DNA of 64,000 nt from Bryobacterales bacterium (lineage in GTDB: Bacteria > Acidobacteriota > Terriglobia > Bryobacterales > Bryobacteraceae). The DNA is taken from NCBI GenBank assembly GCA_020851555.1, contig JADZCM010000001.1, forward strand, positions 62,001 through 126,000, read 5' to 3'. The notes under the pieces were generated by a model. The model was not told the origin of the DNA. It did no database searches and saw nothing but the letters and a program-made list of their open reading frames with translations. The position numbers and the translations under genes are program-made. Below are positions 1 to 64,000 of this stretch, one piece after another (positions within the stretch are counted from its first letter, which is position 1; each line of letters opens with the position of its first letter).

Positions 1-1
1 C

Positions 2-565
2 ATGGAGAAGCGTCTCTCTCGCGGCCGGGTGCTCCGGCTCGTAGTGGGCGACATCACCCGCATTCCCGCCGGCGCCATCGTGAACGCCGCCAACTCCCGG
101 CTGGCCGGAGGGGGCGGGGTGGACGGCGCCATCCATAGGGCCGGCGGCGCCGCCATCATGCGGGAACTCGACGCCATCCGCGCACGGCAGGGAGGCTGCC
201 CCACTGGCAGCGCGGTAGCCACCACTGCGGGCGACCTGCCGGCCAAGTACGTGTTCCACGCGGTCGGCCCCGTTTACCGCGGCGGAACGCAGGGAGAGGG
301 CGGACTGCTCGCCTCCTGCTACCGGGCCTGCCTCGCCCTGGCCGAGGCGCACGGCGTAGGGGTCGTCAGCTTCCCCTCCATCAGCACGGGGGTGTACGGG
401 TATCCCATACGGGAAGCCGCGCCCATCGCCCTCGGGGAAGCCGAGGCGCACCTGGGCCGTCCGGAATCCCGCGTTGTGGAAGCGATCTTCGTCTTGTTCG
501 CGCAGTCCGATTACGACGTTTACGCCGCCGTTCTGGAAGGCCGCCCGGCGGCGACGGTAGAATAG
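2..565 (+). CDS. Macro-domain protein, probable ADP-ribose hydrolase/deacetylase
   Basis: A 187-residue single macro domain. The ADP-ribose-binding signature is near the N-terminus: GDITRIPAGAIVNAANS at about residues 17-33, then the Gly-rich GGGGVDGAIHRAGG loop, and SFPSISTGVYGYP near residue 125, which matches the second phosphate-binding loop of the family. Such proteins bind ADP-ribose and often remove O-acetyl-ADP-ribose or mono-ADP-ribose from proteins; they are cytosolic. The ATG sits at the very edge of the window, so a slightly earlier start or the ribosome binding site cannot be checked, but family members begin only a few residues before GDIT. The next gene starts 5 bases downstream, suggesting co-transcription. 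Family call is firm; substrate is not known. Confidence 0.9.
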   Translation: MEKRLSRGRVLRLVVGDITRIPAGAIVNAANSRLAGGGGVDGAIHRAGGAAIMRELDAIRARQGGCPTGSAVATTAGDLPAKYVFHAVGPVYRGGTQGEGGLLASCYRACLALAEAHGVGVVSFPSISTGVYGYPIREAAPIALGEAEAHLGRPESRVVEAIFVLFAQSDYDVYAAVLEGRPAATVE

Positions 566-570
566 AGACG

Positions 571-1077
571 ATGGTACAAGTGGTCCAGGCAGGCGACCGG
601 CAGCTCATCTCCTTGGAACTGGAGGCGGACCTGGTGACGCGCATCGCGCGCCAGGCCGGTTTCGCCTGCACGGTCAGCGACACCGGCCGCGGTCTGAACC
701 TGGAGTTGACGGCGGAGTCGCGGGAGGGACCCCTGCTGCTGTTCGATGCCGCCGACTCGACCAACCTGGGCTGGTTTTCCCGCTGTCAGTTCTACGTCGA
801 CGGCCACACGGGAGCGGTGCTCCAGACTCCGATGCACCTGGGAAACCGCCGGGACGCAAGGGGACGCCCGCTGGCCAACTCCGTGCGCCTCCAGATCGCC
901 AAGGAACTGCCCGCCGCTTTCCGCCTGGCGGGCAGGCAGCAGGTCAACGAACAGGCGGTCTATTCCGTCTTTGCCAACCTGCTCTCGGCCCTGGTACAGA
1001 CCGGCGTGGCCGTCTGCGGCGGCACCGTAGTCAAACCCCTGGCGGGCCGCGGCGAAGAAACCGGCGGGCGGGGCTGA
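571..1077 (+). CDS. Conserved-looking hypothetical protein (R3H/Jag-like size, unassigned)
   Basis: A 168-residue soluble protein that I cannot assign. It has no signal peptide or membrane segment. The middle carries LLLFDAADSTNLGWFSRCQFYVDGHTGAVLQTPMH (split here: a FDAADSTNLGWFSR stretch near residue 60, then a YVDGHTGAVL stretch near residue 80), followed by an amphipathic C-terminal half ending in a Gly/Arg-rich tail. It follows the macro-domain gene by 5 bases, so the two are probably one transcript; a role connected to ADP-ribose or nucleotide turnover is conceivable but is only inference from position. Confidence 0.6.
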   Translation: MVQVVQAGDRQLISLELEADLVTRIARQAGFACTVSDTGRGLNLELTAESREGPLLLFDAADSTNLGWFSRCQFYVDGHTGAVLQTPMHLGNRRDARGRPLANSVRLQIAKELPAAFRLAGRQQVNEQAVYSVFANLLSALVQTGVAVCGGTVVKPLAGRGEETGGRG

Positions 1078-1117
1078 TCCGTCCGGCGGGCGCACATCCG
1101 CGCATCCAGGCGTGACC

Positions 1118-1144
1118 ACCTTAGTACGCAACCGGTACTAAGGT
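1118..1144. promoter_or_regulatory. 10-bp perfect inverted repeat, possible operator or attenuator
   Basis: ACCTTAGTAC (1118-1127) and GTACTAAGGT (1135-1144) are perfect inverted arms around a 7-base loop. It lies about 20 bases upstream of a promoter-like pair (TTTACA / TATTCT). The loop GCAACC can alternatively pair with GGTTGC at 1142-1147, so as RNA it could form two exclusive hairpins. It could be a repressor/activator operator, or the 3' end of the upstream transcript; no U-run follows it. Confidence 0.45.
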
Positions 1145-1163
1145 TGCGCATTACGGTCCGGTA

Positions 1164-1193
1164 TTTACAGGGTTCGCTTCCCGCGGCTATTCT
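1164..1193 (+). promoter_or_regulatory. Sigma70-like promoter for the small membrane protein gene
   Basis: TTTACA (1164-1169) and TATTCT (1188-1193) are separated by 18 bases, matching the -35 and -10 consensus at 5/6 and 4/6 positions. Transcription would start near 1200, about 33 bases before the GTG start at 1233. The inverted repeat at 1118-1144 is just upstream. Confidence 0.35.
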
Positions 1194-1232
1194 GGAGTGC
1201 GGCCTCATCGGAGCGCCCGGGGCTGAATCACG

Positions 1233-1532
1233 GTGCTGAACCTGCTCGCTCAATTCGTCTACCTGCAATTGCTGGACCTGCTGACCACGCTCGCGTTCCT
1301 CTCTCTCGGCCTCCGGGAGATCAATCCTCTCGTTTGGGTGCTGATACGCACGGCGGGAACGCCCGCGGCGGGGCTGCTCGCGGCCAAGGGGTTGGCAGCC
1401 GCGCTGGGCTTTTTTTGCTGGCGGAGACGCCGGCTGCGGCTCCTCAGCCGGGCCAACGTCTTCTACGCCGTTCTGGTGGTCTGGAACCTGGTGGCGCTGC
1501 TGGTTCACGCCGCCGGCCTGCATCCGGCGTGA
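1233..1532 (+). CDS. Small integral membrane protein (DUF5658-like)
   Basis: A 99-residue protein with about three hydrophobic segments (roughly residues 5-26, 38-60 and 75-95). The first segment carries LLDLLTTLAFLSLG followed by EINPLVWVL, the arrangement typical of DUF5658 proteins, which are small membrane proteins of unknown function. The start is GTG; no ATG is available in the leader. The loop between helices two and three is Arg-rich (CWRRRRLRLL), giving an inside-positive topology cue. It has its own probable promoter and dyad. Function unknown. Confidence 0.65.
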   Translation: MLNLLAQFVYLQLLDLLTTLAFLSLGLREINPLVWVLIRTAGTPAAGLLAAKGLAAALGFFCWRRRRLRLLSRANVFYAVLVVWNLVALLVHAAGLHPA

Positions 1533-1538
1533 AACTCT

Positions 1539-2903
1539 CTACTTGACGCCGCAGGCGGCCTTGGCTTGGGCCAGCGCCGAATCGACCTCGGCCCTGTACT
1601 TCTCCAGGAGTTGGGAGTCGGACGCCTCGAAGCGGAGCACGAGGACCGGCTGGGTGTTGGACGCGCGCACCAGCCCCCAGCCTTTTTCGAACAACACCCG
1701 CGCACCGTCCACGTCGATCACCTCGCGGATCTTCTTGAAGTGGTCCACCACGCGCGCCACGACCTCGAACTTCCGCTCGTCGGGGCAGTCGACGCGGATC
1801 TCGGGAGTGACCACCATCTTGGGCACGCCCTCCAGTTGCGCGGACAGCGGCCGGCCGGAATCGGCGACAATCTCCAGCAGGCGGCAGGCGGCGTACATGG
1901 CGTCGTCGAAGCCGTAATAACGGTCCGAGAAGAAGATGTGGCCGCTCATCTCGCCCGCCAGTTCCGCGTGAGTCTCCTTCATCTTGGCCTTGATGAGCGA
2001 GTGCCCCGTGCGGTACATGATGGCGTTCCCGCCGAGTCTGCGGATTTCGTCGTAGAGCACCTGCGAGCACTTCACCTCGCCGATGAAGGTGGCGCCGGGC
2101 TTGCGTTTCAGGATCTCCCGCGCGTAGATCAGCATCAGCATGTCGCCCCAGATGACGTTGCCGTGCTCATCTGTGGCGCCGACCCGGTCGGAGTCGCCGT
2201 CGAAGGCAACGCCCAGTTCGGCCTTCTGTTCCCGCACGGCGGCCACCAGCGGGGCCAGGTACTTCTCCACGGTGGGGTCGGGATGATGATTGGGAAAGCG
2301 GCCGTCCATTTCGAAGTACAGTTCGGTTGCATCGCAGTTCAGACGCTCGAGGATGGCCCGCATCACCGGCCCCGCCGTGCCGTTGCCGGCGTCAAAGACG
2401 GCCTTCACCCGGCGCGACAGCTTGATCCGGGAGGTCACGGCGTCGACGTAGTCCGACACGGCGTCGGCGGTTTCGATGGCGCCCTCGCCGGAATCCAGGT
2501 CCCCCGCTTCGATGAGTTTGCGGATCTCCTGGATGTCGTCGCCGTGGATGGTGCTTTGTCCGAGCATCACCTTGAAACCGTTGTACTCGGGTGGATTGTG
2601 GCTGCCGGTGATCATGACGGCCCCTTCCGCCTTACGGTCGAACACCGAGTGATAGAGGACCGGGGTGGGGACGACTCCGATGTCGGTCAGGCGGCTGCCG
2701 GCAGCGATCAGGCCTTTGGCCAGCGCGTCGTGCAGCACTGGAGAACTCAGCCGGCAGTCCCGTCCCAGGTTCAGGACCGTGGCGCCGCGGCGCCGGAGGT
2801 AGGTGCCGATGGCACGCCCCAGAACCTCAACGTCCGGACCGGCGAGGTCCACCTCGGCAACTCCCCGTATGTCGTACTCGCGGAAGATCGTGGGCTTAAG
2901 CAT
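1539..2903 (-). CDS. Phosphomannomutase/phosphoglucomutase (AlgC/ManB type)
   Basis: A 454-residue alpha-D-phosphohexomutase that interconverts hexose 6-phosphate and hexose 1-phosphate for nucleotide-sugar and polysaccharide synthesis in the cytosol. It starts with the family's FREYDIRG, carries the phosphoserine loop ITGSHNPPEYNG near residue 100, the metal-binding loop FDGDSDRVGA near residue 235, the sugar-binding GEMSGHIFF near residue 320, and the phosphate-binding RASNTQPVLVLRFE near the C-terminus. Length is normal for the bifunctional PMM/PGM group rather than GlmM, which is encoded separately at 6691-8076. A glycosylase gene lies 9 bases upstream on the same strand. Confidence 0.93.
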   Translation of the reverse strand: MLKPTIFREYDIRGVAEVDLAGPDVEVLGRAIGTYLRRRGATVLNLGRDCRLSSPVLHDALAKGLIAAGSRLTDIGVVPTPVLYHSVFDRKAEGAVMITGSHNPPEYNGFKVMLGQSTIHGDDIQEIRKLIEAGDLDSGEGAIETADAVSDYVDAVTSRIKLSRRVKAVFDAGNGTAGPVMRAILERLNCDATELYFEMDGRFPNHHPDPTVEKYLAPLVAAVREQKAELGVAFDGDSDRVGATDEHGNVIWGDMLMLIYAREILKRKPGATFIGEVKCSQVLYDEIRRLGGNAIMYRTGHSLIKAKMKETHAELAGEMSGHIFFSDRYYGFDDAMYAACRLLEIVADSGRPLSAQLEGVPKMVVTPEIRVDCPDERKFEVVARVVDHFKKIREVIDVDGARVLFEKGWGLVRASNTQPVLVLRFEASDSQLLEKYRAEVDSALAQAKAACGVK

Positions 2904-2912
2904 AGTCTGAAC

Positions 2913-3521
2913 TTAGCACAGCCGCTGCTGGCGGCTGACGAAGCGGCTGCCCCGGATCAGGAAACGCAGCGGCCGGTCCGCGTCATGGCGGATTCCGATC
3001 CGGGGAGTGACCGCGATGGAAAACCCCGGCTGCGCCAGGAAGCGGCGTATCTCGAGGGGGCCCGCCGTCAGGTCGGCCCCGTTGTGGCGGCGCGTGATGC
3101 CCATGGCGAGGGTCAACTTGCCGGGGCCTGATGCCAGGTCCTCCACGCGCCGGGCGCCCGGCCTGCGCCGGTACATCTCCGCCAGGCCCGCCAGCGGCTC
3201 CAGCGCGCGGACCAGCACGCAGCCGGGCCTGCCCTCCGGTTCCGCCACCACGTTCAGGCAGTAGTACATGCCGTAGATGAAGTAGACGTAGGCGTGGCCG
3301 GGCGGACCGAACAGCACCCGGGTCCGGTTGGTGAGACCGTGCCAGGCGTGCGCGGCCCGGTCGTCCAGGCCCGTGTACGCCTCCACCTCCACAATCCGGC
3401 CGGCGCACCTGCCGTGGACCAGCGCCATTCCCAGAAGCTCCCGCGCCACCTCGGCCGCCGGCCGTGCGTAGAACTGCCTGGGCAGCCTCCCGATCCGGCG
3501 CTCCAGAGCGGACCACGACAT
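2913..3521 (-). CDS. DNA-3-methyladenine glycosylase, AAG/MPG family
   Basis: About 202 residues from the chosen ATG at 3521 (an upstream TTG at 3566 would add 15 residues that the family lacks). The protein starts base-excision repair by releasing alkylated purines. It shows PAAEVARELLG, then IVEVEAYTGLDDRAAHA with the conserved catalytic glutamate, RTRVLFGPPGHAYVYFIYGMYYCLNVV, and a C-terminal TPRIGIRHDADRPLRF that matches the end of the family. It shares a transcript with the phosphohexomutase gene downstream. The cyclic phosphodiesterase gene thpR begins divergently 86 bases away. Confidence 0.92.
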   Translation of the reverse strand: MSWSALERRIGRLPRQFYARPAAEVARELLGMALVHGRCAGRIVEVEAYTGLDDRAAHAWHGLTNRTRVLFGPPGHAYVYFIYGMYYCLNVVAEPEGRPGCVLVRALEPLAGLAEMYRRRPGARRVEDLASGPGKLTLAMGITRRHNGADLTAGPLEIRRFLAQPGFSIAVTPRIGIRHDADRPLRFLIRGSRFVSRQQRLC

Positions 3522-3607
3522 TTCGAGGTGATCTTGTATTGCAATGAGCCTGGATTTCGCGGACAATGGCTACCGTAAGGAGATTACCACCCTCCGGACG
3601 TTGCGGA

Positions 3608-4162
3608 ATGCGCCTGTTTACTGGCATCGATCTGCCGGACGAGATCCGCGGGAGACTCAGGCTCCTCATCGAGCGGCTGAAGCCCGCGGCCCGCGTGAAT
3701 TGGAGCTCTGTCGAAAACCTGCACGTCACGACGAAATTCATCGGCGAGTGGCCTGACCCGCGGGTCGAGGAGTTGACTCAGGCGCTGGGTGAGATGGCCC
3801 CGGCGCCCGGAATACGAATCGCCGTCGAGGGCCTGGGCTGGTTCCCGAACCCGCGCAGCCCCCGGGTCTTCTGGGCGGGGATCAAGGCGGACCCGGCGCT
3901 GGCCGAACTGGCGCGCTCGACAGACCGCACCTGCGCCCGTCTCGGGGCGCCGGTCGAGACGAGGCCCTACTCTCCGCACCTTACGCTGGCCCGCATCAAG
4001 GAACCGGCGCCGCTTGACAGGCTGCGGGAGGCGATCGCCGCGCTGGGCGAGACCTCGTTCGGTGAATTCCGCGCGGATCGCTTTCACCTCTACCAGAGCC
4101 GCCTGACCGGTTCCGGTTCCGTCTATACCAGGCTGGCCTCGTTTCCCCTCGGCGTGTCATGA
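3608..4162 (+). CDS. thpR: RNA 2',3'-cyclic phosphodiesterase (2H family)
   Basis: 184 residues from the ATG at 3608, whose MRLFTGIDLP is the usual family N-terminus; an in-frame ATG at 3566 would add 14 residues without similarity. It carries the two HxT motifs that define the 2H phosphoesterases: H39-V-T41 and H124-L-T126. The enzyme opens 2',3'-cyclic phosphate ends on RNA and was first named 2'-5' RNA ligase for its reverse reaction. It overlaps plsY by 4 bases (ATGA), so thpR-plsY-gpsA is a tight translationally coupled run. Confidence 0.92.
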   Translation: MRLFTGIDLPDEIRGRLRLLIERLKPAARVNWSSVENLHVTTKFIGEWPDPRVEELTQALGEMAPAPGIRIAVEGLGWFPNPRSPRVFWAGIKADPALAELARSTDRTCARLGAPVETRPYSPHLTLARIKEPAPLDRLREAIAALGETSFGEFRADRFHLYQSRLTGSGSVYTRLASFPLGVS

Positions 4163-4764
4163 AAGAAATCCTCGCGCTCGCGCTCGCATACGCCGTAGGA
4201 GCGGTCCCGTTCGGCTACCTGCTGGTCAGAGTGTTCAGCGGGCGCGACGTGCGCGCCGCCGGCAGCGGGAATATCGGCGCCACCAACGTGCTGAGGACCG
4301 CGGGCCGCGCCGCGGGGCTGGCCACGCTGCTGCTCGACATCGCCAAAGGCTACGCGGCCGTGTGGCTCGCCGGATGGTTGACCCGGGACGCCGTGCTGTG
4401 GGTGAGCGCAGCGGCGGTCTGTGTCATGCTGGGACACGCCTTCCCCGTCTTTCTTCGATTCAAGGGGGGGAAGGCAGTCGCCAGTTGCATCGGAGCGTTT
4501 CTCCGCCTGGCGCCCCTGCCGCTGGCGGCGGTGTTGCTGGTCTTCGTGGCGACGGTGGCCGCCACGCGCTACATTTCGCTCGGTTCCATCCTGGCGGCCG
4601 GGTCCCTGCCGCTGGCGGTCTGGCTGATCTCCCACCCGCCCTGGCCGGTGACGGCGGCCGCCCTGGCCGCGGGCGCGCTGGTGATCTGGCGGCACAGCTC
4701 GAACATCGCGCGGCTGCGCGCGGGCTCCGAGCACGTCTTCTCGTTCGGGGGTAAGCGCCCGTGA
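4159..4764 (+). CDS. plsY: Acyl-phosphate:glycerol-3-phosphate acyltransferase
   Basis: A 201-residue polytopic membrane protein with about five helices. It shows the family's SGNIGATNVLR near residue 35, LGHAFPVFLRFKGGKAVA near residue 95 and a C-terminal IWRHSSNIARLRAGSE, the three conserved loops used to bind substrates. PlsY makes lysophosphatidic acid from acyl-phosphate and glycerol 3-phosphate at the inner membrane. Its 3' end overlaps the start of gpsA, which supplies the glycerol 3-phosphate, so substrate maker and user are coupled. Confidence 0.95.
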   Translation: MKEILALALAYAVGAVPFGYLLVRVFSGRDVRAAGSGNIGATNVLRTAGRAAGLATLLLDIAKGYAAVWLAGWLTRDAVLWVSAAAVCVMLGHAFPVFLRFKGGKAVASCIGAFLRLAPLPLAAVLLVFVATVAATRYISLGSILAAGSLPLAVWLISHPPWPVTAAALAAGALVIWRHSSNIARLRAGSEHVFSFGGKRP

Positions 4765-5759
4765 CCAACCTCAGCATCATCGGCGGAGGGAGTTGGGGAA
4801 CCGCGCTGGCCGTCACGCTCGCGCACCGGTTCTCGAAAGTGCGGCTGTGGGTTTACGAAGCGGACCTGGCGCAGCGGATGTCGAGGCTGCGCGAGAACGA
4901 CCTCTATCTCCCCGGCTTCGAACTGCCCGCCAACGTTCACGTGACGACCCGGCTCGACAAGGCGCTGGAGAGCGCCGACGTGGTCCTGGGCGCCGCGCCC
5001 TCGCATCACGTCCGCCGCTTGTACTCGGAGATGCTGCCGCACCTGCACCCCTCCATGCTGCTGGTGAGCGCCGCCAAGGGCCTGGAGGAAGGCACCCTGC
5101 TGCGCATGTCGCAGGTCATGCGGGAAGTCATCGGCACGCGGTTCAAGCCCAATGTGGCGGTTCTTTCCGGTCCCACGTTCGCCCGGGAGGTGGCGCGGGG
5201 GGAACCCGCGGCCGTGGTGGTGGCCTCCACGGATCCCGACATTGCCAGGAAGATCCAGTCGGCTCTCTCCGGCCCGACACTGCGGCTCTACACCAACCCG
5301 GACGTGGCGGGAGTGGAGCTGGGAGGGGCGCTGAAGAACGTGGTGGCCATAGGCGCGGGCGTGTGCCATGGGCTTGGCCTGGGCAACAACACCATGGCCG
5401 CCCTCATAACCAGGGGGCTGGCGGAGATGACCCGCCTGTCCACCGCCATGGGCGCCCGGGCGGCGACCCTCGCCGGACTGGCGGGCCTCGGCGACCTGGT
5501 CCTGACCTGCACTGGCGAACTCAGCCGCAACCGCACCGTCGGAATGAAACTGGCCCGGGGCCATCACCTGGAGGAGGTCATCGCTTCCAGCCACATGGTG
5601 GCGGAAGGCGTCCGGACCACCTACGCCGCGGTGGAACTGGCCGCCCGCCACTCCGTCGAGATGCCGATTACGCAGCAGATGTTCGAGATGCTGCGGCACG
5701 GCAAGAGCCCGCGCGACGCGATCCGCGGACTCATGGAGCGGTCCCTCAAGAGCGAATAG
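4761..5759 (+). CDS. gpsA: NAD(P)H-dependent glycerol-3-phosphate dehydrogenase
   Basis: A 332-residue cytosolic enzyme that reduces dihydroxyacetone phosphate to sn-glycerol 3-phosphate for phospholipid synthesis. The start overlaps plsY by 4 bases and is a GTG (GTGA overlap). The Rossmann motif IIGGGSWGTALA is at residues 5-16, SAAKGLEEGTL and SGPTFAREVA in the middle, and the substrate-binding/catalytic GALKNVVAIGAGVCHGLGLGNN and DLVLTCTGELSRNRTVG blocks near residues 190 and 255. Length and motif order are normal. Confidence 0.96.
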   Translation: MTNLSIIGGGSWGTALAVTLAHRFSKVRLWVYEADLAQRMSRLRENDLYLPGFELPANVHVTTRLDKALESADVVLGAAPSHHVRRLYSEMLPHLHPSMLLVSAAKGLEEGTLLRMSQVMREVIGTRFKPNVAVLSGPTFAREVARGEPAAVVVASTDPDIARKIQSALSGPTLRLYTNPDVAGVELGGALKNVVAIGAGVCHGLGLGNNTMAALITRGLAEMTRLSTAMGARAATLAGLAGLGDLVLTCTGELSRNRTVGMKLARGHHLEEVIASSHMVAEGVRTTYAAVELAARHSVEMPITQQMFEMLRHGKSPRDAIRGLMERSLKSE

Positions 5760-5783
5760 CGCACCGGCGGGACCTTGCCGGCC

Positions 5784-6581
5784 CTATTGGGTGAAGTAGT
5801 GCGGATCGATACTCACCGAGTGAATCGAGGTAATCGTATTGCGCGGACTGAACAGCAGGCCGAGCGCCGAGACCGATGCCTTGCCCCCCGTCTCCCGGAT
5901 CGCCATGACTCCGTTCTTGTCGTCCAGCGCGGGGTATCGTCTTTTGAGTTCGAAGGCCAGATGTTCGAGCGGGGCGAGGGTGAATGTATCGGTCAGGTTC
6001 TGCTCGGGACCGAGCCGAATGACCGAGCCGTCGGGCGCGCGAAACTGAACCGTGACGGTCGCGGTCTGATTCGGAAATGGATTCGCCAGCGCGACGGACG
6101 TCGTGTACGAATTCCGGTTGTCGAATGGCAGGACCATATCGAAGTCGTTGTCGGGAGCAAACGGCACGACGCCCTCGGCGTACATCCCAGGCCAGTCCGC
6201 GACGAAGGAAGCCATGCCCGAGATCCAATTCGCGGTCTCCATGTACGCCCATCCCTGTGTGGTGGTCTGCGGATCTGTCCTGGCCGTTTCCAGGAAGATC
6301 GAGCCGCCGGCCGGGATGCTGATCCCCCAGACGTTGGAAGGCTGGGTATTGCCCTTGAAGGCGATGTTCCAGACGCTGCCGTTGTCTTTGTAGAACCAGA
6401 GATTGCACTTGGCCTCGGTGTTGCCCATGTTCACCAGCCAGATGCGCGTGATCCAGCCGCCGCCGTCCGCCACCTGGGGCAGCACGTTGTCCCACTCGGT
6501 TTGGTAAATCTGCGGGGTCCTCACCCCCTGCCCCAGCAGGGGCAGACAGGCAACCAGCGCAGCCAAAAAGAACCGTTTCAT
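5784..6581 (-). CDS. Secreted hypothetical protein, beta-rich
   Basis: 265 residues from the ATG at 6581, chosen because a strong GGAGGAGGTGCC ribosome binding site precedes it and a signal peptide follows (KRFFLAALVACLPLLGQG). The mature protein has VLPQVADGGGWITRIWLVNMGN followed by an N/F/Y-rich beta-strand pattern and repeated 'phase' blocks such as PLEHLAFEL and VMAIRETGGKASVSALGL. This phrase and layout recur in many secreted proteins of acidobacteria, which look like immunoglobulin-like or beta-sandwich surface proteins. No enzyme motif is visible; function unknown. It is last before the convergent gpsA end. Confidence 0.75.
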   Translation of the reverse strand: MKRFFLAALVACLPLLGQGVRTPQIYQTEWDNVLPQVADGGGWITRIWLVNMGNTEAKCNLWFYKDNGSVWNIAFKGNTQPSNVWGISIPAGGSIFLETARTDPQTTTQGWAYMETANWISGMASFVADWPGMYAEGVVPFAPDNDFDMVLPFDNRNSYTTSVALANPFPNQTATVTVQFRAPDGSVIRLGPEQNLTDTFTLAPLEHLAFELKRRYPALDDKNGVMAIRETGGKASVSALGLLFSPRNTITSIHSVSIDPHYFTQ

Positions 6582-6690
6582 GGCACCTCCTCCACGCATC
6601 GAAAAACCATCCGGACGGCGCGGGCCCTTGTTTCGTGCTCCCGGCGTTACGGCAAAGGGCCTTGTGCGCCGGTCCGGCCAGCCGCGGATC

Positions 6691-8076
6691 TCATACACTG
6701 GTGGACGGGCACGCCGCCTCGCGGGTTGCGCCGATCGCGCGCTCGATGGCGCCGGCAATGCTCTGGCTGTGCTCCTCGACCAGGCTCCCATCGGCGCTCT
6801 CGATCATCACGCGGGCGAGCAGTTCGGTTCCCGAGTAGCGCACCAGGATGCGCCCCCGGTCCCCGATGGCGTCCTCTGCCGCCCGCATCGCGCGCGCGAC
6901 CTCCGGCAGATCCTCGAAGGGACGCCGTTCCCGGACGCGCACATTGACGAGCCTCTGCGGGTACCGTTCGAGATCCGAGGTCAGCTCATCCGGTCCGCGG
7001 CCCGCCGCCAGCATCACCTCCAGCACCCGCAGGGTAGTCAGAAGCCCGTCCCCGGTGGTTGCGTAGTTGTGGAAGATGACGTGGCCGGATTGCTCGCCTC
7101 CCAGCACCGCGCCGATCCGGCGCATTTCCTCCAGGACGTACTTGTCCCCGACCGGGGTGCGCGGCATGTGGATGCCGTCCTTTGCCAGAGCCCGCTCCAG
7201 CCCCAGGTTCGACATCACGGTCGAGACCACGGCGGGCTTGCCGCCGGGACCGCTCAATTCCCCGCGTTGGAGCAGGTGGCGCGCGGTCATGAGCAACACC
7301 GCGTCTCCGTCCACCACGGCGCCCCGCTTTGAAACGAAGATCGCCCGGTCCGCGTCGCCGTCGAGGGCCACGCCCAGATCCGCGCCAGCGTCCAGGACCG
7401 CCTGCCGGAGCGGCTCCACGTGCAGAGCGCCGCTGTTCAGGTTGATGTTGCGTCCGTCCGGCGAGCAGTGGATCGCGAGGGTATGCGCGCCAAGCCGTTC
7501 CAGTAGCTCGGGACCCAGCTTGCCGGCAGCGCCGTTGGCGCAATCGATCACGATGCGCAGCCGGTCCAAGCGGTGTGGAAACGTGGACGCGAGGAACTCC
7601 AGGTAGCGCCGGTCCAGACCGGAGTCCTCCGTCAATTCGACGGGCCCGGCTTCGACTCCACGGCGCAGGAGTTCGAAGATTCCAGCTTCCAGTTCGTGCT
7701 CCTGCCCGTCGGGGAGCTTGTAGCCGGAATGGCCGAAGATCTTGATCCCGTTGTCCTGAAACGGATTGTGCGACGCGGACACGATGACGCCGGCTACGAA
7801 GTCATCGGTCCGCGTCAGGTAGGCCACCCCCGGCGTGGTGATCACCCCCGCGAACCGCGTGCGCACGCCGGAAGCGGCGAGTCCGCCCGCCAGGCGCCGG
7901 GCGATCGCGGGCCCGGACTCCCGGGTGTCGATGCCCAGAATGACTTCCGGATCCGCCGCCAGCCGTCTTGCCAGCCGCCCGAGCGCCACGCCCACGGCGC
8001 AGATGGTCGGCGGGTCGAGAGGATACTCGCCGGCCACCCCGCGGAGGCCGTCCGTCCCGAACAACTCCCTAGCCAT
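6691..8076 (-). CDS. glmM: Phosphoglucosamine mutase
   Basis: 461 residues from the ATG at 8076 (MARELFGTDGLRG is the standard GlmM N-terminus; GGAGG lies 7 bases upstream). It converts glucosamine 6-phosphate to glucosamine 1-phosphate for UDP-GlcNAc and peptidoglycan. The phosphoserine loop VSASHNPFQDNG is near residue 100, the metal loop ALDGDADRAIF near residue 245, GGEQSGHVIF near residue 330, and RYSGTELLARVMIE near the C-terminus. It overlaps the 47-residue YbbR-like stub by 8 bases, and dacA is just beyond, the well-known cdaA-cdaR-glmM order in which c-di-AMP synthesis and GlmM activity are linked. Confidence 0.96.
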   Translation of the reverse strand: MARELFGTDGLRGVAGEYPLDPPTICAVGVALGRLARRLAADPEVILGIDTRESGPAIARRLAGGLAASGVRTRFAGVITTPGVAYLTRTDDFVAGVIVSASHNPFQDNGIKIFGHSGYKLPDGQEHELEAGIFELLRRGVEAGPVELTEDSGLDRRYLEFLASTFPHRLDRLRIVIDCANGAAGKLGPELLERLGAHTLAIHCSPDGRNINLNSGALHVEPLRQAVLDAGADLGVALDGDADRAIFVSKRGAVVDGDAVLLMTARHLLQRGELSGPGGKPAVVSTVMSNLGLERALAKDGIHMPRTPVGDKYVLEEMRRIGAVLGGEQSGHVIFHNYATTGDGLLTTLRVLEVMLAAGRGPDELTSDLERYPQRLVNVRVRERRPFEDLPEVARAMRAAEDAIGDRGRILVRYSGTELLARVMIESADGSLVEEHSQSIAGAIERAIGATREAACPSTSV

Positions 8077-8212
8077 GCAGGAACCTCCGCACGGCGCCTG
8101 GCAGCGTGGTGTGGAAGAACTCCGGCGACCCAACCACGATGAACCAAAACAGGACGGCCACCACCAGCGCCAGGAGCTTCCAGAAAAAATTCTCGAAAAT
8201 GAGCCGCTTCAT
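8069..8212 (-). CDS. 47-residue YbbR/CdaR-like membrane stub
   Basis: A short gene between dacA and glmM. Its ATG overlaps the dacA stop (ATGA at 8209-8212) and its TAG overlaps the glmM start by 8 bases, so it is translationally locked between them. The product begins MKRLIFENFFWKLLALVV and continues through one membrane helix (about residues 10-28) to VVGSPEFFH and a short basic tail. This is the start expected of YbbR-domain proteins such as CdaR (NFWLKLLSL...LW). Full CdaR proteins carry several extracytoplasmic YbbR domains and number hundreds of residues; here none remains. It may be an adapted minimal regulator of DacA or a relic kept for coupling. Confidence 0.75.
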   Translation of the reverse strand: MKRLIFENFFWKLLALVVAVLFWFIVVGSPEFFHTTLPGAVRRFLHG

Positions 8213-9069
8213 GCGCCACCGGCTCCTTGCCCCCGCGTCGCCGCGCTGCGCGCCGGCGTATCAGCCTGCTCCTCCAGCAGCAGGCTGCTGGTGGTTCGCC
8301 GCCCGAAATGCGTGGCCATGATTTCCGCCGCCCGCCTCAGCGTAACGTTCTGCTCGATTTCGCCGAAGGAGGCCACCGACAGGGCCCCGGTCTGCTCGCT
8401 GACCACGAGCGCCAGGCAGTCCGTCTCCTCCGTGATGCCGATGGCCGCCCGGTGCCGGGTTCCGAGCGAGCGGGGCAGCGTGGGGTTCAGGCTCAACGGC
8501 AGGAAGCAAGCCGCGGCCGCGATCTTGTCCCGCTGAATGATGGCAGCGCCGTCATGCAGTTCGCCGCCGGGCCGGAAGATGGCCAGCAGCAAATCCCGCG
8601 ACAGACGCGCGTCCAGCGGGACGCCGCTCTCGGTGAACGTCCGGAGGCCCGTGTCGCGCTCCAGCACGATTAACGCGCCGATGCTGAGCCGCCTCAGCCG
8701 GCGCAGCGCCAGGAGGATCTCGTCGGCGGACTCCAGACGTTGCAGCCGTCCGCCGAATCCGAGCCAGCGGCGCCTGCCCATACGGATGAGCGCGCGGCGG
8801 ATCTCGGACTGGAAGATGACGATCAGGGCCAGCGGCGTGTACGGCAGCAGCAGCGCCAGGAAGGAGCGCAGCAGGTGGAGTCCCGCCACCACGGACAGCA
8901 GGTACAAGCCCACCATCATCAAGACGCCGGCGAGCACCTGAGCGGCCCGGCGTCCGCGCACCAACATCACGAAGTTGTAGAGGAGGAAGGCGAACAGGAG
9001 GATGTCCACCACGGCGGCCGGCCCCAGCCGCTCCTGCCACGGCACGGTTTGTAAGAGAAGCAACGCCAT
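8209..9069 (-). CDS. dacA: Diadenylate cyclase, CdaA/DacA type (c-di-AMP synthase)
   Basis: A 286-residue membrane-bound DAC-domain protein that joins two ATP into cyclic di-AMP. Three hydrophobic helices fill about residues 18-85. The catalytic motifs are present: GELHDGAAII near residue 170 and GTRHRAAIG near residue 203, the DGA and RHR triads of the family. The C-terminal 35 residues are an Ala/Gly/Glu-rich tail without clear fold. It is the first gene of the dacA-stub-glmM operon. The start has no clear Shine-Dalgarno; a TATAGA hexamer ends 5 bases before the ATG, so the mRNA may be leaderless. Confidence 0.95.
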   Translation of the reverse strand: MALLLLQTVPWQERLGPAAVVDILLFAFLLYNFVMLVRGRRAAQVLAGVLMMVGLYLLSVVAGLHLLRSFLALLLPYTPLALIVIFQSEIRRALIRMGRRRWLGFGGRLQRLESADEILLALRRLRRLSIGALIVLERDTGLRTFTESGVPLDARLSRDLLLAIFRPGGELHDGAAIIQRDKIAAAACFLPLSLNPTLPRSLGTRHRAAIGITEETDCLALVVSEQTGALSVASFGEIEQNVTLRRAAEIMATHFGRRTTSSLLLEEQADTPARSAATRGQGAGGA

Positions 9070-9074
9070 CCGTA

Positions 9075-9080
9075 TCTATA
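9075..9080 (-). promoter_or_regulatory. Possible -10 box for a near-leaderless dacA transcript
   Basis: TATAGA on the minus strand, with 5 bases (TACGG) before the dacA ATG at 9069. A normal 6-7 base spacing would put transcription start at or inside the ATG. No purine-rich ribosome binding site is seen. I see no convincing -35 hexamer 16-18 bases upstream, so this is tentative. Confidence 0.3.
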
Positions 9081-9132
9081 TCCTATCCGCTACACTTCCG
9101 CCCCCGGCGCGGCTGCCGGGCATGAACGGCCG

Positions 9133-11556
9133 CTACCGGACGGCTGGAACCAGGGCCTTCTTGAACTTGCACTCCGGGTTCACGCACTGCAAAACCGGAC
9201 CTGCCTTGAGCCGCTTCTCCACCAGGTACGGGCTCTGGCACTGCGGGCACGCCTCCGCCACCGGCCTGGCCCAGGCTACGAAATCGCAGTCCGGATAGCG
9301 GTTGCAGCCGTAAAAGGTCTTGCCCCGCTTGCTGCGCCGCTCGACGATCTCGCCCTGTTTACAGACAGGGCAGGCGACGCCGATGGTCTTGTGCTTGACA
9401 TACTTGCACTTGGGGTAGTTGCCGCAGGCCGTAAACTCCCCGAACCGCCCGTGCTTGACGACCAGGTTATGACCGCACTGCGGGCACTTCTCGTCGAGCG
9501 GCACGTCGGCCTTCTTCTCGGGAGAGCCGACGGGCTTGGTGGTCTTGCAGTCCGGGTAACCGGTGCAGGCAAAGAACTGGCCGAAGCGGCCCTTCTTCAG
9601 GACCATCGGGCGTCCGCAGTTGGGGCAGTACTCCTCGCCGCCCTGCTCGGCCAGGTCCGCATTGTCCACGTCGGGCAGATCCACCGTGAGTTCACGCGTG
9701 TTGGTGCAGTCCGGGTACCCGGAGCACGCGATGAAACTTCCGTGGCGGCCCCACTTGATGACCATGGGCTTGCCGCACTTGTCGCAGGTCAGGTCGGTGG
9801 GTTTCTCCATCCGCTTGATGTCGGTCATGTGGACTTCCGCGCGGCTGAGGTCCGCGGCGAATTTCCCGTAGAACTCCGCCAAGGCGGTCTGCCAGGATAA
9901 CTGTCCTTCTTCGATCTCGTCCAGCGCCTCCTCCATGCGCGCCGTATAGGTCACGTCGAAGATGTCGTCGAAGCTCTCGATGAGCAGGTCGGTGACGACC
10001 ATGCCCAGTTCGGTGGGAACGAACCGCCCGCCTTCTCTCTTGACATACTCCCGGTCCTGGATGGTGGAGAGGATGGAGGCATAGGTGGACGGGCGTCCAA
10101 TGCCGTCCGCCTCCAGTTGCTTGACCAGCGTGGCTTCGGTGAAGCGCGGCGGAGGCTCGGTGAAATGCTGCTCCGGAGTGAGTTTCTTGAACTTGAGCGT
10201 CTCGCCTTCGCTCACGGCGGGCAGACGGTGCTTCAGTTCCTCGTCCTCCTCGTCCTTCTGGTCCTTGCCTTCCTCGTAGACCGCCCGGAATCCGTCGAAC
10301 TTCAGCACGCTGCCGGTTTCGCGGAGCGTGTACAGGCGCCCGTCGCCGGAGCGGGCGTCTATGTCCAGCGTGGTCTGGAGAAACACGGCCGGCATCATCT
10401 GGGAGGCCACGAAGCGCATCCAGATCAGGCGGTAGAGCTTGAGCTCATCCTCGCCCAGGTGCTTCGCCACCGACTCGGGCGTGCGCAGCGCGGAGGTCGG
10501 CCGGATGGCTTCGTGCGCGTCCTGCGCGTCCTTCTTGCCCCGATAGAAGTTGGGGGACTCCGGGAGGTACTGGCTGCCGAAGCGCTCCGCAATCAGTTGG
10601 CGCGCTTCCGTCAGGGCTTCCGCCGACACCCGCACGGAGTCGGTCCGCATGTAGGTGATCAGACCGGCCGAGCCTTCCTTCCCGAGTTCGATTCCCTCGT
10701 AGAGCCTCTGCGCCAGCATCATGGTCCGCTTCACGCTGAAACGCAGCTTGCGGCTGGCCTCCTGCTGGAGCGTGGAGGTGATGAAGGGCGGGACCGGGTT
10801 GCGCTTCTTCTCCTTGGTCTCAACCGACTTCACCGTGTAGGCCGCTCCGGTGAGTGCGCTCGTCAGCGAGTCTGCGGTCTTCTGGTCGGGGATCTCGATC
10901 GTCTCGCCATCGCGCTTCATCAGCCGCGCCACGATCTCGGGCGGCTTGTGGGCGGCGAGGTGCGCGTCGATGGTCCAGTACTCGCGTTTCTGGAAGGCGC
11001 GGATCAGGCGCTCGCGCTCCACGATCAGGCGCAGCGCCACGGTCTGCACGCGGCCGGCGGACAGTCCCCGGCGTACCTTGTCCCAAAGCAGGGGGGAAAT
11101 CTTGTAGCCCACCAGGCGGTCCAGCACGCGCCGCGCCTGCTGTGCGTCCACCAGGTTCTGGTTCACCTGGGCGGGATGCTCGAAGGCCCGGCGGATCGCG
11201 TTCTGCGTGATCTCGTTGAACATCACGCGGAAGATGGGCGGCTTACCGTTCTTCTTGGCGCGAAGCTCCTCCGCCAGATGGGCGCAGATGGCTTCCCCTT
11301 CGCGATCGGGGTCGGCCGCGAGGTAGACCGCATCGGAGGCTTTGGCCGCCTGCCTCAGTTCCTGTATCAGCTTCTTCTTGCCTTCGATGACCTCGTAGGT
11401 GGGCTCGAAGCCGTTCTCAATATCAACCGCCAGATCTTTTTTGGGGAGATCCTTGACGTGGCCGAGCGAGGCCTTGACCGCAAACTGCCTGCCCAGGTAC
11501 TTGCCGATCGTTTTCGCCTTCGCGGGCGACTCGACGATCACGAGAGACTTGGTCAT
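9133..11556 (-). CDS. topA: DNA topoisomerase I (type IA)
   Basis: 807 residues from the ATG at 11556 (MTKSLVIVESPAKAKTIGKYLG is the typical start; an upstream in-frame codon would overlap dprA). It relaxes negative supercoils. The Toprim domain includes ADPDREGEAI near residue 110; the active-site tyrosine is in LITYMRTDSVRVS near residue 305; GRPSTYASI near residue 490. The C-terminal 240 residues hold five four-cysteine zinc ribbons, each CxxC...C(x)nC, the last one ending NPECKFKKA. Five ribbons is toward the high end of the range for bacterial TopA. It lies 35 bases downstream of dprA in the same direction. Confidence 0.97.
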   Translation of the reverse strand: MTKSLVIVESPAKAKTIGKYLGRQFAVKASLGHVKDLPKKDLAVDIENGFEPTYEVIEGKKKLIQELRQAAKASDAVYLAADPDREGEAICAHLAEELRAKKNGKPPIFRVMFNEITQNAIRRAFEHPAQVNQNLVDAQQARRVLDRLVGYKISPLLWDKVRRGLSAGRVQTVALRLIVERERLIRAFQKREYWTIDAHLAAHKPPEIVARLMKRDGETIEIPDQKTADSLTSALTGAAYTVKSVETKEKKRNPVPPFITSTLQQEASRKLRFSVKRTMMLAQRLYEGIELGKEGSAGLITYMRTDSVRVSAEALTEARQLIAERFGSQYLPESPNFYRGKKDAQDAHEAIRPTSALRTPESVAKHLGEDELKLYRLIWMRFVASQMMPAVFLQTTLDIDARSGDGRLYTLRETGSVLKFDGFRAVYEEGKDQKDEEDEELKHRLPAVSEGETLKFKKLTPEQHFTEPPPRFTEATLVKQLEADGIGRPSTYASILSTIQDREYVKREGGRFVPTELGMVVTDLLIESFDDIFDVTYTARMEEALDEIEEGQLSWQTALAEFYGKFAADLSRAEVHMTDIKRMEKPTDLTCDKCGKPMVIKWGRHGSFIACSGYPDCTNTRELTVDLPDVDNADLAEQGGEEYCPNCGRPMVLKKGRFGQFFACTGYPDCKTTKPVGSPEKKADVPLDEKCPQCGHNLVVKHGRFGEFTACGNYPKCKYVKHKTIGVACPVCKQGEIVERRSKRGKTFYGCNRYPDCDFVAWARPVAEACPQCQSPYLVEKRLKAGPVLQCVNPECKFKKALVPAVR

Positions 11557-11591
11557 ATCAGCCAGACTGGCGGCGGACCGCGGCGGGCCGC

Positions 11592-12767
11592 TCACCACAC
11601 TTTCACGAAATTTCTTCCAGGCAACTGCCGTACCAGGCCCTGCATTTCCAGCTCAAAAAGCCCGGCGATCAACTCCGAGGGGGAGCTGTCTTCGAAATGC
11701 TCCACCAGCGTGTCAATGTGCGTGGGAGCATCCACCTTCAAGTATTCCAGAAGGCGGCGTCCCAGCGGGAGCGGGGAACCGAAGGGCAGCGGCGGCTGCG
11801 CCTCTTCCGGCGCGGCTTCCTCCGCGTCTCCGCCAAGCCCCATGCGTTTTCTGGCAATCTCCACCAGCCGCCGCCGGTCCTCCGGCTGGAGTTCGCTGGT
11901 CACGTCATTCCAGTCCTGCACCAGTTTCGCTCCCTGCCGGATCAATAAGTTAGGGCCCCAGCTCATCTTCGACGTGATATTGCCCGGGACGGCGAACACC
12001 TCCCGCCCCTGGTCCATGGCCAGCTTGGCCGTAATCGCGGACCCGCTGTACTCGGCTCCTTCAACCACCACCACTCCCGCGCTCATGCCGCTGATGATCC
12101 GGTTTCGGATCGGAAAATTCTGCGGATAGGCCGGCGCCCCCATGGGAAACTCCGACAGAAGTAGTCCCACGGACGACAGTTGTTCAGCCAGCTTCCGGTT
12201 TTCCGAAGGATACACCACATCCACCCCGCAGCCAAGCACCGCGACCGTGTCGCCCTCCGCCGCGAGCGCGCCCCGATGCGATGCCGTGTCTATGCCTCTT
12301 GCCATTCCACTCACAATCGTCAGTCCGGCCCGGGCCAGGTCGGAGGCCATCCGTTCCGCCACGGCATTGCCATAGGGCGTGGCCCGGCGGGTTCCGACCA
12401 TGGCCAGCATCAGCGACCCGAGCAACTCCACTCTCCCCCTGGCAAACAGCAGCACCGGAGGATCGAAGATCTCGCGCAGCCGGGGCGGGTAGCGCGGGTC
12501 GGACAGCGCCACCAACTCCACCCCCGCCTCCAGCGCCCTATCCTGCTGGCTCGCGGCCTCCTCGAACGCGCACCCGCTGGCTACGCAGCGCGCCACTCCG
12601 GGATTCAGCCCCGCCGCCACCAACTCCGAGGGCGAGGCCCGGAATACCGCCTCCGGGGTCCGGAACCGCTCGATCAACTGCCCTGCCTTCCTGCTGCCGA
12701 GGCCCGGAACCAGCCTGAGGGCGAGCCAGTGAAGCGTCTCTTCCCGGCTCAAAGTCGAATGATGCAT
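11592..12767 (-). CDS. dprA: DNA-processing protein DprA
   Basis: A 391-residue Rossmann-like protein that binds incoming single-stranded DNA and loads RecA during natural transformation. N-terminal helix-hairpin-helix/SAM-like part (LRLVPGLGSRKAGQLIERF), central DprA domain with AMVGTRRATPYG, VSGMARGIDTASHRGAL, AVLGCGVDVVYPSENR, FPIRNRIISGMS and VFAVPGNI, then a C-terminal winged-helix (DTLVEHFEDSSPSELIAGLFELEMQG) as in the DML1-like extension of many DprA proteins. The gene leads a dprA-topA pair, a common order. No other competence gene is visible here. Confidence 0.96.
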   Translation of the reverse strand: MHHSTLSREETLHWLALRLVPGLGSRKAGQLIERFRTPEAVFRASPSELVAAGLNPGVARCVASGCAFEEAASQQDRALEAGVELVALSDPRYPPRLREIFDPPVLLFARGRVELLGSLMLAMVGTRRATPYGNAVAERMASDLARAGLTIVSGMARGIDTASHRGALAAEGDTVAVLGCGVDVVYPSENRKLAEQLSSVGLLLSEFPMGAPAYPQNFPIRNRIISGMSAGVVVVEGAEYSGSAITAKLAMDQGREVFAVPGNITSKMSWGPNLLIRQGAKLVQDWNDVTSELQPEDRRRLVEIARKRMGLGGDAEEAAPEEAQPPLPFGSPLPLGRRLLEYLKVDAPTHIDTLVEHFEDSSPSELIAGLFELEMQGLVRQLPGRNFVKVW

Positions 12768-13091
12768 GAACCTGCGGAATGCCAGCGCGGGATTGCCTAG
12801 ATCGAATCTAGCAGCGGAAACGACCCCGCCGCAAGTCCGGGCGCGCGGCGCCCCTAAGTCTGGATGTGCCGGCGCAGCCGGCGGAATCTCAAGGCGCCGC
12901 CTGCGGAAGTCCGCCGATCCCCGGCAGCGCTCCTTGCAATCCGTTGAAACAAGATGGCGATTCTTTTGTTGACGCCGGAGGTCCCTTCAGATTCACGCAC
13001 TTGAAGGACGCTTTATGCCTTTTGTCAAACCTGAGCGGAACCCCTCAACTCCCGCCTCGGGTACTGGGTCCATTTCCACCAGAAGGTACTC

Positions 13092-13119
13092 TTGACAGCG
13101 TGCGCGCTTGGATTAAGAT
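13092..13119 (+). promoter_or_regulatory. Sigma70-like promoter ahead of a structured non-coding segment
   Basis: A perfect TTGACA (13092-13097), 16 bases, then TAAGAT (13114-13119; 4/6 match). Transcription would start near 13126. No credible coding frame follows on this strand, so the promoter suggests a stable RNA. Confidence 0.5.
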
Positions 13120-13125
13120 GGATGT

Positions 13126-13275
13126 GGAACGTAGAGGTGACAGGTTCCGAGAACGGCTCTCAGCCGTTGGAGGTTGCCATAGAGCCTTACCCCGGTGAGG
13201 GGTGGGAGCTCGGGTGCTTGTGACCGGCAATAAGAGGATCACGAACGGCCGGACGAAAGGCGCCGGAAGGGCGCC
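13126..13275 (+). ncRNA. Candidate structured non-coding RNA, family unassigned
   Basis: Downstream of the TTGACA/TAAGAT promoter. Visible helices: GGAAC (13126-13130) with GTTCC (13144-13148); AACGGC-tctca-GCCGTT (13152-13168); CTTACCCC-ggtga-GGGGTGGG (13186-13206, with two G-U pairs); an enclosing TTGCC (13174-13178) with GGCAA (13226-13230); and GGCGCC-ggaag-GGCGCC (13259-13275), which could end the RNA but has no U-run. Length is in the range of 6S-type RNAs, but I cannot match the central bubble or any named family. It does not contain the conserved core of RNase P, tmRNA or SRP RNA. Ends are estimates. Confidence 0.35.
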
Positions 13276-13363
13276 GCGCTCCTGCGCACAGTGATGGCGT
13301 CAACGTGATTCGCGAGGTTCACGAGCAGGCCGGGCCGCCACCCCTCCATGAATTTCTTGGGCT

Positions 13364-13440
13364 TGGGGTGGGTGGAGGGATTCGAACCCTCGACCACTGG
13401 AACCACAATCCAGCGCTCTACCGGCTGAGCTACACCCACC
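13364..13440 (-). tRNA. tRNA-His (GTG anticodon)
   Basis: A full cloverleaf on the minus strand. The acceptor stem GTGGGTG pairs with CACCCAC, preceded by the extra G at position -1 (13440) that faces discriminator C, the identity mark of histidine tRNA. D arm GCTC...GAGC, anticodon stem CTGGA/TCCAG around TTGTGGT (anticodon GTG), T arm GAGGG-TTCGAAT-CCCTC. The 3' CCA is encoded (13366-13364). A TAGAAT hexamer 13 bases upstream (13459-13454) may be its -10 box. It follows the ubiD-like gene by about 30 bases. Confidence 0.95.
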
Positions 13441-13472
13441 GTTACAATCCCTCATTCTAACATGCGGTCTGT

Positions 13473-14921
13473 CTAGAGCCCCGCCTGCCGCCACAGTTCG
13501 TCCACCCGGCGCTTCACTTCCGGAGACATCTCGATGAGACCGGGCCAGGGGCGCGTGAATCCTTCCTGCGGCCACTTGCGCGTGGCGTCAATGCCCATCT
13601 TCGAACCGAGGTTGGGCAGGCGGCTGGCATGGTCGAGCGAATCGACCGGCCCCAGCACGAACTGGATGTCCCGCTCCGGGTCGATGTTGTTCAACGCTTT
13701 CCAGACCACTTCCCGCGGATTCTGCACGTCCACGTCCTCGTCCACCACCACGATGCACTTGGTGAACATCGCCTGGCCCAACCCCCAGATGGCGTGCATG
13801 ACCTTGCGTGCGTGGAGCGGATAGGACTTGCGCATGGAAACCAGCATCAGGTTGTGGAAGACGCCCTCCGCCGGCATGGAGATGTCCCGTATTTCCGGCA
13901 ACTGGAGCCGCAGCAGCGGCAGGAAGATCCTCTCGATCGCCTTGCCCATGTAGTAGTCCTCCATGGGCGGCGGGCCGACGATGGTGGCGGCGTAGATGGG
14001 ATCCCGGCGCTGGGTGATGCAGGTCAGGTGGAACACCGGGTACTCGTCTTCCAGCGAATAGAAGCCGGTGTGGTCTCCGAACGGCCCCTCGGTGCGCATC
14101 TCGCCCAGTTCCACGTAGCCTTCCAGGACGATTTCGGCGTTGGCCGGAACCTCCAGGTCCGAGGTCTCGCAGCGCACCATCTCCACGGGTTTGTCGCGGA
14201 GGAAACCGGCGATCATCATCTCGTCCAGGTCGGGCGGCAGCGGCAGTATGGCCGAGTACATGGTGGCCGGATCGGACCCGATCGCCACGGCCACCTCCAT
14301 GCGGGAGGGCCCGCCCGCGCTCAGACACCGGCGGTAGTGCTCCGCCCCCTGCTTGTGCGTCTGCCAGTGCATGCCGGTGGTGTGCCCGTCGTAGACCTGC
14401 ATCCGGTACATTCCGCAGTTGCGCTTGCCGGTCTCCGGATTCCGGGTGAACACCATCGGCAGCGTGATGAAGCGCCCGCCGTCCTCCGGCCAGCACTGGA
14501 GGATGGGGTAGTCGCCGAGCGAGAAACCTTCGCTCCGGATGATCTCCTTGCAGGGCCCGCGGGAGACGATCTTGGGAAAGAAGGCGCTCATTTCGGCGAG
14601 TTTGGGCAGCATCTTCAACTTCCCGATCAAGCCCTCCGGCGCGCGCATCTCGAGGTACTCCGAGATCCGGCGCGCCACCTCGTCCACCGAGGGGACCTCC
14701 AGGGCGATCTCCATCTTCTTCGTGCCGGCAAAGCCGTTCATGAAGACCGGCACGCTCGAGCCCTTGGGCTTCTCAAACAGCAGCGCGGGGCCGCCGCGCT
14801 TCACCGCGCGGTCCGCGAACTCGGTCATTTCCAGCACGGGGTCGACTTCGAATGGAATCCGCTTCAGTTCGCCGTGTTTTTCCAGGGCGGCGATGAACTC
14901 GCGCAGGTCGGAATAGGCCAT
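13473..14921 (-). CDS. UbiD-family prenyl-FMN-dependent decarboxylase
   Basis: A 482-residue member of the UbiD family, which uses prenylated FMN to (de)carboxylate aromatic or unsaturated acids. It opens with DLREFIAALEKHGELKRI and VDPVLEMTEFADRAVKRGGPALLFE, and holds the conserved TEGPFGDHTGFYS block near residue 270 with an active-site glutamate, followed by FHLTCITQRRDPIYAATIVG. In quinone biosynthesis such enzymes decarboxylate 4-hydroxybenzoate-type precursors; in acidobacteria a role in menaquinone synthesis is more likely, but this is inference. UbiX, which makes the cofactor, is not in the window. It is divergent from fabG with 60 bases between. Confidence 0.88.
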   Translation of the reverse strand: MAYSDLREFIAALEKHGELKRIPFEVDPVLEMTEFADRAVKRGGPALLFEKPKGSSVPVFMNGFAGTKKMEIALEVPSVDEVARRISEYLEMRAPEGLIGKLKMLPKLAEMSAFFPKIVSRGPCKEIIRSEGFSLGDYPILQCWPEDGGRFITLPMVFTRNPETGKRNCGMYRMQVYDGHTTGMHWQTHKQGAEHYRRCLSAGGPSRMEVAVAIGSDPATMYSAILPLPPDLDEMMIAGFLRDKPVEMVRCETSDLEVPANAEIVLEGYVELGEMRTEGPFGDHTGFYSLEDEYPVFHLTCITQRRDPIYAATIVGPPPMEDYYMGKAIERIFLPLLRLQLPEIRDISMPAEGVFHNLMLVSMRKSYPLHARKVMHAIWGLGQAMFTKCIVVVDEDVDVQNPREVVWKALNNIDPERDIQFVLGPVDSLDHASRLPNLGSKMGIDATRKWPQEGFTRPWPGLIEMSPEVKRRVDELWRQAGL

Positions 14922-14981
14922 AGGGAATCCCTCTTCTACTATGATTGAGGATTAAAGCGAAGCCAAGGCGGAGGAGACTAC

Positions 14982-15716
14982 ATGCCGAATCGTGTTGCGT
15001 TCGTCACCGGCGCCAGCCGCGGAATCGGGAGGGCGATTGCCCTCCGGCTGTGCGGCTCCGGCCACGACATCGTTGTCGCTTCACCCGAACTGGAGAACAA
15101 TGAGAGCGTCGCGGGCGAGATCCGCGCCTCGGGCGGCAGGGCGATTACGCTGGACTTCAATCTCACCTCGCTGGACTCCATCAAGCAGGGCGTCGCCGCC
15201 GCCTTGAAGGAATTCGGAAGGATTGACGTGCTGGTGAACAACGCCGGCATCACCAAGGACGGCCTGGCGGTCAGGATGAAGCCCGAAGACTGGCAGATCG
15301 TCCTACAGATCAACCTGAGCGGCGCGTTCTTCACCGCGCAACAGGTGCTGCCCGGCATGATGCGCGAGCGCTGGGGAAGGATCATCAATATCGCTTCCGT
15401 GGTGGGACAGATGGGCAACCCCGGTCAGGCCAACTACGTGAGTTCCAAAGCGGGGATTATCGGCCTGACGAAATCGCTGGCGCAGGAGGTGGCCAGCCGC
15501 AACATCACGGTGAACGCCGTGGCCCCGGGATTCATCGAGACGGACATGACCGCCAGGTTGCCGCCGGAGGTGCGGGACCGGATGATGGCGGCGGTGGCGC
15601 TGCGGCGTTTCGGCCGGCCGGAGGACGTGGCCGGCGCCGTGAACTTCCTGGCCGGCGACGATGCCGCCTATATCACCGGGCACGTGATGAACGTCAACGG
15701 CGGGATGTACATGTAG
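14982..15716 (+). CDS. fabG: 3-oxoacyl-[acyl-carrier-protein] reductase (SDR family)
   Basis: A 244-residue short-chain dehydrogenase. NADP-binding TGASRGIGRAIA at residues 9-20, NNAGITKDGL near residue 87, catalytic Ser in NIASVVGQMGNPG and Tyr-x-x-x-Lys in ANYVSSKAG, and a C-terminal AAYITGHVMNVNGGMYM that matches FabG. It reduces the beta-keto group in fatty-acid elongation in the cytosol. A GAGGAG ribosome binding site lies 6 bases before the ATG. It is not in a fab cluster, so a related role with another acyl substrate is possible. Confidence 0.9.
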   Translation: MPNRVAFVTGASRGIGRAIALRLCGSGHDIVVASPELENNESVAGEIRASGGRAITLDFNLTSLDSIKQGVAAALKEFGRIDVLVNNAGITKDGLAVRMKPEDWQIVLQINLSGAFFTAQQVLPGMMRERWGRIINIASVVGQMGNPGQANYVSSKAGIIGLTKSLAQEVASRNITVNAVAPGFIETDMTARLPPEVRDRMMAAVALRRFGRPEDVAGAVNFLAGDDAAYITGHVMNVNGGMYM

Positions 15717-15728
15717 AATGTGAGGTAG

Positions 15729-16754
15729 ATGAACGACCGTAGCCGGCGGCAGTTTCTGGGAGCCACGCTGGTTTCGGCGGCGGTGCTCGAAACCAGCGGT
15801 TGCCGCGTGTCCGGTCAGCCCGTTCCATCCATGCCGCGCAAGGAGTTCCAGCCCGCCTATCTGCGTTTGGAGCAATCCGGCGAACTGGAGCGGCGGGTGC
15901 GAGAGTTGCACGCCATCTACCGCAGTTGCCGGCTGTGCCCGAGGCGCTGCGGCGTAAACCGGGCCAAGGGCGAGAAAGGCGTCTGTTCGTCCACGTCGCG
16001 CGCCAAGGTGTACTCCGCGCACGCGCACTTCGGGGAGGAACGGCCGCTGGTCGGCCGGGGCGGCTCCGGCACGATCTTCTTCAGCAACTGCAACCTGCTG
16101 TGCGTATTCTGCCAGAACTGGGAGATCAACCATCGCGGCGACGGTTCCTACGTGAGCGACGATACGATCGGCCGCCTGATGACCGATATGCAGGCGCTGG
16201 GCTGCCACAACGTCAACCTGGTCACGCCGACGCACGTGCTGCCCAACATCATGAGCGGCTTGCGCACGGCCATCCGCCGCGGGCTCCGGGTTCCGCTGGT
16301 CTACAACTGCGGAGGATACGAGCCCGTGGAGGTCATCAAGCTGCTGGACGGGATCGTGGACATCTACCTGCCGGACTTCAAGTACGCGGATGGGGCGATG
16401 GCCGAGAAATACTCTTCAGGCGCGAGCGATTATCCGCAACGGGCCGCGGAGGCCATTGAGGAGATGCACCGGCAGGTGGGCGACCTGGTCACCGACGAGA
16501 AAGGGATCGCTCTGCGCGGCTTGATGATCCGGCACCTGGTGCTGCCGGAGAACATCGCCGGAACCGACCGGTTCGTCCGTTTCGTGGCGGAACGGCTGAG
16601 CCGGGGGACGTACGTCAACATCATGGCGCAGTACCGTCCGGAGCATAAGGCCAAGGGAATCCCCGAGCTTTCGCGGCGCATCACCTCCGCCGAGTACGAG
16701 CAGGCCTTACGCTGGGCCAACCAGGCCGGCCTCACGCGGCTGGATCGGGGCTAA
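15729..16754 (+). CDS. Tat-exported radical-SAM protein (PflA-like, COG1313 type)
   Basis: A 341-residue protein that joins an export signal to a radical-SAM core. The N-terminus is SRRQFLGATLVSAAV, a twin-arginine motif, followed by TSGC, which could be a weak lipobox. Next comes a cysteine block CRLCPRRCGVNRAKGEKGVC (about residues 66-85), then FFSNCNLLCVFCQNWE with the radical-SAM CxxxCxxC cysteines C121, C125 and C128. The rest follows the pyruvate-formate-lyase-activase-like family that sits beside AmmeMemoRadiSam proteins. An exported radical-SAM enzyme is unusual, as SAM and reductant are cytosolic. The gene begins 12 bases after fabG and its 3' end overlaps the converging GT9-like gene by 23 bases. 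Confidence 0.8.
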   Translation: MNDRSRRQFLGATLVSAAVLETSGCRVSGQPVPSMPRKEFQPAYLRLEQSGELERRVRELHAIYRSCRLCPRRCGVNRAKGEKGVCSSTSRAKVYSAHAHFGEERPLVGRGGSGTIFFSNCNLLCVFCQNWEINHRGDGSYVSDDTIGRLMTDMQALGCHNVNLVTPTHVLPNIMSGLRTAIRRGLRVPLVYNCGGYEPVEVIKLLDGIVDIYLPDFKYADGAMAEKYSSGASDYPQRAAEAIEEMHRQVGDLVTDEKGIALRGLMIRHLVLPENIAGTDRFVRFVAERLSRGTYVNIMAQYRPEHKAKGIPELSRRITSAEYEQALRWANQAGLTRLDRG

Positions 16755-18165
16755 GGCGGCTGATCGCCGCGATGGTCCGCCTGAGGGTCTCCTGAGGCTC
16801 CGGCTGGTCGACCCGGACGATCTCCTTCGGCCCGGGCCCGGTCGGAGTCCAGCGCGCCAGCATACGCGGCGTGGGAAAACCGGCGAACACAGTGACAAGC
16901 GGAACCCCGCAAGCGGCGGCGGCGTGCTGCCCGGCCGAATCGTAGCCCAGGTAGAGGCGGCTGCGGGCAATCAGCGCGGCGAACGCGGCGAACGAGCCGC
17001 GCCACGGCCGGAGCCGCGGACCGGCGCCGCAGCGTTCAATGGCGGCGCGAACCCGCGCTTCTTCCCCGCCCCCCGCGCCTAAGTCGACAAACACCGGCCA
17101 GCCCTTGCCCGCCAGGTGCCGCAGGATCTCCTCTTCAAACGGTTCCGGCAGGCGTTTAGCCGGATTGTCCCCCACGCCCAGGTTGACGGTGAGGTAAGGC
17201 CCATCCGGCGGCGGTTCTCCCGGCGAGAGCGGAGCAACATACGGCACCGCATCCCGCACGTCAAAAACCTCGTCCACCCAGCGCCGCGCCAGCACGGCCA
17301 AGCTCTCTTCTCCGTCGCCGCCGTAAGAACGGCTGTCAAACAGGTAGTAATTCTCTTCCGGCGAGATGGGAACCAGCCCCAGTTGCGAAATCCTGGAGTC
17401 CGGATCTATCACCAGGCTTCCGGGCGCCGACAACTGGTCCTCAAGGCCGCGCGGGGTCGTGAGCCGGTCACGCAGGGAGCTGGTGCGGCCGTATGCCACC
17501 GGCGCCCATCCCACGCGGCTGTCGGCGGCGAATAGCTCGTAGTTCTTCCGGCCTCCGGCCAGCCAGATGGCCGCCGCCGGAAAACGGCGTTTAGCGGCGT
17601 CCAGGATGACGCTGGTCACCGCGACATCGGCGCCCAGGGTCACCCGGGAAAGCACATAGACGGCGGCCACCCCTCCGGGCGGCTCCCGGAAACGGCGGAC
17701 CCGCCGCACCCGCCGGTATCGCGCCACAAGGCTGCGGGAATCGAAACGCGGCTCCACGGAGGCAATCACTTTCGCGAACAGCTCCGCGTAGACCTCCGTC
17801 AGCCGAGGTTCAAACCGGTCGGCCAAGCCTTCGGCGACCGTCTGGAACAGAGCCGTGCCGGCCTCCGCCGAGACCGCCGGATGCGGGTCTTGAGCAGCCC
17901 TGAGCAGCGTCTGGAGGGCCGCATCCGGCCATGCGACGCCATCCAGGCAACAGGCGAGGATTTCTCGCGCGGATTCCCTGAAGAGATTCGTCTGCAAGTG
18001 CTCTACGACTTCCGATTCTACAAACCCTGGCTGGAAAAAGTAAGGGCTTGCCGCTTCCACGCCCTGGAACCGGCAAGCCCAGGCGCCGGCGGCCGCGCCG
18101 GCAGGAGGAGTGAATCTCAAGGAGCTATGATGACGAGTCAAGAGTAACAATCCCGCAATCGTCAT
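16732..18165 (-). CDS. Glycosyltransferase-like protein, GT9/heptosyltransferase C-terminal half
   Basis: A 477-residue cytosolic protein. The C-terminal half has the GT9 (ADP-heptose:LPS heptosyltransferase) pattern: VNLGVGDNPAKRLP, then LIARSRLYLGYDSAGQHAAAACGVPLVTVFAGFP, which is the nucleotide-sugar binding loop of the family. The N-terminal 150 residues are helical (ALQTLLRAAQDPHPAVSAEAGTALFQTVAEG) without clear assignment, resembling a HEAT-like or four-helix region. It is alone in the minus direction here with no LPS genes beside it, so its acceptor is unknown. The last 23 bases overlap the converging radical-SAM gene. Confidence 0.65.
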   Translation of the reverse strand: MTIAGLLLLTRHHSSLRFTPPAGAAAGAWACRFQGVEAASPYFFQPGFVESEVVEHLQTNLFRESAREILACCLDGVAWPDAALQTLLRAAQDPHPAVSAEAGTALFQTVAEGLADRFEPRLTEVYAELFAKVIASVEPRFDSRSLVARYRRVRRVRRFREPPGGVAAVYVLSRVTLGADVAVTSVILDAAKRRFPAAAIWLAGGRKNYELFAADSRVGWAPVAYGRTSSLRDRLTTPRGLEDQLSAPGSLVIDPDSRISQLGLVPISPEENYYLFDSRSYGGDGEESLAVLARRWVDEVFDVRDAVPYVAPLSPGEPPPDGPYLTVNLGVGDNPAKRLPEPFEEEILRHLAGKGWPVFVDLGAGGGEEARVRAAIERCGAGPRLRPWRGSFAAFAALIARSRLYLGYDSAGQHAAAACGVPLVTVFAGFPTPRMLARWTPTGPGPKEIVRVDQPEPQETLRRTIAAISRLSPDPAA

Positions 18166-18181
18166 GGAACCCTATCTTCCG

Positions 18182-18252
18182 GGAACCGGATGCTATCTTT
18201 TGGTCCTGCCGGCAGTACGAAAGTACTTGGGGTGTAGACCGAAACCGGTTCC
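18182..18252. promoter_or_regulatory. Perfect 8-bp inverted repeat upstream of a two-component operon
   Basis: GGAACCGG (18182-18189) and CCGGTTCC (18245-18252) are exact inverted copies 55 bases apart, and between them lies AGTAC-gaa-AGTACT (near 18214-18227). The region is the control region between a minus-strand gene and the histidine kinase. The arms could be two operator half-sites or half of a looped site for the response regulator; this is inference. Confidence 0.3.
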
Positions 18253-18300
18253 TTGGTTATATTAAGTAAGGCCTAGCCGGCCGGGAGAGCCAGGTTCCAG

Positions 18301-19719
18301 ATGCTGCTAGACACGCTGCTCGGCGCGGATTCCAGAGCGGACCGTCCCGCCGTGCTGACGGCGCTGGCGTTCCTGATCGCCTCGATCGCCTTGCTGGATC
18401 TGAGCGAGTTGGGGCGCGGCTTCTCTCTGGGCTTCCTCTACCTGTTGCCGATGCTGGTGGCGGCATTGCACCTGGGGCGCTGGGAGATTCTGGGACTCGC
18501 GGTCCTGTGCACGCTGCTCCGGGAGGTGCTTGGGCCGTTCAACCCCAACAGCGGGCTGGCCTTGCGGAGCGGGCTGGGCTTCCTGGCGTTCGGCGGCTCG
18601 GGGCTGTTCGTCAGAGAGCTGGCCGAGCGGCGGCGCCGCAGGTTGGAGCAGCAACGGCAACTCGAAGAGCAGGCCACGTTGAGGGAAACCGCGGAGCAGC
18701 AGTTGCGGGCTCTGATCGAGACCAGCCCGGCGGCCATCCTGACCATGGACATGGAGGGGAACATACGCCTGGCGAACCAGGCGGCTCATCATATGCTGGA
18801 ACTGGAGCAGGAGTCGCTGGCGGGCGCACCGATCAGCCGGTTCCTGCCTCTGCTCGCCGGTGTTCCTCCTCCGGACGGGGCCGGCCGCATATTCCGTACG
18901 GCGCTGGAGTGCAAGGGCCGCCGGAGCAACGGCGAGGTGTTTCCGGCCCACGTCTGGCTTTCGAGCTACACCACGGTCTCGGGGCCCATGCTGGCCGCCA
19001 TCGTTCTGGACGCATCCGAGGAACTGCGCGACCGCGAAGCCGTGGGCTTCGACCGCCTGATGCAGAGCTCGCGCGTGCTGATCCGGGCGGTCTCGCACGA
19101 GATCCGGAACATCTGCGCCGCTATCGCGGTGGTTCACGCCAATCTGCGGAGGGTGCCCGGGATCGAGCAGTATGAGGATTTCAAGGCCCTGGGCACGCTG
19201 GTGGAAGGCCTCGGCCAGCTCGTCTCCTCCGAGCTGCGCACGGCGGCCCAGAAGACCCCCACGAGCGTGGACCTGAAAGAACTGCTGGAGGAGTTCCGGA
19301 TCATCGTGGAGCCGTCCTTCGCGGAGGAAGAGACAAACGTGGAGTGGCGCATCCCCGCGGATCTGCCCGCCGTCCAGGCCGACCGCCACGGCGTGCTGCA
19401 CATCTGGATGAACCTCGCGGCCAACAGCCGGCGGGCGCTGCGCAAAGTGGACTCGGGGCTGTTCTCCGTCACGGCGGCCGTGGAGCGGGACCGTGTGGTG
19501 GTCCGCTTCATGGACACGGGTCCGGGAGTCGCACAACCCGAACTGCTCTTCCAGCCGTTCCGCCATTCCTCCGACGGCACCGGTCTCGGGCTCTATCTTT
19601 CCCGCGCGCTCGCCCGGTCCTTCGCGGGCGACCTGCGGTACGAGCCGAGATCCGCAGGCTCCTGTTTCGCGGTTGAATTGCCCGCTGCGGCGGCGGAAGA
19701 CCCCACGGAGGCCGAATGA
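18301..19719 (+). CDS. Membrane sensor histidine kinase with PAS domain
   Basis: A 472-residue sensor kinase. N-terminal hydrophobic segments cover about residues 17-105 (three to four helices), then a coiled-coil-like Glu/Arg-rich link (LAERRRRRLEQQRQLEEQ), a PAS domain (LIETSPAAILTMDMEGNIRLANQAA near residue 140), an H-box SHEIRN with the likely phospho-acceptor His266, and an ATPase domain with NLAANSRRAL (N-box), DTGPGV (G1) and DGTGLGLYLSRALARSF (G2). It overlaps the LuxR response regulator gene by 4 bases (ATGA), so the two form a signal pair. Input signal unknown. Confidence 0.9.
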   Translation: MLLDTLLGADSRADRPAVLTALAFLIASIALLDLSELGRGFSLGFLYLLPMLVAALHLGRWEILGLAVLCTLLREVLGPFNPNSGLALRSGLGFLAFGGSGLFVRELAERRRRRLEQQRQLEEQATLRETAEQQLRALIETSPAAILTMDMEGNIRLANQAAHHMLELEQESLAGAPISRFLPLLAGVPPPDGAGRIFRTALECKGRRSNGEVFPAHVWLSSYTTVSGPMLAAIVLDASEELRDREAVGFDRLMQSSRVLIRAVSHEIRNICAAIAVVHANLRRVPGIEQYEDFKALGTLVEGLGQLVSSELRTAAQKTPTSVDLKELLEEFRIIVEPSFAEEETNVEWRIPADLPAVQADRHGVLHIWMNLAANSRRALRKVDSGLFSVTAAVERDRVVVRFMDTGPGVAQPELLFQPFRHSSDGTGLGLYLSRALARSFAGDLRYEPRSAGSCFAVELPAAAAEDPTEAE

Positions 19720-20372
19720 GCCAGGCATCCCCGGGAAAGATCCGCCTGCTCCTGGTGGACGATCACGCGCTGTTTCGCGAGGGGCTGGCTAGGCTGCTCG
19801 CTTCCGAACCGGATTTCGAGCTGGCGGTTCCCTGCTCCACCGCCGATGAGGCGCTCCGGGTTCTGGGGACGAGCGACATAGACCTGGTCCTGCTCGACTA
19901 TGACCTGGGCGACGAGACGGCCACCCGCTTTCTTGGATCGATCTCGCAGCAGGGCTTCCGCGGCCGCGTCCTGGTGGTTACGGCGGGATTGGGAGACAGC
20001 GAGGTCATGGGGTTGCTGCGCCTGGGCGTGACCGGGATCTTCCTGAAGCACAATCCTCCCAGTCTGCTGGCCAAGGCCATCCGCAAGGTCATGCAGGGGG
20101 AGGTCTGGTTCGACCAGCGTTACCTCAAGGTCCTGATACAGGAGAGCCGGGCGGCCGAGCAGGAAGGGCGGACGCGCCGGCTGAGCGAGCGGGAAACCGA
20201 AGTTCTGCGGTATGTCTTCCAGGGGCTGGCGAACAAGGAGATCGCGGAGCGGCTCCAGGTTTCGGAGAGTTCCGTGAAGGCCACGCTCCAGCAACTCTTC
20301 TATAAGACCGGTGTGCGCACTCGCAGCCAGTTGGTACGCGTGGCGCTGGAACAATACCGAAGTTACCTGTAG
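19716..20372 (+). CDS. LuxR/NarL-family response regulator
   Basis: A 218-residue two-component regulator. The receiver begins LLLVDDHALFREGLARLL with the acidic pair, and Asp61 in DLVLLDYDLGD is the phosphorylation site; the Lys near residue 111 sits in GIFLKHNPP. The C-terminal helix-turn-helix starts at LSERETEVLRYVFQGLANKEIAERL near residue 155 and continues to SESSVKATLQQLFYKTGVRTRSQLV. It is the DNA-binding partner of the preceding histidine kinase. The inverted repeat in the operon's leader is a candidate self-target. Confidence 0.93.
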   Translation: MSQASPGKIRLLLVDDHALFREGLARLLASEPDFELAVPCSTADEALRVLGTSDIDLVLLDYDLGDETATRFLGSISQQGFRGRVLVVTAGLGDSEVMGLLRLGVTGIFLKHNPPSLLAKAIRKVMQGEVWFDQRYLKVLIQESRAAEQEGRTRRLSERETEVLRYVFQGLANKEIAERLQVSESSVKATLQQLFYKTGVRTRSQLVRVALEQYRSYL

Positions 20373-20450
20373 GGGCCGTGCGCTCCGGCCTGGCTTATCC
20401 GGTATGTACCGGCTTCCTCCGGTTGCGCCGGCGCCGGGCAGGGCCGACGC

Positions 20451-21308
20451 TCACAGGTACTTGCCGATGAGCAGCGCCAGCTTCCGCCGGGCCGCTTCGG
20501 GGATCGCCTGGCGGTCCGTGATGATGGCGCTGGCCAGGGCGGAACCGCAGCGGCACTCCCGGAGGGCGGGCATGGCGGCTACCGAGGCGGCCACCACGCG
20601 CACGGCGTTCTCGGCGTTCCTGACCAGGGTCGAGACGATCTGGTCGACCGTGACCGCATCGTGGTCCGGATGCCAGCAGTCGTAGTCGGTCACCATGGCC
20701 ACGGCGGCGTAGCAGATCTCGGCCTCGCGCGCGAGCTTGGCCTCCTGGAGGTTCGTCATTCCGATGACATCCATGCCCCAACTGCGATAAACGTTGGACT
20801 CGGCCACCGTGGAGAACGCCGGGCCCTCCATGCAGAGGTAAGTGCCGCCCTTTTGGGCGTGCACCCCAGCCGTGCCGCAAGCCTGGTAGACGGTCTGGGT
20901 CAGTTGCGGGCACACCGGGTGCGCGAAGCTCAGGTGTACTACCACCCCGTCTCCGAAGAACGTGGACGCCCGCCCGTTCGTCCGGTCGAAGAACTGGTCC
21001 GGCAGGACGAAGTCCAGGGGCCGGTGCTCCTGCTTGAGCGACCCCACGGCGCTGAGCGAGATGATCCGCTCCACGCCCAGGCTCTTCATGCCGAATATGT
21101 TGGCCCGGAAGTTCAGCTCGGATGGGGATATGCGATGCCCCCGGCCGTGCCGCGCCAGAAATGCCACTTCCTTTCCCGCCAGCTTCCCGACCACGAAGCT
21201 GTCCGAAGGGCTTCCCCACGGGGTCTCGACCGTAACCTCTTCCTGCACCTCGAATCCGGGCATGGAATAGAGCCCGCTTCCGCCGATCACTCCGATTGTC
21301 GCCTTCAA
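20451..21308 (-). CDS. mtnP: S-methyl-5'-thioadenosine phosphorylase
   Basis: A 285-residue member of the PNP/MTAP phosphorylase family. It opens IGVIGGSGLYSMPGF, then PWGSPSDSFVVG, FLARHGRGHRISPSE (phosphate/substrate loop), ANIFGMKSLGVERIISLSAVGS and CMEGPAFSTVAESNVYRSWGMDVIGMTNLQEAKLAREAEICYA; the NLQEAKLAREAEI block is characteristic of MTAP rather than PNP. The enzyme cleaves methylthioadenosine to adenine and methylthioribose 1-phosphate in methionine salvage. It is single and minus-strand, downstream of a MocA oxidoreductase gene by 22 bases. Confidence 0.93.
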   Translation of the reverse strand: MKATIGVIGGSGLYSMPGFEVQEEVTVETPWGSPSDSFVVGKLAGKEVAFLARHGRGHRISPSELNFRANIFGMKSLGVERIISLSAVGSLKQEHRPLDFVLPDQFFDRTNGRASTFFGDGVVVHLSFAHPVCPQLTQTVYQACGTAGVHAQKGGTYLCMEGPAFSTVAESNVYRSWGMDVIGMTNLQEAKLAREAEICYAAVAMVTDYDCWHPDHDAVTVDQIVSTLVRNAENAVRVVAASVAAMPALRECRCGSALASAIITDRQAIPEAARRKLALLIGKYL

Positions 21309-21330
21309 GCTGATCTCCAGAGATGGGGTT

Positions 21331-22533
21331 TTAGAGGATCACTTCCCGGACGGGATCCCACCGCACCGTGCGCCCCTGCCGGTAGCTCTCGACGGCCATG
21401 CGGCAGGCAACCGAGACCCGGTAGCCCAATTCGGCCGGGCAACTGGGAGCGCCTCCGTTGCGGATGCAATCCAGGAAGTCGTACATGTGAGCGTTGGGCC
21501 GCGTTCTTTCCAGGCTTAGAGACTCGGAGCCGTCCGGGCGGTTGACCTTCTGCGGAAGATAGCGGACCTGCTGGGCGCGCGAGATGGTGCCGTCTGTGCC
21601 GAGGACTTCCTCCGACGCGCCGAGCTGATTGTTCCCGAAACCCGAGTCCCAACTGAAGAGGATCTGCTCGGCGTGTTCCATCGCGACGCTCATGGTGTCG
21701 GGGACCTCGCGTCCGTCCTCCCACAGGTGCACGCCGCCGAGCATGCTCACGGCCGACGGAATCTGAAGGTCGAGCGCCTTGTACCAGAAGGCCAATTGCT
21801 GGGACATGTGCTCGAACACGCTTCCGCCGGAGTAGTCCCAGTAGGATCTCCAGTTGGCGTAACGGTTCGCGTCGAACCCGGAGGCGTCCGCCTGCCCCTG
21901 AAACGCCCCCCACGAGATCGTCTCGGGAGTCATATCGGGATACAGGGGGCGGAGCCCCGGCGGCTTTCCTCGCGGCGAATTGCGGTACATGTGCGCGTGG
22001 ATGGCCGTGATCTTCCCCATCCCGCCGGCTTTCAGGAACCGTTCGGCTCCGGCATACTGGCCGGAACTGCACCACTGGTGCCCCACCTGGATCACGATCC
22101 GGGAGGAGCGCGCCGCCGCCGCGCGCACCAGCTTCGCCTGGTCCAGCGTGAAGGCCATGGTCTTCTCGACGTAGACGTGCTTGCCGGCATCGAGCGAGGC
22201 GAGGATCTGCTCAGCGTGCAGGTGCGGCGGCGTCGCGATCACAACCGCGTCTATCTCGGGGTCTTCCAGCAGGGGGCGGTAGTCACCGTGCAGGCGGGCG
22301 GCGGGCGCAATCGCCTGCGACGCCTCCAGCCGCCGCGGATAGACGTCCGCGAAGCCGAGCACCTGGGTGTTGCCGCAAGCCAGCGCCTCTCGCGCCAGTT
22401 GGTGGCCGCGGTCTCCGGCGCCGATCACGCCGACGCGGACACGGCTGCCTGCGCCGAGGACCGTGGACGGGACGGCTATGGTCCCCGCCAGTCCGGTGGC
22501 CACGCGCCCGATGAATCTCCGCCTCGAATCCAA
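21331..22533 (-). CDS. Tat-signal Gfo/Idh/MocA oxidoreductase (TTG start)
   Basis: About 400 residues. I chose a TTG start at 22533: AGGAGG (22545-22540) sits 6 bases upstream, and the protein then begins (M)DSRRRFIGRVATGLAGTIA, a twin-arginine signal. A longer frame to 22674 lacks a plausible signal or ribosome site. The Rossmann motif RVGVIGAGDRGHQLA starts near residue 32, then the family block VEKTMAFTLDQAKLV (usually EKP) near residue 130. Such enzymes use NAD(P) on sugars or inositols, and exported ones usually keep the cofactor bound. It may be co-transcribed with mtnP downstream. Confidence 0.88.
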   Translation of the reverse strand: MDSRRRFIGRVATGLAGTIAVPSTVLGAGSRVRVGVIGAGDRGHQLAREALACGNTQVLGFADVYPRRLEASQAIAPAARLHGDYRPLLEDPEIDAVVIATPPHLHAEQILASLDAGKHVYVEKTMAFTLDQAKLVRAAAARSSRIVIQVGHQWCSSGQYAGAERFLKAGGMGKITAIHAHMYRNSPRGKPPGLRPLYPDMTPETISWGAFQGQADASGFDANRYANWRSYWDYSGGSVFEHMSQQLAFWYKALDLQIPSAVSMLGGVHLWEDGREVPDTMSVAMEHAEQILFSWDSGFGNNQLGASEEVLGTDGTISRAQQVRYLPQKVNRPDGSESLSLERTRPNAHMYDFLDCIRNGGAPSCPAELGYRVSVACRMAVESYRQGRTVRWDPVREVIL

Positions 22534-22846
22534 ACCTTCCCTCCTGTCGCTAACCTGTTGGTTTTGCGGGCAATCCCATGTTAGCACGCACCGGGAGTGC
22601 CGGTGGTTCACACTACGGACTCCGCAGCGGCGACGCGATCTGGCGTCTCCGGCAGCCAGCCTTCGCTTCTGCACCGCTACCAGGAGTACCGCGGTCAGGC
22701 TCCGGTTGGTGTGTCCGAGTGGCTTTGGTCTTGTTCAGGGAAACGATGCTGATATTCCAGTCCTGAGCCGCCCGGTTTCTTGAGACGCCCCGCGCAGACC
22801 GGGCACGCGCCGGCTGCCGCCGCGCCCGGCGGTCTATAATGGCGGC
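22534..22846. other. 313-base intergenic region between divergent genes
   Basis: Lies between the minus-strand MocA gene and the plus-strand small exported protein. It contains the AGGAGG of the MocA gene at its left end and a TATAAT at its right end. Between these I see no gene, no clear terminator and no repeat longer than a few bases. Confidence 0.6.
22835..22840 (+). promoter_or_regulatory. -10 box for a probable leaderless transcript
   Basis: A perfect TATAAT with 6 bases (GGCGGC) before the ATG at 22847. Normal spacing puts transcription start on the A of the ATG, so the mRNA would be leaderless. There is no Shine-Dalgarno. A -35 hexamer is not recognisable. Confidence 0.5.
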
Positions 22847-23056
22847 ATGGCGCAAGTGAGGATCACGCGGAGGGAATGGGCCGCGGCTCTGGGCGCAGCC
22901 GCCGCAGCGCCCGCTCGGGCGGCCGCTCCTGCCCCGGAAGCGGATGACGGCGTGCTGCTTGCCGAAGCCAGGGGCGACATCCAGCAAGCCATGACGGTTC
23001 TCGAGAAGTTCAATCTGCCGATCGCCGCGGAGCCGGCGTTCGTGTTCAGGCCCTGA
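22847..23056 (+). CDS. Small exported protein paired with an amidase
   Basis: A 69-residue protein. It begins with a Tat-like ITRREWAAALGAAAAAPARAAAP and has a short mature part: DDGVLLAEARGDIQQAMTVLEKFNLPIAAEPAFVFRP. The stop is 4 bases before the amidase ATG, so the two are co-translated. Small genes of this type directly before amidase genes, with the same LEKFxLPxxAEPAFxF ending, are something I associate with acidobacteria, but I cannot check. Role unknown; it could help export or hold the amidase. Confidence 0.6.
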   Translation: MAQVRITRREWAAALGAAAAAPARAAAPAPEADDGVLLAEARGDIQQAMTVLEKFNLPIAAEPAFVFRP

Positions 23057-23060
23057 GCCC

Positions 23061-24491
23061 ATGGCGGACCTCGGCCAGGATGTGTTCTTCCTTACAATCA
23101 CGGAGCTGAATGCCGGGCTCCGTGAGCGGAAGTTCTCGGCCGTGGAACTGGCGCGGGCCTTCTGTGACAGGCTGGAGAAGCTCGGCCCGCGTCTGAACGC
23201 CCTGTCGCTGCCGCTGCGGGACAAGGCCCTCGCCAAGGCCCGCAACGTCGACGACGAGATCCGGCGAGACCGCCTCCGCGGGCCGCTGCAAGGCGTACCC
23301 TGCGCCGTCAAGGACCTCCTGAGTGTGGCCATCAGCCCCACTACGTGGGGCGCCAGGCCTTACGCCACGCAGCGGTTTGACTTCGACGCTACGGTCATCC
23401 GGAAACTGGATCGCGCGGGAGCGGTCCTCACCGGCAAGCTCGCCATGGTGGAACTGGCGGGAGCCGGAGGATACCGCTATCCTTCAGCCTCGCTGACCGG
23501 GCCGGGACTGAATCCGTGGGATCTCACACGCTGGTCCGGCGGTTCGTCCAGCGGGTCCGGCAGCGCGGTGGCCGCGGGCCTGACGGCGTTCGCGCTGGGC
23601 TCGGAGACGTGGGGCTCGATTCTGACACCGGCCGCCTTCTGCGGCGTCACCGGTTTGCGCCCCACCTACGGCCTGGTGAGCAGGTACGGCGCCATGCCGC
23701 TCTCCTGGACCATGGACAAGATCGGCCCCATGTGCCGTTCGGCCGAGGACTGCGGGCACGTTTTGCAGGCGATCTCAGGCGGCGACTCCAACGACTCCAC
23801 GTCGGCCGGCAAAGCCTTTTACTACACGCCGCAGTTCGCACGGAAGCTGAGTGATCTGCGCGTGGGCTTTGCGCCGGCGGATTTTGCCGAACACGCCGCG
23901 GCCGAGGCCCGTCCGGCCTTTCAGTCCGCGCTTGAAGTCGTCCGCAGCTTGGGAGCGCGGATGGTGGAGGTGGAACTGCCGGACCTGCCGTACGTCCAAG
24001 TCGCGGAGACGGTGATCTCCGCCGAAGGGTCGGCCGTTTTCGAGCCGTTGATTCACAGCGGACAAGTGGAGCAGCTCGCCGATTCGAAACAGATAGCGGG
24101 CCTGAAGGCGGGCCTGGAGATCCCGGCCTGCGACTACCTGAGGGCCATGCGCATCCGAGCTGTCATCCGCAACGAGCTCAGGAAGCTGCTCGCTGACGTC
24201 GACCTGCTGGTGTCGCCGAGCCGGTTCGAAGTGGCTCCGGCTGTGACCGCGCGGCTCGACGAGCCCGAACCGCCAAGCCCCGCCGCGAAAACCCGAGGCT
24301 TGCGGCCGTTGGGCGCCGCCGGGAACCTCGCCGGGCTGCCGGCTCTCTCGCTCCCCTGCGGATTGGCCGGCGGCCTGCCCGTGGCGATACAGATCGTGGG
24401 ACGGCCGTTCAACGAGAACAACATTCTGGCGCTGGGAGTGGAGTTCCAGCGGCGCACCGACTGGCACCGGCGCCGCCCGCCGGCGCTGTAA
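23061..24491 (+). CDS. Amidase-signature family hydrolase (GatA-like)
   Basis: A 476-residue amidase. The Ser-cisSer-Lys triad is visible: lysine in GVPCAVKDLL near residue 85, the Gly/Ser loop GGSSSGSGSAVAAGL near residue 160, and the nucleophile serine in ETWGSILTPAAFCGVTGLRPTYG near residue 185. It is not in a gatCAB context and lacks GatA-specific neighbours, so it more likely hydrolyses a small amide or ester than acting in Gln-tRNA formation. No signal peptide of its own; the upstream 69-residue protein carries one. Confidence 0.88.
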   Translation: MADLGQDVFFLTITELNAGLRERKFSAVELARAFCDRLEKLGPRLNALSLPLRDKALAKARNVDDEIRRDRLRGPLQGVPCAVKDLLSVAISPTTWGARPYATQRFDFDATVIRKLDRAGAVLTGKLAMVELAGAGGYRYPSASLTGPGLNPWDLTRWSGGSSSGSGSAVAAGLTAFALGSETWGSILTPAAFCGVTGLRPTYGLVSRYGAMPLSWTMDKIGPMCRSAEDCGHVLQAISGGDSNDSTSAGKAFYYTPQFARKLSDLRVGFAPADFAEHAAAEARPAFQSALEVVRSLGARMVEVELPDLPYVQVAETVISAEGSAVFEPLIHSGQVEQLADSKQIAGLKAGLEIPACDYLRAMRIRAVIRNELRKLLADVDLLVSPSRFEVAPAVTARLDEPEPPSPAAKTRGLRPLGAAGNLAGLPALSLPCGLAGGLPVAIQIVGRPFNENNILALGVEFQRRTDWHRRRPPAL

Positions 24492-24495
24492 GCGC

Positions 24496-25266
24496 CTAGT
24501 GCAGGAAGGCGCGCAGCCCCTGTTGCAGAATCGCCGCGCCCAGGGCGCCCGTGAGCGCGGGCCCCAGCGCCGGCACGGCTCCCCGCCGCTTGAACTCATT
24601 GTGGATCGCGTGCCAGCCCAGGAAGAGAAAGCTCCCGCCGGCCAGCGCCAGGGGATAAACCAACCAGCCTTCTCCGAAGTTGGCGGCGAAAACGGACTCG
24701 ATCGCTCCGCCCGCGATGGTCGGCGCTTGCGTCACGAAACACCACCAGAGAGCGGCTTTGCGGGATTGCAGCGCGGCCCGCAGGATGGTCCCGTAGGCGA
24801 GTCCCTCAGGTATCTTGTGGATCGCCACCGCCAGGAATACGCCCCAAACCAGTCCGTCGGAGCCATCCCGGCGCGAGGCTGCCACGGCCAGTCCGTCCAT
24901 GAGGCTGTGCAGCGACGCGGCCACGACAAGAGGGGCGGCGAAGCCGTGCAGGCTCACGGCGCAACGGTCATGGTCGTGGGTGTGCGAGCAGGAGGGGCAA
25001 ACCGGATGCACATACCTGTCCACCGCCCAAAGCAGCCCGACGCCCAACGCCAGGATAACGGCCGCCTGCACAAGGCCGGCTTGCTCCGCCGCCTCCGGGA
25101 GCACGCCGAAGACGGCCATCCCCATGAGAAGGCCGGCTCCGAACGCCACCAGCGGACCTCCGGCCCGCCTCGCCGAGACCAGCCACACGCCGGCCGAGGC
25201 GGCGGCCAGTGCAATGCCGGTGACCGTGGAGACGAGCAGGAGATCGGTGATCAGCCTTGAAGACAA
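24496..25266 (-). CDS. ZIP-family metal transporter
   Basis: A 256-residue polytopic membrane protein with about seven or eight helices. The metal site helices are LHSLMDGLAVAAS near residue 120 and AIHKIPEGLAYGTIL near residue 150, the HS...D and H-x-x-P-E-G motifs of ZIP transporters, which import zinc or other divalent metals. A cytosolic loop has CPSCSHTHDHD, a Cys/His-rich metal-sensing stretch. The start codon is TTG; no nearby ATG fits. It converges with the amidase gene, the ends 5 bases apart. Confidence 0.85.
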   Translation of the reverse strand: MSSRLITDLLLVSTVTGIALAAASAGVWLVSARRAGGPLVAFGAGLLMGMAVFGVLPEAAEQAGLVQAAVILALGVGLLWAVDRYVHPVCPSCSHTHDHDRCAVSLHGFAAPLVVAASLHSLMDGLAVAASRRDGSDGLVWGVFLAVAIHKIPEGLAYGTILRAALQSRKAALWWCFVTQAPTIAGGAIESVFAANFGEGWLVYPLALAGGSFLFLGWHAIHNEFKRRGAVPALGPALTGALGAAILQQGLRAFLH

Positions 25267-25353
25267 GGGAAGCTATCACTGTAGCAGGACTGAGACGCCG
25301 GGACGCTGCCCCGGCCCTCCGCGGGTCCGGCCCTAATCCATCCGTCACCGTGT

Positions 25354-25419
25354 GTCCGGCCAGAGGGCCGGACGCGGGCGAGGGCGCCCGCCCTACGGTT
25401 GGGCGGACCCATGGTCCGC
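25354..25419. repeat. Cluster of three perfect hairpins (REP-like)
   Basis: Three perfect stems in 66 bases: GTCCGGCC-agag-GGCCGGAC (25354-25373), directly followed by GCGGGCG-aggg-CGCCCGC (25374-25391), then GCGGACC-cat-GGTCCGC (25403-25419). They lie between lgt and the ZIP gene, both on the minus strand. Such palindrome clusters resemble extragenic repeat units and could stop transcription or protect mRNA ends. I see no second copy in this window. Confidence 0.5.
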
Positions 25420-25440
25420 GGCCGTCGTCCGGCGGCGGCT

Positions 25441-26223
25441 TCAGCGCCCCGCCGCCTTCGGCCTCCGCGTCAGCACGACAGCGCCCAGCACAAAAAGCCC
25501 GATCGAGATCCACTGCGCCGTGGTGAACGGGCCCCCGAACGGGTTAGGCGATTCCGGCGCGCGGAAGAACTCGATCACGAAGCGGGCCACGGCATAGAGC
25601 GACAGGTAGAGTCCGATGACGCCGCCGGCTTTGTGCGGCCGGTGAAAGCGCGCGTACAGGATTCCGAACGTGAGCGCCTCAGCCGCCGCTTCGTAGATCT
25701 GCGTGGGGTGGAGCGGCACGTTCAACGGCGTTCCGAAAAGCTGGTTGGCCACCGGATTACGGAACGTCACGGCCCAGGGGCGATGGCACTCCAGTCCCCA
25801 GCAGCAACCGGCGGCGAAGCAACCCACCCTTCCCACCGCGTGTCCCAGCGCCAGCCCGGGAGCGAACGCATCGGCAGTGGCCAGGACGGGAAGCCGCTTG
25901 TGCCGCATATACAGGTACGCGGTCGCCAGGGCCGCCAGCAGGCCGCCGTAGAAGATACCGCCCGCCTGGAAGGTCGAGAACGAGAATATCTCGCCCGGAT
26001 TCCGGACGTAGTAGCGGAAGTCGACCAGGATGAGCAGCAGCTTGGCGCCCAGAATGCCCGCCAGTCCGCAGTAGATGCCGAGGTTGAAAACCGCTTCTTT
26101 GTTCAGGCCGGACTTCGCCGCCAGCCGTGTGGCCAGCCACAAGGCGATCAGGAAGCCGGCCGTGACCAGGAGCCCGTAAGTCGGCAGGAAGAAATCACCG
26201 ATGCGGACGAGTTGCGGGAGCAT
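25441..26223 (-). CDS. lgt: Prolipoprotein diacylglyceryl transferase
   Basis: A 260-residue membrane enzyme with about seven helices that attaches diacylglycerol to the lipobox cysteine of prolipoproteins. It opens LVRIGDFFLPTYGLLV; the signature HAVGRVGCFAAGCCWG near residue 135 is the GRxGCFxxGCCxG form found in a subgroup of Lgt. The start abuts lspA directly (lspA stop at 26224). Third gene of the ileS-lspA-lgt run, so lipoprotein processing genes are together. Confidence 0.93.
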   Translation of the reverse strand: MLPQLVRIGDFFLPTYGLLVTAGFLIALWLATRLAAKSGLNKEAVFNLGIYCGLAGILGAKLLLILVDFRYYVRNPGEIFSFSTFQAGGIFYGGLLAALATAYLYMRHKRLPVLATADAFAPGLALGHAVGRVGCFAAGCCWGLECHRPWAVTFRNPVANQLFGTPLNVPLHPTQIYEAAAEALTFGILYARFHRPHKAGGVIGLYLSLYAVARFVIEFFRAPESPNPFGGPFTTAQWISIGLFVLGAVVLTRRPKAAGR

Positions 26224-26721
26224 TCAGGCGGGCCTCCTCTCCCGGGACCGCCAGAGGTCCAGAATCACCAGCGCGGCGCCTGCCGTAAGCCCCGTGTCGG
26301 CCAGGTTGAAGGCGGGCCAGTGGTACCCGGCAACGTAGAAATCCAGGAAATCCGTCACGGCGCCGCTGGTCACGCGGTCCCAGAGGTTCCCGAGCGCCCC
26401 TCCCAGTATCAGGGAAAGACCCGTCCGCGACCAGCGGCTGGCGGCCAGGCCCTTCGGGGAGGATTGCCACAGGACGGCGGTCACGAATGCCAGCACCAGC
26501 GCCGTCAAGCCGATGAGGAAAAACGACCGCCATTCGCTCTCATTGTCCGCGAGCAGACTGAAAGCCATCCCGCGGTTCTCCGTGTAGATCAGGTTGAAGA
26601 AGGAGGGAATCACCGGCAGTACATCCTGAGGACCGAAGTTCGCCTGCACCAGGAGCTTGGTGGCCCGGTCCAGACAGAACCAGACGCCGGCCAGAGCGAA
26701 GGCGGGCAGGCGGTGGGACAT
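26224..26721 (-). CDS. lspA: Lipoprotein signal peptidase (signal peptidase II)
   Basis: A 165-residue, four-helix membrane aspartyl protease that cuts the signal peptide from diacylated prolipoproteins. Motifs in order: CLDRATKLLVQ, NLIYTENRGMAFSLL, GGALGNLWDRV and VTDFLDFYVAGYHWPAFNLAD; the two aspartates in GNLWDRV and FLDFYV are the catalytic pair. Its start directly follows the ileS stop, and its stop directly precedes lgt, so the genes are one transcript. The usual TGAAFG is replaced by RGMAFS, still within the known range. Confidence 0.94.
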   Translation of the reverse strand: MSHRLPAFALAGVWFCLDRATKLLVQANFGPQDVLPVIPSFFNLIYTENRGMAFSLLADNESEWRSFFLIGLTALVLAFVTAVLWQSSPKGLAASRWSRTGLSLILGGALGNLWDRVTSGAVTDFLDFYVAGYHWPAFNLADTGLTAGAALVILDLWRSRERRPA

Positions 26722-29544
26722 TCAGTCACCCAGAATCTCCGCCACAGCTGCGGCGCAAGCGCCGCAGACCGTGGGCAGGTCCGGCGCGGAGCCGACGTCG
26801 GTGGAATACTTCCAGCAACGTTCGCACTTGACGCCCGACGCCCGGGCTACGTGGACCGACAGGGCTTTGTCCTCCTGGCGCGCCAGCTCCACCTGCGAGA
26901 CGATGAAAAGCCCGGGCAACTCGGCCTCGTATTGCTGGAGGAGCTTGTACAGGTCGCCTCCCGCCCGGATCTTCACGCACGCCTCCAGGGGGGCGCCGAT
27001 GAATTTGGCCTGGCGCGCGGCCTCCAGGCTCTTGAGCACGTGGTCGCGGACTTCCATGAGGCGTTCCCAGTGCCTGGCGCGCCGGCGCTGCGCCGTCGGA
27101 ATGCCGGCGCTGAGTTCCTCCGGCTCGGGGAACAGAGACAGGTGCACGCTCTGGCTCTCGCCGTCCGGCCGGCGGAAATGTCCCCAGACCTCTTCGGTGG
27201 TGAAGCTCAGGATCGGGCAGAGCAGCCGCACCAATGCGTACGTGAGCCGGTACAGAGCGGTCTGAGCGCTGCGCCGGGCAAGGGACTTGGGCGCCGCCGT
27301 GTAGAGGCGGTCCTTGAGGACGTCGAAGTAGAGCGCGCTCAGATCGGTAATCGCAAAGTCGTAGACGGCGTGGTAAACCTTGTGGAACGCCAGGTCCGCG
27401 TACCAGACCCGGCAGTCGCGCGTCAGGCTCTCCGCGCGGAGCAGTATCCACTGGTCCAGTTCCAGCATGCGGGCAGCGGGTACCGCGTCCTTCTCCGGAT
27501 CGAAATCCCAGAGATTGCCCAAAGCGTAGCGGAAGGTGTTCCTCAGCTTCCGGTAGGCTTCCGAGAGCCGCGCCAGAATGGTTTCGGATATCCGCACGTC
27601 CTCGGTGAACTCCTGGGAGGCGACCCACAGGCGCAGGACTTCGGCCCCGTACTGCTTCACGATCGTGTCGGGTTCGATGATGTTGCCGACCGACTTGCTC
27701 ATGGCGTGGCCTTCGCCGTCCAGCGTCCAGCCGTGCGTGGCGCACTGCCGGTAAGGGGAACCGCCCTTCAACCCCACGCCCACCAGGAGGGAGCTCTGGA
27801 ACCAGCCGCGGTGCTGGTCGGGGCCTTCCACGTAGAGGTCGCAGGGCCACGGCAGGCCGTAGGTCTCATTCAACACGCCGAGGTGGCTGGACCCCGAATC
27901 GAACCAGACGTCCAGGATGTCGGTCGCCTTCAGGAACGCGCCTCCGCCGCACTTCCCGCAGCGCGCGCCGGGCCCCAGCAGTTCGGCCTCCGTCTTCTCA
28001 TACCAGATGTCCGTCGTGTGCTCCCGGAACAGGGCGACAACGCGATCCAGGTACTTGCGCTCGGTGAACGGCTCACCGCAGGCCTCGCAGTAGAACACCA
28101 CGATGGGCACGCCCCAGACGCGCTGTCTGGAGATGCACCAGTCCGGGCGGCTCTCCACCATCCCGGATATCCGGTCCAATCCCCATCCCGGCGTCCACTT
28201 TACGCTCCGGATGGCGTCCAGCGCCTTCGCGCGGAGATCGTTCCTCGCCATACCGATGAACCACTGCTCGGTCGCGCGGAAGATGGTCGGATTGTGGCAG
28301 CGCCAGCAATGCGGGTAGCTGTGGCTCAGGCGGCCTTCCGCCAGCAGGGCTCCCCGTTCCCGCAGGATGTCCACCACGGTGGGGTTCGCCTCCCAGACCG
28401 TCTTGCCGATGATCTCTTCCGGGAGCACGCCCGCGGCTCCTTCCGCGTGAAAGAAGCGGCCGGCCGCGTCCACGGGGCAGTAGGTGGGAATGCCGTACTG
28501 CCGGCCTGTCAGGTAGTCTTCCTGGCCGTGGCCGGGCGCCGTATGGACCGCGCCGGTGCCTTGCTCCAGGGTTACGTGTTCGGCGAGGACTCCTACGGAA
28601 TCCCGCTCCACGAACGGATGCCGGAACACGGTCCCTTCAAGCTGGCTGCCGGAGAAGCTCGCCAGAACCTTGGGGTCCGGCCAGCCGCACTTCTCGGCCG
28701 TGGCCTTCCAGAGTTCCTTGGCGACGATGTACACGTCGTCCCGCTCGGCGACCGCGACGTATTCAAACCCCGGGTGGAAGGCGATGGCCATGTTCGCCGG
28801 GATGGTCCACGGGGTCGTGGTCCAGATGAGTCCCCAGACCGTGCGCCCGGAAAGGCTGGGATGGATCTTGCCGGCCGGGGAAGCCAGCCGGAATCTCACC
28901 CAAATGGATGGGCTGGAATGGGCCTCGTACTCCACTTCGGCTTCGGCCAGGGCGGTACGGTCCCGCGTGCACCAGTGCACCGGCCTTAGGCCCTTGTAAA
29001 CGTAGCCCTTATCCAGGAAATCCACGAACGCTTTAGCGATGACCGCTTCGTAGTCCGCGGTCATCGTCAGATAGGGCCGCTCCCAGTCGCCCAACACACC
29101 GAGCCTCTTGAATTCACGCCGGTGGAGTTCCACGAACTTCTGCGCGTACTTCCGGCATTCTCCGCGGATCTCGGACGGCGTCATGCCCGCCTTGCGCGAG
29201 CCGAGTTCGGCATCCACCTTGTTCTCGATGGGCAGCCCGTGACAATCCCAGCCCGGCACGTAGGGCGAGTCGAAGCCCGCCATGCTGCGGCTCTTGACGA
29301 TGAAATCCTTCAGGATCTTGTTGAACGCGGTGCCGAGGTGAATGTTGCCGTTGGCGTAAGGCGGGCCGTCGTGCAACACCCAGGTGGGGCGTCCCGCGCG
29401 GGCCTCCCGGATTTGCCGGTAGAGGTTCGTCTCCTCCCAGCGGGCCAGGATCCTGGGCTCCGTCTGCGGCAGGTTCGCCTTCATTGGGAAGTCCGACTTA
29501 GGCAGGTTGACGGTCTTCTTCAGCTCGACATCTTTCAATGACAT
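26722..29544 (-). CDS. ileS: Isoleucyl-tRNA synthetase
   Basis: A 940-residue class I synthetase. The HIGH-type motif is [15 protein letters not shown] near residue 65; the KMSKS-type loop is [10 protein letters not shown] near residue 600; the editing (CP1) domain with [10 protein letters not shown] is between. The C-terminal zinc-binding module CERCWKYS...CGACAAAV is present. It charges tRNA-Ile in the cytosol. First gene of the ileS-lspA-lgt operon, an order common in bacteria. Length is normal for the bacterial (mupirocin-sensitive-like) type. Confidence 0.97.
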
Positions 29545-29605
29545 GGGGGGTCAATCCCTATCGTACATGAACCCATGCTCGGGGCAGAGCCGTCCGGCTC
29601 GCGTT

Positions 29606-30142
29606 TCACCGGCCCGCGGCGGGCCATGCGCCGGGCGATAGGGGCTTTCCCCGGGCCAGATGGTCGAGGATACGGCGGAGGCTGCTTTCGGCCGGACATT
29701 CGCTGTCAATCACCAGTCCGCCGCGGAAGTACGGGAACCCGCGCACCAACTCGGCCACCCGCGCGTCGGTGAGGTCCAGGCCTGCGTGCTCTATCCGGCG
29801 CAGCCTGGATCTTTCCACGGCGGTCTCCGGGCTGACTGCAAATTCGACCAGGTGCAATGGGGTCCGTACGCGGAAGGCTACTTGCTCGATCTCCCGCCTG
29901 TCCTCCGCATGGCTGTAGCCGGCGTTGACGATGACCGGCCTGTCCTGCGCGGCCAGCAACTCCGCGGCGTAGTGCATGGCGCGGTAGGCTATGCTGCGGT
30001 CCTCCCGGGTGTGCGCCGCATCCGGTAGAATCCGCAGCCTGACCGCATCCATCTCAAGGTGCGCGAAGTCCCGCGCGGCGGCCAGGAGTTCGCCCAAATG
30101 CGACTTGCCCGAACAGGGCGGGCCGGAGAAGACAACGATCAC
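29606..30142 (-). CDS. P-loop kinase (AAA_33/chloramphenicol phosphotransferase-like)
   Basis: A 178-residue nucleotide-binding protein. The Walker A loop is FSGPPCSGKSHLGELL at residues 5-20, then LEMDAVRLRILPD and VIVNAGYSHAEDRREIEQ, and an Arg-rich lid ETAVERSRLRRIE. This is the zeta-toxin/CPT-like kinase fold whose members phosphorylate small molecules. Its start overlaps the preceding penicillin-acylase-like gene by 4 bases, so the two are coupled; whether they act together is unknown. Substrate not recognisable. Confidence 0.75.
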   Translation of the reverse strand: MIVVFSGPPCSGKSHLGELLAAARDFAHLEMDAVRLRILPDAAHTREDRSIAYRAMHYAAELLAAQDRPVIVNAGYSHAEDRREIEQVAFRVRTPLHLVEFAVSPETAVERSRLRRIEHAGLDLTDARVAELVRGFPYFRGGLVIDSECPAESSLRRILDHLARGKPLSPGAWPAAGR

Positions 30143-32364
30143 CGGCCCTCCGGCAGGAACACCAGCGTGGCTTCGGCTTCTATCTTGTGGAACTGCATCG
30201 GGTAGCTACGGCCCGCCATGTAGGCGTTCCACTGGTCCCGGTAATGCCTGGAGAGGACTTGCCCCGATTGCCCGGCCGGGATGTTGAGCAAAGACCGGTC
30301 GAGGTCCGCAAAGTCCACCACCATCCGCATGGAGGGGCTGACTGAGCTTCCCAGAGGCTTCTGCCGGGGAGTCTCGGCCGATCCCGGCATCAGCACTTCC
30401 CCTATGTTGAAGTACCTCCCCACCACGGGTAGTCTTCCCACCACGGGATTGACGATCTCCAGCCGGTTCAGCCTCCCATATTCCCACTTCCGGACGTCGC
30501 GGCCCTGCATTCGCCGGCCCTCCTCCAGCGCCTCGGAGAGGTTGTCGAGCAGCAGTTGATCGTAGTCCCGGAACCAGTCCGGCGGGCGCTCCCGCAGCAG
30601 TCTCTCCACCACCGCGGCCGCCGCCGCGATGGTGTAAACGGGCTGGCCCGTCTTGGAAACCCGCCTGGCCAGGGCCGCCCGCAAGTGCCGGTAGGCAAGC
30701 CCGACGATCATGGGTGCCGCGTCGCTGGCCGACATCTGGCCATTCCAGCCTTTGAGCTGCCGGACGGCTTCGGCCAGCGCGGGATAGGACGAACCGCGCC
30801 GCTCATAAGCGGCCAGAATCTCGCGCGCCAGGAAATGAGCGAAACCGGAGTAGATGTCCATCTGTATGGAGAGCATCTCCGCGGCATTCCATTGCGCCTT
30901 GGCTCGCAGGCGGTCCCGGATCTGACGAAAGCGATAGGGCGGGGCGTAGTATCCGGGCGCGCGATCCGGAGAGCCCGCCGGGAAGGGGTCCTGGTTGGCC
31001 GAAACGATCATCCCTCCGGGGGGATTGAAGGTGGAGGGCAGCTTGTCGAAGGGCATGACGCCGCGCCAGTCGAACTCGCCGGAAGCCCCGTCGGCGGGCA
31101 GGCTGCCGTCATAGCCCTTCCGCAGCGGCAACCGCCCCACGGCCTGGTAGCCGATGTTCCCGGCCGCGTCCGCGTAAACGAAGTTCAACGCCGGTCCCGG
31201 AAGCCGGCCCAGCGCGGCGCGGAACTCCTCCCAGTTCCTGGCGCGATTGATATCGAGGACGGGCATGGCGAAGCCATCCATGTCGCTCATCGTCCAGCGG
31301 AGCGACAGGAACCGGCCGCCTTCGGCCACGAGCACCGGACCGTGCCGGGTGCTCCACACCATCAGGTTCTCGCGGTTGCCGCCCTTGATCCGGATTAATT
31401 CCGCGCCGGCCCTCGCCTGCTCGGTCCGCCCGGCGTATTGGTAGAGGCCGTTGGCAGGATTGAGCTTCTCAATGTACAGGTCCTGGGTGTCCGCTTCCAG
31501 GCTGGTCACGGACCAGGCGATTCTGTCGTTGTGGCCGATGACGATACCCGGCAGGCCGGGGAGAGCGACGCCGCTGACGTTAAGGCGCGGCCCGCGAATG
31601 TGCGCCATGTGCCAGATGGAGGGGATGGTGAACTCCAGGTGCGGGTCGCCCGCGAGTATGGGACGGCGTGAGGCCGTCAGGGCGCCGCTGAGCGCCCAGG
31701 CGTTGGAGCCGGGAGGTGTGTCGTCGACCCAGCCGGAGGCGTAGAGGAAATCCACCTTGGCGGGGTCGCCCCCGGCCAGCAGGGCCTCCTTGCGGAGTTC
31801 CTGCGGCCAGCAATCCTCCAGCGTGACCGCCATGTTCAGAAAGACCAGGATGGAGTCGGCCAGGCTCCAGGGGCGCGGATCGTAGCCGAGCAGGCTGAAC
31901 TCCAGCGGCAGGCGGCCCCGGTGCGTCTCCATGAAGTGGTTCACACCGCGGGCGTAGGCGGCCAGCGCGGCGCGGTCCTCCGCCGGCAGCCGCCTGGCGC
32001 CTTCCTGCGCCAGGCGCGCCAGGCGCATGCGGCGCATGAGGCGGTCGGACTCGAGCGCGCCCCTCCCTGCAATCTCCGCCAGTTCTCCGGCCGCGCTGCG
32101 CCGCAGCGCGTCCATTTGGAACAGACGGTCTTGGGCTGTGACGTAGCCCTGGACAAACAGAGCATCGGCCTGGTTTGCCGCCAGGATGTGGGGAACTCCC
32201 AGCCGGTCACGCGAAACCACGGCCCGGGCGGCAACCGGAGCGCGGATTTCACCTTGAATTTTGGGAAGCGGTCTCCAGGCGAACCAGTAGGCCGCTGCTC
32301 CGAGCGCCGCCAGCGCGGCGCCGATCAGGATGTTGACGTACTTGAGCACCCGCGGAAGCGTCAC
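30139..32364 (-). CDS. Penicillin acylase family (Ntn-hydrolase) protein
   Basis: A 741-residue exported hydrolase. An N-terminal helix (ILIGAALAALGAAAYWFAW) acts as signal or anchor. The alpha-chain region has DRLGVPHILAANQADALFVQGYVTAQDRLFQMD; the proposed autoprocessing nucleophile serine is in TPPGSNAWALSG near residue 220, then IWHMAHIRGPRLNVSGVALPGLPGIVIGHN, the family's beta-chain pattern. Such enzymes hydrolyse N-acyl amides, including acyl-homoserine lactones. The start is GTG. It is minus-strand, 4 bases overlapping the downstream P-loop kinase. Substrate unknown. Confidence 0.88.
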   Translation of the reverse strand: MTLPRVLKYVNILIGAALAALGAAAYWFAWRPLPKIQGEIRAPVAARAVVSRDRLGVPHILAANQADALFVQGYVTAQDRLFQMDALRRSAAGELAEIAGRGALESDRLMRRMRLARLAQEGARRLPAEDRAALAAYARGVNHFMETHRGRLPLEFSLLGYDPRPWSLADSILVFLNMAVTLEDCWPQELRKEALLAGGDPAKVDFLYASGWVDDTPPGSNAWALSGALTASRRPILAGDPHLEFTIPSIWHMAHIRGPRLNVSGVALPGLPGIVIGHNDRIAWSVTSLEADTQDLYIEKLNPANGLYQYAGRTEQARAGAELIRIKGGNRENLMVWSTRHGPVLVAEGGRFLSLRWTMSDMDGFAMPVLDINRARNWEEFRAALGRLPGPALNFVYADAAGNIGYQAVGRLPLRKGYDGSLPADGASGEFDWRGVMPFDKLPSTFNPPGGMIVSANQDPFPAGSPDRAPGYYAPPYRFRQIRDRLRAKAQWNAAEMLSIQMDIYSGFAHFLAREILAAYERRGSSYPALAEAVRQLKGWNGQMSASDAAPMIVGLAYRHLRAALARRVSKTGQPVYTIAAAAAVVERLLRERPPDWFRDYDQLLLDNLSEALEEGRRMQGRDVRKWEYGRLNRLEIVNPVVGRLPVVGRYFNIGEVLMPGSAETPRQKPLGSSVSPSMRMVVDFADLDRSLLNIPAGQSGQVLSRHYRDQWNAYMAGRSYPMQFHKIEAEATLVFLPEGR

Positions 32365-32410
32365 TGGGCAATTCTACCGCGGGCAGCCCGCGGGGCCGCC
32401 ACCGGGCCGT

Positions 32411-33589
32411 TTACGCGTACTCGGGGCTGTCGCAGAGCGGGCGCGTCCAGCCGAGATTCGGGGGCAGTTCCTGCATGGGCCCCATCCACTGGAGTTCGCG
32501 CTCCACATCGGCGTGCATGCGGTACTTGCGCGTCACGGCCGCGATCTGGGCGTTCCCGCGGAGATCGATCTTGGACAGGTCCCACTGGCCAATGCCCACT
32601 TCCCCGGAGAATTTCATCCAGCCGAGCCAGTTGGCGTCCACGCCCATGACTTCCGCGCCGACGCGGTCGGCGGCGATGTAGTCGGTGGACGCGATGCAGA
32701 TCCGGTGCGGCACCGGCGTCCCGCTGGATGGGCCGTTGCCTTCCATGCCTTCGTACCCGTCGATGATGGTGGCGCCCCAGTTGGCCGAGAGCTTCTGCGC
32801 GGTCAGGAAGAAATTGTAGTTGCTCTGCCGGATGCCGGCGTGGTAACGGCGCTTGTCGTTCCAGCGCGTGGTGGCCTTCGGCGGCTGGTGCAGAGGAGCG
32901 CCCACGACCATGTTCTTGACCGCCAGCGTGACGACCGCGACGTTGTGCGTCTTCAGAATCGCGGAACCCATCACGAAAGCCTCCGGGTCCAGCAGGCGCG
33001 CCGCCAGGCGAACCGGCACCACGTGGATGTTGTAGTCGATCAGCGGCTGAAGGACGTACTTCTCCTCCGCGTTGAAGTCGAGCAGGCTGACCTTCTGCTT
33101 CTTGAACTCGGAAACCAGGGCCGGATACTTGAAGTTCTCAAAGCCCGTCATCGTGTCGCCGGCCGAAGACTCCGCGATGATGATGGGGCCTTTGAAGCGG
33201 GGCGCCAGGTAGTCCAGGATCCCCCGCATGGCGTCGGCATGTGTGGCGCCGAGCTGGTTGGTCGTGGTGACGTTGTTGGGCTTGATGATGACGTACTTCT
33301 TCTGCCTGAGCTTGGGCCTGATCTGCTCGTCGATGGCCAGCAACGCTTCATAGGCGTTCTTGCGGCGGTCCTCACCCTGAATGAGAGACACGGTGGACCT
33401 TGTCGCCAAACCCGGGAACGGGTCCGGGTGGGCGCCCGTTCCCCCTTGCGGTCTCTTTGCGGCCCCTGGTTTCGGAGCACCCGGCGCTGGCTGTTGCTGC
33501 ACTGCCGCCCCAACCCTGGCGCTGAGCGCGGCCGAGGCGGCCAGCCCCGCCATATGGAACAAGTTCCGGCGTGAATAATGAGCAGACAT
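32411..33589 (-). CDS. Tat-exported DUF362 protein
   Basis: A 392-residue protein with a twin-arginine signal (YSRRNLFHMAGLAASAALSA) followed by a Pro/Gln/Ala-rich linker (residues 30-55). The body matches DUF362: VIIKPNNVTTTNQLGATHADAMRGILDYL, IIIAESSAGD, KTHNVAVVTLAVKNMVVG and IIDGYEGMEGNGP. This domain is found in ferredoxin-like or redox-related proteins of unknown role; here no cysteine cluster is visible. A GAGGAGGG ribosome site is 7 bases upstream. It stands alone on the minus strand. Confidence 0.87.
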   Translation of the reverse strand: MSAHYSRRNLFHMAGLAASAALSARVGAAVQQQPAPGAPKPGAAKRPQGGTGAHPDPFPGLATRSTVSLIQGEDRRKNAYEALLAIDEQIRPKLRQKKYVIIKPNNVTTTNQLGATHADAMRGILDYLAPRFKGPIIIAESSAGDTMTGFENFKYPALVSEFKKQKVSLLDFNAEEKYVLQPLIDYNIHVVPVRLAARLLDPEAFVMGSAILKTHNVAVVTLAVKNMVVGAPLHQPPKATTRWNDKRRYHAGIRQSNYNFFLTAQKLSANWGATIIDGYEGMEGNGPSSGTPVPHRICIASTDYIAADRVGAEVMGVDANWLGWMKFSGEVGIGQWDLSKIDLRGNAQIAAVTRKYRMHADVERELQWMGPMQELPPNLGWTRPLCDSPEYA

Positions 33590-33721
33590 CGTAATTCCCT
33601 CCTCTATTAGAAGCCCTATATCCTACTGCCGAGTATGCCCGCCGCGCGGCGCTTCTGTCAACAAGCGGCTGTAAACAAAGGCCGCGCGTGGCCCGCACAC
33701 GACCTGCCCGCGAAGTTGGAT

Positions 33722-35566
33722 TCACCCACGCCGCGACGCCCAGTAGATACGGATCCGGCCGGGCTGGCCGAGCACCAGGGTTCCGTCCTTGACCGCCGGG
33801 CCGGGCGAGCCATCGGGAAAGGTCCGAAACTGCAATCCATCCGGCAGAGGCAGATCGTCCACCTCCAGCTTCAACGGCTCCGTGCCCGCAGCCCGGTCGA
33901 GGACCACGAGGACATGCTCCTCCGGCGAAGTCCGCAGGTAGGCATACTGTTCCTTGTTCACCAGCAACTGCACGAGCTCTCCTCGGCGCAGCGCGGGGTG
34001 TTCGGCCCGGAAATGAAGCAGCCTGCTGGTCCAGTCAAATACCGTGGCCGCATCGCCGGCGCGCCCGCCGGGCTGGAAAGCGTCGGCCGGATCGCCAGGC
34101 CAGCCGCCCGGAAAGTCGCGGCGGTTGTCAGGGTCGCGGCCCCCCTGCATGGCGATCTCGTCCCCGTAGTAGAGATGGACGGTGCGGCGGGTTGTCAGCA
34201 CGAACGTAACCGCCATCAACAGTTTCGAGATATCGCCGCCGGCCGCCGTCAGAAACCGGGGCTGGTCGTGGTTGCCGGGAAACACAACCAGGTTTTCAGG
34301 CTTCTCGTAGAGCGAGTCCTGAGACAACACGTCGGTCAGCACCGTCATCGGCTGGCCCTGGGCGAAGACGCTCCGGACAGCGTTCGACAAAGGGAAATCG
34401 AGCATGGACTTCAACCGTGTATCCGCCCCGCGCCGCCGGACGCCGCCCTGGAAGAACGAGAGCACCACCGGGTTCGGCGCGGTGATCTCCCCCGTCACGA
34501 TGAAGTTCGGATATTGAAGATCGACCGCCGTCTGCCACTTCTCCCAGAAGGGCCGGTCAGCGTAGGGGTAAGTGTCCTGGCGGACGCCGTCGATGCCGGT
34601 CATTCCGATCCACCAGAGCGCATTCTGGATCAGGTAGTCGCTGACCAGAGGATCGGTTTGATCGAAATCGGGCAGGGAGCCGGCAAACCAGCCGAGCAGC
34701 GGCGGTTCGCGGCGCCGGGGCCGGGAGTACGGATCGGACAGCGCCGCTATGTCGAAGTTGTTGCGCAGCCGGGGCACGCGGGCGAGGCCGTTCCACCAGG
34801 TTGCGGCCGGCGGGTCGGCGACGAAGGGGTGCCGCGGGCCGCTATGATTCGCCACCTGGTCCTGCACCACCTTGAGCCCCATGCGGTGGGCCTCGTCCAC
34901 GAGGGCCCGGAGGTCCTGCATCGTCCCCAGCCGCGGTTCGACGGAGTAGAAGTCCACGGCGTGATACCCGTGGTAGGCGGCCGTGCCGGGGAGGGAGTTG
35001 CGGTATATCGGCGTCATCCAGACGCCCGTGACCCCCAGGTCCTTGAGGTACGCCAGGCGTTCCCGGACGCCGCGAAGGTCGCCGCCGTGGATCGCCCCGG
35101 GGGCCTTTCTGTCCGCGGGCCGTTCCAGGCCGGCCGGGCTGTCATTGGCGGGATCGCCGTTGGCGAACCGGTCTGGCATGATGAGGTAGATCACGTCATC
35201 CGATGAAAACCCCTGGAAGCGGCCCTTCGGATCCAGGAGCGAGTCCAGCCGGAACTCGAACGCGGCCGTTCCCGAGGCATTCTTGATCTGGAAACGGTAC
35301 GCGCCTGGCTTCACGGAGCGGCCGACCGTCAGGTACGCGAACAGGTAGCGGCCGTTTTCCGAAGCCCCGCGCGTCTCGACCTTGAACCCTCTGGAGGGAG
35401 CGGTGAGCGTCGCGCCCTTCAGATCCTCCCCCGTGAGCAGCAGTTGGATGGGGTTTCGCGTGTGTCCCACCCACCAGTTGGGAGGCTCTACTTTGCTGAC
35501 CGCCGGCGCAGCTTGCAGCCGGCACGCCAGCGCCGCCCCCAACGCCACTCTCACCGTGAATCGCAT
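33722..35566 (-). CDS. Secreted alpha-amylase family (GH13) with N-terminal CBM-like domain
   Basis: 614 residues from the ATG at 35566, which has GGAGGG upstream and begins a signal peptide (RFTVRVALGAALACRLQA). An Ig-like N-terminal domain (WWVGHTRNPIQLLLTGEDL, as in cyclomaltodextrinase/neopullulanase N domains) is followed by the barrel. Catalytic residues can be placed: nucleophile Asp331 in DGVRQDTYPY, acid Glu360 in VTGEITAP, and Asp434 in PGNHDQPR. Metal-binding VQDQVANHSGP is present. It would cleave alpha-1,4-glucans or cyclodextrins in the periplasm. It is a single gene, without a maltose uptake system in the window. Confidence 0.92.
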   Translation of the reverse strand: MRFTVRVALGAALACRLQAAPAVSKVEPPNWWVGHTRNPIQLLLTGEDLKGATLTAPSRGFKVETRGASENGRYLFAYLTVGRSVKPGAYRFQIKNASGTAAFEFRLDSLLDPKGRFQGFSSDDVIYLIMPDRFANGDPANDSPAGLERPADRKAPGAIHGGDLRGVRERLAYLKDLGVTGVWMTPIYRNSLPGTAAYHGYHAVDFYSVEPRLGTMQDLRALVDEAHRMGLKVVQDQVANHSGPRHPFVADPPAATWWNGLARVPRLRNNFDIAALSDPYSRPRRREPPLLGWFAGSLPDFDQTDPLVSDYLIQNALWWIGMTGIDGVRQDTYPYADRPFWEKWQTAVDLQYPNFIVTGEITAPNPVVLSFFQGGVRRRGADTRLKSMLDFPLSNAVRSVFAQGQPMTVLTDVLSQDSLYEKPENLVVFPGNHDQPRFLTAAGGDISKLLMAVTFVLTTRRTVHLYYGDEIAMQGGRDPDNRRDFPGGWPGDPADAFQPGGRAGDAATVFDWTSRLLHFRAEHPALRRGELVQLLVNKEQYAYLRTSPEEHVLVVLDRAAGTEPLKLEVDDLPLPDGLQFRTFPDGSPGPAVKDGTLVLGQPGRIRIYWASRRG

Positions 35567-35687
35567 GAGTCCCTCCTTCGCCGGCAATTCCGCGGATTCC
35601 TTCCAGTGTAGTGTGCCTCATGGGGAGCTCCGACGGCAGCCAGAGACGCCCGCACTTCAGGGAGCAGAAAACCGCAACGCAATTTGT

Positions 35688-35706
35688 GCGCGGCAACGTG
35701 CCGCGC
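35688..35706. promoter_or_regulatory. Perfect palindromic operator over the -35 region of an exported methyltransferase gene
   Basis: GCGCGGCA-acg-TGCCGCGC, 8-bp perfect arms. It ends 11 bases before a perfect TATAAT (35718-35723). At 17-base spacing the -35 hexamer would be AACGTG inside the palindrome, so the promoter lacks a proper -35 and the site is well placed for an activator, or for repression by covering the -35. Confidence 0.5.
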
Positions 35707-35717
35707 TGGGGTTCGTA

Positions 35718-35723
35718 TATAAT
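35718..35723 (+). promoter_or_regulatory. -10 box of the methyltransferase gene
   Basis: TATAAT, 23 bases before the GTG start at 35747. Transcription would start near 35730. A GGAGGA ribosome binding site precedes the GTG by 6 bases. Confidence 0.55.
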
Positions 35724-35746
35724 GTGTCTCATTTACGGAGGAAACC

Positions 35747-36355
35747 GTGAGAAAAACGATTGCCATTTCGGCGATGATGCTGTTGAGTCTGAGCGTGTTC
35801 CCCGCGGTCCTGGCGGCGCAGCAGGCGGGCAAACTGCGGGAGCCGGACGTGATCTTCGTGCCCACCCCGCAGGAAGTGGTGGACGCCATGCTGAAACTGG
35901 CCGGTGTGCATAAGGGAGACGTGGTATACGACCTGGGCTGCGGTGACGGCCGCACCGTGGTTACGGCCGCCAAGACTTACGGCGTCCGCGCAGTGGGCAT
36001 TGACATCAACCCGGTGAGGATCGAGGAAGCGAAGGAGAACGTTCAGAAGAACGGAGTGGGTAACCTGGTCACGCTTCGCAATGAGGACCTGTTCGAGGCG
36101 GATATCAAGGAAGCGTCCGTCGTAACGCTTTACCTGCTCACGTCACTGAACATCAAGCTGAGACCGAAACTGTGGCGGGAGCTGAAGCCGGGGACGCGCG
36201 TCGTCAGCCACAGCTTTGACATGGGGGACTGGAAACCGGAGAAAAGCGAGAGCGTCAACGGCCGCATGATCTATCTGTGGCGTATTCCGGCAAATGCCGC
36301 TGCACAGGCCGGACAGTCCACCGGCGCCTCTTACGGCCGCCCCGGCAACCGGTAA
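35747..36355 (+). CDS. Exported class I SAM-dependent methyltransferase-like protein
   Basis: A 202-residue protein that starts with a signal peptide (RKTIAISAMMLLSLSVFPAVLAAQ; GTG start) and carries a Rossmann methyltransferase domain: VVYDLGCGDGRTVVTAAKTYGVRAVGIDINPVRIEEAKENV (motif I and the acidic SAM-ribose residue), NEDLFEAD and VVTLYLLTSLNIKLRPKLWREL. A methyltransferase sent across the membrane has no SAM, so either the N-terminus is an anchor facing inwards or the protein has another use of the fold. It is monocistronic, upstream of the aldo/keto reductases. Confidence 0.8.
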   Translation: MRKTIAISAMMLLSLSVFPAVLAAQQAGKLREPDVIFVPTPQEVVDAMLKLAGVHKGDVVYDLGCGDGRTVVTAAKTYGVRAVGIDINPVRIEEAKENVQKNGVGNLVTLRNEDLFEADIKEASVVTLYLLTSLNIKLRPKLWRELKPGTRVVSHSFDMGDWKPEKSESVNGRMIYLWRIPANAAAQAGQSTGASYGRPGNR

Positions 36356-36386
36356 AGTTTACATCGGTGAAAACGGGCCCCCGCAG

Positions 36387-36392
36387 TATAAT
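36387..36392 (+). promoter_or_regulatory. -10 box of the aldo/keto reductase operon
   Basis: TATAAT, 44 bases before the ATG at 36437, which has a perfect AGGAGG (36425-36430) 6 bases upstream. No good -35 hexamer is visible 16-18 bases upstream, so an activator may be needed. Confidence 0.45.
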
Positions 36393-36436
36393 AAGGGTTT
36401 AGCAGTCGCAAGTACGAAACTATCAGGAGGTTTTCC

Positions 36437-37603
36437 ATGAAGGACAACTCCAGACGGCGTTTTATCGCCACGGGACTCGGGCTTCCAGTGGCCGGCATGG
36501 CAACCATGCGGACGGCCAATTCCACCCTGGCTGCGCCGGCTTCCGCGCCTCCAGCGGCGGGAGGCTTCTCCTACCGGACTCTGGGCCGGACCGGACTGAA
36601 GGTCACCAGCGTCGGCTTCGGGTGCATGATCACTTCCGACGCGAGCGTGATCGAGCGGGGCGCCGACATCGGGATTACGTACTTCGACACGGCGCGCGGA
36701 TATCAGCAGGGAAACAACGAGCGGATGGTCGGCGCGGCGCTGAAGCAGCACCGCAAGAACCTTGTCCTTTCCACCAAGACCCAGGCCAAGGACAAGGCCA
36801 CCGCCATGCAGCACCTCGAAACCAGTCTGAAGGAACTGGGGACCGACTACGTCGATATCTGGTACCTGCACGCCCGCAGCAGCATGGACCAGGTGACCGA
36901 CGAGTTGATTGACGCGCAGCAGACCGCCCGGCAGCAGGGCAAGATCCGCTTCGCCGGTGTCAGCACGCACCAGAATCAGGCGGAACTCATCCCGGCGCTG
37001 GTGAAGACCGGCAAGATGGACGTCATTCTGGTGGCTTACAACTTCACCCTGGACCCCAAGATCGGCGAGGCCATCGCGGCCGCCGCCAAGGCCGGCGTGG
37101 GCATCGTGGGGATGAAGGTGATGGCGGGCGGTTTCCGCACCTTACGGCCCGGCGACAAGAACGCCGAGATCCTGAAGCGGTCCGGAGCGATGCTTGCGGC
37201 GCTCAAATGGGTGCTCGCCGTTCCGGGGATTGCGACCACCATCCCCAGCATCACGGACATGGACCAGCTCGACGAGAACTTGAAGGCGATGTCCGAGCCG
37301 TTGACCGACAGCGACCGCAAGTTGCTGGCCGCCCAACTGGACTATATCCGCCCGATGTACTGCCGCACATGCGGCGCCTGCGAGGGAAAGTGCCGGTACG
37401 GCCTGCCCGTGGCCGACATGCTGCGGTATCTGATGTACTCCGACGGCTACGGCCAGTACGCCCTCGGACGAGAGCACTTCAAACAGTTGCCGGAGGAACT
37501 CCAGGCGGTCCGCTGCCAGGATTGCTCAGGCTGTACGATTAACTGCCCCAACGGAGTCAACGTCGTTGCCAGACTCACCAAGGCCCAGGAGGTATTCGCG
37601 TGA
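36437..37603 (+). CDS. Tat-exported aldo/keto reductase with C-terminal Fe-S region (copy 1)
   Basis: A 388-residue fusion. Residues 1-35 form a twin-arginine signal (NSRRRFIATGLGLPVAGMA). The TIM-barrel aldo/keto reductase has the full catalytic set: Asp84 and Tyr89 in FDTARGY, Lys114 in STKTQ and His145 in YLHAR. The last 85 residues bear two cysteine groups, CRTCGACEGKC and CQDCSGCTINCP, as in 4Fe-4S ferredoxins. AKR+Fe-S proteins of this type occur in acidobacteria and related phyla. Substrate and electron partner unknown. It overlaps its paralogue by 4 bases and begins a three-gene operon. Confidence 0.9.
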   Translation: MKDNSRRRFIATGLGLPVAGMATMRTANSTLAAPASAPPAAGGFSYRTLGRTGLKVTSVGFGCMITSDASVIERGADIGITYFDTARGYQQGNNERMVGAALKQHRKNLVLSTKTQAKDKATAMQHLETSLKELGTDYVDIWYLHARSSMDQVTDELIDAQQTARQQGKIRFAGVSTHQNQAELIPALVKTGKMDVILVAYNFTLDPKIGEAIAAAAKAGVGIVGMKVMAGGFRTLRPGDKNAEILKRSGAMLAALKWVLAVPGIATTIPSITDMDQLDENLKAMSEPLTDSDRKLLAAQLDYIRPMYCRTCGACEGKCRYGLPVADMLRYLMYSDGYGQYALGREHFKQLPEELQAVRCQDCSGCTINCPNGVNVVARLTKAQEVFA

Positions 37604-38769
37604 ACACAGCATCCCGTCGCAGCTTTCTAGGAGCTGGGCTGGCTCTGCCGGCCCTCTCCTCCGTCCGGACTGAGACTGCTCCAGCGCCGGAGCCGGTCAG
37701 TCTCCAGTCGCCGCCGAAACTGGTCTACGGCACGCTGGGCAAGAGCGGCTTGAAGGTCACCCGTGTGGCGTTCGGCTGCATGACTACGTCGGACCCCAGC
37801 GTCATCGAGCGGGCCGCGGACCTGGGCATCAACCTGTTCGACTCAGCCCGCGTCTACCAGGGCGGGAACAACGAGCGGATGGTCGGGTCCGCCCTTAAGA
37901 AGTACCGGGACAAGGTCTACATCACCAGCAAGACGCAGGCCAGGACGGGCCAACAGGCGATGGCGGACCTGGAGACCAGCCTGAAGGAGTTGCAGACCGA
38001 CCATCTGGACATCTGGTACCTGCACAGCCGCAGCAATCTGTCCGACGTCAACGACGAGTTGCTTCAGGCGCAGGTGAACGCGAAGAAGCAGGGTAAGATC
38101 CGGCTGGCCGGCGTGAGCTTCCACGGCGGTCACACCGAAGTGATACCGGGATTCCAGAAGATGAATCACTTCGACGTGTTCCTCATCAGCTACAACTACG
38201 CGATGGGGCACACGATCGATCCGCTCATCGAGCAGGCGCGCAAAGCCGGCATCGGCATCGTCGCCATGAAGGGACTGGCGGGCGGCGTCCGGCCCACGGT
38301 GCGCTCTTACGTGATCCCGCCCGAGAAGCTGAACCTGCTGAATCAGGAAGGCGCGCCGGTCGCGGCCCTGAAGTGGGTCCTGAACAACAAGTTTGTCGAC
38401 ACCGTCATCCCCAGCATCGTGGATATGGATCAGCTCGACCAGAACATCCTGGCGATGTCGTCTCCTTTCAGCGCCCGGGAGGCGAAGCTGCTGGCGGCGC
38501 GGCTGGAGGAGATCAAGCCCTGGTACTGCCGCATGTGCGGGAGCTGCGAAGGCCAGTGCCAGAAGGGCCTTCCGGTCGCCGACATGCTGCGTTTCACGAT
38601 GTACGCGGAGAACTACGGGCAATACTCGCTGGGCCTGGACAACTACCGGTCGCTGCCGGAGGGAATCACGTCGGTTCGCTGCGCGGACTGCTCCTCCTGC
38701 ACGGTCGAGTGTCCGAACGGCGTGCAGGTTGCGGCTCGCCTGACTCGCGCCCAGGAGTTGTTCGGATGA
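37600..38769 (+). CDS. Tat-exported aldo/keto reductase with C-terminal Fe-S region (copy 2)
   Basis: A 389-residue paralogue of the upstream gene, sharing the order and motifs over the whole length: Tat signal ASRRSFLGAGLALPAL, FDSARVY (in place of FDTARGY), ITSKTQ, WYLHSR, and CRMCGSCEGQC ... CADCSSCTVECP. The GTG start overlaps the stop of copy 1 (GTGA). The barrel residues are conserved, so both copies may be active and may act as a heterodimer or on different substrates. It overlaps the DUF6599 gene by 4 bases. Confidence 0.9.
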   Translation: MNTASRRSFLGAGLALPALSSVRTETAPAPEPVSLQSPPKLVYGTLGKSGLKVTRVAFGCMTTSDPSVIERAADLGINLFDSARVYQGGNNERMVGSALKKYRDKVYITSKTQARTGQQAMADLETSLKELQTDHLDIWYLHSRSNLSDVNDELLQAQVNAKKQGKIRLAGVSFHGGHTEVIPGFQKMNHFDVFLISYNYAMGHTIDPLIEQARKAGIGIVAMKGLAGGVRPTVRSYVIPPEKLNLLNQEGAPVAALKWVLNNKFVDTVIPSIVDMDQLDQNILAMSSPFSAREAKLLAARLEEIKPWYCRMCGSCEGQCQKGLPVADMLRFTMYAENYGQYSLGLDNYRSLPEGITSVRCADCSSCTVECPNGVQVAARLTRAQELFG

Positions 38770-39608
38770 GCCGTCTGCCATCCTGCATCCTCATCATGGG
38801 CCTGGCCGCGGCCATCGCCGCGGCCCAGGCTCCCGTACCGGACTGCAAACTGGTCCCGGGATGGACCCAGCAGGGCGAAACCCGCCACTTCGTGGCGGAC
38901 AATCTGTTCGAGTACATGGACGGGAACGCCGAGGGCTACGTCATCTACGACTTCGTCAGCATGGCGGGCGTCAATTGCACCGCCGGCGAGGTGACGCTCA
39001 CCTTCGATGTTTCCGAGATGGCGAGCCCGGAGGCGGCGTACGGCATCTTCCAGTCCAATCGCGATCCGAAGCTGGCCACACAGAAGCTCGGGACCATCGC
39101 CCAGATTCAGCCGCGGCGCGGCGTGTTCGTAAAGGACAAATACTACGTCGAACTGGCCGCCAATCCGGAAGGGGACCACACCAAAGTCATCACCGCGTTC
39201 CTGACCGCGATGGAAAAGCGGATACCCGGCTCCTCGGAGCTGCCCGCTCTGCTGACCTGGTTCCCGGCCGACAAGCTGGACCAGGCGACGCTGCGAATGA
39301 TCCCGCAGAGCGTTCTCGGCCTGTCGCTGCTCCGGCGCGGCTACCTGGGCCAGTACGAGTACGGCAAGGGCTTCATCGTGACCGAAGATTCACCCGAAGC
39401 CGCCGCCGGGGTGCTGAAAAAAGCGATGGCGCGCTTCAAGGAGACCACGACAGTCCAGGTGGGGGACGAGGCGTTCCAGTACACCGACAAATACCTGGGC
39501 CGGCTTTGCTTTTTCCGCAAGGGCCGTTACGTGGGCGGTTTCGCCAACGTGACCGAGCCTGCCGATCCGGTGGCCGCCGCCCGCGCGCTGGCGGCGAAGA
39601 TACCGTAG
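38766..39608 (+). CDS. DUF6599-type exported protein
   Basis: 280 residues with a signal peptide (SRLPSCILIMGLAAAIAAAQ). The motif NLFEYMDGNAEGYVIYDFVSMAG near residue 45, and VSEMASPEAAYGIFQSNRD, match what I recall of DUF6599 proteins. The rest is a two-domain repeat with VGDEAFQYTDKYLGRLCFFRKGRYVGGF at the end. No catalytic motif. Its ATGA start overlaps the second aldo/keto reductase, so it is part of that operon and likely a partner in the periplasm. The 3' end overlaps the converging folK by 82 bases. Confidence 0.75.
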   Translation: MSRLPSCILIMGLAAAIAAAQAPVPDCKLVPGWTQQGETRHFVADNLFEYMDGNAEGYVIYDFVSMAGVNCTAGEVTLTFDVSEMASPEAAYGIFQSNRDPKLATQKLGTIAQIQPRRGVFVKDKYYVELAANPEGDHTKVITAFLTAMEKRIPGSSELPALLTWFPADKLDQATLRMIPQSVLGLSLLRRGYLGQYEYGKGFIVTEDSPEAAAGVLKKAMARFKETTTVQVGDEAFQYTDKYLGRLCFFRKGRYVGGFANVTEPADPVAAARALAAKIP

Positions 39609-40090
39609 GGCGCGAACACCCGCCGGGCCGCCTGCCCGCGAGTCGGGACGAGCAGTTCTCGGATCGTCCGGCGCAGGACGGGGTGCCGCAGGGCGGGAAC
39701 CAGTTCGGCCAACGGCTCCAGGACGAAGCGCCGCAACGCCATCCGAGGATGGGGGATGGTGAGGTCCGGAGTCTCCATCACCACGTCTTCGTACAACAGA
39801 ATATCGACGTCGATGGTGCGCGGGCCTCTGGCGACCGGGCGCCTCCTGCCCAGCTCCCTCTCTACCCTGCGTGCCCGCGCCAGCAACTGCGCCGGGAAGA
39901 GGTCCGTCTCGATTTCAGCCACCAGGTTCAGAAACCACGGCTGGCCCGCCAGGTCCATCGGCGCCGTCTCATAGACCGACGAGACGCGCACCACATGGAG
40001 GTGCGGCCTCTCCAGCAGCCGCAGGGCCTGCCCGAGGAAAGCCTCGCGGCGGCCCAGATTCGATCCCAGCGACAGGTAGGCGGTCTTCAC
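39527..40090 (-). CDS. folK: 2-amino-4-hydroxy-6-hydroxymethyldihydropteridine diphosphokinase
   Basis: A 187-residue HPPK that transfers pyrophosphate from ATP to the pterin in folate synthesis. Signatures: YLSLGSNLGRREAFLGQAL, SVYETAPMDLAGQPWFLNLV, ARGPRTIDVDILLYEDVV and the metal/ATP loop LTIPHPRMALRRFVLEPLAELVP. The usual family ends near residue 160; the last about 27 residues (FAPYGIFAASARAAATGSAGSV...) are an extension that lies in the antisense overlap with the DUF6599 gene. It is the last gene of the ruvA-ruvB-folK run, 2 bases after ruvB. Confidence 0.94.
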   Translation of the reverse strand: MKTAYLSLGSNLGRREAFLGQALRLLERPHLHVVRVSSVYETAPMDLAGQPWFLNLVAEIETDLFPAQLLARARRVERELGRRRPVARGPRTIDVDILLYEDVVMETPDLTIPHPRMALRRFVLEPLAELVPALRHPVLRRTIRELLVPTRGQAARRVFAPYGIFAASARAAATGSAGSVTLAKPPT

Positions 40091-40092
40091 GG

Positions 40093-41118
40093 TCAGAACA
40101 GCGTCCGCTGGTTGCCGCGGAGGCGCCTCGGGACCTGGAAGTGCTCGAACGCCCGGTCGGTCGCCACCCTGCCCCGCGGGGTGCGGTCGATGAAGCCGAG
40201 CTGGATCAGGTAGGGTTCGTACACTTCCTCGATGGTGTCCGGCTCTTCATCGATCGAGGCCGCCACGGTGTTCAGACCGACCGGTCCGCCGGCGTACTTC
40301 TCCAGGACGGTCAGCATGATCTTCTGGTCGATCTCATCCAGGCCGAACCGGTCCACCTCCAGCAGGTCCAGCGCCGTGCGGGCGATCCCGGTGGTGATAC
40401 GGCCGTCGGCCCGGACCTGGGCGTAGTCCCGCACGCGGCGCAGGAGCCGGTTGGCGATGCGGGGCGTGCCGCGGCTGCGGCGGGCGATCTCCTCGGTCCC
40501 GCCCTGATCGATGGCCACGGCCAGGATCGCCGCCGACCTGGCGACGATGCGCTGTAGTTCCTCCGCGTCGTAATGATTCAGCCGCAGCACCAGCCCGAAG
40601 CGGCCTCGCAGAGGAGCGCTCACCAGGCCCTGCCGCGTGGTGGCGCCGATGGCGGTGAAGTGCGGAACCGGCAGCGAGTGGGTGCGCGCCCCGGGGCCCG
40701 ATCCGATCAGAATATCGACCCGGAAATCCTCCAGCGCCGCGTACAGCATCTCTTCGACGTCCGGGAGCAGCCGGTGGATTTCGTCCACGAAGAAGACCTG
40801 CCGCGCGCGGATGTTGCTGAGGATGCCGGTCAGATCGAGCTTCTTCTGGAGAATGGGGCCGGAGGTCTGTTCAAAGCCCACGCCGAGTTCGTTGGAGATA
40901 ATCGTCGCCAGCGTGGTCTTGCCCAGGCCCGGCGGACCGTAGAGCAGCACGTGGTCCATGGCCTCGCCCCGCCGCCGCGCCGCCTCGATGGCGATGGAAA
41001 GGTTCTCCTTGAGCTTGGCCTGGCCAGTGAAATCCGCCAGCCGCGAGGGCCGCAGGCTGGCCTCGAACTGGCGCTCGTCGTCGAGTACCGACGGCGAGAC
41101 GATTCCCTTTTCACGCAT
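40093..41118 (-). CDS. ruvB: Holliday junction DNA helicase RuvB
   Basis: A 341-residue AAA+ motor that drives branch migration with RuvA. Walker A YGPPGLGKTTLA near residue 65, Walker B VFFVDEIHRLLPDVEE near residue 115, sensor 1 GATTRQGLVSAPLRGRFG near residue 165, Arg finger in this stretch, and the C-terminal winged helix with EDTIEEVYEPYLIQLGFIDRTPRGR. Length is normal. It follows ruvA by 18 bases. No ruvC is in the window. Confidence 0.97.
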   Translation of the reverse strand: MREKGIVSPSVLDDERQFEASLRPSRLADFTGQAKLKENLSIAIEAARRRGEAMDHVLLYGPPGLGKTTLATIISNELGVGFEQTSGPILQKKLDLTGILSNIRARQVFFVDEIHRLLPDVEEMLYAALEDFRVDILIGSGPGARTHSLPVPHFTAIGATTRQGLVSAPLRGRFGLVLRLNHYDAEELQRIVARSAAILAVAIDQGGTEEIARRSRGTPRIANRLLRRVRDYAQVRADGRITTGIARTALDLLEVDRFGLDEIDQKIMLTVLEKYAGGPVGLNTVAASIDEEPDTIEEVYEPYLIQLGFIDRTPRGRVATDRAFEHFQVPRRLRGNQRTLF

Positions 41119-41136
41119 GTACGACCGCTTCTCAGC

Positions 41137-41733
41137 TTACCGTATCAATTCCATCGCGCGACGGAAGAGCGGCTCGAAGCCGTCGCCCGGCTTCTGGGCT
41201 TTCGCCTTCCGCACCGCGGCCTCCGCCGTGGGCCGCGCGCAGCCCAGATTCACGAGTGCGCTCAGCACGTCGTGGTCGAGCGCCGACAGGGCCGTTGCCT
41301 GCGGCGCGGCGGCGGCCTCCCCGGCGCCGAGCATCTCCAGCTTGTCGCGAAGTTCGAGCACGATTCTCTCCGCCGTCTTCTTCCCGACCCCGGGAATGCG
41401 TACGAGTTGCTCGGCCAGCCCCTGCCGGATCGACCCGATGAGTTCCTGCACGGGAAGCCCCGAAAGCACGGTAACCGCCAGCTTGGGGCCGATGCCGCTC
41501 ACGCCGATCAGTTTCTCGAAAAGCGTCTTCTCCTCCCCGGTGAGAAAACCGTAGAGCGAGAACGCGTCTTCCCTGACGTGCGTGTAGATCCTGAGGCGCA
41601 CCTCCGCGCCCGGCGGCGGCAGGGCGGAGAAGGTGGAGATGGGGATGGTGACGGCGTAGCCGACGCCGCCCGCCTCCACGATCACCAGGTTCGGGTGCTT
41701 CTCGGTGAGGACCCCGCGCAGAGCCGCAATCAT
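41137..41733 (-). CDS. ruvA: Holliday junction-binding protein RuvA
   Basis: 198 residues from the ATG at 41733 (MIAALRGVLTEKHPN is the usual start; a longer frame to 41835 would overlap the divergent rsmE). OB fold at residues 1-65, two helix-hairpin-helix motifs (LIGVSGIGPKLAVTVLSG and LVRIPGVGKKTAERIVLELRDKL), and a C-terminal three-helix domain (ALVNLGCARPTAEAAVRKA) that contacts RuvB. It binds four-way junctions as a tetramer. Starts 46 bases from divergent rsmE. Confidence 0.96.
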   Translation of the reverse strand: MIAALRGVLTEKHPNLVIVEAGGVGYAVTIPISTFSALPPPGAEVRLRIYTHVREDAFSLYGFLTGEEKTLFEKLIGVSGIGPKLAVTVLSGLPVQELIGSIRQGLAEQLVRIPGVGKKTAERIVLELRDKLEMLGAGEAAAAPQATALSALDHDVLSALVNLGCARPTAEAAVRKAKAQKPGDGFEPLFRRAMELIR

Positions 41734-41779
41734 GACGGTGGGACGGGCCTCCCGGCCCGCCGCTGCTAGATTATTGTAC

Positions 41780-42520
41780 ATGGCCAGGCGGCGGTTCTTC
41801 GTGGACGCGGTGCGCCACGGCGCGGCGGCGCTCAAGGGCGACTCCGCCGAACATCTGCGGCGCGTGCTGCGGGCGGAGCCCGGCCAGCGGTATGAGATCT
41901 CCGATAACGGCTCCGTCTACCTGGCGGAGGTCGAAGGCTTCTCCAAAGGCGAGGTGCGGTTCCGGGTCGTAGACCGGCTGCCCGTCGAGACGCCTCCGCT
42001 GAGGCTGGCCTTGCTCGCCTCCCTGATCAAGTTCGACCGCTTCGAGTGGATCGTGGAGAAAGCCACGGAACTCGGCGTCGAGGCGCTTGTGCCGGTCGTC
42101 GCCGCGCGCAGCGAGCAGGGTCTCGGCCGGGCGGCGGCCCGGCGGCTGGAACGCTGGCGCCGCATCGCCCTGGAAGCCAGCCAGCAGTCGCGGCGCGCCC
42201 GGTTGCCGGAGATCCGCGACTGCATCCCGGTTGAGGCGGCCCTGGCGCTGCCCGCCGGCGGCCGCTGGATGCTGGACGAAGACCGCGAGGCGCCGCCACT
42301 GGTTTCCACGCTCCCTCCGAGGGGATCGCGGTCGCCGTCCGACACAGTCAACCTGCTGGCCGGCCCGGAGGGCGGATGGACCGCCGACGAACGCACAGAG
42401 GCTGCCGCACTCGGCTGGAAGCGGGGTTCTTTGGGGGCGTATGTCCTGCGGGCGGAGACGGCCGCACTGGCGGGCGTCGCCGTTCTGTCGGCGGCCTGGC
42501 TCGACAGGCCCCCACAATAA
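41780..42520 (+). CDS. rsmE: 16S rRNA (uracil1498-N3)-methyltransferase
   Basis: 246 residues from the ATG at 41780 (MARRRFFVDAVR fits the family; the longer frame overlaps ruvA). N-terminal PUA-like domain with HLRRVLRAEPGQ, then the SPOUT fold: ALLASLIKFDRFEWIVEKATELGVEALVPVVAARSE, and the knot LLAGPEGGWTADERTEAAALGWKRGSLGAYVLRAETA. It methylates U1498 of 16S rRNA. No ribosome binding site is visible; a TAGATT hexamer ends 7 bases before the ATG, so a leaderless mRNA is possible. Divergent from ruvA. Confidence 0.94.
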   Translation: MARRRFFVDAVRHGAAALKGDSAEHLRRVLRAEPGQRYEISDNGSVYLAEVEGFSKGEVRFRVVDRLPVETPPLRLALLASLIKFDRFEWIVEKATELGVEALVPVVAARSEQGLGRAAARRLERWRRIALEASQQSRRARLPEIRDCIPVEAALALPAGGRWMLDEDREAPPLVSTLPPRGSRSPSDTVNLLAGPEGGWTADERTEAAALGWKRGSLGAYVLRAETAALAGVAVLSAAWLDRPPQ

Positions 42521-42523
42521 TGC

Positions 42524-42553
42524 GGCCCTCCGCGTCCCGGGACGTGGAGGGCC
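42524..42553 (+). terminator. Long GC-rich hairpin after rsmE
   Basis: GGCCCTCC (42524-42531) pairs perfectly with GGAGGGCC (42546-42553), and the 14 bases between contain CGTCCCGGGACG, itself palindromic. A second hairpin, GCGCCGT-ct-ACGGCGC, is at 42599-42614. There is no U-run, so this is at best a non-canonical terminator, or a mRNA-stabilising structure at the 3' end of rsmE. Confidence 0.4.
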
Positions 42554-42714
42554 CGAAGTCGAGCCGTGAGGCTCCGCCGGCGGCCCGGACCAGGCCCAGC
42601 GCCGTCTACGGCGCCGCCGGCTGAAGGGTTATCCCTTCTCCCTTACTTGAATCTGATGCGCCCGCCGGCCGGCGGATGCAGAAATCGATTCGCGGCAGCG
42701 GTAAAATCGTGCGC

Positions 42715-43929
42715 ATGGAATCCTTCACACGCAGGCAATTCGTGGGAACCGCCGCCGCTTCGCTCCTGACCGCCCGCGGCTACTCCCAGGTTTCCGGGGC
42801 CGGAGAACGACTCCGCATCGGCGTCATCGGCTGCGGAGGCATGGCCACGGAGCACATGAAGTCGCTGGTCAAGATGCGGGACCGGGACAACCTGGAGATT
42901 GTCGCGGTTTGCGACCTGTTTGACAAGCGCGCGGAGGCAGCGGCGAAACTCACCGGAGGCCGCGCCTACAAGGACTACCGGCAGGTGCTGGCGCTCAAGG
43001 AGGTGGACTACGTCCTCATAGCGGTCACCGAGCACTGGCACTACCAGATCGCCATGGACGCCGCCTCGGCCGGGAAGCACATCTACTGCGAGAAGCCCAT
43101 GACCCGGACCAGCGAGCAGGCCAAGCGATTGGCCGCCAGGGTCGACGCCGCGAAGGTGAAACTCCAGGTCGGCGTGCAGGGCATGTCGGACGATTCCTAC
43201 GAAACGGCCAACAAGTTCGTACGGGACGGCGCGCTGGGCAAGGTGGTGGTGGCGGAGATCGACTACAGCCGCAATCACCTGGACGACATGTGGATGTACG
43301 AAATAGATCCCGACGCCCGGCCGGGCGTGAACCTGGACTGGAAGACGTGGCTCGGCCCCGCGCCCAAGCGGCCCTGGGACCCGGAACGGTATTTCCGCTG
43401 GCGGCGCTATTGGGATTACTCCGGAGGCATCGCCAGCGACTTGTTTATCCACCGCGTGACCCGCATCATCAAGGCGCTGGGGCTGACCTTCCCGGACCGC
43501 GGGGTCGCCTCCGGCGGAAACTGGTACTTCAAGAAAGCCGAAGTGCCCGATACGTTCAACATCATGCTCGACTACCCGGACGGCCCCACGGTTCTGCTGG
43601 TTTCCTCGATGGCCAACGACACGGCGGTGGAGCACGTGCTGCGCGGGCACAAGGCGACGCTGCGGTTCACGCGCACCGGTTTCGTCATCGAGCCTCAGCG
43701 CCTGTTCGCCAAGGAGGTGCAGCCGGTGGAACATAAGAAGACGGGCGCGGAGAACGTCGAACTGCACCACCGCAACCTGATTCAGGCGATACGCCGGAAC
43801 GAGCCGCTCAAGTGCGACCACATGCTCGGTTACTACGGCGTGGTGGCCTGCGAAATCGGCATCGAATCCTTCCGCCGCCAGCAGTACATCAAGTGGGACC
43901 GCACGCGCGAGCGCATCGTGAAGGCGTGA
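42715..43929 (+). CDS. Tat-signal Gfo/Idh/MocA oxidoreductase
   Basis: 404 residues from the ATG at 42715, which begins a twin-arginine signal ([17 protein letters not shown]). Rossmann motif [15 protein letters not shown] near residue 35, [38 protein letters not shown] near residue 105 with the conserved EKP motif, then the substrate domain [20 protein letters not shown] with the DxxxH catalytic pair typical of the family. Exported members act on sugars or related compounds with a bound nucleotide cofactor. Alone on the plus strand, ahead of the NO reductase but with 223 bases between. Confidence 0.9.
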
Positions 43930-44072
43930 GAGCGCGGAGCCCCGCCGGCGTCCCGGCGCCGGGACGGCCAGGCGGCCGGCTCAGGCCGGGTCATCGGGAA
44001 ACCGCCGCGGTCCGCCGCGCGCGCCGGAGCCGCCCTTTCTTCCCGAGCCCGCCGCCGTTATGATACAAACCA

Positions 44073-44088
44073 TGTGACCACGGTTACA
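44073..44088 (+). promoter_or_regulatory. CRP/FNR-family binding site upstream of the NO reductase gene
   Basis: TGTGA-CCACGG-TTACA fits the TGTGA-N6-TCACA site of the CRP/FNR family with one mismatch. Its centre (44080.5) is 41.5 bases upstream of position 44122; a CATAGT (44110-44115; 4/6 match to TATAAT) is then correctly placed as the -10 box, which is class II activator geometry. A DNR/NNR-type or CRP-type activator is implied; which one is not shown by sequence alone. Confidence 0.55.
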
Positions 44089-44152
44089 GCATCCCGGCGG
44101 GCTACCGCTCATAGTAGAGTATCGTAGTTCCCCGCCTTTTAAGGAGATTCAC

Positions 44153-46372
44153 GTGAGAAAGCTCTGGTTCGCAGCTCTGGCAGTAGTGGTCATTTCGTTC
44201 GCGATTTTGGGATGGATCGGCACTCGCATCTACCAGGAAATGCCGCCGATCCCGGATAGGGTAGTGACCACCACCGGCGAGGTGGTGGCCGGCAGCGGTG
44301 AGATCGCCCGGGGACAGAACGTTTGGCAGTCGATGGGCGGAATGGAAGTTGGATCAATCTGGGGGCACGGAAGTTACGTGGCCCCGGACTGGACGGCGGA
44401 CTGGCTCCACCGGGAGGCCATGACGGTCTTGAACGAGTGGGCTCAGGCCGAACACCGGTCGGATTACGACTCGCTTCCCGCCGAGACCAAGGCGCAGCTT
44501 CAGGGACGGCTGGAGCAGGTGTACCGGCGCAACACCTACGACCAGGCGACCGGGACGCTCACCATCGAACCCGTGCGGGCCCGCGCGTTCCAGGCAGTCC
44601 TGGCGCATTACACCGACGTGTTCATGAAGGGTAACGTGGCGTACGCGATTCCGGCAGGAACCATCAGCGACGCCGCCCGCATGAAACAGTTCGCCTCGTT
44701 CGTGTTTTGGACGGCCTGGGCCGCCGCCGCCAACCGGCCCGGTGACACGATCAGCTACACCCACAACTGGCCGCCCGAAGCGCTGGTCGGCAACCATCCC
44801 ACCGGGGAGACCGTGATGTGGACCGGCGTCAGCATCATCATGCTGCTGGCGGGAATCTGCGCCATGGTCTGGTGGTACGCCTCCAAAAAGGCGCATGAGG
44901 AGACCGGACCATTGCCGGCCACGGACCCGCTGGCGAACTGGCACCCCACGCCCTCTCAGGCCGCAACGCTCAAGTATTTCTGGGTGGTGGCCGCCTTGAT
45001 CCTGGTGCAGATCCTCATGGGCGTCATCACGGCCCACTACGGCGTGGAGGGCGGCGGGTTCTACGGCATCAAAATCCACGACTGGCTGCCCTACAGCGTG
45101 ACCCGCACCTGGCACATCCAGGCGGGGTTGTTTTGGATCGCCACGGCATGGCTGGCGGCCGGGCTGTTCATCGGGCCTCTGGTCGGAGGTAAGGAGCCCA
45201 AAGGGCAGAAGTTCGGCGTGAACATGCTCTTCCTGGCGTTGTTTCTGGTCGTGGGCGGCTCGCTGACCGGCGAGTGGCTGAGCATCAAGAACAAACTCAG
45301 CGACTCCGCCGCGTTTCTCTGGGGACACCAGGGCTACGAGTATATCGACCTGGGCCGCGTCTGGCAGATCGCCCTTTTCGGCGGGCTGCTGCTATGGCTC
45401 TTCCTGGTGGAGCGGACCATACGTCCCGTCCTGTGGGCGAAGAACGAGCAGCGGTCCCTGGTCTGGGTCTTCGCCATCTCCGCCGCCGCCATCGGCCTGC
45501 TCTACGGCGCGGGCCTGAACTGGGGACAGCACACCCATCTGTCAATGGTGGAGTACTGGCGGTGGTGGGTGGTGCACCTGTGGGTGGAGGGTTTCTTCGA
45601 GGTCTTCGCAACCGCGGTCATCGCCTTCTTCTTCGCCCGGCTCGGCCTGATCCGGCCCGGCATGGCGGCGAGCGCGGCGCTGCTCTCGGCGACGATCTTC
45701 CTGAGCGGGGGGATCATCGGCACGTGTCATCACCTCTACTGGTCGGGAACGCCGACGGTGGCTTTGGCCTGGGGTTCGGTCTTCAGCGCTCTGGAGGTTG
45801 TGCCGCTCACCCTGGTCGCTTTCTCGGCTCTGGAAGATCTGCGCCGCGGGAAGCTGACGGCGTGGGCCACCCGCTACCAGTGGCCGATCTACTTTTTCGT
45901 GGCGGTGGCGTTCTGGAACATGGTGGGCGCCGGGCTGTTCGGTTTCATGATCAACCCGCCCATCGCTCTCTATTACATGCAGGGGTTGAACACGACCCCG
46001 GTTCACGGCCATGCGGCCCTGTTCGGCGTCTACGGCATGCTGGGCATCGGTTTGATGCTGGTCTGCCTGCGCGCGCTGGCGCCTCAGGCGGAGTGGAAGA
46101 ACGGCTGGCTCAAGTTCGTCTTCTGGGGCATGAACATCGGCCTGTTCGGCATGTGCGTGGGCAGCCTGCTGCCGGTGGGCTTGCTCCAGACCTGGGCCGC
46201 CGTGGACCAGGGCTACTGGTACGCCCGCAGTTCCGAATTCCTGGGCACACCGTTGATGCAGACCCTGAGATGGCTGCGGATCGGCGGAGACACGATCTTC
46301 GCGGCAGGCGCGGTCGTTCTCGTGGCGTTCGTGTTTGTCTGCGGATCTAATAGGCGGACGCACTCGCACTGA
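44153..46372 (+). CDS. norZ: Quinol-dependent nitric oxide reductase (qNOR)
   Basis: A 739-residue membrane enzyme that reduces two NO to N2O using quinol. The N-terminal soluble region (residues 35-215), typical of qNOR as opposed to cNOR, has GQNVWQSMGGMEVGSIWGHGSYVAPDW and SYTHNWPPEALVGN. About 13 helices follow. Metal ligands are visible: heme His321 in HIQAGLFW, FeB His475 in VVHLWVEGFFEVF, H526-H527 in GTCHHLYWSG, and heme His618/His620 in HGHAALFG. GTG start with AAGGAG upstream. The 3' end overlaps a converging gene by 26 bases. Detoxification or denitrification step; no nitrite or N2O reductase is seen here. Confidence 0.96.
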   Translation: MRKLWFAALAVVVISFAILGWIGTRIYQEMPPIPDRVVTTTGEVVAGSGEIARGQNVWQSMGGMEVGSIWGHGSYVAPDWTADWLHREAMTVLNEWAQAEHRSDYDSLPAETKAQLQGRLEQVYRRNTYDQATGTLTIEPVRARAFQAVLAHYTDVFMKGNVAYAIPAGTISDAARMKQFASFVFWTAWAAAANRPGDTISYTHNWPPEALVGNHPTGETVMWTGVSIIMLLAGICAMVWWYASKKAHEETGPLPATDPLANWHPTPSQAATLKYFWVVAALILVQILMGVITAHYGVEGGGFYGIKIHDWLPYSVTRTWHIQAGLFWIATAWLAAGLFIGPLVGGKEPKGQKFGVNMLFLALFLVVGGSLTGEWLSIKNKLSDSAAFLWGHQGYEYIDLGRVWQIALFGGLLLWLFLVERTIRPVLWAKNEQRSLVWVFAISAAAIGLLYGAGLNWGQHTHLSMVEYWRWWVVHLWVEGFFEVFATAVIAFFFARLGLIRPGMAASAALLSATIFLSGGIIGTCHHLYWSGTPTVALAWGSVFSALEVVPLTLVAFSALEDLRRGKLTAWATRYQWPIYFFVAVAFWNMVGAGLFGFMINPPIALYYMQGLNTTPVHGHAALFGVYGMLGIGLMLVCLRALAPQAEWKNGWLKFVFWGMNIGLFGMCVGSLLPVGLLQTWAAVDQGYWYARSSEFLGTPLMQTLRWLRIGGDTIFAAGAVVLVAFVFVCGSNRRTHSH

Positions 46373-46832
46373 CGACGCGCCCGCTGCTGAGGTGGACAAC
46401 GATTTCCGTTCCGGAGTCCGGACGGAGGTAACGGAAGGTTTCCTTGGCCCTGCCCTCGCTGACCTCGGTCGTCACCATGTTGGGCCGGCCGTAGTTGGCG
46501 AGCAGCCAGGATTTCTCGCTGCCCACGGGGATGTCGTGGGGAGACGGAAACGACCGGGCGGCCGACGCCGGCGCCGATGACGCTGTCGGCATGGGGGTAG
46601 GCCGCGCGGCAGCCGGCTGTCTCTTTTCGCCTTCCAGTACGGGAATGGAGGGCCTCGCCGGGGTCTTCTTCGCCGCTGTTGCCGTCTTCTCCGGCACCGC
46701 TTCCTCGGTGGGGGCAGGGGCACGTTCATTCGCCCGCAGAGCTATGTAGACCCCCAGCGGGGTCAGCAGGATTAGGGCGACCCCGATCGGAAACAGCAGG
46801 GTCATCACAGGGCTGCGCTTTTCTGTATCCAT
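46347..46832 (-). CDS. Membrane-anchored hypothetical protein with SmpA/BamE-like end
   Basis: A 161-residue protein. One N-terminal helix (MTLLFPIGVALILLTPLGVYIAL) is followed by a long Ala/Pro/Thr-rich low-complexity linker (about residues 35-95) and a compact C-terminal domain, IPVGSEKSWLLANYGRPNMVTTEVSEGRAKETFRYL (noted in parts), that resembles the small beta-rich fold of BamE/SmpA-type proteins. Function unknown. Its 3' end overlaps the converging norZ by 26 bases. Confidence 0.55.
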   Translation of the reverse strand: MDTEKRSPVMTLLFPIGVALILLTPLGVYIALRANERAPAPTEEAVPEKTATAAKKTPARPSIPVLEGEKRQPAAARPTPMPTASSAPASAARSFPSPHDIPVGSEKSWLLANYGRPNMVTTEVSEGRAKETFRYLRPDSGTEIVVHLSSGRVVSASASAY

Positions 46833-46930
46833 AGGCCTGCCTCACACCCCGCAGGGCGTGAGTGAACCTCCGACCCCATTCTGGGACCGGAGAGGAGCGG
46901 CTGTAAAGATCGACGGAAGTTAATGTAGTT

Positions 46931-47683
46931 CTACTTACGAAGGATGGTATCAGTCCTGGAGGGCTTGCGGAACAACTCCTTATCTGCCAACAAGTTGTGC
47001 ACATCCGCCACCTCGTCGAAGGCGGCTAGCATGGCGTCCACCAGGTCGGGGCCGGTGGTCGCCCGGACCTCGGCCTCCGTCATCGGGTAGTAAACCTGCA
47101 ACCCGGCCCATTCGTCGGCCGGGGCGGCCAGCAGGAGTTGCTTCAATTTCGCCGCGCCGGGGTACCTTGCTCGCCCGAAGGCCTCTCCGCCTGAGCCCCA
47201 ACTCCCCGCCAAGATGTGGAAACCTTCCCGGCTGAGCCGGCGAAGTCCGGCGTCCAACGCCGACGAACTCCGAAGGCCGCGAATCAGCCGGTTCCAGTCC
47301 CAATCCTTTTGAAGCTGCCATTCACAGTGACCGCGCGGCGCCGCGACGATTCCCCTCTCCACCTGCAACCCGCACTTGAACAGAGCCTCCTCGGGTTCAA
47401 CCGACAAGAAGAACTTGGCGCAGCCGAAGCTCACATGGGAGGAGAGCGGCTTGGCCTCACGGTTAGAGCGGGCCAGAAACCCGATCCATCGCCAGTACAC
47501 GCCGCGGCCGTAGCGCTCCGTGACAAAGGACTCGCCGTACCTCGCCTCCAGGGCCAGTTTGAGAATCCGCGTGATCCTCTCGTCGTCCTCGAGATTGCCG
47601 ACGTGGATCCCCTTGCGGAAATCGAGGTACTGGGGCCGGAACCGGCAGCCGGCCGGCCGGGGCGGGGGTCCTGGGCTGCTCAT
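46931..47683 (-). CDS. Hypothetical protein, unassigned
   Basis: About 250 residues from the ATG at 47683; a longer frame to 47899 would overlap the divergent aminotransferase gene. No signal or membrane helix. The body is rich in Trp and Arg with YGRGVYWRWIGFLARSNRE and VSFGCAKFFLSVEPEEALFKCGLQVERG, and ends with an acidic helix ATTGPDLVDAMLAAFDEVADVHNLLADK. I do not recognise a family. It lies between norZ and the aminotransferase gene with no sign of an operon. Confidence 0.55.
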   Translation of the reverse strand: MSSPGPPPRPAGCRFRPQYLDFRKGIHVGNLEDDERITRILKLALEARYGESFVTERYGRGVYWRWIGFLARSNREAKPLSSHVSFGCAKFFLSVEPEEALFKCGLQVERGIVAAPRGHCEWQLQKDWDWNRLIRGLRSSSALDAGLRRLSREGFHILAGSWGSGGEAFGRARYPGAAKLKQLLLAAPADEWAGLQVYYPMTEAEVRATTGPDLVDAMLAAFDEVADVHNLLADKELFRKPSRTDTILRK

Positions 47684-47837
47684 GACACAGCATTGTGCAC
47701 CAAAGCGCTGCTTGAGCGCCACGGGGAGGCAGGCGCGCGCGCCGCCGCACCGGCGGCGGACGGTCTGCGAATCCATTTCCGGCGGGACTTCAAGCCCTAA
47801 GCTGCCGCGCCCACTATCAGCGGGCGTGGCAAGTATC

Positions 47838-49067
47838 ATGGAATGTATGGACACGTCATCTTTTTCCACACAAGAGCAAAACGTCGCCGGCCAGGTCATG
47901 GAACTGGAGCGGGAGTACCTGCTCCAGAACTACAGCCGGTACCCCATCGTCGTGCGGCGCGGCAAAGGCTGCTACGTGTATGACGTGAACGGCAAGCGCT
48001 ACCTGGACCTGATTGCGGGCATCGGCGTGAACGCGCTCGGCCATGCTCATCCGCGCATTCTGCGGACCATCCGTTCGCAAGCGGCTTTGCTGCTGCATTG
48101 TTCAAACCTTTACTACCACGAGTATCAGGGACCGCTGGCGAAGCAACTGGCCGAGATCAGCGGCCTTCAGCGCAGCTTTTTCTGCAATTCCGGCACGGAG
48201 GCCATGGAGGGCGCGCTGAAGATGGCTCTGGGCCGCGCTACACCGCTCAGCGCGGACAAGTACGAGATCATCTCCCTGGAAAATTCCTTCCACGGCCGCA
48301 CGCTGGGGGCCCTGGCCATCACCGGCCAGGCCAAGTACCGGCAGCCGTTCGGCCCGCTCATTCCGGGGGTCCGCTTTATCCAGCGGAACGACATCGCCGC
48401 CCTGGAGCAGGCGGCGGGGCCGCGGACGGCCGCGATCGTGCTGGAGTGGATCCAAGGGGAAGGCGGCATTTATCCCCTCTCGGCTGAGTTTGCCCGCCGC
48501 GCGAGGGAACTTGCCGACGAGCACGACGCCCTGCTGATTCTGGACGAGATCCAGTGCGGAGTGGGCCGCCCCGGCAAGTACTTCGCATACCAACTGGCCG
48601 AGCCCGCCATCATGCCGGATGTGGTGGCCGCCGCCAAGCCTCTGGGGGGCGGCTTGCCGCTGGGGGCGATCATGGCGAACGAGCGCGCGGCCGCCGGACT
48701 GCCCGCCGGCATGCACGGAACCACCTTCGGGGGCGGCCCGCTCGTCTGCCGCGTGGCCCTGGAAGTCCTCGACGTCATCCGGGAGCGGCTTCTGCACATA
48801 CACCACGTCGGGGGGTATTTTCGGATGGAACTCCAATCCCTCGCCCGGCGCTTCCCGTTCATCAAGGAGGTCCGCGGATACGGGTTGATGATCGGAATGG
48901 AGCTGGACGTGCCGGGAAAGCAGATCGTGACCGACGGAATGGCGGAGGGCCTGCTGTTCAATTGCACGCACGACACGGTGCTGCGTTTCCTGCCTCCCTA
49001 CATCATCACGGAGCAGGAAGTGGCCCGCGCGCTGAAGATCATCACCCGGCTGCTGAAGAAGTTGTAA
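47838..49067 (+). CDS. Class III aminotransferase, acetylornithine aminotransferase-like
   Basis: 409 residues from the ATG at 47838 (a second ATG at 47847 is also possible). A PLP enzyme of the ArgD/GabT group: YPIVVRRGKGCYVYDVNGKRYLDLIAGIGVNALGHAHP, FFCNSGTEAMEGALKMA, SFHGRTLGALAITGQAKYR, ILDEIQCGVGRPGKYFAYQ and the PLP lysine Lys267 in AAAKPLGGGLPLGA. The lysine motif AAAKPL differs from the usual LAKGLGGG of ArgD. Substrate could be acetylornithine or 4-aminobutyrate; no arg genes are next to it. Confidence 0.85.
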   Translation: MECMDTSSFSTQEQNVAGQVMELEREYLLQNYSRYPIVVRRGKGCYVYDVNGKRYLDLIAGIGVNALGHAHPRILRTIRSQAALLLHCSNLYYHEYQGPLAKQLAEISGLQRSFFCNSGTEAMEGALKMALGRATPLSADKYEIISLENSFHGRTLGALAITGQAKYRQPFGPLIPGVRFIQRNDIAALEQAAGPRTAAIVLEWIQGEGGIYPLSAEFARRARELADEHDALLILDEIQCGVGRPGKYFAYQLAEPAIMPDVVAAAKPLGGGLPLGAIMANERAAAGLPAGMHGTTFGGGPLVCRVALEVLDVIRERLLHIHHVGGYFRMELQSLARRFPFIKEVRGYGLMIGMELDVPGKQIVTDGMAEGLLFNCTHDTVLRFLPPYIITEQEVARALKIITRLLKKL

Positions 49068-49127
49068 CCGCAGGTCAGAGCGGCACACAGCGGCTGGCGA
49101 GCTGTTTCTCCGTTTTGCCTTCGGGCC

Positions 49128-49133
49128 TATAAG
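49128..49133 (+). promoter_or_regulatory. Possible -10 box of the nucleoside-salvage operon
   Basis: TATAAG, 26 bases before the ATG at 49160. A palindromic AAGATCTT follows. No clear -35 and no Shine-Dalgarno before the ATG, so weak. Confidence 0.25.
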
Positions 49134-49159
49134 ATGTTAGGCTTAAAGATCTTATTAGC

Positions 49160-50464
49160 ATGCGAACCGTTGACCTGATCGAACGCAAGCGCGACGGCGA
49201 AGAGCTGGGTCCGGAGGAGATCGTCTCCTTGATTCAGGGCTATCTCGACGGCCAGGTGCCCGACTACCAGATGTCCGCCTTTCTCATGGCGGTGTACTTT
49301 CAGGGCATGGCCGACCGGGAGGTTTCCGCCCTGACGGAGTGCATGCTTCGCTCGGGTCAGGTGATCGACCTCTCCTCGGTGCCGGGCGTCAAGGTGGACA
49401 AGCATTCGACGGGCGGCGTGGGCGACAAGACCAGCCTGATTGCCGCGCCTTTGGCCGCCTCGGCCGGGGTCGTGGTCCCCATGATCTCCGGCCGCGCGCT
49501 CGGCCATACGGGCGGCACCCTGGACAAGCTGGAATCCATCCCCGGGTTTAGAACCGATCTCAGCATCGAGCAGGCTGCCGAGCAACTCCGGACCTGCGGT
49601 CTGTGTTACCTCGGCCAGAGTCCGGAACTCGCTCCGGCTGACGGGCGGCTCTACTCGTTGCGGGACGTGACGGGCACGGTTCCATCGGTGCCGCTGATCG
49701 CCTCCTCCATCATGTCCAAGAAACTGGCAGCCGGTCTGGACGGCCTGGTTCTGGATGTGAAAGTGGGCAGCGGCGCCTTCATGAAGAAACAGGTGGAGGC
49801 GAGGCGGCTGGCCCAGTTGATGGTGGCCATCGGCCGCCGCGCGGACAAGCGCGTGCAGGCGCTCATCACCGACATGAACCAGCCGCTGGGCTATGCGGTC
49901 GGCAACGCGCTGGAGGTCATGGAAGCTTCGCAGACGCTCCTGAACGGAGGTCCGGACGATCTCACCCGGCTGTCCCTGGAACTGGCCGCGCGGATGATCT
50001 ACTCCGGAAGGGTTGCCCGGACGCTCGAAGAAGCCCGCGAGATGGCTCAAACCAGGCTTATCGACGGCTCGGGCTACCGCAAGCTCAAAGAAGTCATCCA
50101 GGCGCAGGGCGGCAATCCGCAGGTGCTGGACAGATTCGACCTGCTCCCCAACGCCAACGGCGCCCGCGAGGTGAATTCCCCGCGCTCCGGTTTCGTCAGC
50201 GCCATCGACGCCCGGGACATCGGGCGGGCGGCGGCTTTGATCGGGGCGGGACGCGCCACCAGAGAGGATACGGTCGATCCGGCGGTGGGGATCATCCTGG
50301 AGGTGAAGGCGGGCGAGCGGGTGGAAGCCGGCTCGGTGCTGTGCCGTCTGTACTACACCTCCGAAAACAATCTGGAGGAAGCCGCCCACGTGGTCGAGGA
50401 CGCCTTCCGCATCTCCTCTCACGCCGCCGAGGAGCGTGAACTGATCCTCGAAGTGGTCGGCTGA
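49160..50464 (+). CDS. pdp: Pyrimidine-nucleoside phosphorylase
   Basis: A 434-residue enzyme that splits uridine or thymidine with phosphate. Signatures: LIERKRDGEELGPEEIVSLIQGYLDGQVPDYQMSAFLMA, DKHSTGGVGDKTSLI (phosphate loop), MISGRALGHTGGTLDKLESIPGF, and DVTGTVPSVPLIASSIMSKKLAAGLDGLVLDVKVGSGAFM. Length fits Pdp/DeoA. First gene of an operon with a nucleoside transporter, purine phosphorylase, cytidine deaminase and an amidohydrolase, which together feed extracellular nucleosides into pentose and base pools. Confidence 0.94.
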   Translation: MRTVDLIERKRDGEELGPEEIVSLIQGYLDGQVPDYQMSAFLMAVYFQGMADREVSALTECMLRSGQVIDLSSVPGVKVDKHSTGGVGDKTSLIAAPLAASAGVVVPMISGRALGHTGGTLDKLESIPGFRTDLSIEQAAEQLRTCGLCYLGQSPELAPADGRLYSLRDVTGTVPSVPLIASSIMSKKLAAGLDGLVLDVKVGSGAFMKKQVEARRLAQLMVAIGRRADKRVQALITDMNQPLGYAVGNALEVMEASQTLLNGGPDDLTRLSLELAARMIYSGRVARTLEEAREMAQTRLIDGSGYRKLKEVIQAQGGNPQVLDRFDLLPNANGAREVNSPRSGFVSAIDARDIGRAAALIGAGRATREDTVDPAVGIILEVKAGERVEAGSVLCRLYYTSENNLEEAAHVVEDAFRISSHAAEERELILEVVG

Positions 50465-50476
50465 CCACGCCGTCCG

Positions 50477-51700
50477 ATGGGCCGCCTCACGGGTTTGCTC
50501 GGGTTGGCGGCGATTCTGGCGGCGGCCTGGCTCTTTTCCGCCAGGAGAAAGGCCATACGCCCGAGCCTGCTGGCCTGGGGCCTCGGGCTGCAATTCGCCT
50601 TTGCCTTCCTGGTCCTGAAGACCGGCTTCGGCAAGCTCTTCGAAGCCGCCAGCCTGGCCGTGAACGCCCTGCTGGATTACGCCGAAACGGGCAGCGAGTT
50701 CGTCTTCGGACCCCTGGGGACCAAGACCGGGGCTTTCGGCGTCGTCTTCGCCTTCCAGGTCCTCCCCATAGTGATTTTCATCGCCAGCCTGTTCTCCGTG
50801 CTCTACTACCTCGGAGTGATGCAGGTCTTCATTCGGGGCATGGCGGTGCTGATGCAGCGGGTCATGGGCGCGAGCGGCGCCGAATCGACCAACGTCGCCG
50901 CCAGCATCTTCATGGGCCAGACGGAGGCGCCGCTGACCATCCGCCCTTTTCTGGCCGGCCTCACGCGGTCCGAGCTTTTCACGGTGATGACCAGCGGGAT
51001 GGCGCACGTCTCGGGAGCCGTGATGGCGGCCTACGTCAAGATGGCCGGCGTTGACATCAAGCACCTGCTGACCGCCGTCATCATGACCGCGCCCGCCACC
51101 ATCATGCTGTCCAAGATGCTCATGCCGGAGGTGGACAAACCCGCCACGGCGGGGCGGGTGGACATCCAGATCGAGAAGCCCGGCGTAAACATCATCGACG
51201 CCGCAGCGCGCGGAGCCGGCGACGGTCTGCACCTGGCGCTGAACATCGCCGGGATGCTGATTGCGTTCCTGGCCCTGATCGCCCTGGGGAACGGATTTCT
51301 GGGATGGGCGCACAACCTGCCGGGGATGGGCTGGCTGCCGGCTTCTCTCCAGACGTTGTTCGGCATGGTCTTCGCTCCCGTCGCCTGGCTGCTGGGCGTG
51401 AGTTGGAAGGACGCCGGCACGATTGGGAACCTGCTCGGCACCCGGCTGGTGTTGAACGAGTTCGTCTCGTTCCTCCAGCTCGGCCCGCTAAAGGCGCAAC
51501 TCGCCCCCCGCTCCTTCACCATCGCCACCTATGCGCTGTGCGGGTTTGCGAATTTCAGTTCCATCGCCATCCAGATCGGCGGCATCGGCGCGCTGGCGCC
51601 GAACCGCAAATCCGACCTGGCCCGCCTTGGGCTGAAGGCCGTGGCCGCCGGGACCATGGCGAACTTCATGTCCGCCTCAATCGCCGGCATGTTGTTATAG
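50477..51700 (+). CDS. nupC: Nucleoside transporter, CNT/NupC family
   Basis: A 407-residue membrane protein with about nine helices. The family block LYYLGVMQVFIRGMAVLMQRVMGASGAESTNVAASIFMGQTEAPLTIRPFLAGLTRSELFTVMTSGMAHVSGAVMAAYV (read in parts) includes the nucleoside-binding GQTEAPL and the NFSSIAIQIGGIGALAPNRKSDLARLGLKAV end. It imports nucleosides with protons or sodium. 12 bases after pdp, and 15 before the purine phosphorylase gene, hence in the salvage operon. Confidence 0.93.
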   Translation: MGRLTGLLGLAAILAAAWLFSARRKAIRPSLLAWGLGLQFAFAFLVLKTGFGKLFEAASLAVNALLDYAETGSEFVFGPLGTKTGAFGVVFAFQVLPIVIFIASLFSVLYYLGVMQVFIRGMAVLMQRVMGASGAESTNVAASIFMGQTEAPLTIRPFLAGLTRSELFTVMTSGMAHVSGAVMAAYVKMAGVDIKHLLTAVIMTAPATIMLSKMLMPEVDKPATAGRVDIQIEKPGVNIIDAAARGAGDGLHLALNIAGMLIAFLALIALGNGFLGWAHNLPGMGWLPASLQTLFGMVFAPVAWLLGVSWKDAGTIGNLLGTRLVLNEFVSFLQLGPLKAQLAPRSFTIATYALCGFANFSSIAIQIGGIGALAPNRKSDLARLGLKAVAAGTMANFMSASIAGMLL

Positions 51701-51715
51701 GAGCGGGAGGGCTTC

Positions 51716-52525
51716 ATGCTGGAAGCAGCGGTTCAGCACCTGCAATCCAGGGCGGCGCGCCGCCCGGCGGTGGCTGTCGTACTGGGCAGCGGCCTGGGGG
51801 GATTCGCCGGCGAACTCGACGGCCGGATCGAGATTCCGTACGCTGAGATCCCCGGCTGGCCGTGCCCGGCGGTCGCCGGACACGCCGGGCAACTGGTCCT
51901 GGGCCGCCTGGGGAATCTGGACGTTGCCATTCTGGCGGGACGCGTGCATCTCTATGAAGGCTGGACCGCCGCGCAAGCGGCCTTCGGCGTGCGGGTCCTC
52001 GGAAAGTTGGGCGTGCGCACGGTGGTCTTCACCAACGCGGCGGGCGGCATCAACACGGACTACGCGCGCGGCAGCCTGGTACTGATACGGGACCACATCA
52101 ACCTGCAAGGCGCCAACCCGCTGGCCGGCGCGCATGACGAGTCGCTGGGGCCGCGTTTTCCGGATATGTCGGAGGCCTACCCGGAGCGGCTCCGCGGGAT
52201 TGCACGCGAGGTCGCCGCCGGACTGGGCATCCGGCTGCCGGAGGGAGTCTACGCGGCCGTGCTGGGGCCGAGCTTTGAGACGCCGGCCGAGATCCGCTTC
52301 CTGCGGACGATCGGGGCCGATCTGGTTGGGATGTCCACCGTGCCGGAAGTCATCGCCGCCAATCAGATGGGGCTGCAAGTGCTCGCCATCTCCTGTGTCA
52401 CGAACATGGCGGCGGGGCTGCAATCCGGGAAGCTATCGCACCAGGAGGTGCTGGAAACCGGCGAGGCGGTGCGCGGCGCCTTGATCCGCTACCTGAAGGC
52501 GCTCCTGCCGCGCCTGGAGAGCTGA
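51716..52525 (+). CDS. Purine-nucleoside phosphorylase
   Basis: A 269-residue trimer-type PNP (PunA class). AVVLGSGLGGFAGEL near residue 23, IPGWPCPAVAGHAGQLVLG near residue 46, AGRVHLYEGWTAAQAAFGVRVL, TNAAGGIN, VYAAVLGPSFETPAEIRFLRTIGADLVGMSTVPEVIAANQMGLQVLAISCVTNMAAGL, which contains the base- and ribose-binding residues of the family. It phosphorolyses inosine and guanosine. GGGAGG precedes the ATG. Third gene of the salvage operon. Confidence 0.94.
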   Translation: MLEAAVQHLQSRAARRPAVAVVLGSGLGGFAGELDGRIEIPYAEIPGWPCPAVAGHAGQLVLGRLGNLDVAILAGRVHLYEGWTAAQAAFGVRVLGKLGVRTVVFTNAAGGINTDYARGSLVLIRDHINLQGANPLAGAHDESLGPRFPDMSEAYPERLRGIAREVAAGLGIRLPEGVYAAVLGPSFETPAEIRFLRTIGADLVGMSTVPEVIAANQMGLQVLAISCVTNMAAGLQSGKLSHQEVLETGEAVRGALIRYLKALLPRLES

Positions 52526-52526
52526 C

Positions 52527-52910
52527 ATGGACCGGTTGGTTGAGGCGGCCCTGGCCGCGCGCGAGTACGCTCACGCGCCCTTCTCGGGCTTCCGGGTGGG
52601 CGCCGCCCTGGAAGACGGGAGCGGCCGCGTGCACAGCGGCTGCAACGTCGAAAACGCGACCTACGGGCTGACGCAGTGCGCCGAGCGGGTCGCCCTCTAC
52701 AAGGCGGTCTCCGAAGGAGGCCGCGGCTTCCGCCGCATAGCGATTGCGGCGGACAACGCCGTGCTGACCCCGCCCTGCGGCGCCTGCCGCCAGATCCTGT
52801 GGGAGTTTTGCGGCGACATTGAAGTCACTCTGGCGAATCTCGAGGGCAAGACCGAAACTCTGCGCTTGAGCGCCCTCTTCCCGAGGCCTTTCGATGCGTC
52901 TTATCTGTAG
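52527..52910 (+). CDS. cdd: Cytidine deaminase
   Basis: A 127-residue zinc enzyme that turns cytidine into uridine, which pdp can then cleave. AYAPFSGF-type start (YAHAPFSGFRVGAALE), the zinc-binding NVENATYGLTQCAERVAL with Cys-Ala-Glu, and TPPCGACRQILWEF with the two other zinc cysteines. Starts 1 base after the purine phosphorylase stop and overlaps the next gene by 17 bases, which shows one transcript. Confidence 0.95.
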   Translation: MDRLVEAALAAREYAHAPFSGFRVGAALEDGSGRVHSGCNVENATYGLTQCAERVALYKAVSEGGRGFRRIAIAADNAVLTPPCGACRQILWEFCGDIEVTLANLEGKTETLRLSALFPRPFDASYL

Positions 52911-54267
52911 CCTGCTTCTCGCCGCGCTGTCGCTCGGAGCGGAGCCCGCCGACTGGATCTGGACCGCGCGCTACGTGGTCACCATGGACGCTGCGCGGCG
53001 GGTGATCGAGAACGGGGCGGTCGCCGTCCGGGCGGACCGCATCCTGGCGGCCGGGCCGCGCGCGGAAATCGAGCGGCGCTACCAGGCCCGGCAGCGCCTG
53101 GATTCGCCTGTGAGCCTCATCGCTCCGGGCCTGATCAATACGCATGCCCACGCGCCGATGTCGCTGTTCCGGGGTATCGCCGACGACCTGAAGCTTCAGG
53201 AGTGGCTCGAGAAGCATATCTTCCCCGCCGAGGCCAGGCATGTGAACGCGGAGTTTGTCCGGTGGGGCACACGGCTGGCTTGCCTGGAAATGGCGCTTTC
53301 CGGCACAACAACCTTCGCCGACATGTACTACTTCGAGGACATCGTCGCGGAAGCCGCCAGGGAGGCCGGCCTGCGCGCGGTGGCCGGAGAAACCATACTC
53401 AAATTCCCCGCGCCGGACGCCAAAACGCCCGCCGAGGCGCTGGCCTTCACCGAACGTTTCATCCAACGCTTCCGCAACGACCCGCTGATCGTGCCGGCCG
53501 TGGCGCCGCATGCCCTCTACACCAACGAGGACGAGACACTGAAAGCGGCCCGGTCGCTTGCCAACCGCTACGGTGTTCCGCTGATGATCCACGTCTCGGA
53601 AACCGCCGTGGAACTGGACAACGCCGTCCAGGAGCGGGGCGACAGCCCGGTGGTTCTTCTGGACCGCCTGGGGATATTCAGCGGGCGCACCATCGCCGCG
53701 CACGCGGTATGGCTCGATCAAGGCGATCACGAAATCCTGCGGGACCGCGGCGTGGGTGTCGCGCACTGTCCCTCCAGCAACATGAAGCTGGCGAGCGGCG
53801 TGGCCGAGGTCCGCAAGATGCTCGCGATGGGGATCGCGGTGGGCCTGGGAACGGACGGTCCGGCGGGCAGCAACAACGACTTCAACCTGTTCGAGGAGAT
53901 GGACCTCGCGGCCAAGTTACAGAAGGTCATCACGCGCGACCCGCAGGCGCTCCCCGCGCCCAAGGCCTTCGAGATGGCGACCATCCTCGGCGCGCGGGTC
54001 CTGGGCCTCGAGAAGGAAATCGGCTCGCTCGAAGCGGGCAAGCGGGCCGACCTGATCGCCGTGCGGCTGGACGCGCCGCACGCCGTGCCGCTCTACAACG
54101 TGTACTCTCAGTTGGTCTACGCCCTGAAGGGCAGCGACCTCGAGCACGTCATGGTGAACGGCCGCCTTATCGTGCGCTCCCGCCGCATGTTGACCCTCGA
54201 TGCCTCCCAGGTCCTCGCCGCCGCGGAGAAGTACAGGCGGAAGATCCGGCAGTCCGCCGCGGATTGA
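52894..54267 (+). CDS. Exported ATZ/TRZ-type amidohydrolase (MtaD/SsnA-like deaminase)
   Basis: A 457-residue metal-dependent deaminase with an N-terminal signal peptide (RLICSLLLAALSLGAEP). Metal site: LINTHAHAPMSLFRG (HxH), IHVSETAVE, HAVWLDQGDHE, GLGTDGPAGSNND with the catalytic Asp. This pattern is that of 5-methylthioadenosine/S-adenosylhomocysteine deaminases. The signal peptide is odd, since these are normally cytosolic; here it may deaminate nucleosides in the periplasm before NupC imports them. Overlaps cdd by 17 bases, so it is the last gene of the salvage operon. Confidence 0.88.
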   Translation: MRLICSLLLAALSLGAEPADWIWTARYVVTMDAARRVIENGAVAVRADRILAAGPRAEIERRYQARQRLDSPVSLIAPGLINTHAHAPMSLFRGIADDLKLQEWLEKHIFPAEARHVNAEFVRWGTRLACLEMALSGTTTFADMYYFEDIVAEAAREAGLRAVAGETILKFPAPDAKTPAEALAFTERFIQRFRNDPLIVPAVAPHALYTNEDETLKAARSLANRYGVPLMIHVSETAVELDNAVQERGDSPVVLLDRLGIFSGRTIAAHAVWLDQGDHEILRDRGVGVAHCPSSNMKLASGVAEVRKMLAMGIAVGLGTDGPAGSNNDFNLFEEMDLAAKLQKVITRDPQALPAPKAFEMATILGARVLGLEKEIGSLEAGKRADLIAVRLDAPHAVPLYNVYSQLVYALKGSDLEHVMVNGRLIVRSRRMLTLDASQVLAAAEKYRRKIRQSAAD

Positions 54268-54314
54268 GTCTCAGCGGCGGCATCGCGCCGGGAGGAAGCC
54301 CGCTCTACACGTCC

Positions 54315-54962
54315 TCACCGCCCGTCGCGGGGCGCCGGCAGCAGCCGGTATTCCATTTTCCGCAGGCCGGCGGTAGTGCCGTAGGAGGCGAACCCGAAGG
54401 GCGCGGAGAGCTTGATCTCGCCAAAACGCAGATTGATGACGTGGCCCGCCAGTTCCTGGTTTACGTACTCCTCGTCGTCAATCCAGGCCTGGATGCGTTC
54501 GCCGGTGACTCGCAGGCGGAGCCTGTACCACCGGCGGTTCTCGAACTCGCGCCATTGGTACGTCTGGTTGTCCGCGGCGGCCCACCCATCGACGTTGGAG
54601 AGGCCGACCACGCCGCCTCCCCATCCGCCGACGATCCATGAGCAGTACGAATCCTGAACCGGAAAGGTCAGGCCGGCGAAGAAGTCGTTCCCCTCCAGGC
54701 GCGCGGCTTCAAACCGCACTTCGTAGTTGGACGTGGGGAACGCGGCGGTCCACGTGACGCCGGTCAGCGTTCCGGCGCCGAGCATCAGGACCCCATCCTC
54801 CACCCAGACCTTGCCCCTGCCCGTGAAGGGGGTCTCGCGCCACCCCTCCAGCGACTTCCCGTCAAACAGCGGTTTCCACTCCGCCGGCTTCTGCTGCGCG
54901 GCGGCGCCGGCGGCCAGCAGCAGGGCCGCCGCCAGGCGCACCGCCCAGCGCTTCTTACCCAT
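54315..54962 (-). CDS. Exported DUF1080 protein (3-keto-disaccharide hydrolase-like)
   Basis: 215 residues with a signal peptide (AVRLAAALLLAAGAAAQQ). The DUF1080 jelly-roll shows EWKPLFDGKSLEGWRETP near residue 27, LEGNDFFAGLTFPVQDS, CSWIVGGWGGGVVGLSNVDG and FGFASYGTTAGLRKMEYRLL. Such domains bind or hydrolyse 3-keto-glycosides. It overlaps the MocA oxidoreductase gene upstream by 8 bases, and oxidoreductase plus DUF1080 pairs are proposed to open glycosides through a 3-keto intermediate, which fits here. Confidence 0.86.
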   Translation of the reverse strand: MGKKRWAVRLAAALLLAAGAAAQQKPAEWKPLFDGKSLEGWRETPFTGRGKVWVEDGVLMLGAGTLTGVTWTAAFPTSNYEVRFEAARLEGNDFFAGLTFPVQDSYCSWIVGGWGGGVVGLSNVDGWAAADNQTYQWREFENRRWYRLRLRVTGERIQAWIDDEEYVNQELAGHVINLRFGEIKLSAPFGFASYGTTAGLRKMEYRLLPAPRDGR

Positions 54963-56529
54963 TCAGGTTCCAGCCGTCGCTGTAATCCTTCCGGAGATGC
55001 TGGTTCGCCTCGGGCACGTTCGTCACCCGGCCGGCTACCGGGTCGTATTGGATCTTCTTGCCGACGGCGTGCGCCACCAGCCCCAGAAGCATCTGCTCCA
55101 TCATGGTGCCGGAGTAGTCAAAGTCGCAGTGCGTCCTGCGGTTGTTCTTCCCTTTGCAGGCGTCCAGCCACTCCTGCTGGAAAATCGACTCGCGCCCCGG
55201 CGGGCGCAGTGTGGCCACCTGCGTGGACGGCTCACCGCTGCCCATGGCCGGCGGAATCCCATTGGGACCGAGCTGCACGACCGGAAAACCGTCCGGCCCC
55301 ACTCCACCCCCACGCCGGGCAGCCTGAGGAACGCCCGCGGGGGGAGCCGCCGCGCCGCCACGGCGGGCCGCCGCAGACGGGGCGGGGGCCATGGTGCTTT
55401 GCGGCGAAGGCTGGCCCAAGCCTCCCACCAGAGGCAGCAACTGGTCGGGGGAGCGGCGGCGGTAGTAGGTCATATCGCCGTCGTCGTTGTTGGGGATGAT
55501 GATCCGGGTGTTGAAGTCGGCGAGGATGTAGCCCTTGGTGCCTTCGAAGATCGCGCCGTTGCCGATACGGCTCACGTCGATGAAGTTGCGGGGCGCGGGA
55601 GGCTTCAGGCCGCCCTGGTACCAGTCGACGGTGATGGGTCCGCGCCAGCTATTCTTGGGGTGCTCGAAGGTGACTTTCAGCCGGACGGGCGTGACATCCG
55701 GGTTGTAGGGATCGCTCACCTCCATGTCGGCTTCGGCGGAGAGCGGGCCGCCGGCGTCGATCACGTTCCAGAGCAGGTCCATGGTATGCGCGCCCATGTC
55801 GCCCATCTGGCCCACGCCGAAGTCCCGGTACATGTTCCACGACAGGCAGTTGCTGCCCGCGCCGGGCGCGGCGAAATACTGCGGGCTGTAGGGGTGCATG
55901 CGCGACGGGCCCACCCACTGGACGTAATGGAAGAAGTCCGGCGGCGTGCCCTGCTCGGGGGGATAGCCCGGCCTCGGCAACTGCCGGCTGTCCCAGGCGG
56001 AGACGCTCCGCAGTTCGCCGATCGCTCCGTCCAGCACGAGTTCACGCAGGCGCTCGAAGTTCGGAAACGCGTGGCGTTGGGTGCCGTGCTGCGTGGCGAG
56101 CTGGTTCCGGCGCTTCAGGTAGTTGGCGCGGACCGAGCGTACTTCTTCGACGGTGATGCCGAGGGGCTTTTCGCAGAAGACGTGCATGCCGCGATTCATG
56201 GCCCAGTTGCAGATGAAGGCGTGGTGGTGATCGGCGGTGCAGATCACCACCGCCTCGATGCCCTTCTGGTCGAGGCATTTGCGCCAGTCCCAGTAGGTCT
56301 TGGCCGCGGGGAACACCTTCTGCGCTTCAACCAGCCGATGCTCGTTGACGTCGCACAGGGCCACGACGTTCTCCTGAGCGAGCACGTTATAGTGCGCCGT
56401 GCCGCGGCCCCAGGCGCCGATCAGGGCCACATTGAGCTTGTTGCTGGGCGCGTTCTGCCCCGAAAGCACGCCGCTGGGCAATATGAGCAGCCCCGGGCCG
56501 GCCGATGTCAGAAACTGGCGACGATCCAT
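54955..56529 (-). CDS. Tat-signal Gfo/Idh/MocA oxidoreductase with low-complexity insert
   Basis: A 524-residue member with a Tat signal (DRRQFLTSAGPGLLILPSG). Rossmann motif NVALIGAWGRGTAHY near residue 33, FCEKPLGITVEEVRSVR near residue 120, DFGVGQMGDMGAHTMDLLWNVIDAGGP near residue 240. About 65 residues near 370-435 (SPQSTMAPAPSAAARRGGAAAPPAGVP onward) are Ala/Gly/Pro/Arg-rich and not present in typical members; they probably form a surface loop. Upstream of and overlapping a DUF1080 gene, suggesting joint oxidation and hydrolysis of a glycoside. Confidence 0.9.
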   Translation of the reverse strand: MDRRQFLTSAGPGLLILPSGVLSGQNAPSNKLNVALIGAWGRGTAHYNVLAQENVVALCDVNEHRLVEAQKVFPAAKTYWDWRKCLDQKGIEAVVICTADHHHAFICNWAMNRGMHVFCEKPLGITVEEVRSVRANYLKRRNQLATQHGTQRHAFPNFERLRELVLDGAIGELRSVSAWDSRQLPRPGYPPEQGTPPDFFHYVQWVGPSRMHPYSPQYFAAPGAGSNCLSWNMYRDFGVGQMGDMGAHTMDLLWNVIDAGGPLSAEADMEVSDPYNPDVTPVRLKVTFEHPKNSWRGPITVDWYQGGLKPPAPRNFIDVSRIGNGAIFEGTKGYILADFNTRIIIPNNDDGDMTYYRRRSPDQLLPLVGGLGQPSPQSTMAPAPSAAARRGGAAAPPAGVPQAARRGGGVGPDGFPVVQLGPNGIPPAMGSGEPSTQVATLRPPGRESIFQQEWLDACKGKNNRRTHCDFDYSGTMMEQMLLGLVAHAVGKKIQYDPVAGRVTNVPEANQHLRKDYSDGWNLNG

Positions 56530-56723
56530 TCTAAGGTCCTCCAGACTTTGGATGACTGCTAGGGATGCAGTCTAAAGCAGCCCACAGGGCTTGTCAACCG
56601 CCTGCCCCTGCCGGTGTCGCAGACTGGTGGTCTGCCCGGCCGAACTCACAAACGGTCTTTTCGCCCCGCCGTTGTATCCGGCCGCGGCCCGCACGCGAGG
56701 GCTGTGCCACAATAAGAGGCGCC

Positions 56724-57578
56724 ATGCCCCGGGAGAGGATGGCGCGTATCGTCGGGTTAGCGCTCCGCGTCGGTGTCTACGTCTTCTTGGCCTTCGTCGG
56801 GCTGTACCTGTTCGGATGGGCGTTGAGCCCCACCGGCAGTTTCCTGCTGGAAGCCGCGCTGGGCGGCTTTCTGGCCGCCACGGCCGCCAACGCTCTGGCC
56901 ATGCGCTTTTTCGAAAGGGCGCACCTGACAGGCATCGGGCTGGGCTGGAACAGGGCATCCGTCCGGAACCTGCTGTTGGGACTGGCGGGCGGCGCCGGAG
57001 CCGCCGCGCTGGTCCTGGGAGGACCGCTGGTTTGCGGTCTGGCGCGTCTCCAACCGGCGCCGGGCGCCGACCCGCACCTGAGGAGCTTCCTCTTCGTGCT
57101 GGTGGTCCTGCTGTTCGGCGCCATCGGCGAGGAGATGCTCTTTCGAGGCTACGCGTTTCAGTCGTTGGTGGCCGGAGTGGGCCCGGCCGCCACTATTCTG
57201 CCCATGGGCGTGTTGTTCGGCTTGATGCACGCCGCCAACCTCGGGATTACCACTATCGGAATCGTCAATACGTCTCTGTGGGGTATTCTTCTGGGGTACG
57301 CGTTCGTCCGCAGCGGAGACCTGTGGCTCCCGATCGGCCTGCACTTGGGCTGGAACTGGATGCTTCCGGCGTTCGGAGTGAACCTGAGCGGGTTTACAAT
57401 GGATGTGACAGGGTACGCGATCCACTGGAAGATCGGCCCGCTGTGGAGCGGCGGCGCATACGGTCCCGAGGGGGGCCTGCTGACGTCCGGAGTAGTGGTG
57501 GTGCTGGCCGTGTACCTCTGGAAAGCGCCGGTCCGGACTCAGGCCGCCTACTTGCTGGGCGGAGCCGGGGAGGACTGA
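56724..57578 (+). CDS. CPBP-family intramembrane metalloprotease
   Basis: About 284 residues from the ATG at 56724 (a second ATG at 56739 is possible). Seven or eight hydrophobic helices. The CPBP/Abi motifs are present: EEMLFRGYAFQ near residue 140 and VLFGLMHAANLG near residue 170, then GLHLGWNWML. Members cleave or protect at membranes in stress, bacteriocin and prenyl-protein contexts. AGAGG lies upstream of the ATG. Next gene follows with no gap. Confidence 0.85.
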   Translation: MPRERMARIVGLALRVGVYVFLAFVGLYLFGWALSPTGSFLLEAALGGFLAATAANALAMRFFERAHLTGIGLGWNRASVRNLLLGLAGGAGAAALVLGGPLVCGLARLQPAPGADPHLRSFLFVLVVLLFGAIGEEMLFRGYAFQSLVAGVGPAATILPMGVLFGLMHAANLGITTIGIVNTSLWGILLGYAFVRSGDLWLPIGLHLGWNWMLPAFGVNLSGFTMDVTGYAIHWKIGPLWSGGAYGPEGGLLTSGVVVVLAVYLWKAPVRTQAAYLLGGAGED

Positions 57579-58379
57579 ATGCGGCTCGTCCGCCGCGTAG
57601 TGATTCTGCTTACCGCCGGGTTAACGGGCGTGGCGTCCGCGGCCGACCTCAAGCTCTCCCGCCAGGAACGCTATGAATTGATCCGGGGGCTCTCCGCGGA
57701 GTTTGCCACCGCGGCCGTGCCGTTGCCGCGATCCAAGCAGACGCTGCTGCTTTCGAGCGACGGCGCCTACGACAAGAACCTCTGGGACCGTATCGGAAGG
57801 GAGTCGGGACCGGCGGCGCGGGTGGGGGACCTGGTGCAGGTAACCAAGCTGGGACTGGAAAGCGACCGGATCGTCCTTCAGCTCAATGGTGGCGCCAAGG
57901 GCGGTCCCAAGTGGTATGAACGGATTGAGGTCGGCACGGGTACGCGCACCACGCCGATCGGAGGCGGTTCCTACCGCACGGCGCCCGGCGGCACCACCCT
58001 GGCGCTGGTCTTCCGGGAACGGATCACTCCGCTGACTTCCGCCGAGGTGAAGAAGCTGCTGGCGCCCGTCCTCGATTTCAACCGGCGCAGCGCCACCGAA
58101 CAGTATTTCGAGAAACTGCCGGAGCCCATAAAGCAGGCCATCAAGGAGAAGAAGGCCACCGACGGCATGGACCGCGAGCAGGTGCTGCTGGCCCTGGGCA
58201 AGCCGAACCGGAAAGTGCGCGAGACCGTGGCCGATGCCGAGGTCGAGGACTGGATCTACGGCACGCCTCCCGGACGGGTCGTTTTCGTGACCTTCGAGGG
58301 GGACAAGGTGGTCCGCGTCAAGGAAGCCTACGCCGGCCTCGGCGGCGTGGTGGCCGAACCGCTGCCCACGCCGAGATAG
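57579..58379 (+). CDS. Exported hypothetical protein with BamE/SmpA-like C-terminal part
   Basis: 266 residues with a signal peptide (RRVVILLTAGLTGVASAADL). The middle is a beta-rich domain with IVLQLNGGAKGGPKWYERIEVGTGTRT. The end MDREQVLLALGKPNRKVRETVADAEVEDWIYG and FVTFEGDKVVRVKEAYA matches the small repeated fold of BamE/SmpA proteins. Its ATG is directly after the CPBP stop (TGAATG), so they are one transcript and may share a function in the envelope. Role unknown. Confidence 0.65.
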   Translation: MRLVRRVVILLTAGLTGVASAADLKLSRQERYELIRGLSAEFATAAVPLPRSKQTLLLSSDGAYDKNLWDRIGRESGPAARVGDLVQVTKLGLESDRIVLQLNGGAKGGPKWYERIEVGTGTRTTPIGGGSYRTAPGGTTLALVFRERITPLTSAEVKKLLAPVLDFNRRSATEQYFEKLPEPIKQAIKEKKATDGMDREQVLLALGKPNRKVRETVADAEVEDWIYGTPPGRVVFVTFEGDKVVRVKEAYAGLGGVVAEPLPTPR

Positions 58380-58390
58380 GGCTGCCGCCC

Positions 58391-58588
58391 CTACCGTCCC
58401 GGACCGCCCAGAACCCTTGCAGGCAGGTAGAACAGCGCCTGAATCAACGCCAGCACCCCTCCCACGGCGAACCCGAGCAGCCTGAAGGGGATCAGAAGCA
58501 GCCAGATCAATGGATAGAGCAGCAGCGCCAGCAGGGCCACCGGCCAGCACAGCACCAGCAGGATGCAGAACAGCAGGAACTTTGCCAC
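58391..58588 (-). CDS. Small membrane protein, 65 residues
   Basis: Starts with a GTG at 58588 preceded by GAGGAG 7 bases upstream. The product (AKFLLFCILLVLCWPVALLALLL...) has two or three hydrophobic helices and ends PARVLGGPGR. No assignment. It is downstream of the fused E1 gene on the same strand and may share its transcript; about 90 bases lie between. Confidence 0.55.
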   Translation of the reverse strand: MAKFLLFCILLVLCWPVALLALLLYPLIWLLLIPFRLLGFAVGGVLALIQALFYLPARVLGGPGR

Positions 58589-58679
58589 CGAAGTCTCCTC
58601 TGGAGATAATACGCAAGCCGCGCCGCGAGGTTCCCGAAGGCCGGCCTTCGCCGGTCTTCGCTCCCTTTCCAGGCCGGCC

Positions 58680-60713
58680 TCAGTAGCGAAGAACGCTCTC
58701 GACGCCGCTCTCCAGGTCCTCCACCGACGGCAAAACGGCCAGTTCGAGGCTGGGCGCTGATGGCACGAAGGTATCTTTGGCCGCCACGCGCACCACGGGC
58801 GCGTCCAGATGTTGGAAAAACTTCTCGGAAATGCGTGCGGCAACCTCCGCGCCGAAACCCATCGTCAGAGTGTCTTCGTGGGCTACCACCACGCGATTGG
58901 TCTTGCGGACGCTCTGGTAGATGATCTCTTCATCCAAGGGAACGATGGATCTCAAATCCACGATTTCGATGGACCGGCCCGTGCTCTCCCACCGCCGGGC
59001 GAGTTCCAGTGCAAGATACACCGCGCTGCCCCAGGTCACGATGGTGGCGTCGGCGCCCTCGCGGCGAATCCGGCCGCGGCCAAACGGGATCAGGTACCCC
59101 TCGTCGGGCTCCGGTGTTTTGGCCTGAACACGGCGGTACAGGCTCTTGTGCTCCAGGAAGATGACGGGATCTTCCGAACGGGCAGCGGCCTTGATGAGTC
59201 CCTTGGCGTCGTCCGCGCAGCTCGGGAACACCACGTACCAGCCGGGGATGTGGGCAAAGGCCGCCTCGACGCAGGCAGAATGCCAGGGCCCGCCCTTAAT
59301 GTAGCCGCCCACAGCGATCCGCACCACGACCGGGCAGGTCCATTGCCCCTGGCTTCGCCACCGGACGGTGGCGATCTCGTCCCGCAGTTGCATGAAGGCC
59401 GGCCAGAGGTAGTCGCCGAACTGAATCTCGACGATGGGCTTGTAACCGGCGATCGCCATGCCTCCCGCGACGCCCACGATGCTCGCTTCGGCCAGCGGCG
59501 AATTCCAGACCTGGTCCGGAAACGCCTCGGTAAGGCCGCGCGTGACGCCGAACACGCCGCCTTTGGGATCCGCGATGTCCTCGCCCCACATTACGATCTT
59601 GGGATTCCTGGCCATCTCCTCCCGCAAGCCGTGGTTGATGGCGTCGATCATGGTGACCGGTTCCTGGGAAATGTAGTGCGGGGCCGCCGGGACCGTGTCT
59701 CCGGGGCCGGCGCCGGAGTAGATGTGCGCCAGCAGATCGTGGTCAGACGGCGCCGGCGCCTGGTCCGCCTCGTCCGCCGCCCGGTCCACCTCGGCCTTAA
59801 CCGCGGCGCGAATCTCCCCGAGGTCTTCTTCTTGAAGCACTTTGCGGCGCAACAAATACTGCTCGGTCTGGTAGATCGGGTCCTGGCGGGTCAATTCCGC
59901 CAGTTCTTCCTCGCTGCGGTACTTGCGCTGGTCATCGGATGAGGAGTGCGAATCGATACGAATGACGCGGCCTTCCACCAGGGCGGGACCTCCGCCTTGC
60001 CGGATCCGCTGTATGACCGGCGGAAGCGTCTGGTACATCGGCTCAAACCAGGTGCCATCCAGGTCGAAGGTCGGCATTGCAAATCCCCGGGCGATGCGAT
60101 GGATCTCCGACACGGTCTGGCTGGCCTGAGGAACGCTGATGGCGTACCCGTTGTTCTGGATCACGAAGAGTACCGGCAGGCGTTCGCGCGCCGCCCAGTT
60201 CAGCGCCTCGAAAAACTCTCCTTCGCTGGTGGCGCCCTCGCCCGAGGAGACGTATACGACAGCGTCCGCGCCATCCCTTTGCAGAGCGCGCGCCATACCC
60301 ACCGCCGGCAGATACTGGGTGCCCGTGCAAGCGGTCTGCGCGACCAGGTTCAGCTCGCGCGAAGAAAAATGCTCCGGCATGTTGCGGCCGTTCGAGTTCG
60401 GATCACCCGCGCGGTTCAGCATCCCCAGGAAGACATCCCGCAAGGGCATGCCAAGACCAATGGGAATCCCCTTCTCCCGGTAGTAGGTGAAGAACCAGTC
60501 CTTGCGCGGCTGGAGCAGCAGGGTCATGCCGATCTGGAGCTTCTCGTGGCCCCGGGCCGAAGCATGGAATGCGCACTTCCCCTGCCGGGCGAAGATCTTC
60601 ATACGCTCGTCCACGTAGTAGACCTTGAGCATTTTTCGGTAGAGGTCCAGAGCCAGTTCGTTGGGAACAATCGCGCGGGTTTCCTGCTGCTGCGGAATTG
60701 TCACGGTAGCCAT
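58680..60713 (-). CDS. Fused E1 alpha/beta of a branched-chain-type 2-oxoacid dehydrogenase
   Basis: A 677-residue thiamine-diphosphate enzyme. The alpha part (to about residue 345) has CAFHASARGHEKLQIGM, the ThDP-binding GEGATSEGEFFEALNWAARERLPVLFVIQNNGYAISVP, and DSHSSSDDQRKYRS of E1-alpha. The beta part (from about 350) has MIDAINHGLREEMARNPKIVMWGEDIADPKGGVFGVTRGL and EASIVGVAGGMAIAGYKPIVEIQF. It decarboxylates 2-oxoisovalerate-like acids and passes the acyl group to lipoyl-E2. E2 and E3 are not in the window. It is divergent from the NsrR-like gene, with a promoter whose -10 is covered by an NsrR-like dyad. Confidence 0.92.
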   Translation of the reverse strand: MATVTIPQQQETRAIVPNELALDLYRKMLKVYYVDERMKIFARQGKCAFHASARGHEKLQIGMTLLLQPRKDWFFTYYREKGIPIGLGMPLRDVFLGMLNRAGDPNSNGRNMPEHFSSRELNLVAQTACTGTQYLPAVGMARALQRDGADAVVYVSSGEGATSEGEFFEALNWAARERLPVLFVIQNNGYAISVPQASQTVSEIHRIARGFAMPTFDLDGTWFEPMYQTLPPVIQRIRQGGGPALVEGRVIRIDSHSSSDDQRKYRSEEELAELTRQDPIYQTEQYLLRRKVLQEEDLGEIRAAVKAEVDRAADEADQAPAPSDHDLLAHIYSGAGPGDTVPAAPHYISQEPVTMIDAINHGLREEMARNPKIVMWGEDIADPKGGVFGVTRGLTEAFPDQVWNSPLAEASIVGVAGGMAIAGYKPIVEIQFGDYLWPAFMQLRDEIATVRWRSQGQWTCPVVVRIAVGGYIKGGPWHSACVEAAFAHIPGWYVVFPSCADDAKGLIKAAARSEDPVIFLEHKSLYRRVQAKTPEPDEGYLIPFGRGRIRREGADATIVTWGSAVYLALELARRWESTGRSIEIVDLRSIVPLDEEIIYQSVRKTNRVVVAHEDTLTMGFGAEVAARISEKFFQHLDAPVVRVAAKDTFVPSAPSLELAVLPSVEDLESGVESVLRY

Positions 60714-60750
60714 AACGCCTCCCGGTTGGGATCCCCCCCCTTCCTCCCCC

Positions 60751-60810
60751 TTGCGGCCATCCCGAAGATCCTGTATAACAAGTATATGAAATACATCTTT
60801 TGCCTGTCAA
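60751..60810. promoter_or_regulatory. Divergent promoters overlapped by an NsrR-type 11-1-11 operator
   Basis: Plus strand (regulator gene): TTGCGG (60751-60756), 17 bases, TATAAC (60774-60779). Minus strand (E1 gene): TTGACA (60810-60805), 18 bases, TATACT (60786-60781). The dyad AACAAGTATAT-g-AAATACATCTT (60777-60799) overlaps both -10 boxes. Its right half equals the 11-base half-site I recall for the enterobacterial NsrR operator; the left half agrees with the inverted right half at 8 of 11 positions. One repressor bound here could block both directions. Confidence 0.6.
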
Positions 60811-60819
60811 GGTCCAACC

Positions 60820-61278
60820 GTGCGACTCACTGCGTTCGCTGATTACAGCCTGCGAGTACTGATCTACCTCGGTCTGCGAGAGGAAGGACTCGTCACCATT
60901 CACGAGATCTCCGACGCCTATGGGTTGTCCGAGAACCACCTGATGAAGATCATCCAAACGTTGGGCAGAATCGGCTACATCGAAACCGTGAGGGGCCGCG
61001 GCGGGGGCATGAGACTGGCCCAAGCGCCCGAAAGCATCAATCTCGGCCGGGTTGTGCGGCAGGTCGAGCCCGATTTTGCCATCGTGGGCTGTTTCGACGT
61101 CCGGAAGCGGGATAAGTGCATCATCCGATCCGCCTGCCGGTTGCAGGAGGCTCTGGGTAAGGCCGTACGAGCCTTCCTGGGCGTCCTCGACAAATACACG
61201 CTAGCCGACCTTCTCCACGGGCCGGACAGGCTCCGGGCCCTGTTACGTATCGAAATGCCGGGAGGCAGATGCGCCTGA
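60820..61278 (+). CDS. nsrR: NsrR-like Rrf2-family repressor
   Basis: A 152-residue Rrf2 regulator with a winged-helix N-terminus (LTAFADYSLRVLIYLGLREEGLVTIHEISDAYGLSENHLMKIIQTLGRIGYIETVRGRGGGMRLAQ) and the three cysteines C91, C100 and C106 (GCFDVRKRDKC...SAC) that hold an Fe-S cluster in NsrR. The C91-x8-C-x5-C spacing is slightly wider than in E. coli. The cluster reacts with NO, releasing DNA. The GTG start is close to its own putative operator. It leads the flavin reductase, NnrS and RIC genes, the classic nitrosative-stress set, so it is likely autoregulated. Confidence 0.9.
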   Translation: MRLTAFADYSLRVLIYLGLREEGLVTIHEISDAYGLSENHLMKIIQTLGRIGYIETVRGRGGGMRLAQAPESINLGRVVRQVEPDFAIVGCFDVRKRDKCIIRSACRLQEALGKAVRAFLGVLDKYTLADLLHGPDRLRALLRIEMPGGRCA

Positions 61279-61307
61279 GGGCGGACTGCGCAAAGGAGAC
61301 GAAAGAG

Positions 61308-62048
61308 ATGAGTACAACCGAAACCCCCACCACTTACGAGGTGAAGCTGAAGGGCCGGCTCGAGGTGGCCGCGGGCACCCTGGCCTTCCAGTTCGAGAAA
61401 CCGGCGGGCTTCACGTTCAAAGCCGGGCAGTACGTGGAATTGAGCCTCATTGATCCGCCGGAGACCGACGCCGAAGGCAATGCGAGGGCGTTTTCAATCG
61501 CCAGCGCCCCTCATGAGGACTTCCTGACGGTGGCGACCAGGATGCGGGACACGGCGTTCAAGCGGGTGCTTTCGAAGATGAAACAGGGCGCCGCGGCCCG
61601 CATCGAAGGCCCGTTCGGAAACCTGGTTCTTCACAACAACCCGGCCCGGTCGGCGGTTCTTCTGGCGGGCGGCATCGGCATCACTCCATTTCGAAGCATG
61701 GCGCTGCGCGCGGCAAACGAGAGGCTCCCGCACCGCATCTTTCTGTTCTGCTCGAACCGGACCCCGGAAGACGCGCCGTTTCTGGAGGAACTGCGAAGAC
61801 TCGAGGCCCTGAACCCGAACTATCGGTTCAGCGGGACCATCACCCAACCCGAGAAAGCCCGTAGCCCCTGGCAAGGGGAGACGGGCTTTTTGACCGCGGG
61901 CATGCTGTCCCGGTTCCTGAAGGAAGCCGTTACGCCGGTGTACTACCTGGCCGGCCCTCCCGGCATGGTGGCTGCCGTCCGGACCGTACTGGCGAATCTG
62001 GGCGTGGATGATGACGATATCCGCACCGAGGAATTTGCCGGGTATTGA
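61308..62048 (+). CDS. FAD/NAD-dependent oxidoreductase, flavohemoglobin reductase-like
   Basis: 246 residues from the ATG at 61308 (AAAGGAG upstream). A ferredoxin-reductase-type module: FAD-binding ARAFSIASAPHEDFL near residue 63, EGPFGNLVL, NAD-binding LLAGGIGITPFRSMALRA near residue 120, and PVYYLAGPPGMVAAVRTVL with a C-terminal EEFAGY. It is the reductase half of flavohemoglobin (Hmp) without a globin domain, so it probably gives electrons to a separate partner. It sits between nsrR and nnrS, 29 bases after nsrR. Confidence 0.85.
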   Translation: MSTTETPTTYEVKLKGRLEVAAGTLAFQFEKPAGFTFKAGQYVELSLIDPPETDAEGNARAFSIASAPHEDFLTVATRMRDTAFKRVLSKMKQGAAARIEGPFGNLVLHNNPARSAVLLAGGIGITPFRSMALRAANERLPHRIFLFCSNRTPEDAPFLEELRRLEALNPNYRFSGTITQPEKARSPWQGETGFLTAGMLSRFLKEAVTPVYYLAGPPGMVAAVRTVLANLGVDDDDIRTEEFAGY

Positions 62049-62050
62049 AG

Positions 62051-63403
62051 ATGGGCGCCAAGACCGGCCTGGGCACGGGCAGCGTGGATTACCAGGCGCT
62101 CAGAGAGCGCGAAGCCGGGCTGCAACGGATGCTGATGGTCTGGATCGTCACCGGCCTGGCCTTCATGCTCCTGCCCGGCACCTTTCTCGGAGTCTGGAAC
62201 CTGATCGCGATTGCAGGTGAACACACTGCCGCCCGAGTGGATCCGGCGTGGATCCAGGCTCACGGGCACGCCCAGATCTTCGGTTGGATCGGGACCTTCA
62301 TTCTGGGCATCGGCTTTTACTCCCTCACCAAGATGGGGCGCATCCCGGAATTCGCGATCGCTCGTGCCTGGGTGAGTTGGGCGCTGTGGACCCTGGGCGT
62401 GGCCTTGCGCTGGGCGACGAATCTCTGGCTGTGGCAGTGGCGGTGGCTGCTGCCGGCGTCAGCCGTGCTCGAACTCTGCGGCTTGCTGGTGTTTCTGATG
62501 ACGGTTGGCGGCCACCGCACGGGAGCGGGCCGAACGCAGCAGGGCGCGGTGGGCGGGCAGGTGTGGATGATCGCAGTGGGAGCCGGAAGCGCCGGATTCC
62601 TGGCCAGCCTGGCCGCGAACCTGATCCTCACGTTCCAGGCGGCGCTCACGGGAGCGGGCCCGGCCGTTTCGCACGGCGTCAATCAGCGCTTGCTGGTCCT
62701 GTTCACGTGGGCATTCCCGGTGGTCATCATCTGGGGCTTCAGCGCGCGCTGGTTGCCGGTGTTTCTTGGCCTGGCGAATCAAAGGCCCCGAGCCTTGGAA
62801 GCCGCGCTGGCGGTGAACGTGGCGGGTGTTGGCGCGGCCATGGCGGGATGGTGGTTGGCTGCCGGCGCCGCATTCCTCGCGGCGTCGGGCCTGGCCGCAG
62901 TCTCGCTGCGGGTGCTAGGGCCGTCCGTCAGGCCGCCGAAGATTATCGGCGTGCACCCCGCCTTTCCGCTTTTCGTCCGCATCGCCTACGTCTGGCTGTT
63001 GATCGCGGCCGCCATTTCCGTGAGCGCGGCGCTGTGGGACAGGTCGGGCGGGCTGTGGGGCGCGTCGCGGCACGCCCTGACGGTCGGCTTCATGTCCACC
63101 ATGGTCTTCGCCATTGGCCAGCGCGTTTTGCCCGCCTTCTGCGGGATGCGCATTCTCTACAGCCCGCGATGGATGGGCGCGTCGTTGTGGCTGCTGGCCG
63201 TTGGATGCTTCTTGAGAGTGGCCTCGGAGATCGGCGCGTACGAATCCTACGCGCCATTCTTGTGGCCCTTGCTGCCGGTTTCCGCGGTCATCGAGATGAT
63301 CGCGGTCACGGTCTTTGCCGGTAATCTCCTGCTCACGCTTAGCAGGACTCCGGCGCATCTGGCCGGGACAGGCTCTGCCGGCTGGCGGCTCACCGCCGCG
63401 TGA
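62051..63403 (+). CDS. nnrS: NnrS-family membrane protein
   Basis: About 450 residues with about 12 hydrophobic helices. The start is either a TTG at 62045 overlapping the previous stop or the ATG at 62051; I use the ATG. NnrS-like parts: AWIQAHGHAQIFGWIGTFILGIGFYSL near residue 70, SHGVNQRLLVLFTWAFPVVIIWGFSARWLPVFLGL in the middle, and GASRHALTVGFMSTMVFAIGQRVLPAFCGMRILYSP near residue 335. NnrS proteins help cells resist NO and carry heme and copper in some species. Here they are directly in the NsrR operon. Confidence 0.88.
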   Translation: MGAKTGLGTGSVDYQALREREAGLQRMLMVWIVTGLAFMLLPGTFLGVWNLIAIAGEHTAARVDPAWIQAHGHAQIFGWIGTFILGIGFYSLTKMGRIPEFAIARAWVSWALWTLGVALRWATNLWLWQWRWLLPASAVLELCGLLVFLMTVGGHRTGAGRTQQGAVGGQVWMIAVGAGSAGFLASLAANLILTFQAALTGAGPAVSHGVNQRLLVLFTWAFPVVIIWGFSARWLPVFLGLANQRPRALEAALAVNVAGVGAAMAGWWLAAGAAFLAASGLAAVSLRVLGPSVRPPKIIGVHPAFPLFVRIAYVWLLIAAAISVSAALWDRSGGLWGASRHALTVGFMSTMVFAIGQRVLPAFCGMRILYSPRWMGASLWLLAVGCFLRVASEIGAYESYAPFLWPLLPVSAVIEMIAVTVFAGNLLLTLSRTPAHLAGTGSAGWRLTAA

Positions 63404-63458
63404 TCGGAGTCACAGCCCCCGGAGGGGCATTGCCATAGGATTGAAAGAGAGAGGACAA

Positions 63459-64000
63459 ATGCTGGGAATACAGGAACAAACAGTGGGACAGATCGCCGCC
63501 AGTTCACTGGCCGCGGTGAAGGTTTTCGAGCGGCTGGGGATCGACTATTGCTGTGGGGGCAATCGTCCCCTGGCCGAGGTCTGCCAGGAGAAGGGTCTGG
63601 ATCCGTCAGCCCTCCAGGGTGAACTGGAGTCGGCGATGAGCGCGGCTTCGGCGGATGCCGAGGACTGGAGCGCGGCGCCGCTGCGGGAACTCATCGCGCA
63701 CATCCTGAAGACGCACCACGAGTACCTGAAGCGCGAACTGGGCCCACTCGGTGCGCGTCTGGACAAGGTGTACCGCGTCTACAACGAGAAGTACGGCCCC
63801 ACGCTGACTGGCCTGCCGGAAGTCTACGACGGTCTGCGAGCCGAGTTGGAAATGCACATGCACAAGGAGGAGATGATTCTGTTTCCTTCGATCGGCTCTT
63901 ATGAGGCGGCGGCTCAGTCGGGCTCGCCGCTGCCGCGAACTCCCTTCGGGAGCATCGCCAACCCGATCCGGATGATGGAAGCAGAACACGACAGCGCCGG
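63459..64000 (+). CDS. ric: Iron-sulfur cluster repair di-iron protein RIC (YtfE/ScdA), cut by window end
   Basis: The ATG at 63459 (GAGGA upstream) opens the family N-terminal domain: TVGQIAASSLAAVKVFERLGIDYCCGGNRPLAEVC with the conserved Cys-Cys. The hemerythrin-like part then has LIAHILKTHHEYLKRELGPL, LEMHMHKEEMILFPSIGSYE and MMEAEHDSAG, which carry the His/Glu di-iron ligands; the rest is beyond 64000. RIC repairs Fe-S clusters damaged by NO or peroxide. It is the fourth gene of the nsrR-led set, 55 bases after nnrS. Only about 180 residues are visible. Confidence 0.93.
   Translation, partial: MLGIQEQTVGQIAASSLAAVKVFERLGIDYCCGGNRPLAEVCQEKGLDPSALQGELESAMSAASADAEDWSAAPLRELIAHILKTHHEYLKRELGPLGARLDKVYRVYNEKYGPTLTGLPEVYDGLRAELEMHMHKEEMILFPSIGSYEAAAQSGSPLPRTPFGSIANPIRMMEAEHDSA

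Follow-up and report, generated by a model that had tools for sequence, protein, structure and literature searches.

A CdaR protein reduced to its membrane helix between dacA and glmM in a Bryobacterales genome

A 47-codon open reading frame (ORF) lying between dacA and glmM in a Bryobacterales genome is well supported as a CdaR reduced to its N-terminal membrane helix. The product is probably a microprotein that still binds DacA and no longer senses the outside of the cell, this being the best reading because three species of another genus have parallel helix-only forms whose codons are under selection. We infer its translation, its binding to DacA, its effect on c-di-AMP and the carry-over from those three species to the copy described here. 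The window, meaning the whole stretch of DNA analysed, spans 64,000 nucleotides of a draft assembly (G000; 3.69 Mb, 57 contigs, 92.69% complete), and its relevant features are as follows.

6691–8076, minus strand: glmM, phosphoglucosamine mutase, 461 aa from the MARELFG start (start read from the sequence); TIGR01455 above cut-off
8069–8076, minus strand: ATGGCTAG, 8-nt overlap between the cdaR end and the glmM start, from the sequence
8069–8212, minus strand: helix-only CdaR, 47 aa; ORF call, and match to a profile made without the window row (E 7.4e-12)
8084–8088, minus strand: GGAGG, likely ribosome site of glmM, within the small ORF, by eye
8132–8188, minus strand: codons of the predicted membrane helix, residues 9–27, with conserved W, K, A, L, A and W; hydropathy and column conservation
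8209–8212, minus strand: ATGA, 4-nt overlap between the dacA stop and the cdaR start, from the sequence
8209–9069, minus strand: dacA (cdaA), membrane diadenylate cyclase, 286 aa; TIGR00159 above cut-off, Pfam DAC and CdaA_N
8223–8228, minus strand: AAGGAG, likely ribosome site of the small ORF, within dacA, by eye

The upstream gene encodes a CdaA/DacA protein with both CdaA_N and DAC domains, scoring 210.3 bits against TIGR00159 (cut-off 188.8), and its translation contains the DGA and RHR motifs. The downstream product scores 490.6 bits against TIGR01455 (cut-off 447.55). On the other side of dacA lies a gene at 9133–11598, presumably topoisomerase I-like, which flanks dacA in the window genome only among the loci tested, a sign of operon rearrangement.

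The small ORF lies between dacA and glmM on the same strand, starts with ATG and encodes the protein MKRLIFENFFWKLLALVVAVLFWFIVVGSPEFFHTTLPGAVRRFLHG, whose hydropathy peaks at 2.62 in the 19-residue window beginning at residue 9. Its position and both overlaps are as the original prediction had placed them, and the proposed resemblance of its N-terminus to the first helix of YbbR proteins was confirmed with a profile of the CdaR N-termini of 43 relatives, which, with the window row left out, matched this ORF alone among the 1317 window frames of at least 20 aa (E 7.4e-12) and indicates a helix homologous to that of CdaR, with the conserved face kept. When the stub itself was used as query it matched CdaR N-termini of other genomes (best E 1.5e-6), with matches at E ≤ 1 in 35 of 61 genomes, chance matches among them. 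The predicted absence of a YbbR domain also held, the small ORF having no Pfam (PF07949 included) or NCBIfam match at E ≤ 1. The whole gap between the dacA stop and the glmM start is only 133 nt, so no YbbR remnant is hidden after the ORF. The final 15 residues of the stub may stem from the beginning of YbbR domain 1 or be a new acquisition.

Longer CdaR proteins are the rule at the corresponding loci of relatives. A scan of named genomes by DacA gave 80 loci, in 76 of which a CdaR frame follows dacA (median 223 aa), overlapping the dacA stop by 4 nt in 54. Around the lysine position, these 76 frames have N at −4 in 65, W at −1 in 50, A at +7 in 69 and W at +11 in 73. The four remaining loci comprise one in which the dacA stop is off the contig end, two that end early or have no long frame near the contig end (L006, L037), and one with a dacA–glmM gap of 62 nt and no CdaR (L058). 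The nearest relative, HOT.MAX.089 (L002; same contig number and coordinates as G202), has a DacA 72% identical to the window's and a CdaR of 221 aa with YbbR matches. Since relatives, the nearest included, carry a longer CdaR, the window ORF is a shortened CdaR. Acidobacterial-type dacA–cdaR loci occur in two metagenome records with Acidimicrobiia in their titles (L074, L081), whose DacA has 60% and 48% identity, respectively, to that of the window; mislabelling or mixed bins may be the cause.

We also read the dacA–glmM gap in 27 genomes, namely the window genome, six of its relatives, and 20 of the 23 genomes of genus g25, DacA being unmatched in the remaining three. The gap was readable in 25, with full CdaR in 15, a broken frame in 1, a one-YbbR-sized CdaR in 4, a helix-only CdaR in 4 and no CdaR in 1. 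The helix-only genomes are G000 (47 aa) and three species of g25, a genus other than the window's (G154, 38 aa; G024 and G091, 39 aa each), and these three have no YbbR domain genome-wide at E ≤ 0.1. One-YbbR-sized CdaR occurs in G178, G121, G102 and G067 (about 140 aa; PF07949 match confirmed in G178, G121 and G067). Forms of one-YbbR size are present also in G629 (nearest to G026 by DacA) and in G289, from another family of the phylum. CdaR is absent from the gap of G104, which retains dacA and glmM and has no YbbR domain elsewhere at E ≤ 0.1; this appears to be the genome of L058, with the same gap and agreeing DacA positions. In G160 (L143) the CdaR frame breaks after the first YbbR-sized part. 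We rejected G160 as a one-YbbR form and counted it as broken, as its gap is nearly full length, the break being either a sequencing error or early decay.

Helix-only CdaR is rare, judging from the few short frames listed in wider searches, although frames open upstream can hide short forms. In the family, a helix-only profile matched 170 of 237 genomes, and 11 of the 150 listed frames were below 200 codons. The helix-only genomes ranked as the top four, as expected for a profile built from them, and the other short frames (G121, G102, G178, G629, G160, G146, G082) were one-YbbR, frame-broken or at contig ends. The order search (200 genomes) gave 8 frames below 200 codons and the phylum search (395 genomes) 5 short frames, in each case among the 150 matches listed; those of the phylum were from G000, G024, G289, G301 and G372, with the frames of G301 and G372 near contig starts. 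Such a screen by open-frame length is not a complete census, as short forms can be missed where the frame is open upstream (in G067 the open frame is 415 codons long for a protein of ~139 aa). All eight listed members of genus g58 (G087, G093, G109, G135, G162, G167, G195, G200) were without a DacA match at 1e-8, and this genus may lack a CdaA-type cyclase or have a strongly divergent one.

The reduction in the window genome arose apart from that in G024, G091 and G154 on the DacA tree (97 rows; a short search with many deep forks open; G160 carried with the label full; loci L002, L058, L006, L037, L067, L066, L071, L026, L062 and L038 left out). G000 groups with G202 (SH-aLRT 86) and G028 (94), both with full CdaR, and G024, G091 and G154 form one clade (100) within g25, such that the helix-only label needs two changes, both forced by starred branches. 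The one-YbbR genomes of g25 likewise form a single clade.

The stub codons of G024, G091 and G154 are under purifying selection. DacA is 78–82% identical between these species, and over codons 2–36 of the stubs the three pairs gave pS of 0.83, 0.87 and 0.56 against pN of 0.28, 0.33 and 0.19 (Fisher one-sided p 5.2e-7, 1.8e-6 and 3.7e-4, the pairs not being independent). As the stubs of G024 and G091 have a common C-terminal end (ADN-x-V, then stop), the deletion is most simply older than the split of this pair, and the pair's selection signal therefore accrued as a stub; G154 could have undergone a separate, recent deletion. The window genus is represented by one genome, so the pN/pS evidence covers the stubs of the other genus alone.

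Among the 43 relatives, the conserved helix positions (N7, K11, S/A14, L15, A18 and W22 in profile numbering) lie on one side of the helix, the moment of conservation being greatest at 100 degrees (permutation p 0.0027). All four stubs retain this face: the window stub keeps all six positions, with A at 14, and the helix-only clade of g25 has N, K, C14, L and W, with A or S at position 18. That clade has lost the outer E-P pair of positions 28–29 and everything after it; the window stub retains the proline. The original prediction had considered that relatives might have a full-length YbbR protein of which the window ORF would be a degraded copy. CdaR is indeed full length in all five readable relatives of the window lineage, but degradation does not follow, because the helix-only copies of three species are under purifying selection and keep the conserved face.

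In the mechanism that we propose, CdaR would have lost both of its extracytoplasmic YbbR domains and become a single-pass membrane microprotein, made from its own overlapping start beside dacA and inserted with the N-terminus inside. The face N7-K11-A14-L15-A18-W22 would pack against the membrane helices of DacA, the retained face thus being the DacA-binding one, with action within the membrane and no sensing outside. The structural or tuning half of CdaR, acting for example on the oligomer state, stability or membrane assembly of DacA, would have been kept, and the half that would read an extracellular signal lost.

Alternatively, the window ORF might be what a recent deletion left behind, merely passing ribosomes from dacA to glmM with its amino acids irrelevant. 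Both overlaps and the location of the glmM ribosome site within the small ORF fit such a role, as do the full-length proteins of the nearest relatives; with one genome in the window genus, a recent deletion would look alike. Complete loss of CdaR is moreover tolerated in G104, which lost the helix and keeps dacA and glmM, so that at least one lineage does without the helix, and this counts against a functional microprotein as well. However, the amino acids are selected in the three-species clade without any overlap with glmM, the stub stops being separated from the glmM ATG by 3 to 14 nt, as judged by eye. Nor does the window helix show clear loosening in comparison with full-length relatives, its identities over 27 positions being 13 to G202, 15 to G028, 14 to G026, 11 to G158 and 9 to G181 (the last two somewhat low), as against 15 of 27 between G202 and G028. 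We therefore regard a mere leftover as rather unlikely. The original prediction had offered a minimal helix regulating DacA and a remnant for translational coupling side by side; selection and the face kept in the other genus favour the functional helix, and for the window copy a function is suggested by analogy with that genus.

The window genome also encodes a second cyclase outside the window.

Contig 12 of G000, 107457–108599, minus strand (L171): second diadenylate cyclase, CdaA-type, 381 aa, in which the DAC domain is followed by a CdaR-like helix and then by one YbbR domain; DAC and YbbR above cut-off

A whole-genome search found no other YbbR domain in the window genome. In the order (200 genomes), 169 genomes have a DacA match and 19 have two, G000 included. 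Each of the other 18 gives a match that covers most of the fused protein, at 40–51% identity in 17 and at 32% in G032; the match of G141 ends at residue 315 of 381. The fused cyclase was found in none of the six tested near relatives of the window genome, and proteins resembling it occur patchily in the family. The gene just upstream of dacA–cdaR in G028, G158 and G026, presumably DUF362-like, has its homologue in the window genome just upstream of the fused cyclase.

These observations could mean that YbbR sensing moved to the fused cyclase, leaving the stub-side dacA as a non-sensing housekeeping copy, whether the stub works or not: the fused protein combines DAC with the sole YbbR domain of the genome, adjoins a homologue of the gene found upstream of dacA–cdaR in three relatives, and is present in 0 of 6 near relatives tested. 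Against this, each of the helix-only genomes G024, G091 and G154 has just one DAC match, and 0 of the 18 other fused-cyclase genomes are helix-only among the matches listed; the link between fused cyclase and stub is therefore not general, and we consider such a transfer improbable. That a YbbR part of ~530 bp was simply dropped in this one draft assembly of 57 contigs is hardly credible, given that the junction leaves an intact frame, a clean glmM start and a ribosome site, and that the same form occurs in three assemblies of another genus.

CdaR is reported to bind the membrane region of CdaA (in Firmicutes, PMC6368335 and PMC8573169; also PMC8316131), and a review places the contact between the membrane domains of both proteins (PMC10243994). 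Both activation and inhibition of CdaA by CdaR have been reported, and the mode of regulation has been described as unclear (PMC8573169). The review cited above gives 3–4 YbbR domains for CdaR of lactic acid bacteria and mentions CdaA–CdaR fusions in some streptococci, with a possible contact there between the CdaR helix and the first helix of CdaA (PMC10243994). The window stub resembles CdaR in the gene order dacA-cdaR-glmM, in the overlap with dacA and in a single N-terminal helix with the same conserved positions, and differs in lacking a YbbR domain and in its length of 47 aa against a median of 223 aa in relatives. The streptococcal fusions and the fused cyclase of G000, whose helix keeps the K, the A at +7 and the W at +11, likewise show cyclase, CdaR-like helix and YbbR belonging together, but they retain YbbR with the helix in the same chain, whereas the window helix is separate and YbbR is gone. 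The single-YbbR CdaR proteins of G178, G121, G102, G067, G629 and G289 share the loss from the outer end and the retained helix, yet they keep one YbbR-sized part. In the titles and abstract openings of open-licence literature we found no description of a helix-only CdaR, which may exist elsewhere, and almost nothing on c-di-AMP, YbbR or diadenylate cyclase in Acidobacteria.

We tentatively suggest, at slightly less than even chances, that helix-only CdaR constitutes a functional class in which the outer sensor was removed more than once and a DacA-binding helix sets or stabilises the active cyclase. If true, it would be in the membrane that CdaR plays its conserved role, with the YbbR domains as an optional module for input. 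A natural helix-only CdaR takes the protein's two halves apart, offering six helix positions to mutate and a way to test what the helix does by itself. At the level of the family, control of c-di-AMP has been rewired repeatedly within a single acidobacterial family, with CdaR carrying two YbbR domains, a single one or none, with CdaR missing altogether, or with YbbR joined to a second cyclase.

Follow-up and report, generated by a model that had tools for sequence, protein, structure and literature searches.

In the 64,000-nt window analysed here (Bryobacterales bacterium GCA_020851555.1, contig JADZCM010000001.1, positions 62,001 to 126,000 of the forward strand), a 106-bp gap separates a gene for a fused alpha-beta 2-oxoacid dehydrogenase E1 from a divergent gene for an NsrR-type Rrf2 regulator (Table 1). 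Downstream of the regulator gene lie an oxidoreductase gene, which also follows nsrR in L081 and L111 and occurs at the same locus in L094, and the NnrS and RIC genes, which bear out the NO-defence operon of the initial annotation. The RIC protein, partial in the window, reaches 148.9 bits against TIGR03652.

Table 1. Features of the E1-nsrR locus in the window, and genes found opposite or beside E1 or nsrR at related loci.
Feature	Position	Strand	Basis or remark
Fused alpha-beta 2-oxoacid dehydrogenase E1, 677 aa	58680-60713	-	PF00676, PF02779, PF02780 above cut-off
nsrR promoter -35, TTGCGG	60751-60756	+	TTG invariant in 8 aligned loci; TTGCAA in most relatives
nsrR promoter -10, TATAAC	60774-60779	+	TATAA invariant; 91% mean pairwise identity
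Predicted NsrR-type operator dyad, AACAAGTATAT-G-AAATACATCTT	60777-60799	none	Kept in 9/9 loci
E1 promoter -10, TATACT, within dyad	60781-60786	-	Promoter scan
E1 promoter -35, TTGACA, beyond dyad	60805-60810	-	93% mean pairwise identity, against 37-46% for neighbouring bases
NsrR-type Rrf2 regulator, 152 aa, GTG start	60820-61278	+	PF02082
FAD/NAD oxidoreductase, flavohaemoglobin-reductase-like	61269-62048	+	PF00175; partial match to NF009805
NnrS-family membrane haem protein	62045-63403	+	PF05940 above cut-off
RIC/YtfE/ScdA di-iron repair protein, cut by window end	63459-64000	+	PF04405, PF01814
Crp-family genes opposite E1	L103:4786-5484; L104:5295-5999; L199 (G084)		
Protein of about 500 aa	L080:10570-12075; L084:6276-7733; L107:1218-2735		No Pfam match

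Sequence analysis revealed that the regulator scores 122 bits (cut-off 30) against the Rrf2 domain PF02082, of the winged-helix family. It reaches 139.6 bits against the NCBIfam NsrR equivalog NF008240, under the cut-off of 182, and 128.2 bits against the NCBIfam RirA model, under the cut-off of 193 and 11 bits behind NsrR. Given that the score lies below the NsrR equivalog cut-off, we term the protein NsrR-type rather than a certified member. Its closest solved relative is Streptomyces NsrR. Asp8, Cys91, Cys99/100 and Cys105/106 are present in all of the 12 sequences listed (D8, C91, C100 and C106 in the window protein); from the solved Streptomyces protein, we take the Asp and three Cys to be the cluster ligands. 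The initial naming of the gene as NsrR thus holds for the Rrf2 domain, these four residues and the overall likeness, and falls short at the equivalog score.

The E1 chain holds all three of the E1_dh, pyrimidine-binding and C-terminal domains. No E2 or E3 gene lies near it in the window, and none of the loci examined has an E2 gene near E1; the other E1, E2 and E3 genes of the host genome lie elsewhere. The best PDB matches mix pyruvate and branched-chain types, and the NCBIfam models matched are those of pyruvate dehydrogenase (PDH), with every score under cut-off. Since family scores do not separate the two types, the fused E1 of the initial annotation stands, with branched-chain specificity as one of two candidates. 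The gene is accessory, with strong matches at a strict score cut-off in 30 of the 237 family genomes screened. In G008 (L106), the E1 copy looks broken by frame changes. At three loci, a protein of about 500 residues lies beside E1 or replaces it opposite nsrR (Table 1).

Both promoters and the dyad across their -10 boxes were already correct in sequence and coordinates in the initial annotation. The nsrR promoter has a 17-nt spacer (TTGCGG-17-TATAAC) and the minus-strand E1 promoter an 18-nt spacer (TTGACA-18-TATACT). The latter is the sole sigma-70-like promoter from a scan of 60650-60880 (11/12, against 0.2 expected in shuffles). The dyad overlaps three bases of the nsrR -10 and contains the entire E1 -10. 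Only one base separates the two -10 boxes, and the predicted start of each transcript therefore falls inside the other promoter. The dyad is imperfect, with 8 of 11 positions pairing between its arms (11-1-11), and matches an NsrR-like consensus at 19 of 22 positions. It fits the published NsrR motif gATGyAT-N5-ATrCATc (Rodionov et al. 2005, PMC1274295) at 12 of 14 positions and is its one occurrence with up to two mismatches in 64 kb, against 0.21 expected; at three mismatches, 3.3 are expected in the window. Because 0.21 occurrences are expected by chance, the dyad sequence alone is mildly unusual and weak evidence. A matrix derived solely from the sites of other genomes scores 42.4 at the dyad, compared with 15.5 at the next distinct window site and 14.3 for the best of 20 shuffles. 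A second occurrence of AAGTATATNAAATACATCTT with up to three mismatches was not found in the 3.69-Mb genome.

The relatives compared belong to the same family (Bryobacteraceae/Bryobacterales), in which the divergent E1-nsrR pair recurs. The NsrR-type E1 set comprises nine E1 genes, an 80%-identity group from six genera; at two of these loci (L077 and L078) the contig stops within nsrR. The initial annotation had made its reading depend on conservation of the dyad in relatives with the same gene pair. We found the dyad 75-94 nt upstream of E1 in all nine loci, and both promoters are kept as well; the E1-regulator pairing is hence under selection. Mean pairwise identity is 83% for the dyad (92% for its right arm), with the nsrR -10 and E1 -35 values given in Table 1. 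Other parts of the gap score lower: the nsrR leader has 37%, the five bases that part the dyad from the E1 -35 have 46%, the spacer within the nsrR promoter 48% and the leader of E1 52%. Given this high identity between diverged flanks, the hexamers serving E1 are kept, and one of these, the -35, lies beyond both the operator and the nsrR promoter. At the G002 locus (L108), where nsrR and the gene divergent from it each have an operator of their own, TTGACA accompanies the divergent gene and does not occur on the side facing nsrR. A further idea, that TGTCAA is conserved simply because it belongs to the nsrR leader, is weakened by L108, where the nsrR side lacks it, and by the low identity just downstream. 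In the E1 tree, all nine NsrR-dyad genes fall into one clade (97/100), and the E1 genes with Crp-type sites lie elsewhere in the family. Thus, the arrangement arose once and was then kept, rather than originating repeatedly.

The same matrix was run over 497 kb of sequence surrounding E1 and nsrR loci, where a shuffled control gave six matches scoring above 9. It placed predicted sites before methyltransferase genes in L078, L081 and L107, and before DUF488/NADH dehydrogenase and hemerythrin genes in L079, L109 and contig C39 of the host genome. Whole genomes were searched by pattern instead of matrix, the relaxed form allowing three mismatches. Away from the locus, control matches to this form were about as numerous as real ones in most genomes, and isolated three-mismatch matches were therefore discarded. 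Divergently transcribed hemerythrin and DUF488-NADH dehydrogenase genes flank the sole extra site in the host genome (G000:C39:45278-45300; L128, L156). This site was retained solely on the ground that these genes also have one in other genera: it lies in the promoter of DUF488 or of hemerythrin in L079, L109, L094 and, weakly, L084. From sites and gene order together, we predict a regulon of NO-defence genes that includes NnrS, RIC, hemerythrin and methyltransferase loci.

Outside the window's clade, this dyad is absent from the E1 relatives. Among the 22 non-clade family loci with a readable E1 upstream region, 12 have the Crp-type palindrome GTGACnnnnGTCAC instead, roughly 45-63 nt upstream of E1; it is exact in nine (about 49-63 nt from the E1 start) and has a single mismatch in three. 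With up to one mismatch, the shuffle control gave 15-20 matches in the entire 497 kb. The palindrome also precedes RIC and NnrS genes and, in L086, a hemerythrin gene. At four loci of one genus, E1 lies about 70 nt behind an NnrS gene of the same orientation, and the motif precedes that NnrS gene. Three genomes, G018, G116 and G084, mirror the nsrR arrangement by means of an unrelated regulator: a Crp-family gene points away from E1, and GTGACnnnnGTCAC lies in the gap between the two. G230 has its nsrR locus 2.6 kb away, yet its E1 bears a Crp-type site instead. A second NsrR-type gene in G099 is divergent from a hemerythrin-E1-RIC-NnrS series, with the dyad AAGATATATGTGGAATATATCTT between, and its orthologue in G126 is divergent from E1. 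In all, about 27 of 31 family E1 loci have an N-oxide regulatory or operon link of some sort. At 20 E1 loci of other families, and likewise at three further E1 loci in the window's genome, there is neither such a site nor an NO gene near E1. The best reading of this distribution is that an accessory orphan E1 was recruited into N-oxide regulons under unrelated regulators.

Confinement of the Crp-type regulator to Crp-site genomes was considered and holds only for its close form (64-100%). Nearly every genome searched, among them those of the NsrR type, has a 41-48% homologue whose recognition helix is the same. A candidate N-oxide operon lies at L087-L092, where genes for an NnrS-DUF1858 fusion, hemerythrin, RIC, DUF2249, cupin and radical-SAM proteins form a cluster with a run of several GTGACnnnnGTCAC sites. 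Genes for a NarK-type transporter and a molybdopterin oxidoreductase lie near E1 in G099, G100 and G126 (loci L095, L097 and L110); in L095 and L110 they adjoin a second NsrR-type regulator.

The anatomy of the locus, its conservation and the genomic tie of E1 to N-oxide genes and operators enable us to propose a putative model. E1 is probably switched on together with the NO-defence genes via one shared predicted operator. We consider it likely that this single NsrR-type operator, lying at both -10 boxes, represses the nsrR operon and E1 until NO attack; binding, repression and the response to NO are here inferred from sequence features. Initially, holo-NsrR, a predicted [4Fe-4S] dimer, would block nsrR with its reductase, NnrS and RIC genes, and the divergent E1 equally. 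Afterwards, NO attack on the cluster would free both promoters together. Since each predicted start lies inside the other promoter, both could not be occupied at once, and with such mutually exclusive promoters, operator release would split polymerase between the defence operon and E1.

The likely purpose, which is the least certain step of the model, would be more 2-oxoacid decarboxylation and reductive acylation of lipoyl-E2 while NO damages lipoyl enzymes. The initial annotation held lipoyl-based 2-oxoacid dehydrogenases to be poisoned by NO, which is documented for mammalian complexes. In mammalian cells, NO-derived species modify and inhibit the lipoyl arms of PDHC and OGDC (PMC9974485), and BCKDC is reported to be inhibited by reactive nitrogen species (PMC10656228); the damage falls on the E2 lipoyl arm, not on E1 (PMC9974485). 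E1 is not the known NO target within lipoyl complexes, and extra E1 would presumably favour reloading of lipoyl-E2. More tentatively, and with the balance leaning somewhat against it, E1 may be a dedicated nitrosative-stress isoenzyme, an orphan that separate lineages of one family have placed under unrelated N-oxide-linked control by NsrR, NsrR2 or Crp-type regulators and that keeps lipoyl-E2 loaded, so that lipoyl chemistry could continue or help to remove NO-derived species.

NsrR genes are often autoregulated, and many divergent genes are not co-regulated. The operator might accordingly serve only nsrR and its operon, with the E1 promoter constitutive or separately controlled and the overlap incidental; G230, which keeps an nsrR locus while its E1 has another control element, would fit. 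We regard this as unlikely, given that the E1 -35 is selectively conserved, that TTGACA stays with the divergent side once the promoters are separated (L108) and that other routes, too, have brought E1 into N-oxide regulons. Furthermore, with the E1 -10 inside the operator, a bound repressor must obstruct the E1 promoter. Sensing of iron, Fe-S supply or redox state in the manner of RirA or IscR, which would tie E1 to Fe-S status instead of NO, seems a very improbable role for the Rrf2 protein. Rrf2 sensors have one fold in common, and the RirA score (128 bits) approaches that of NsrR (140 bits), both under cut-off; however, the Asp at position 8 and three Cys are as in solved NsrR, the nearby targets are NnrS, RIC and hemerythrin genes, and the operator agrees with the published NsrR motif in all but two of its 14 positions. 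It is also quite unlikely that E1 belongs to a low-oxygen or nitrate-growth programme in which NO is not the key signal. The genes for a NarK-type transporter and a molybdopterin oxidoreductase close to E1 in G099, G100 and G126 would suit such a programme, and the Crp-type sites could respond to oxygen or to a different signal, but the window's clade has an NsrR-type regulator and its nearest genes are those of NO repair and detoxification.

Shared control of E1 and the defence operon by NsrR would extend a regulon known for NO detoxification and repair. A conserved operator common to these genes and a central carbon enzyme points to metabolic accommodation as one component of the NO response, at the 2-oxoacid/lipoyl step that NO-derived species are known to affect, and the persistence of the N-oxide link in sister lineages, where another regulator family stands at the same E1, supports this suggestion. 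The E1-nsrR gap offers a concrete, testable promoter and gene.

In the titles and abstracts listed from the freely accessible literature, we found no link of NsrR with a 2-oxoacid, pyruvate or branched-chain dehydrogenase. Solved pyruvate and branched-chain E1 structures (1um9, 1ik6 and 1qs0) have all three domains in the same alpha and beta order, whereas the window E1 is fused in one chain, orphan and accessory. The geometry of the candidate site GTGACnnnnGTCAC matches the HcpR/CRP-type consensus wTGTGAnnnnnnTCACAw (PMC1274295), and the recognition helix of the divergent Crp-family regulator has R-E..R, as predicted by Rodionov's rule. Unlike in the HcpR/CRP-type regulons described there, its predicted targets here are E1, RIC, NnrS and hemerythrin genes. 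Known NsrR regulons, which include dnrN/ytfE (RIC) and a tehB-like methyltransferase gene (PMC1274295), resemble the present one in the Rrf2 repressor, the matching operator motif and the RIC and methyltransferase targets; the window differs from them in having a 2-oxoacid dehydrogenase E1 as the divergent target.
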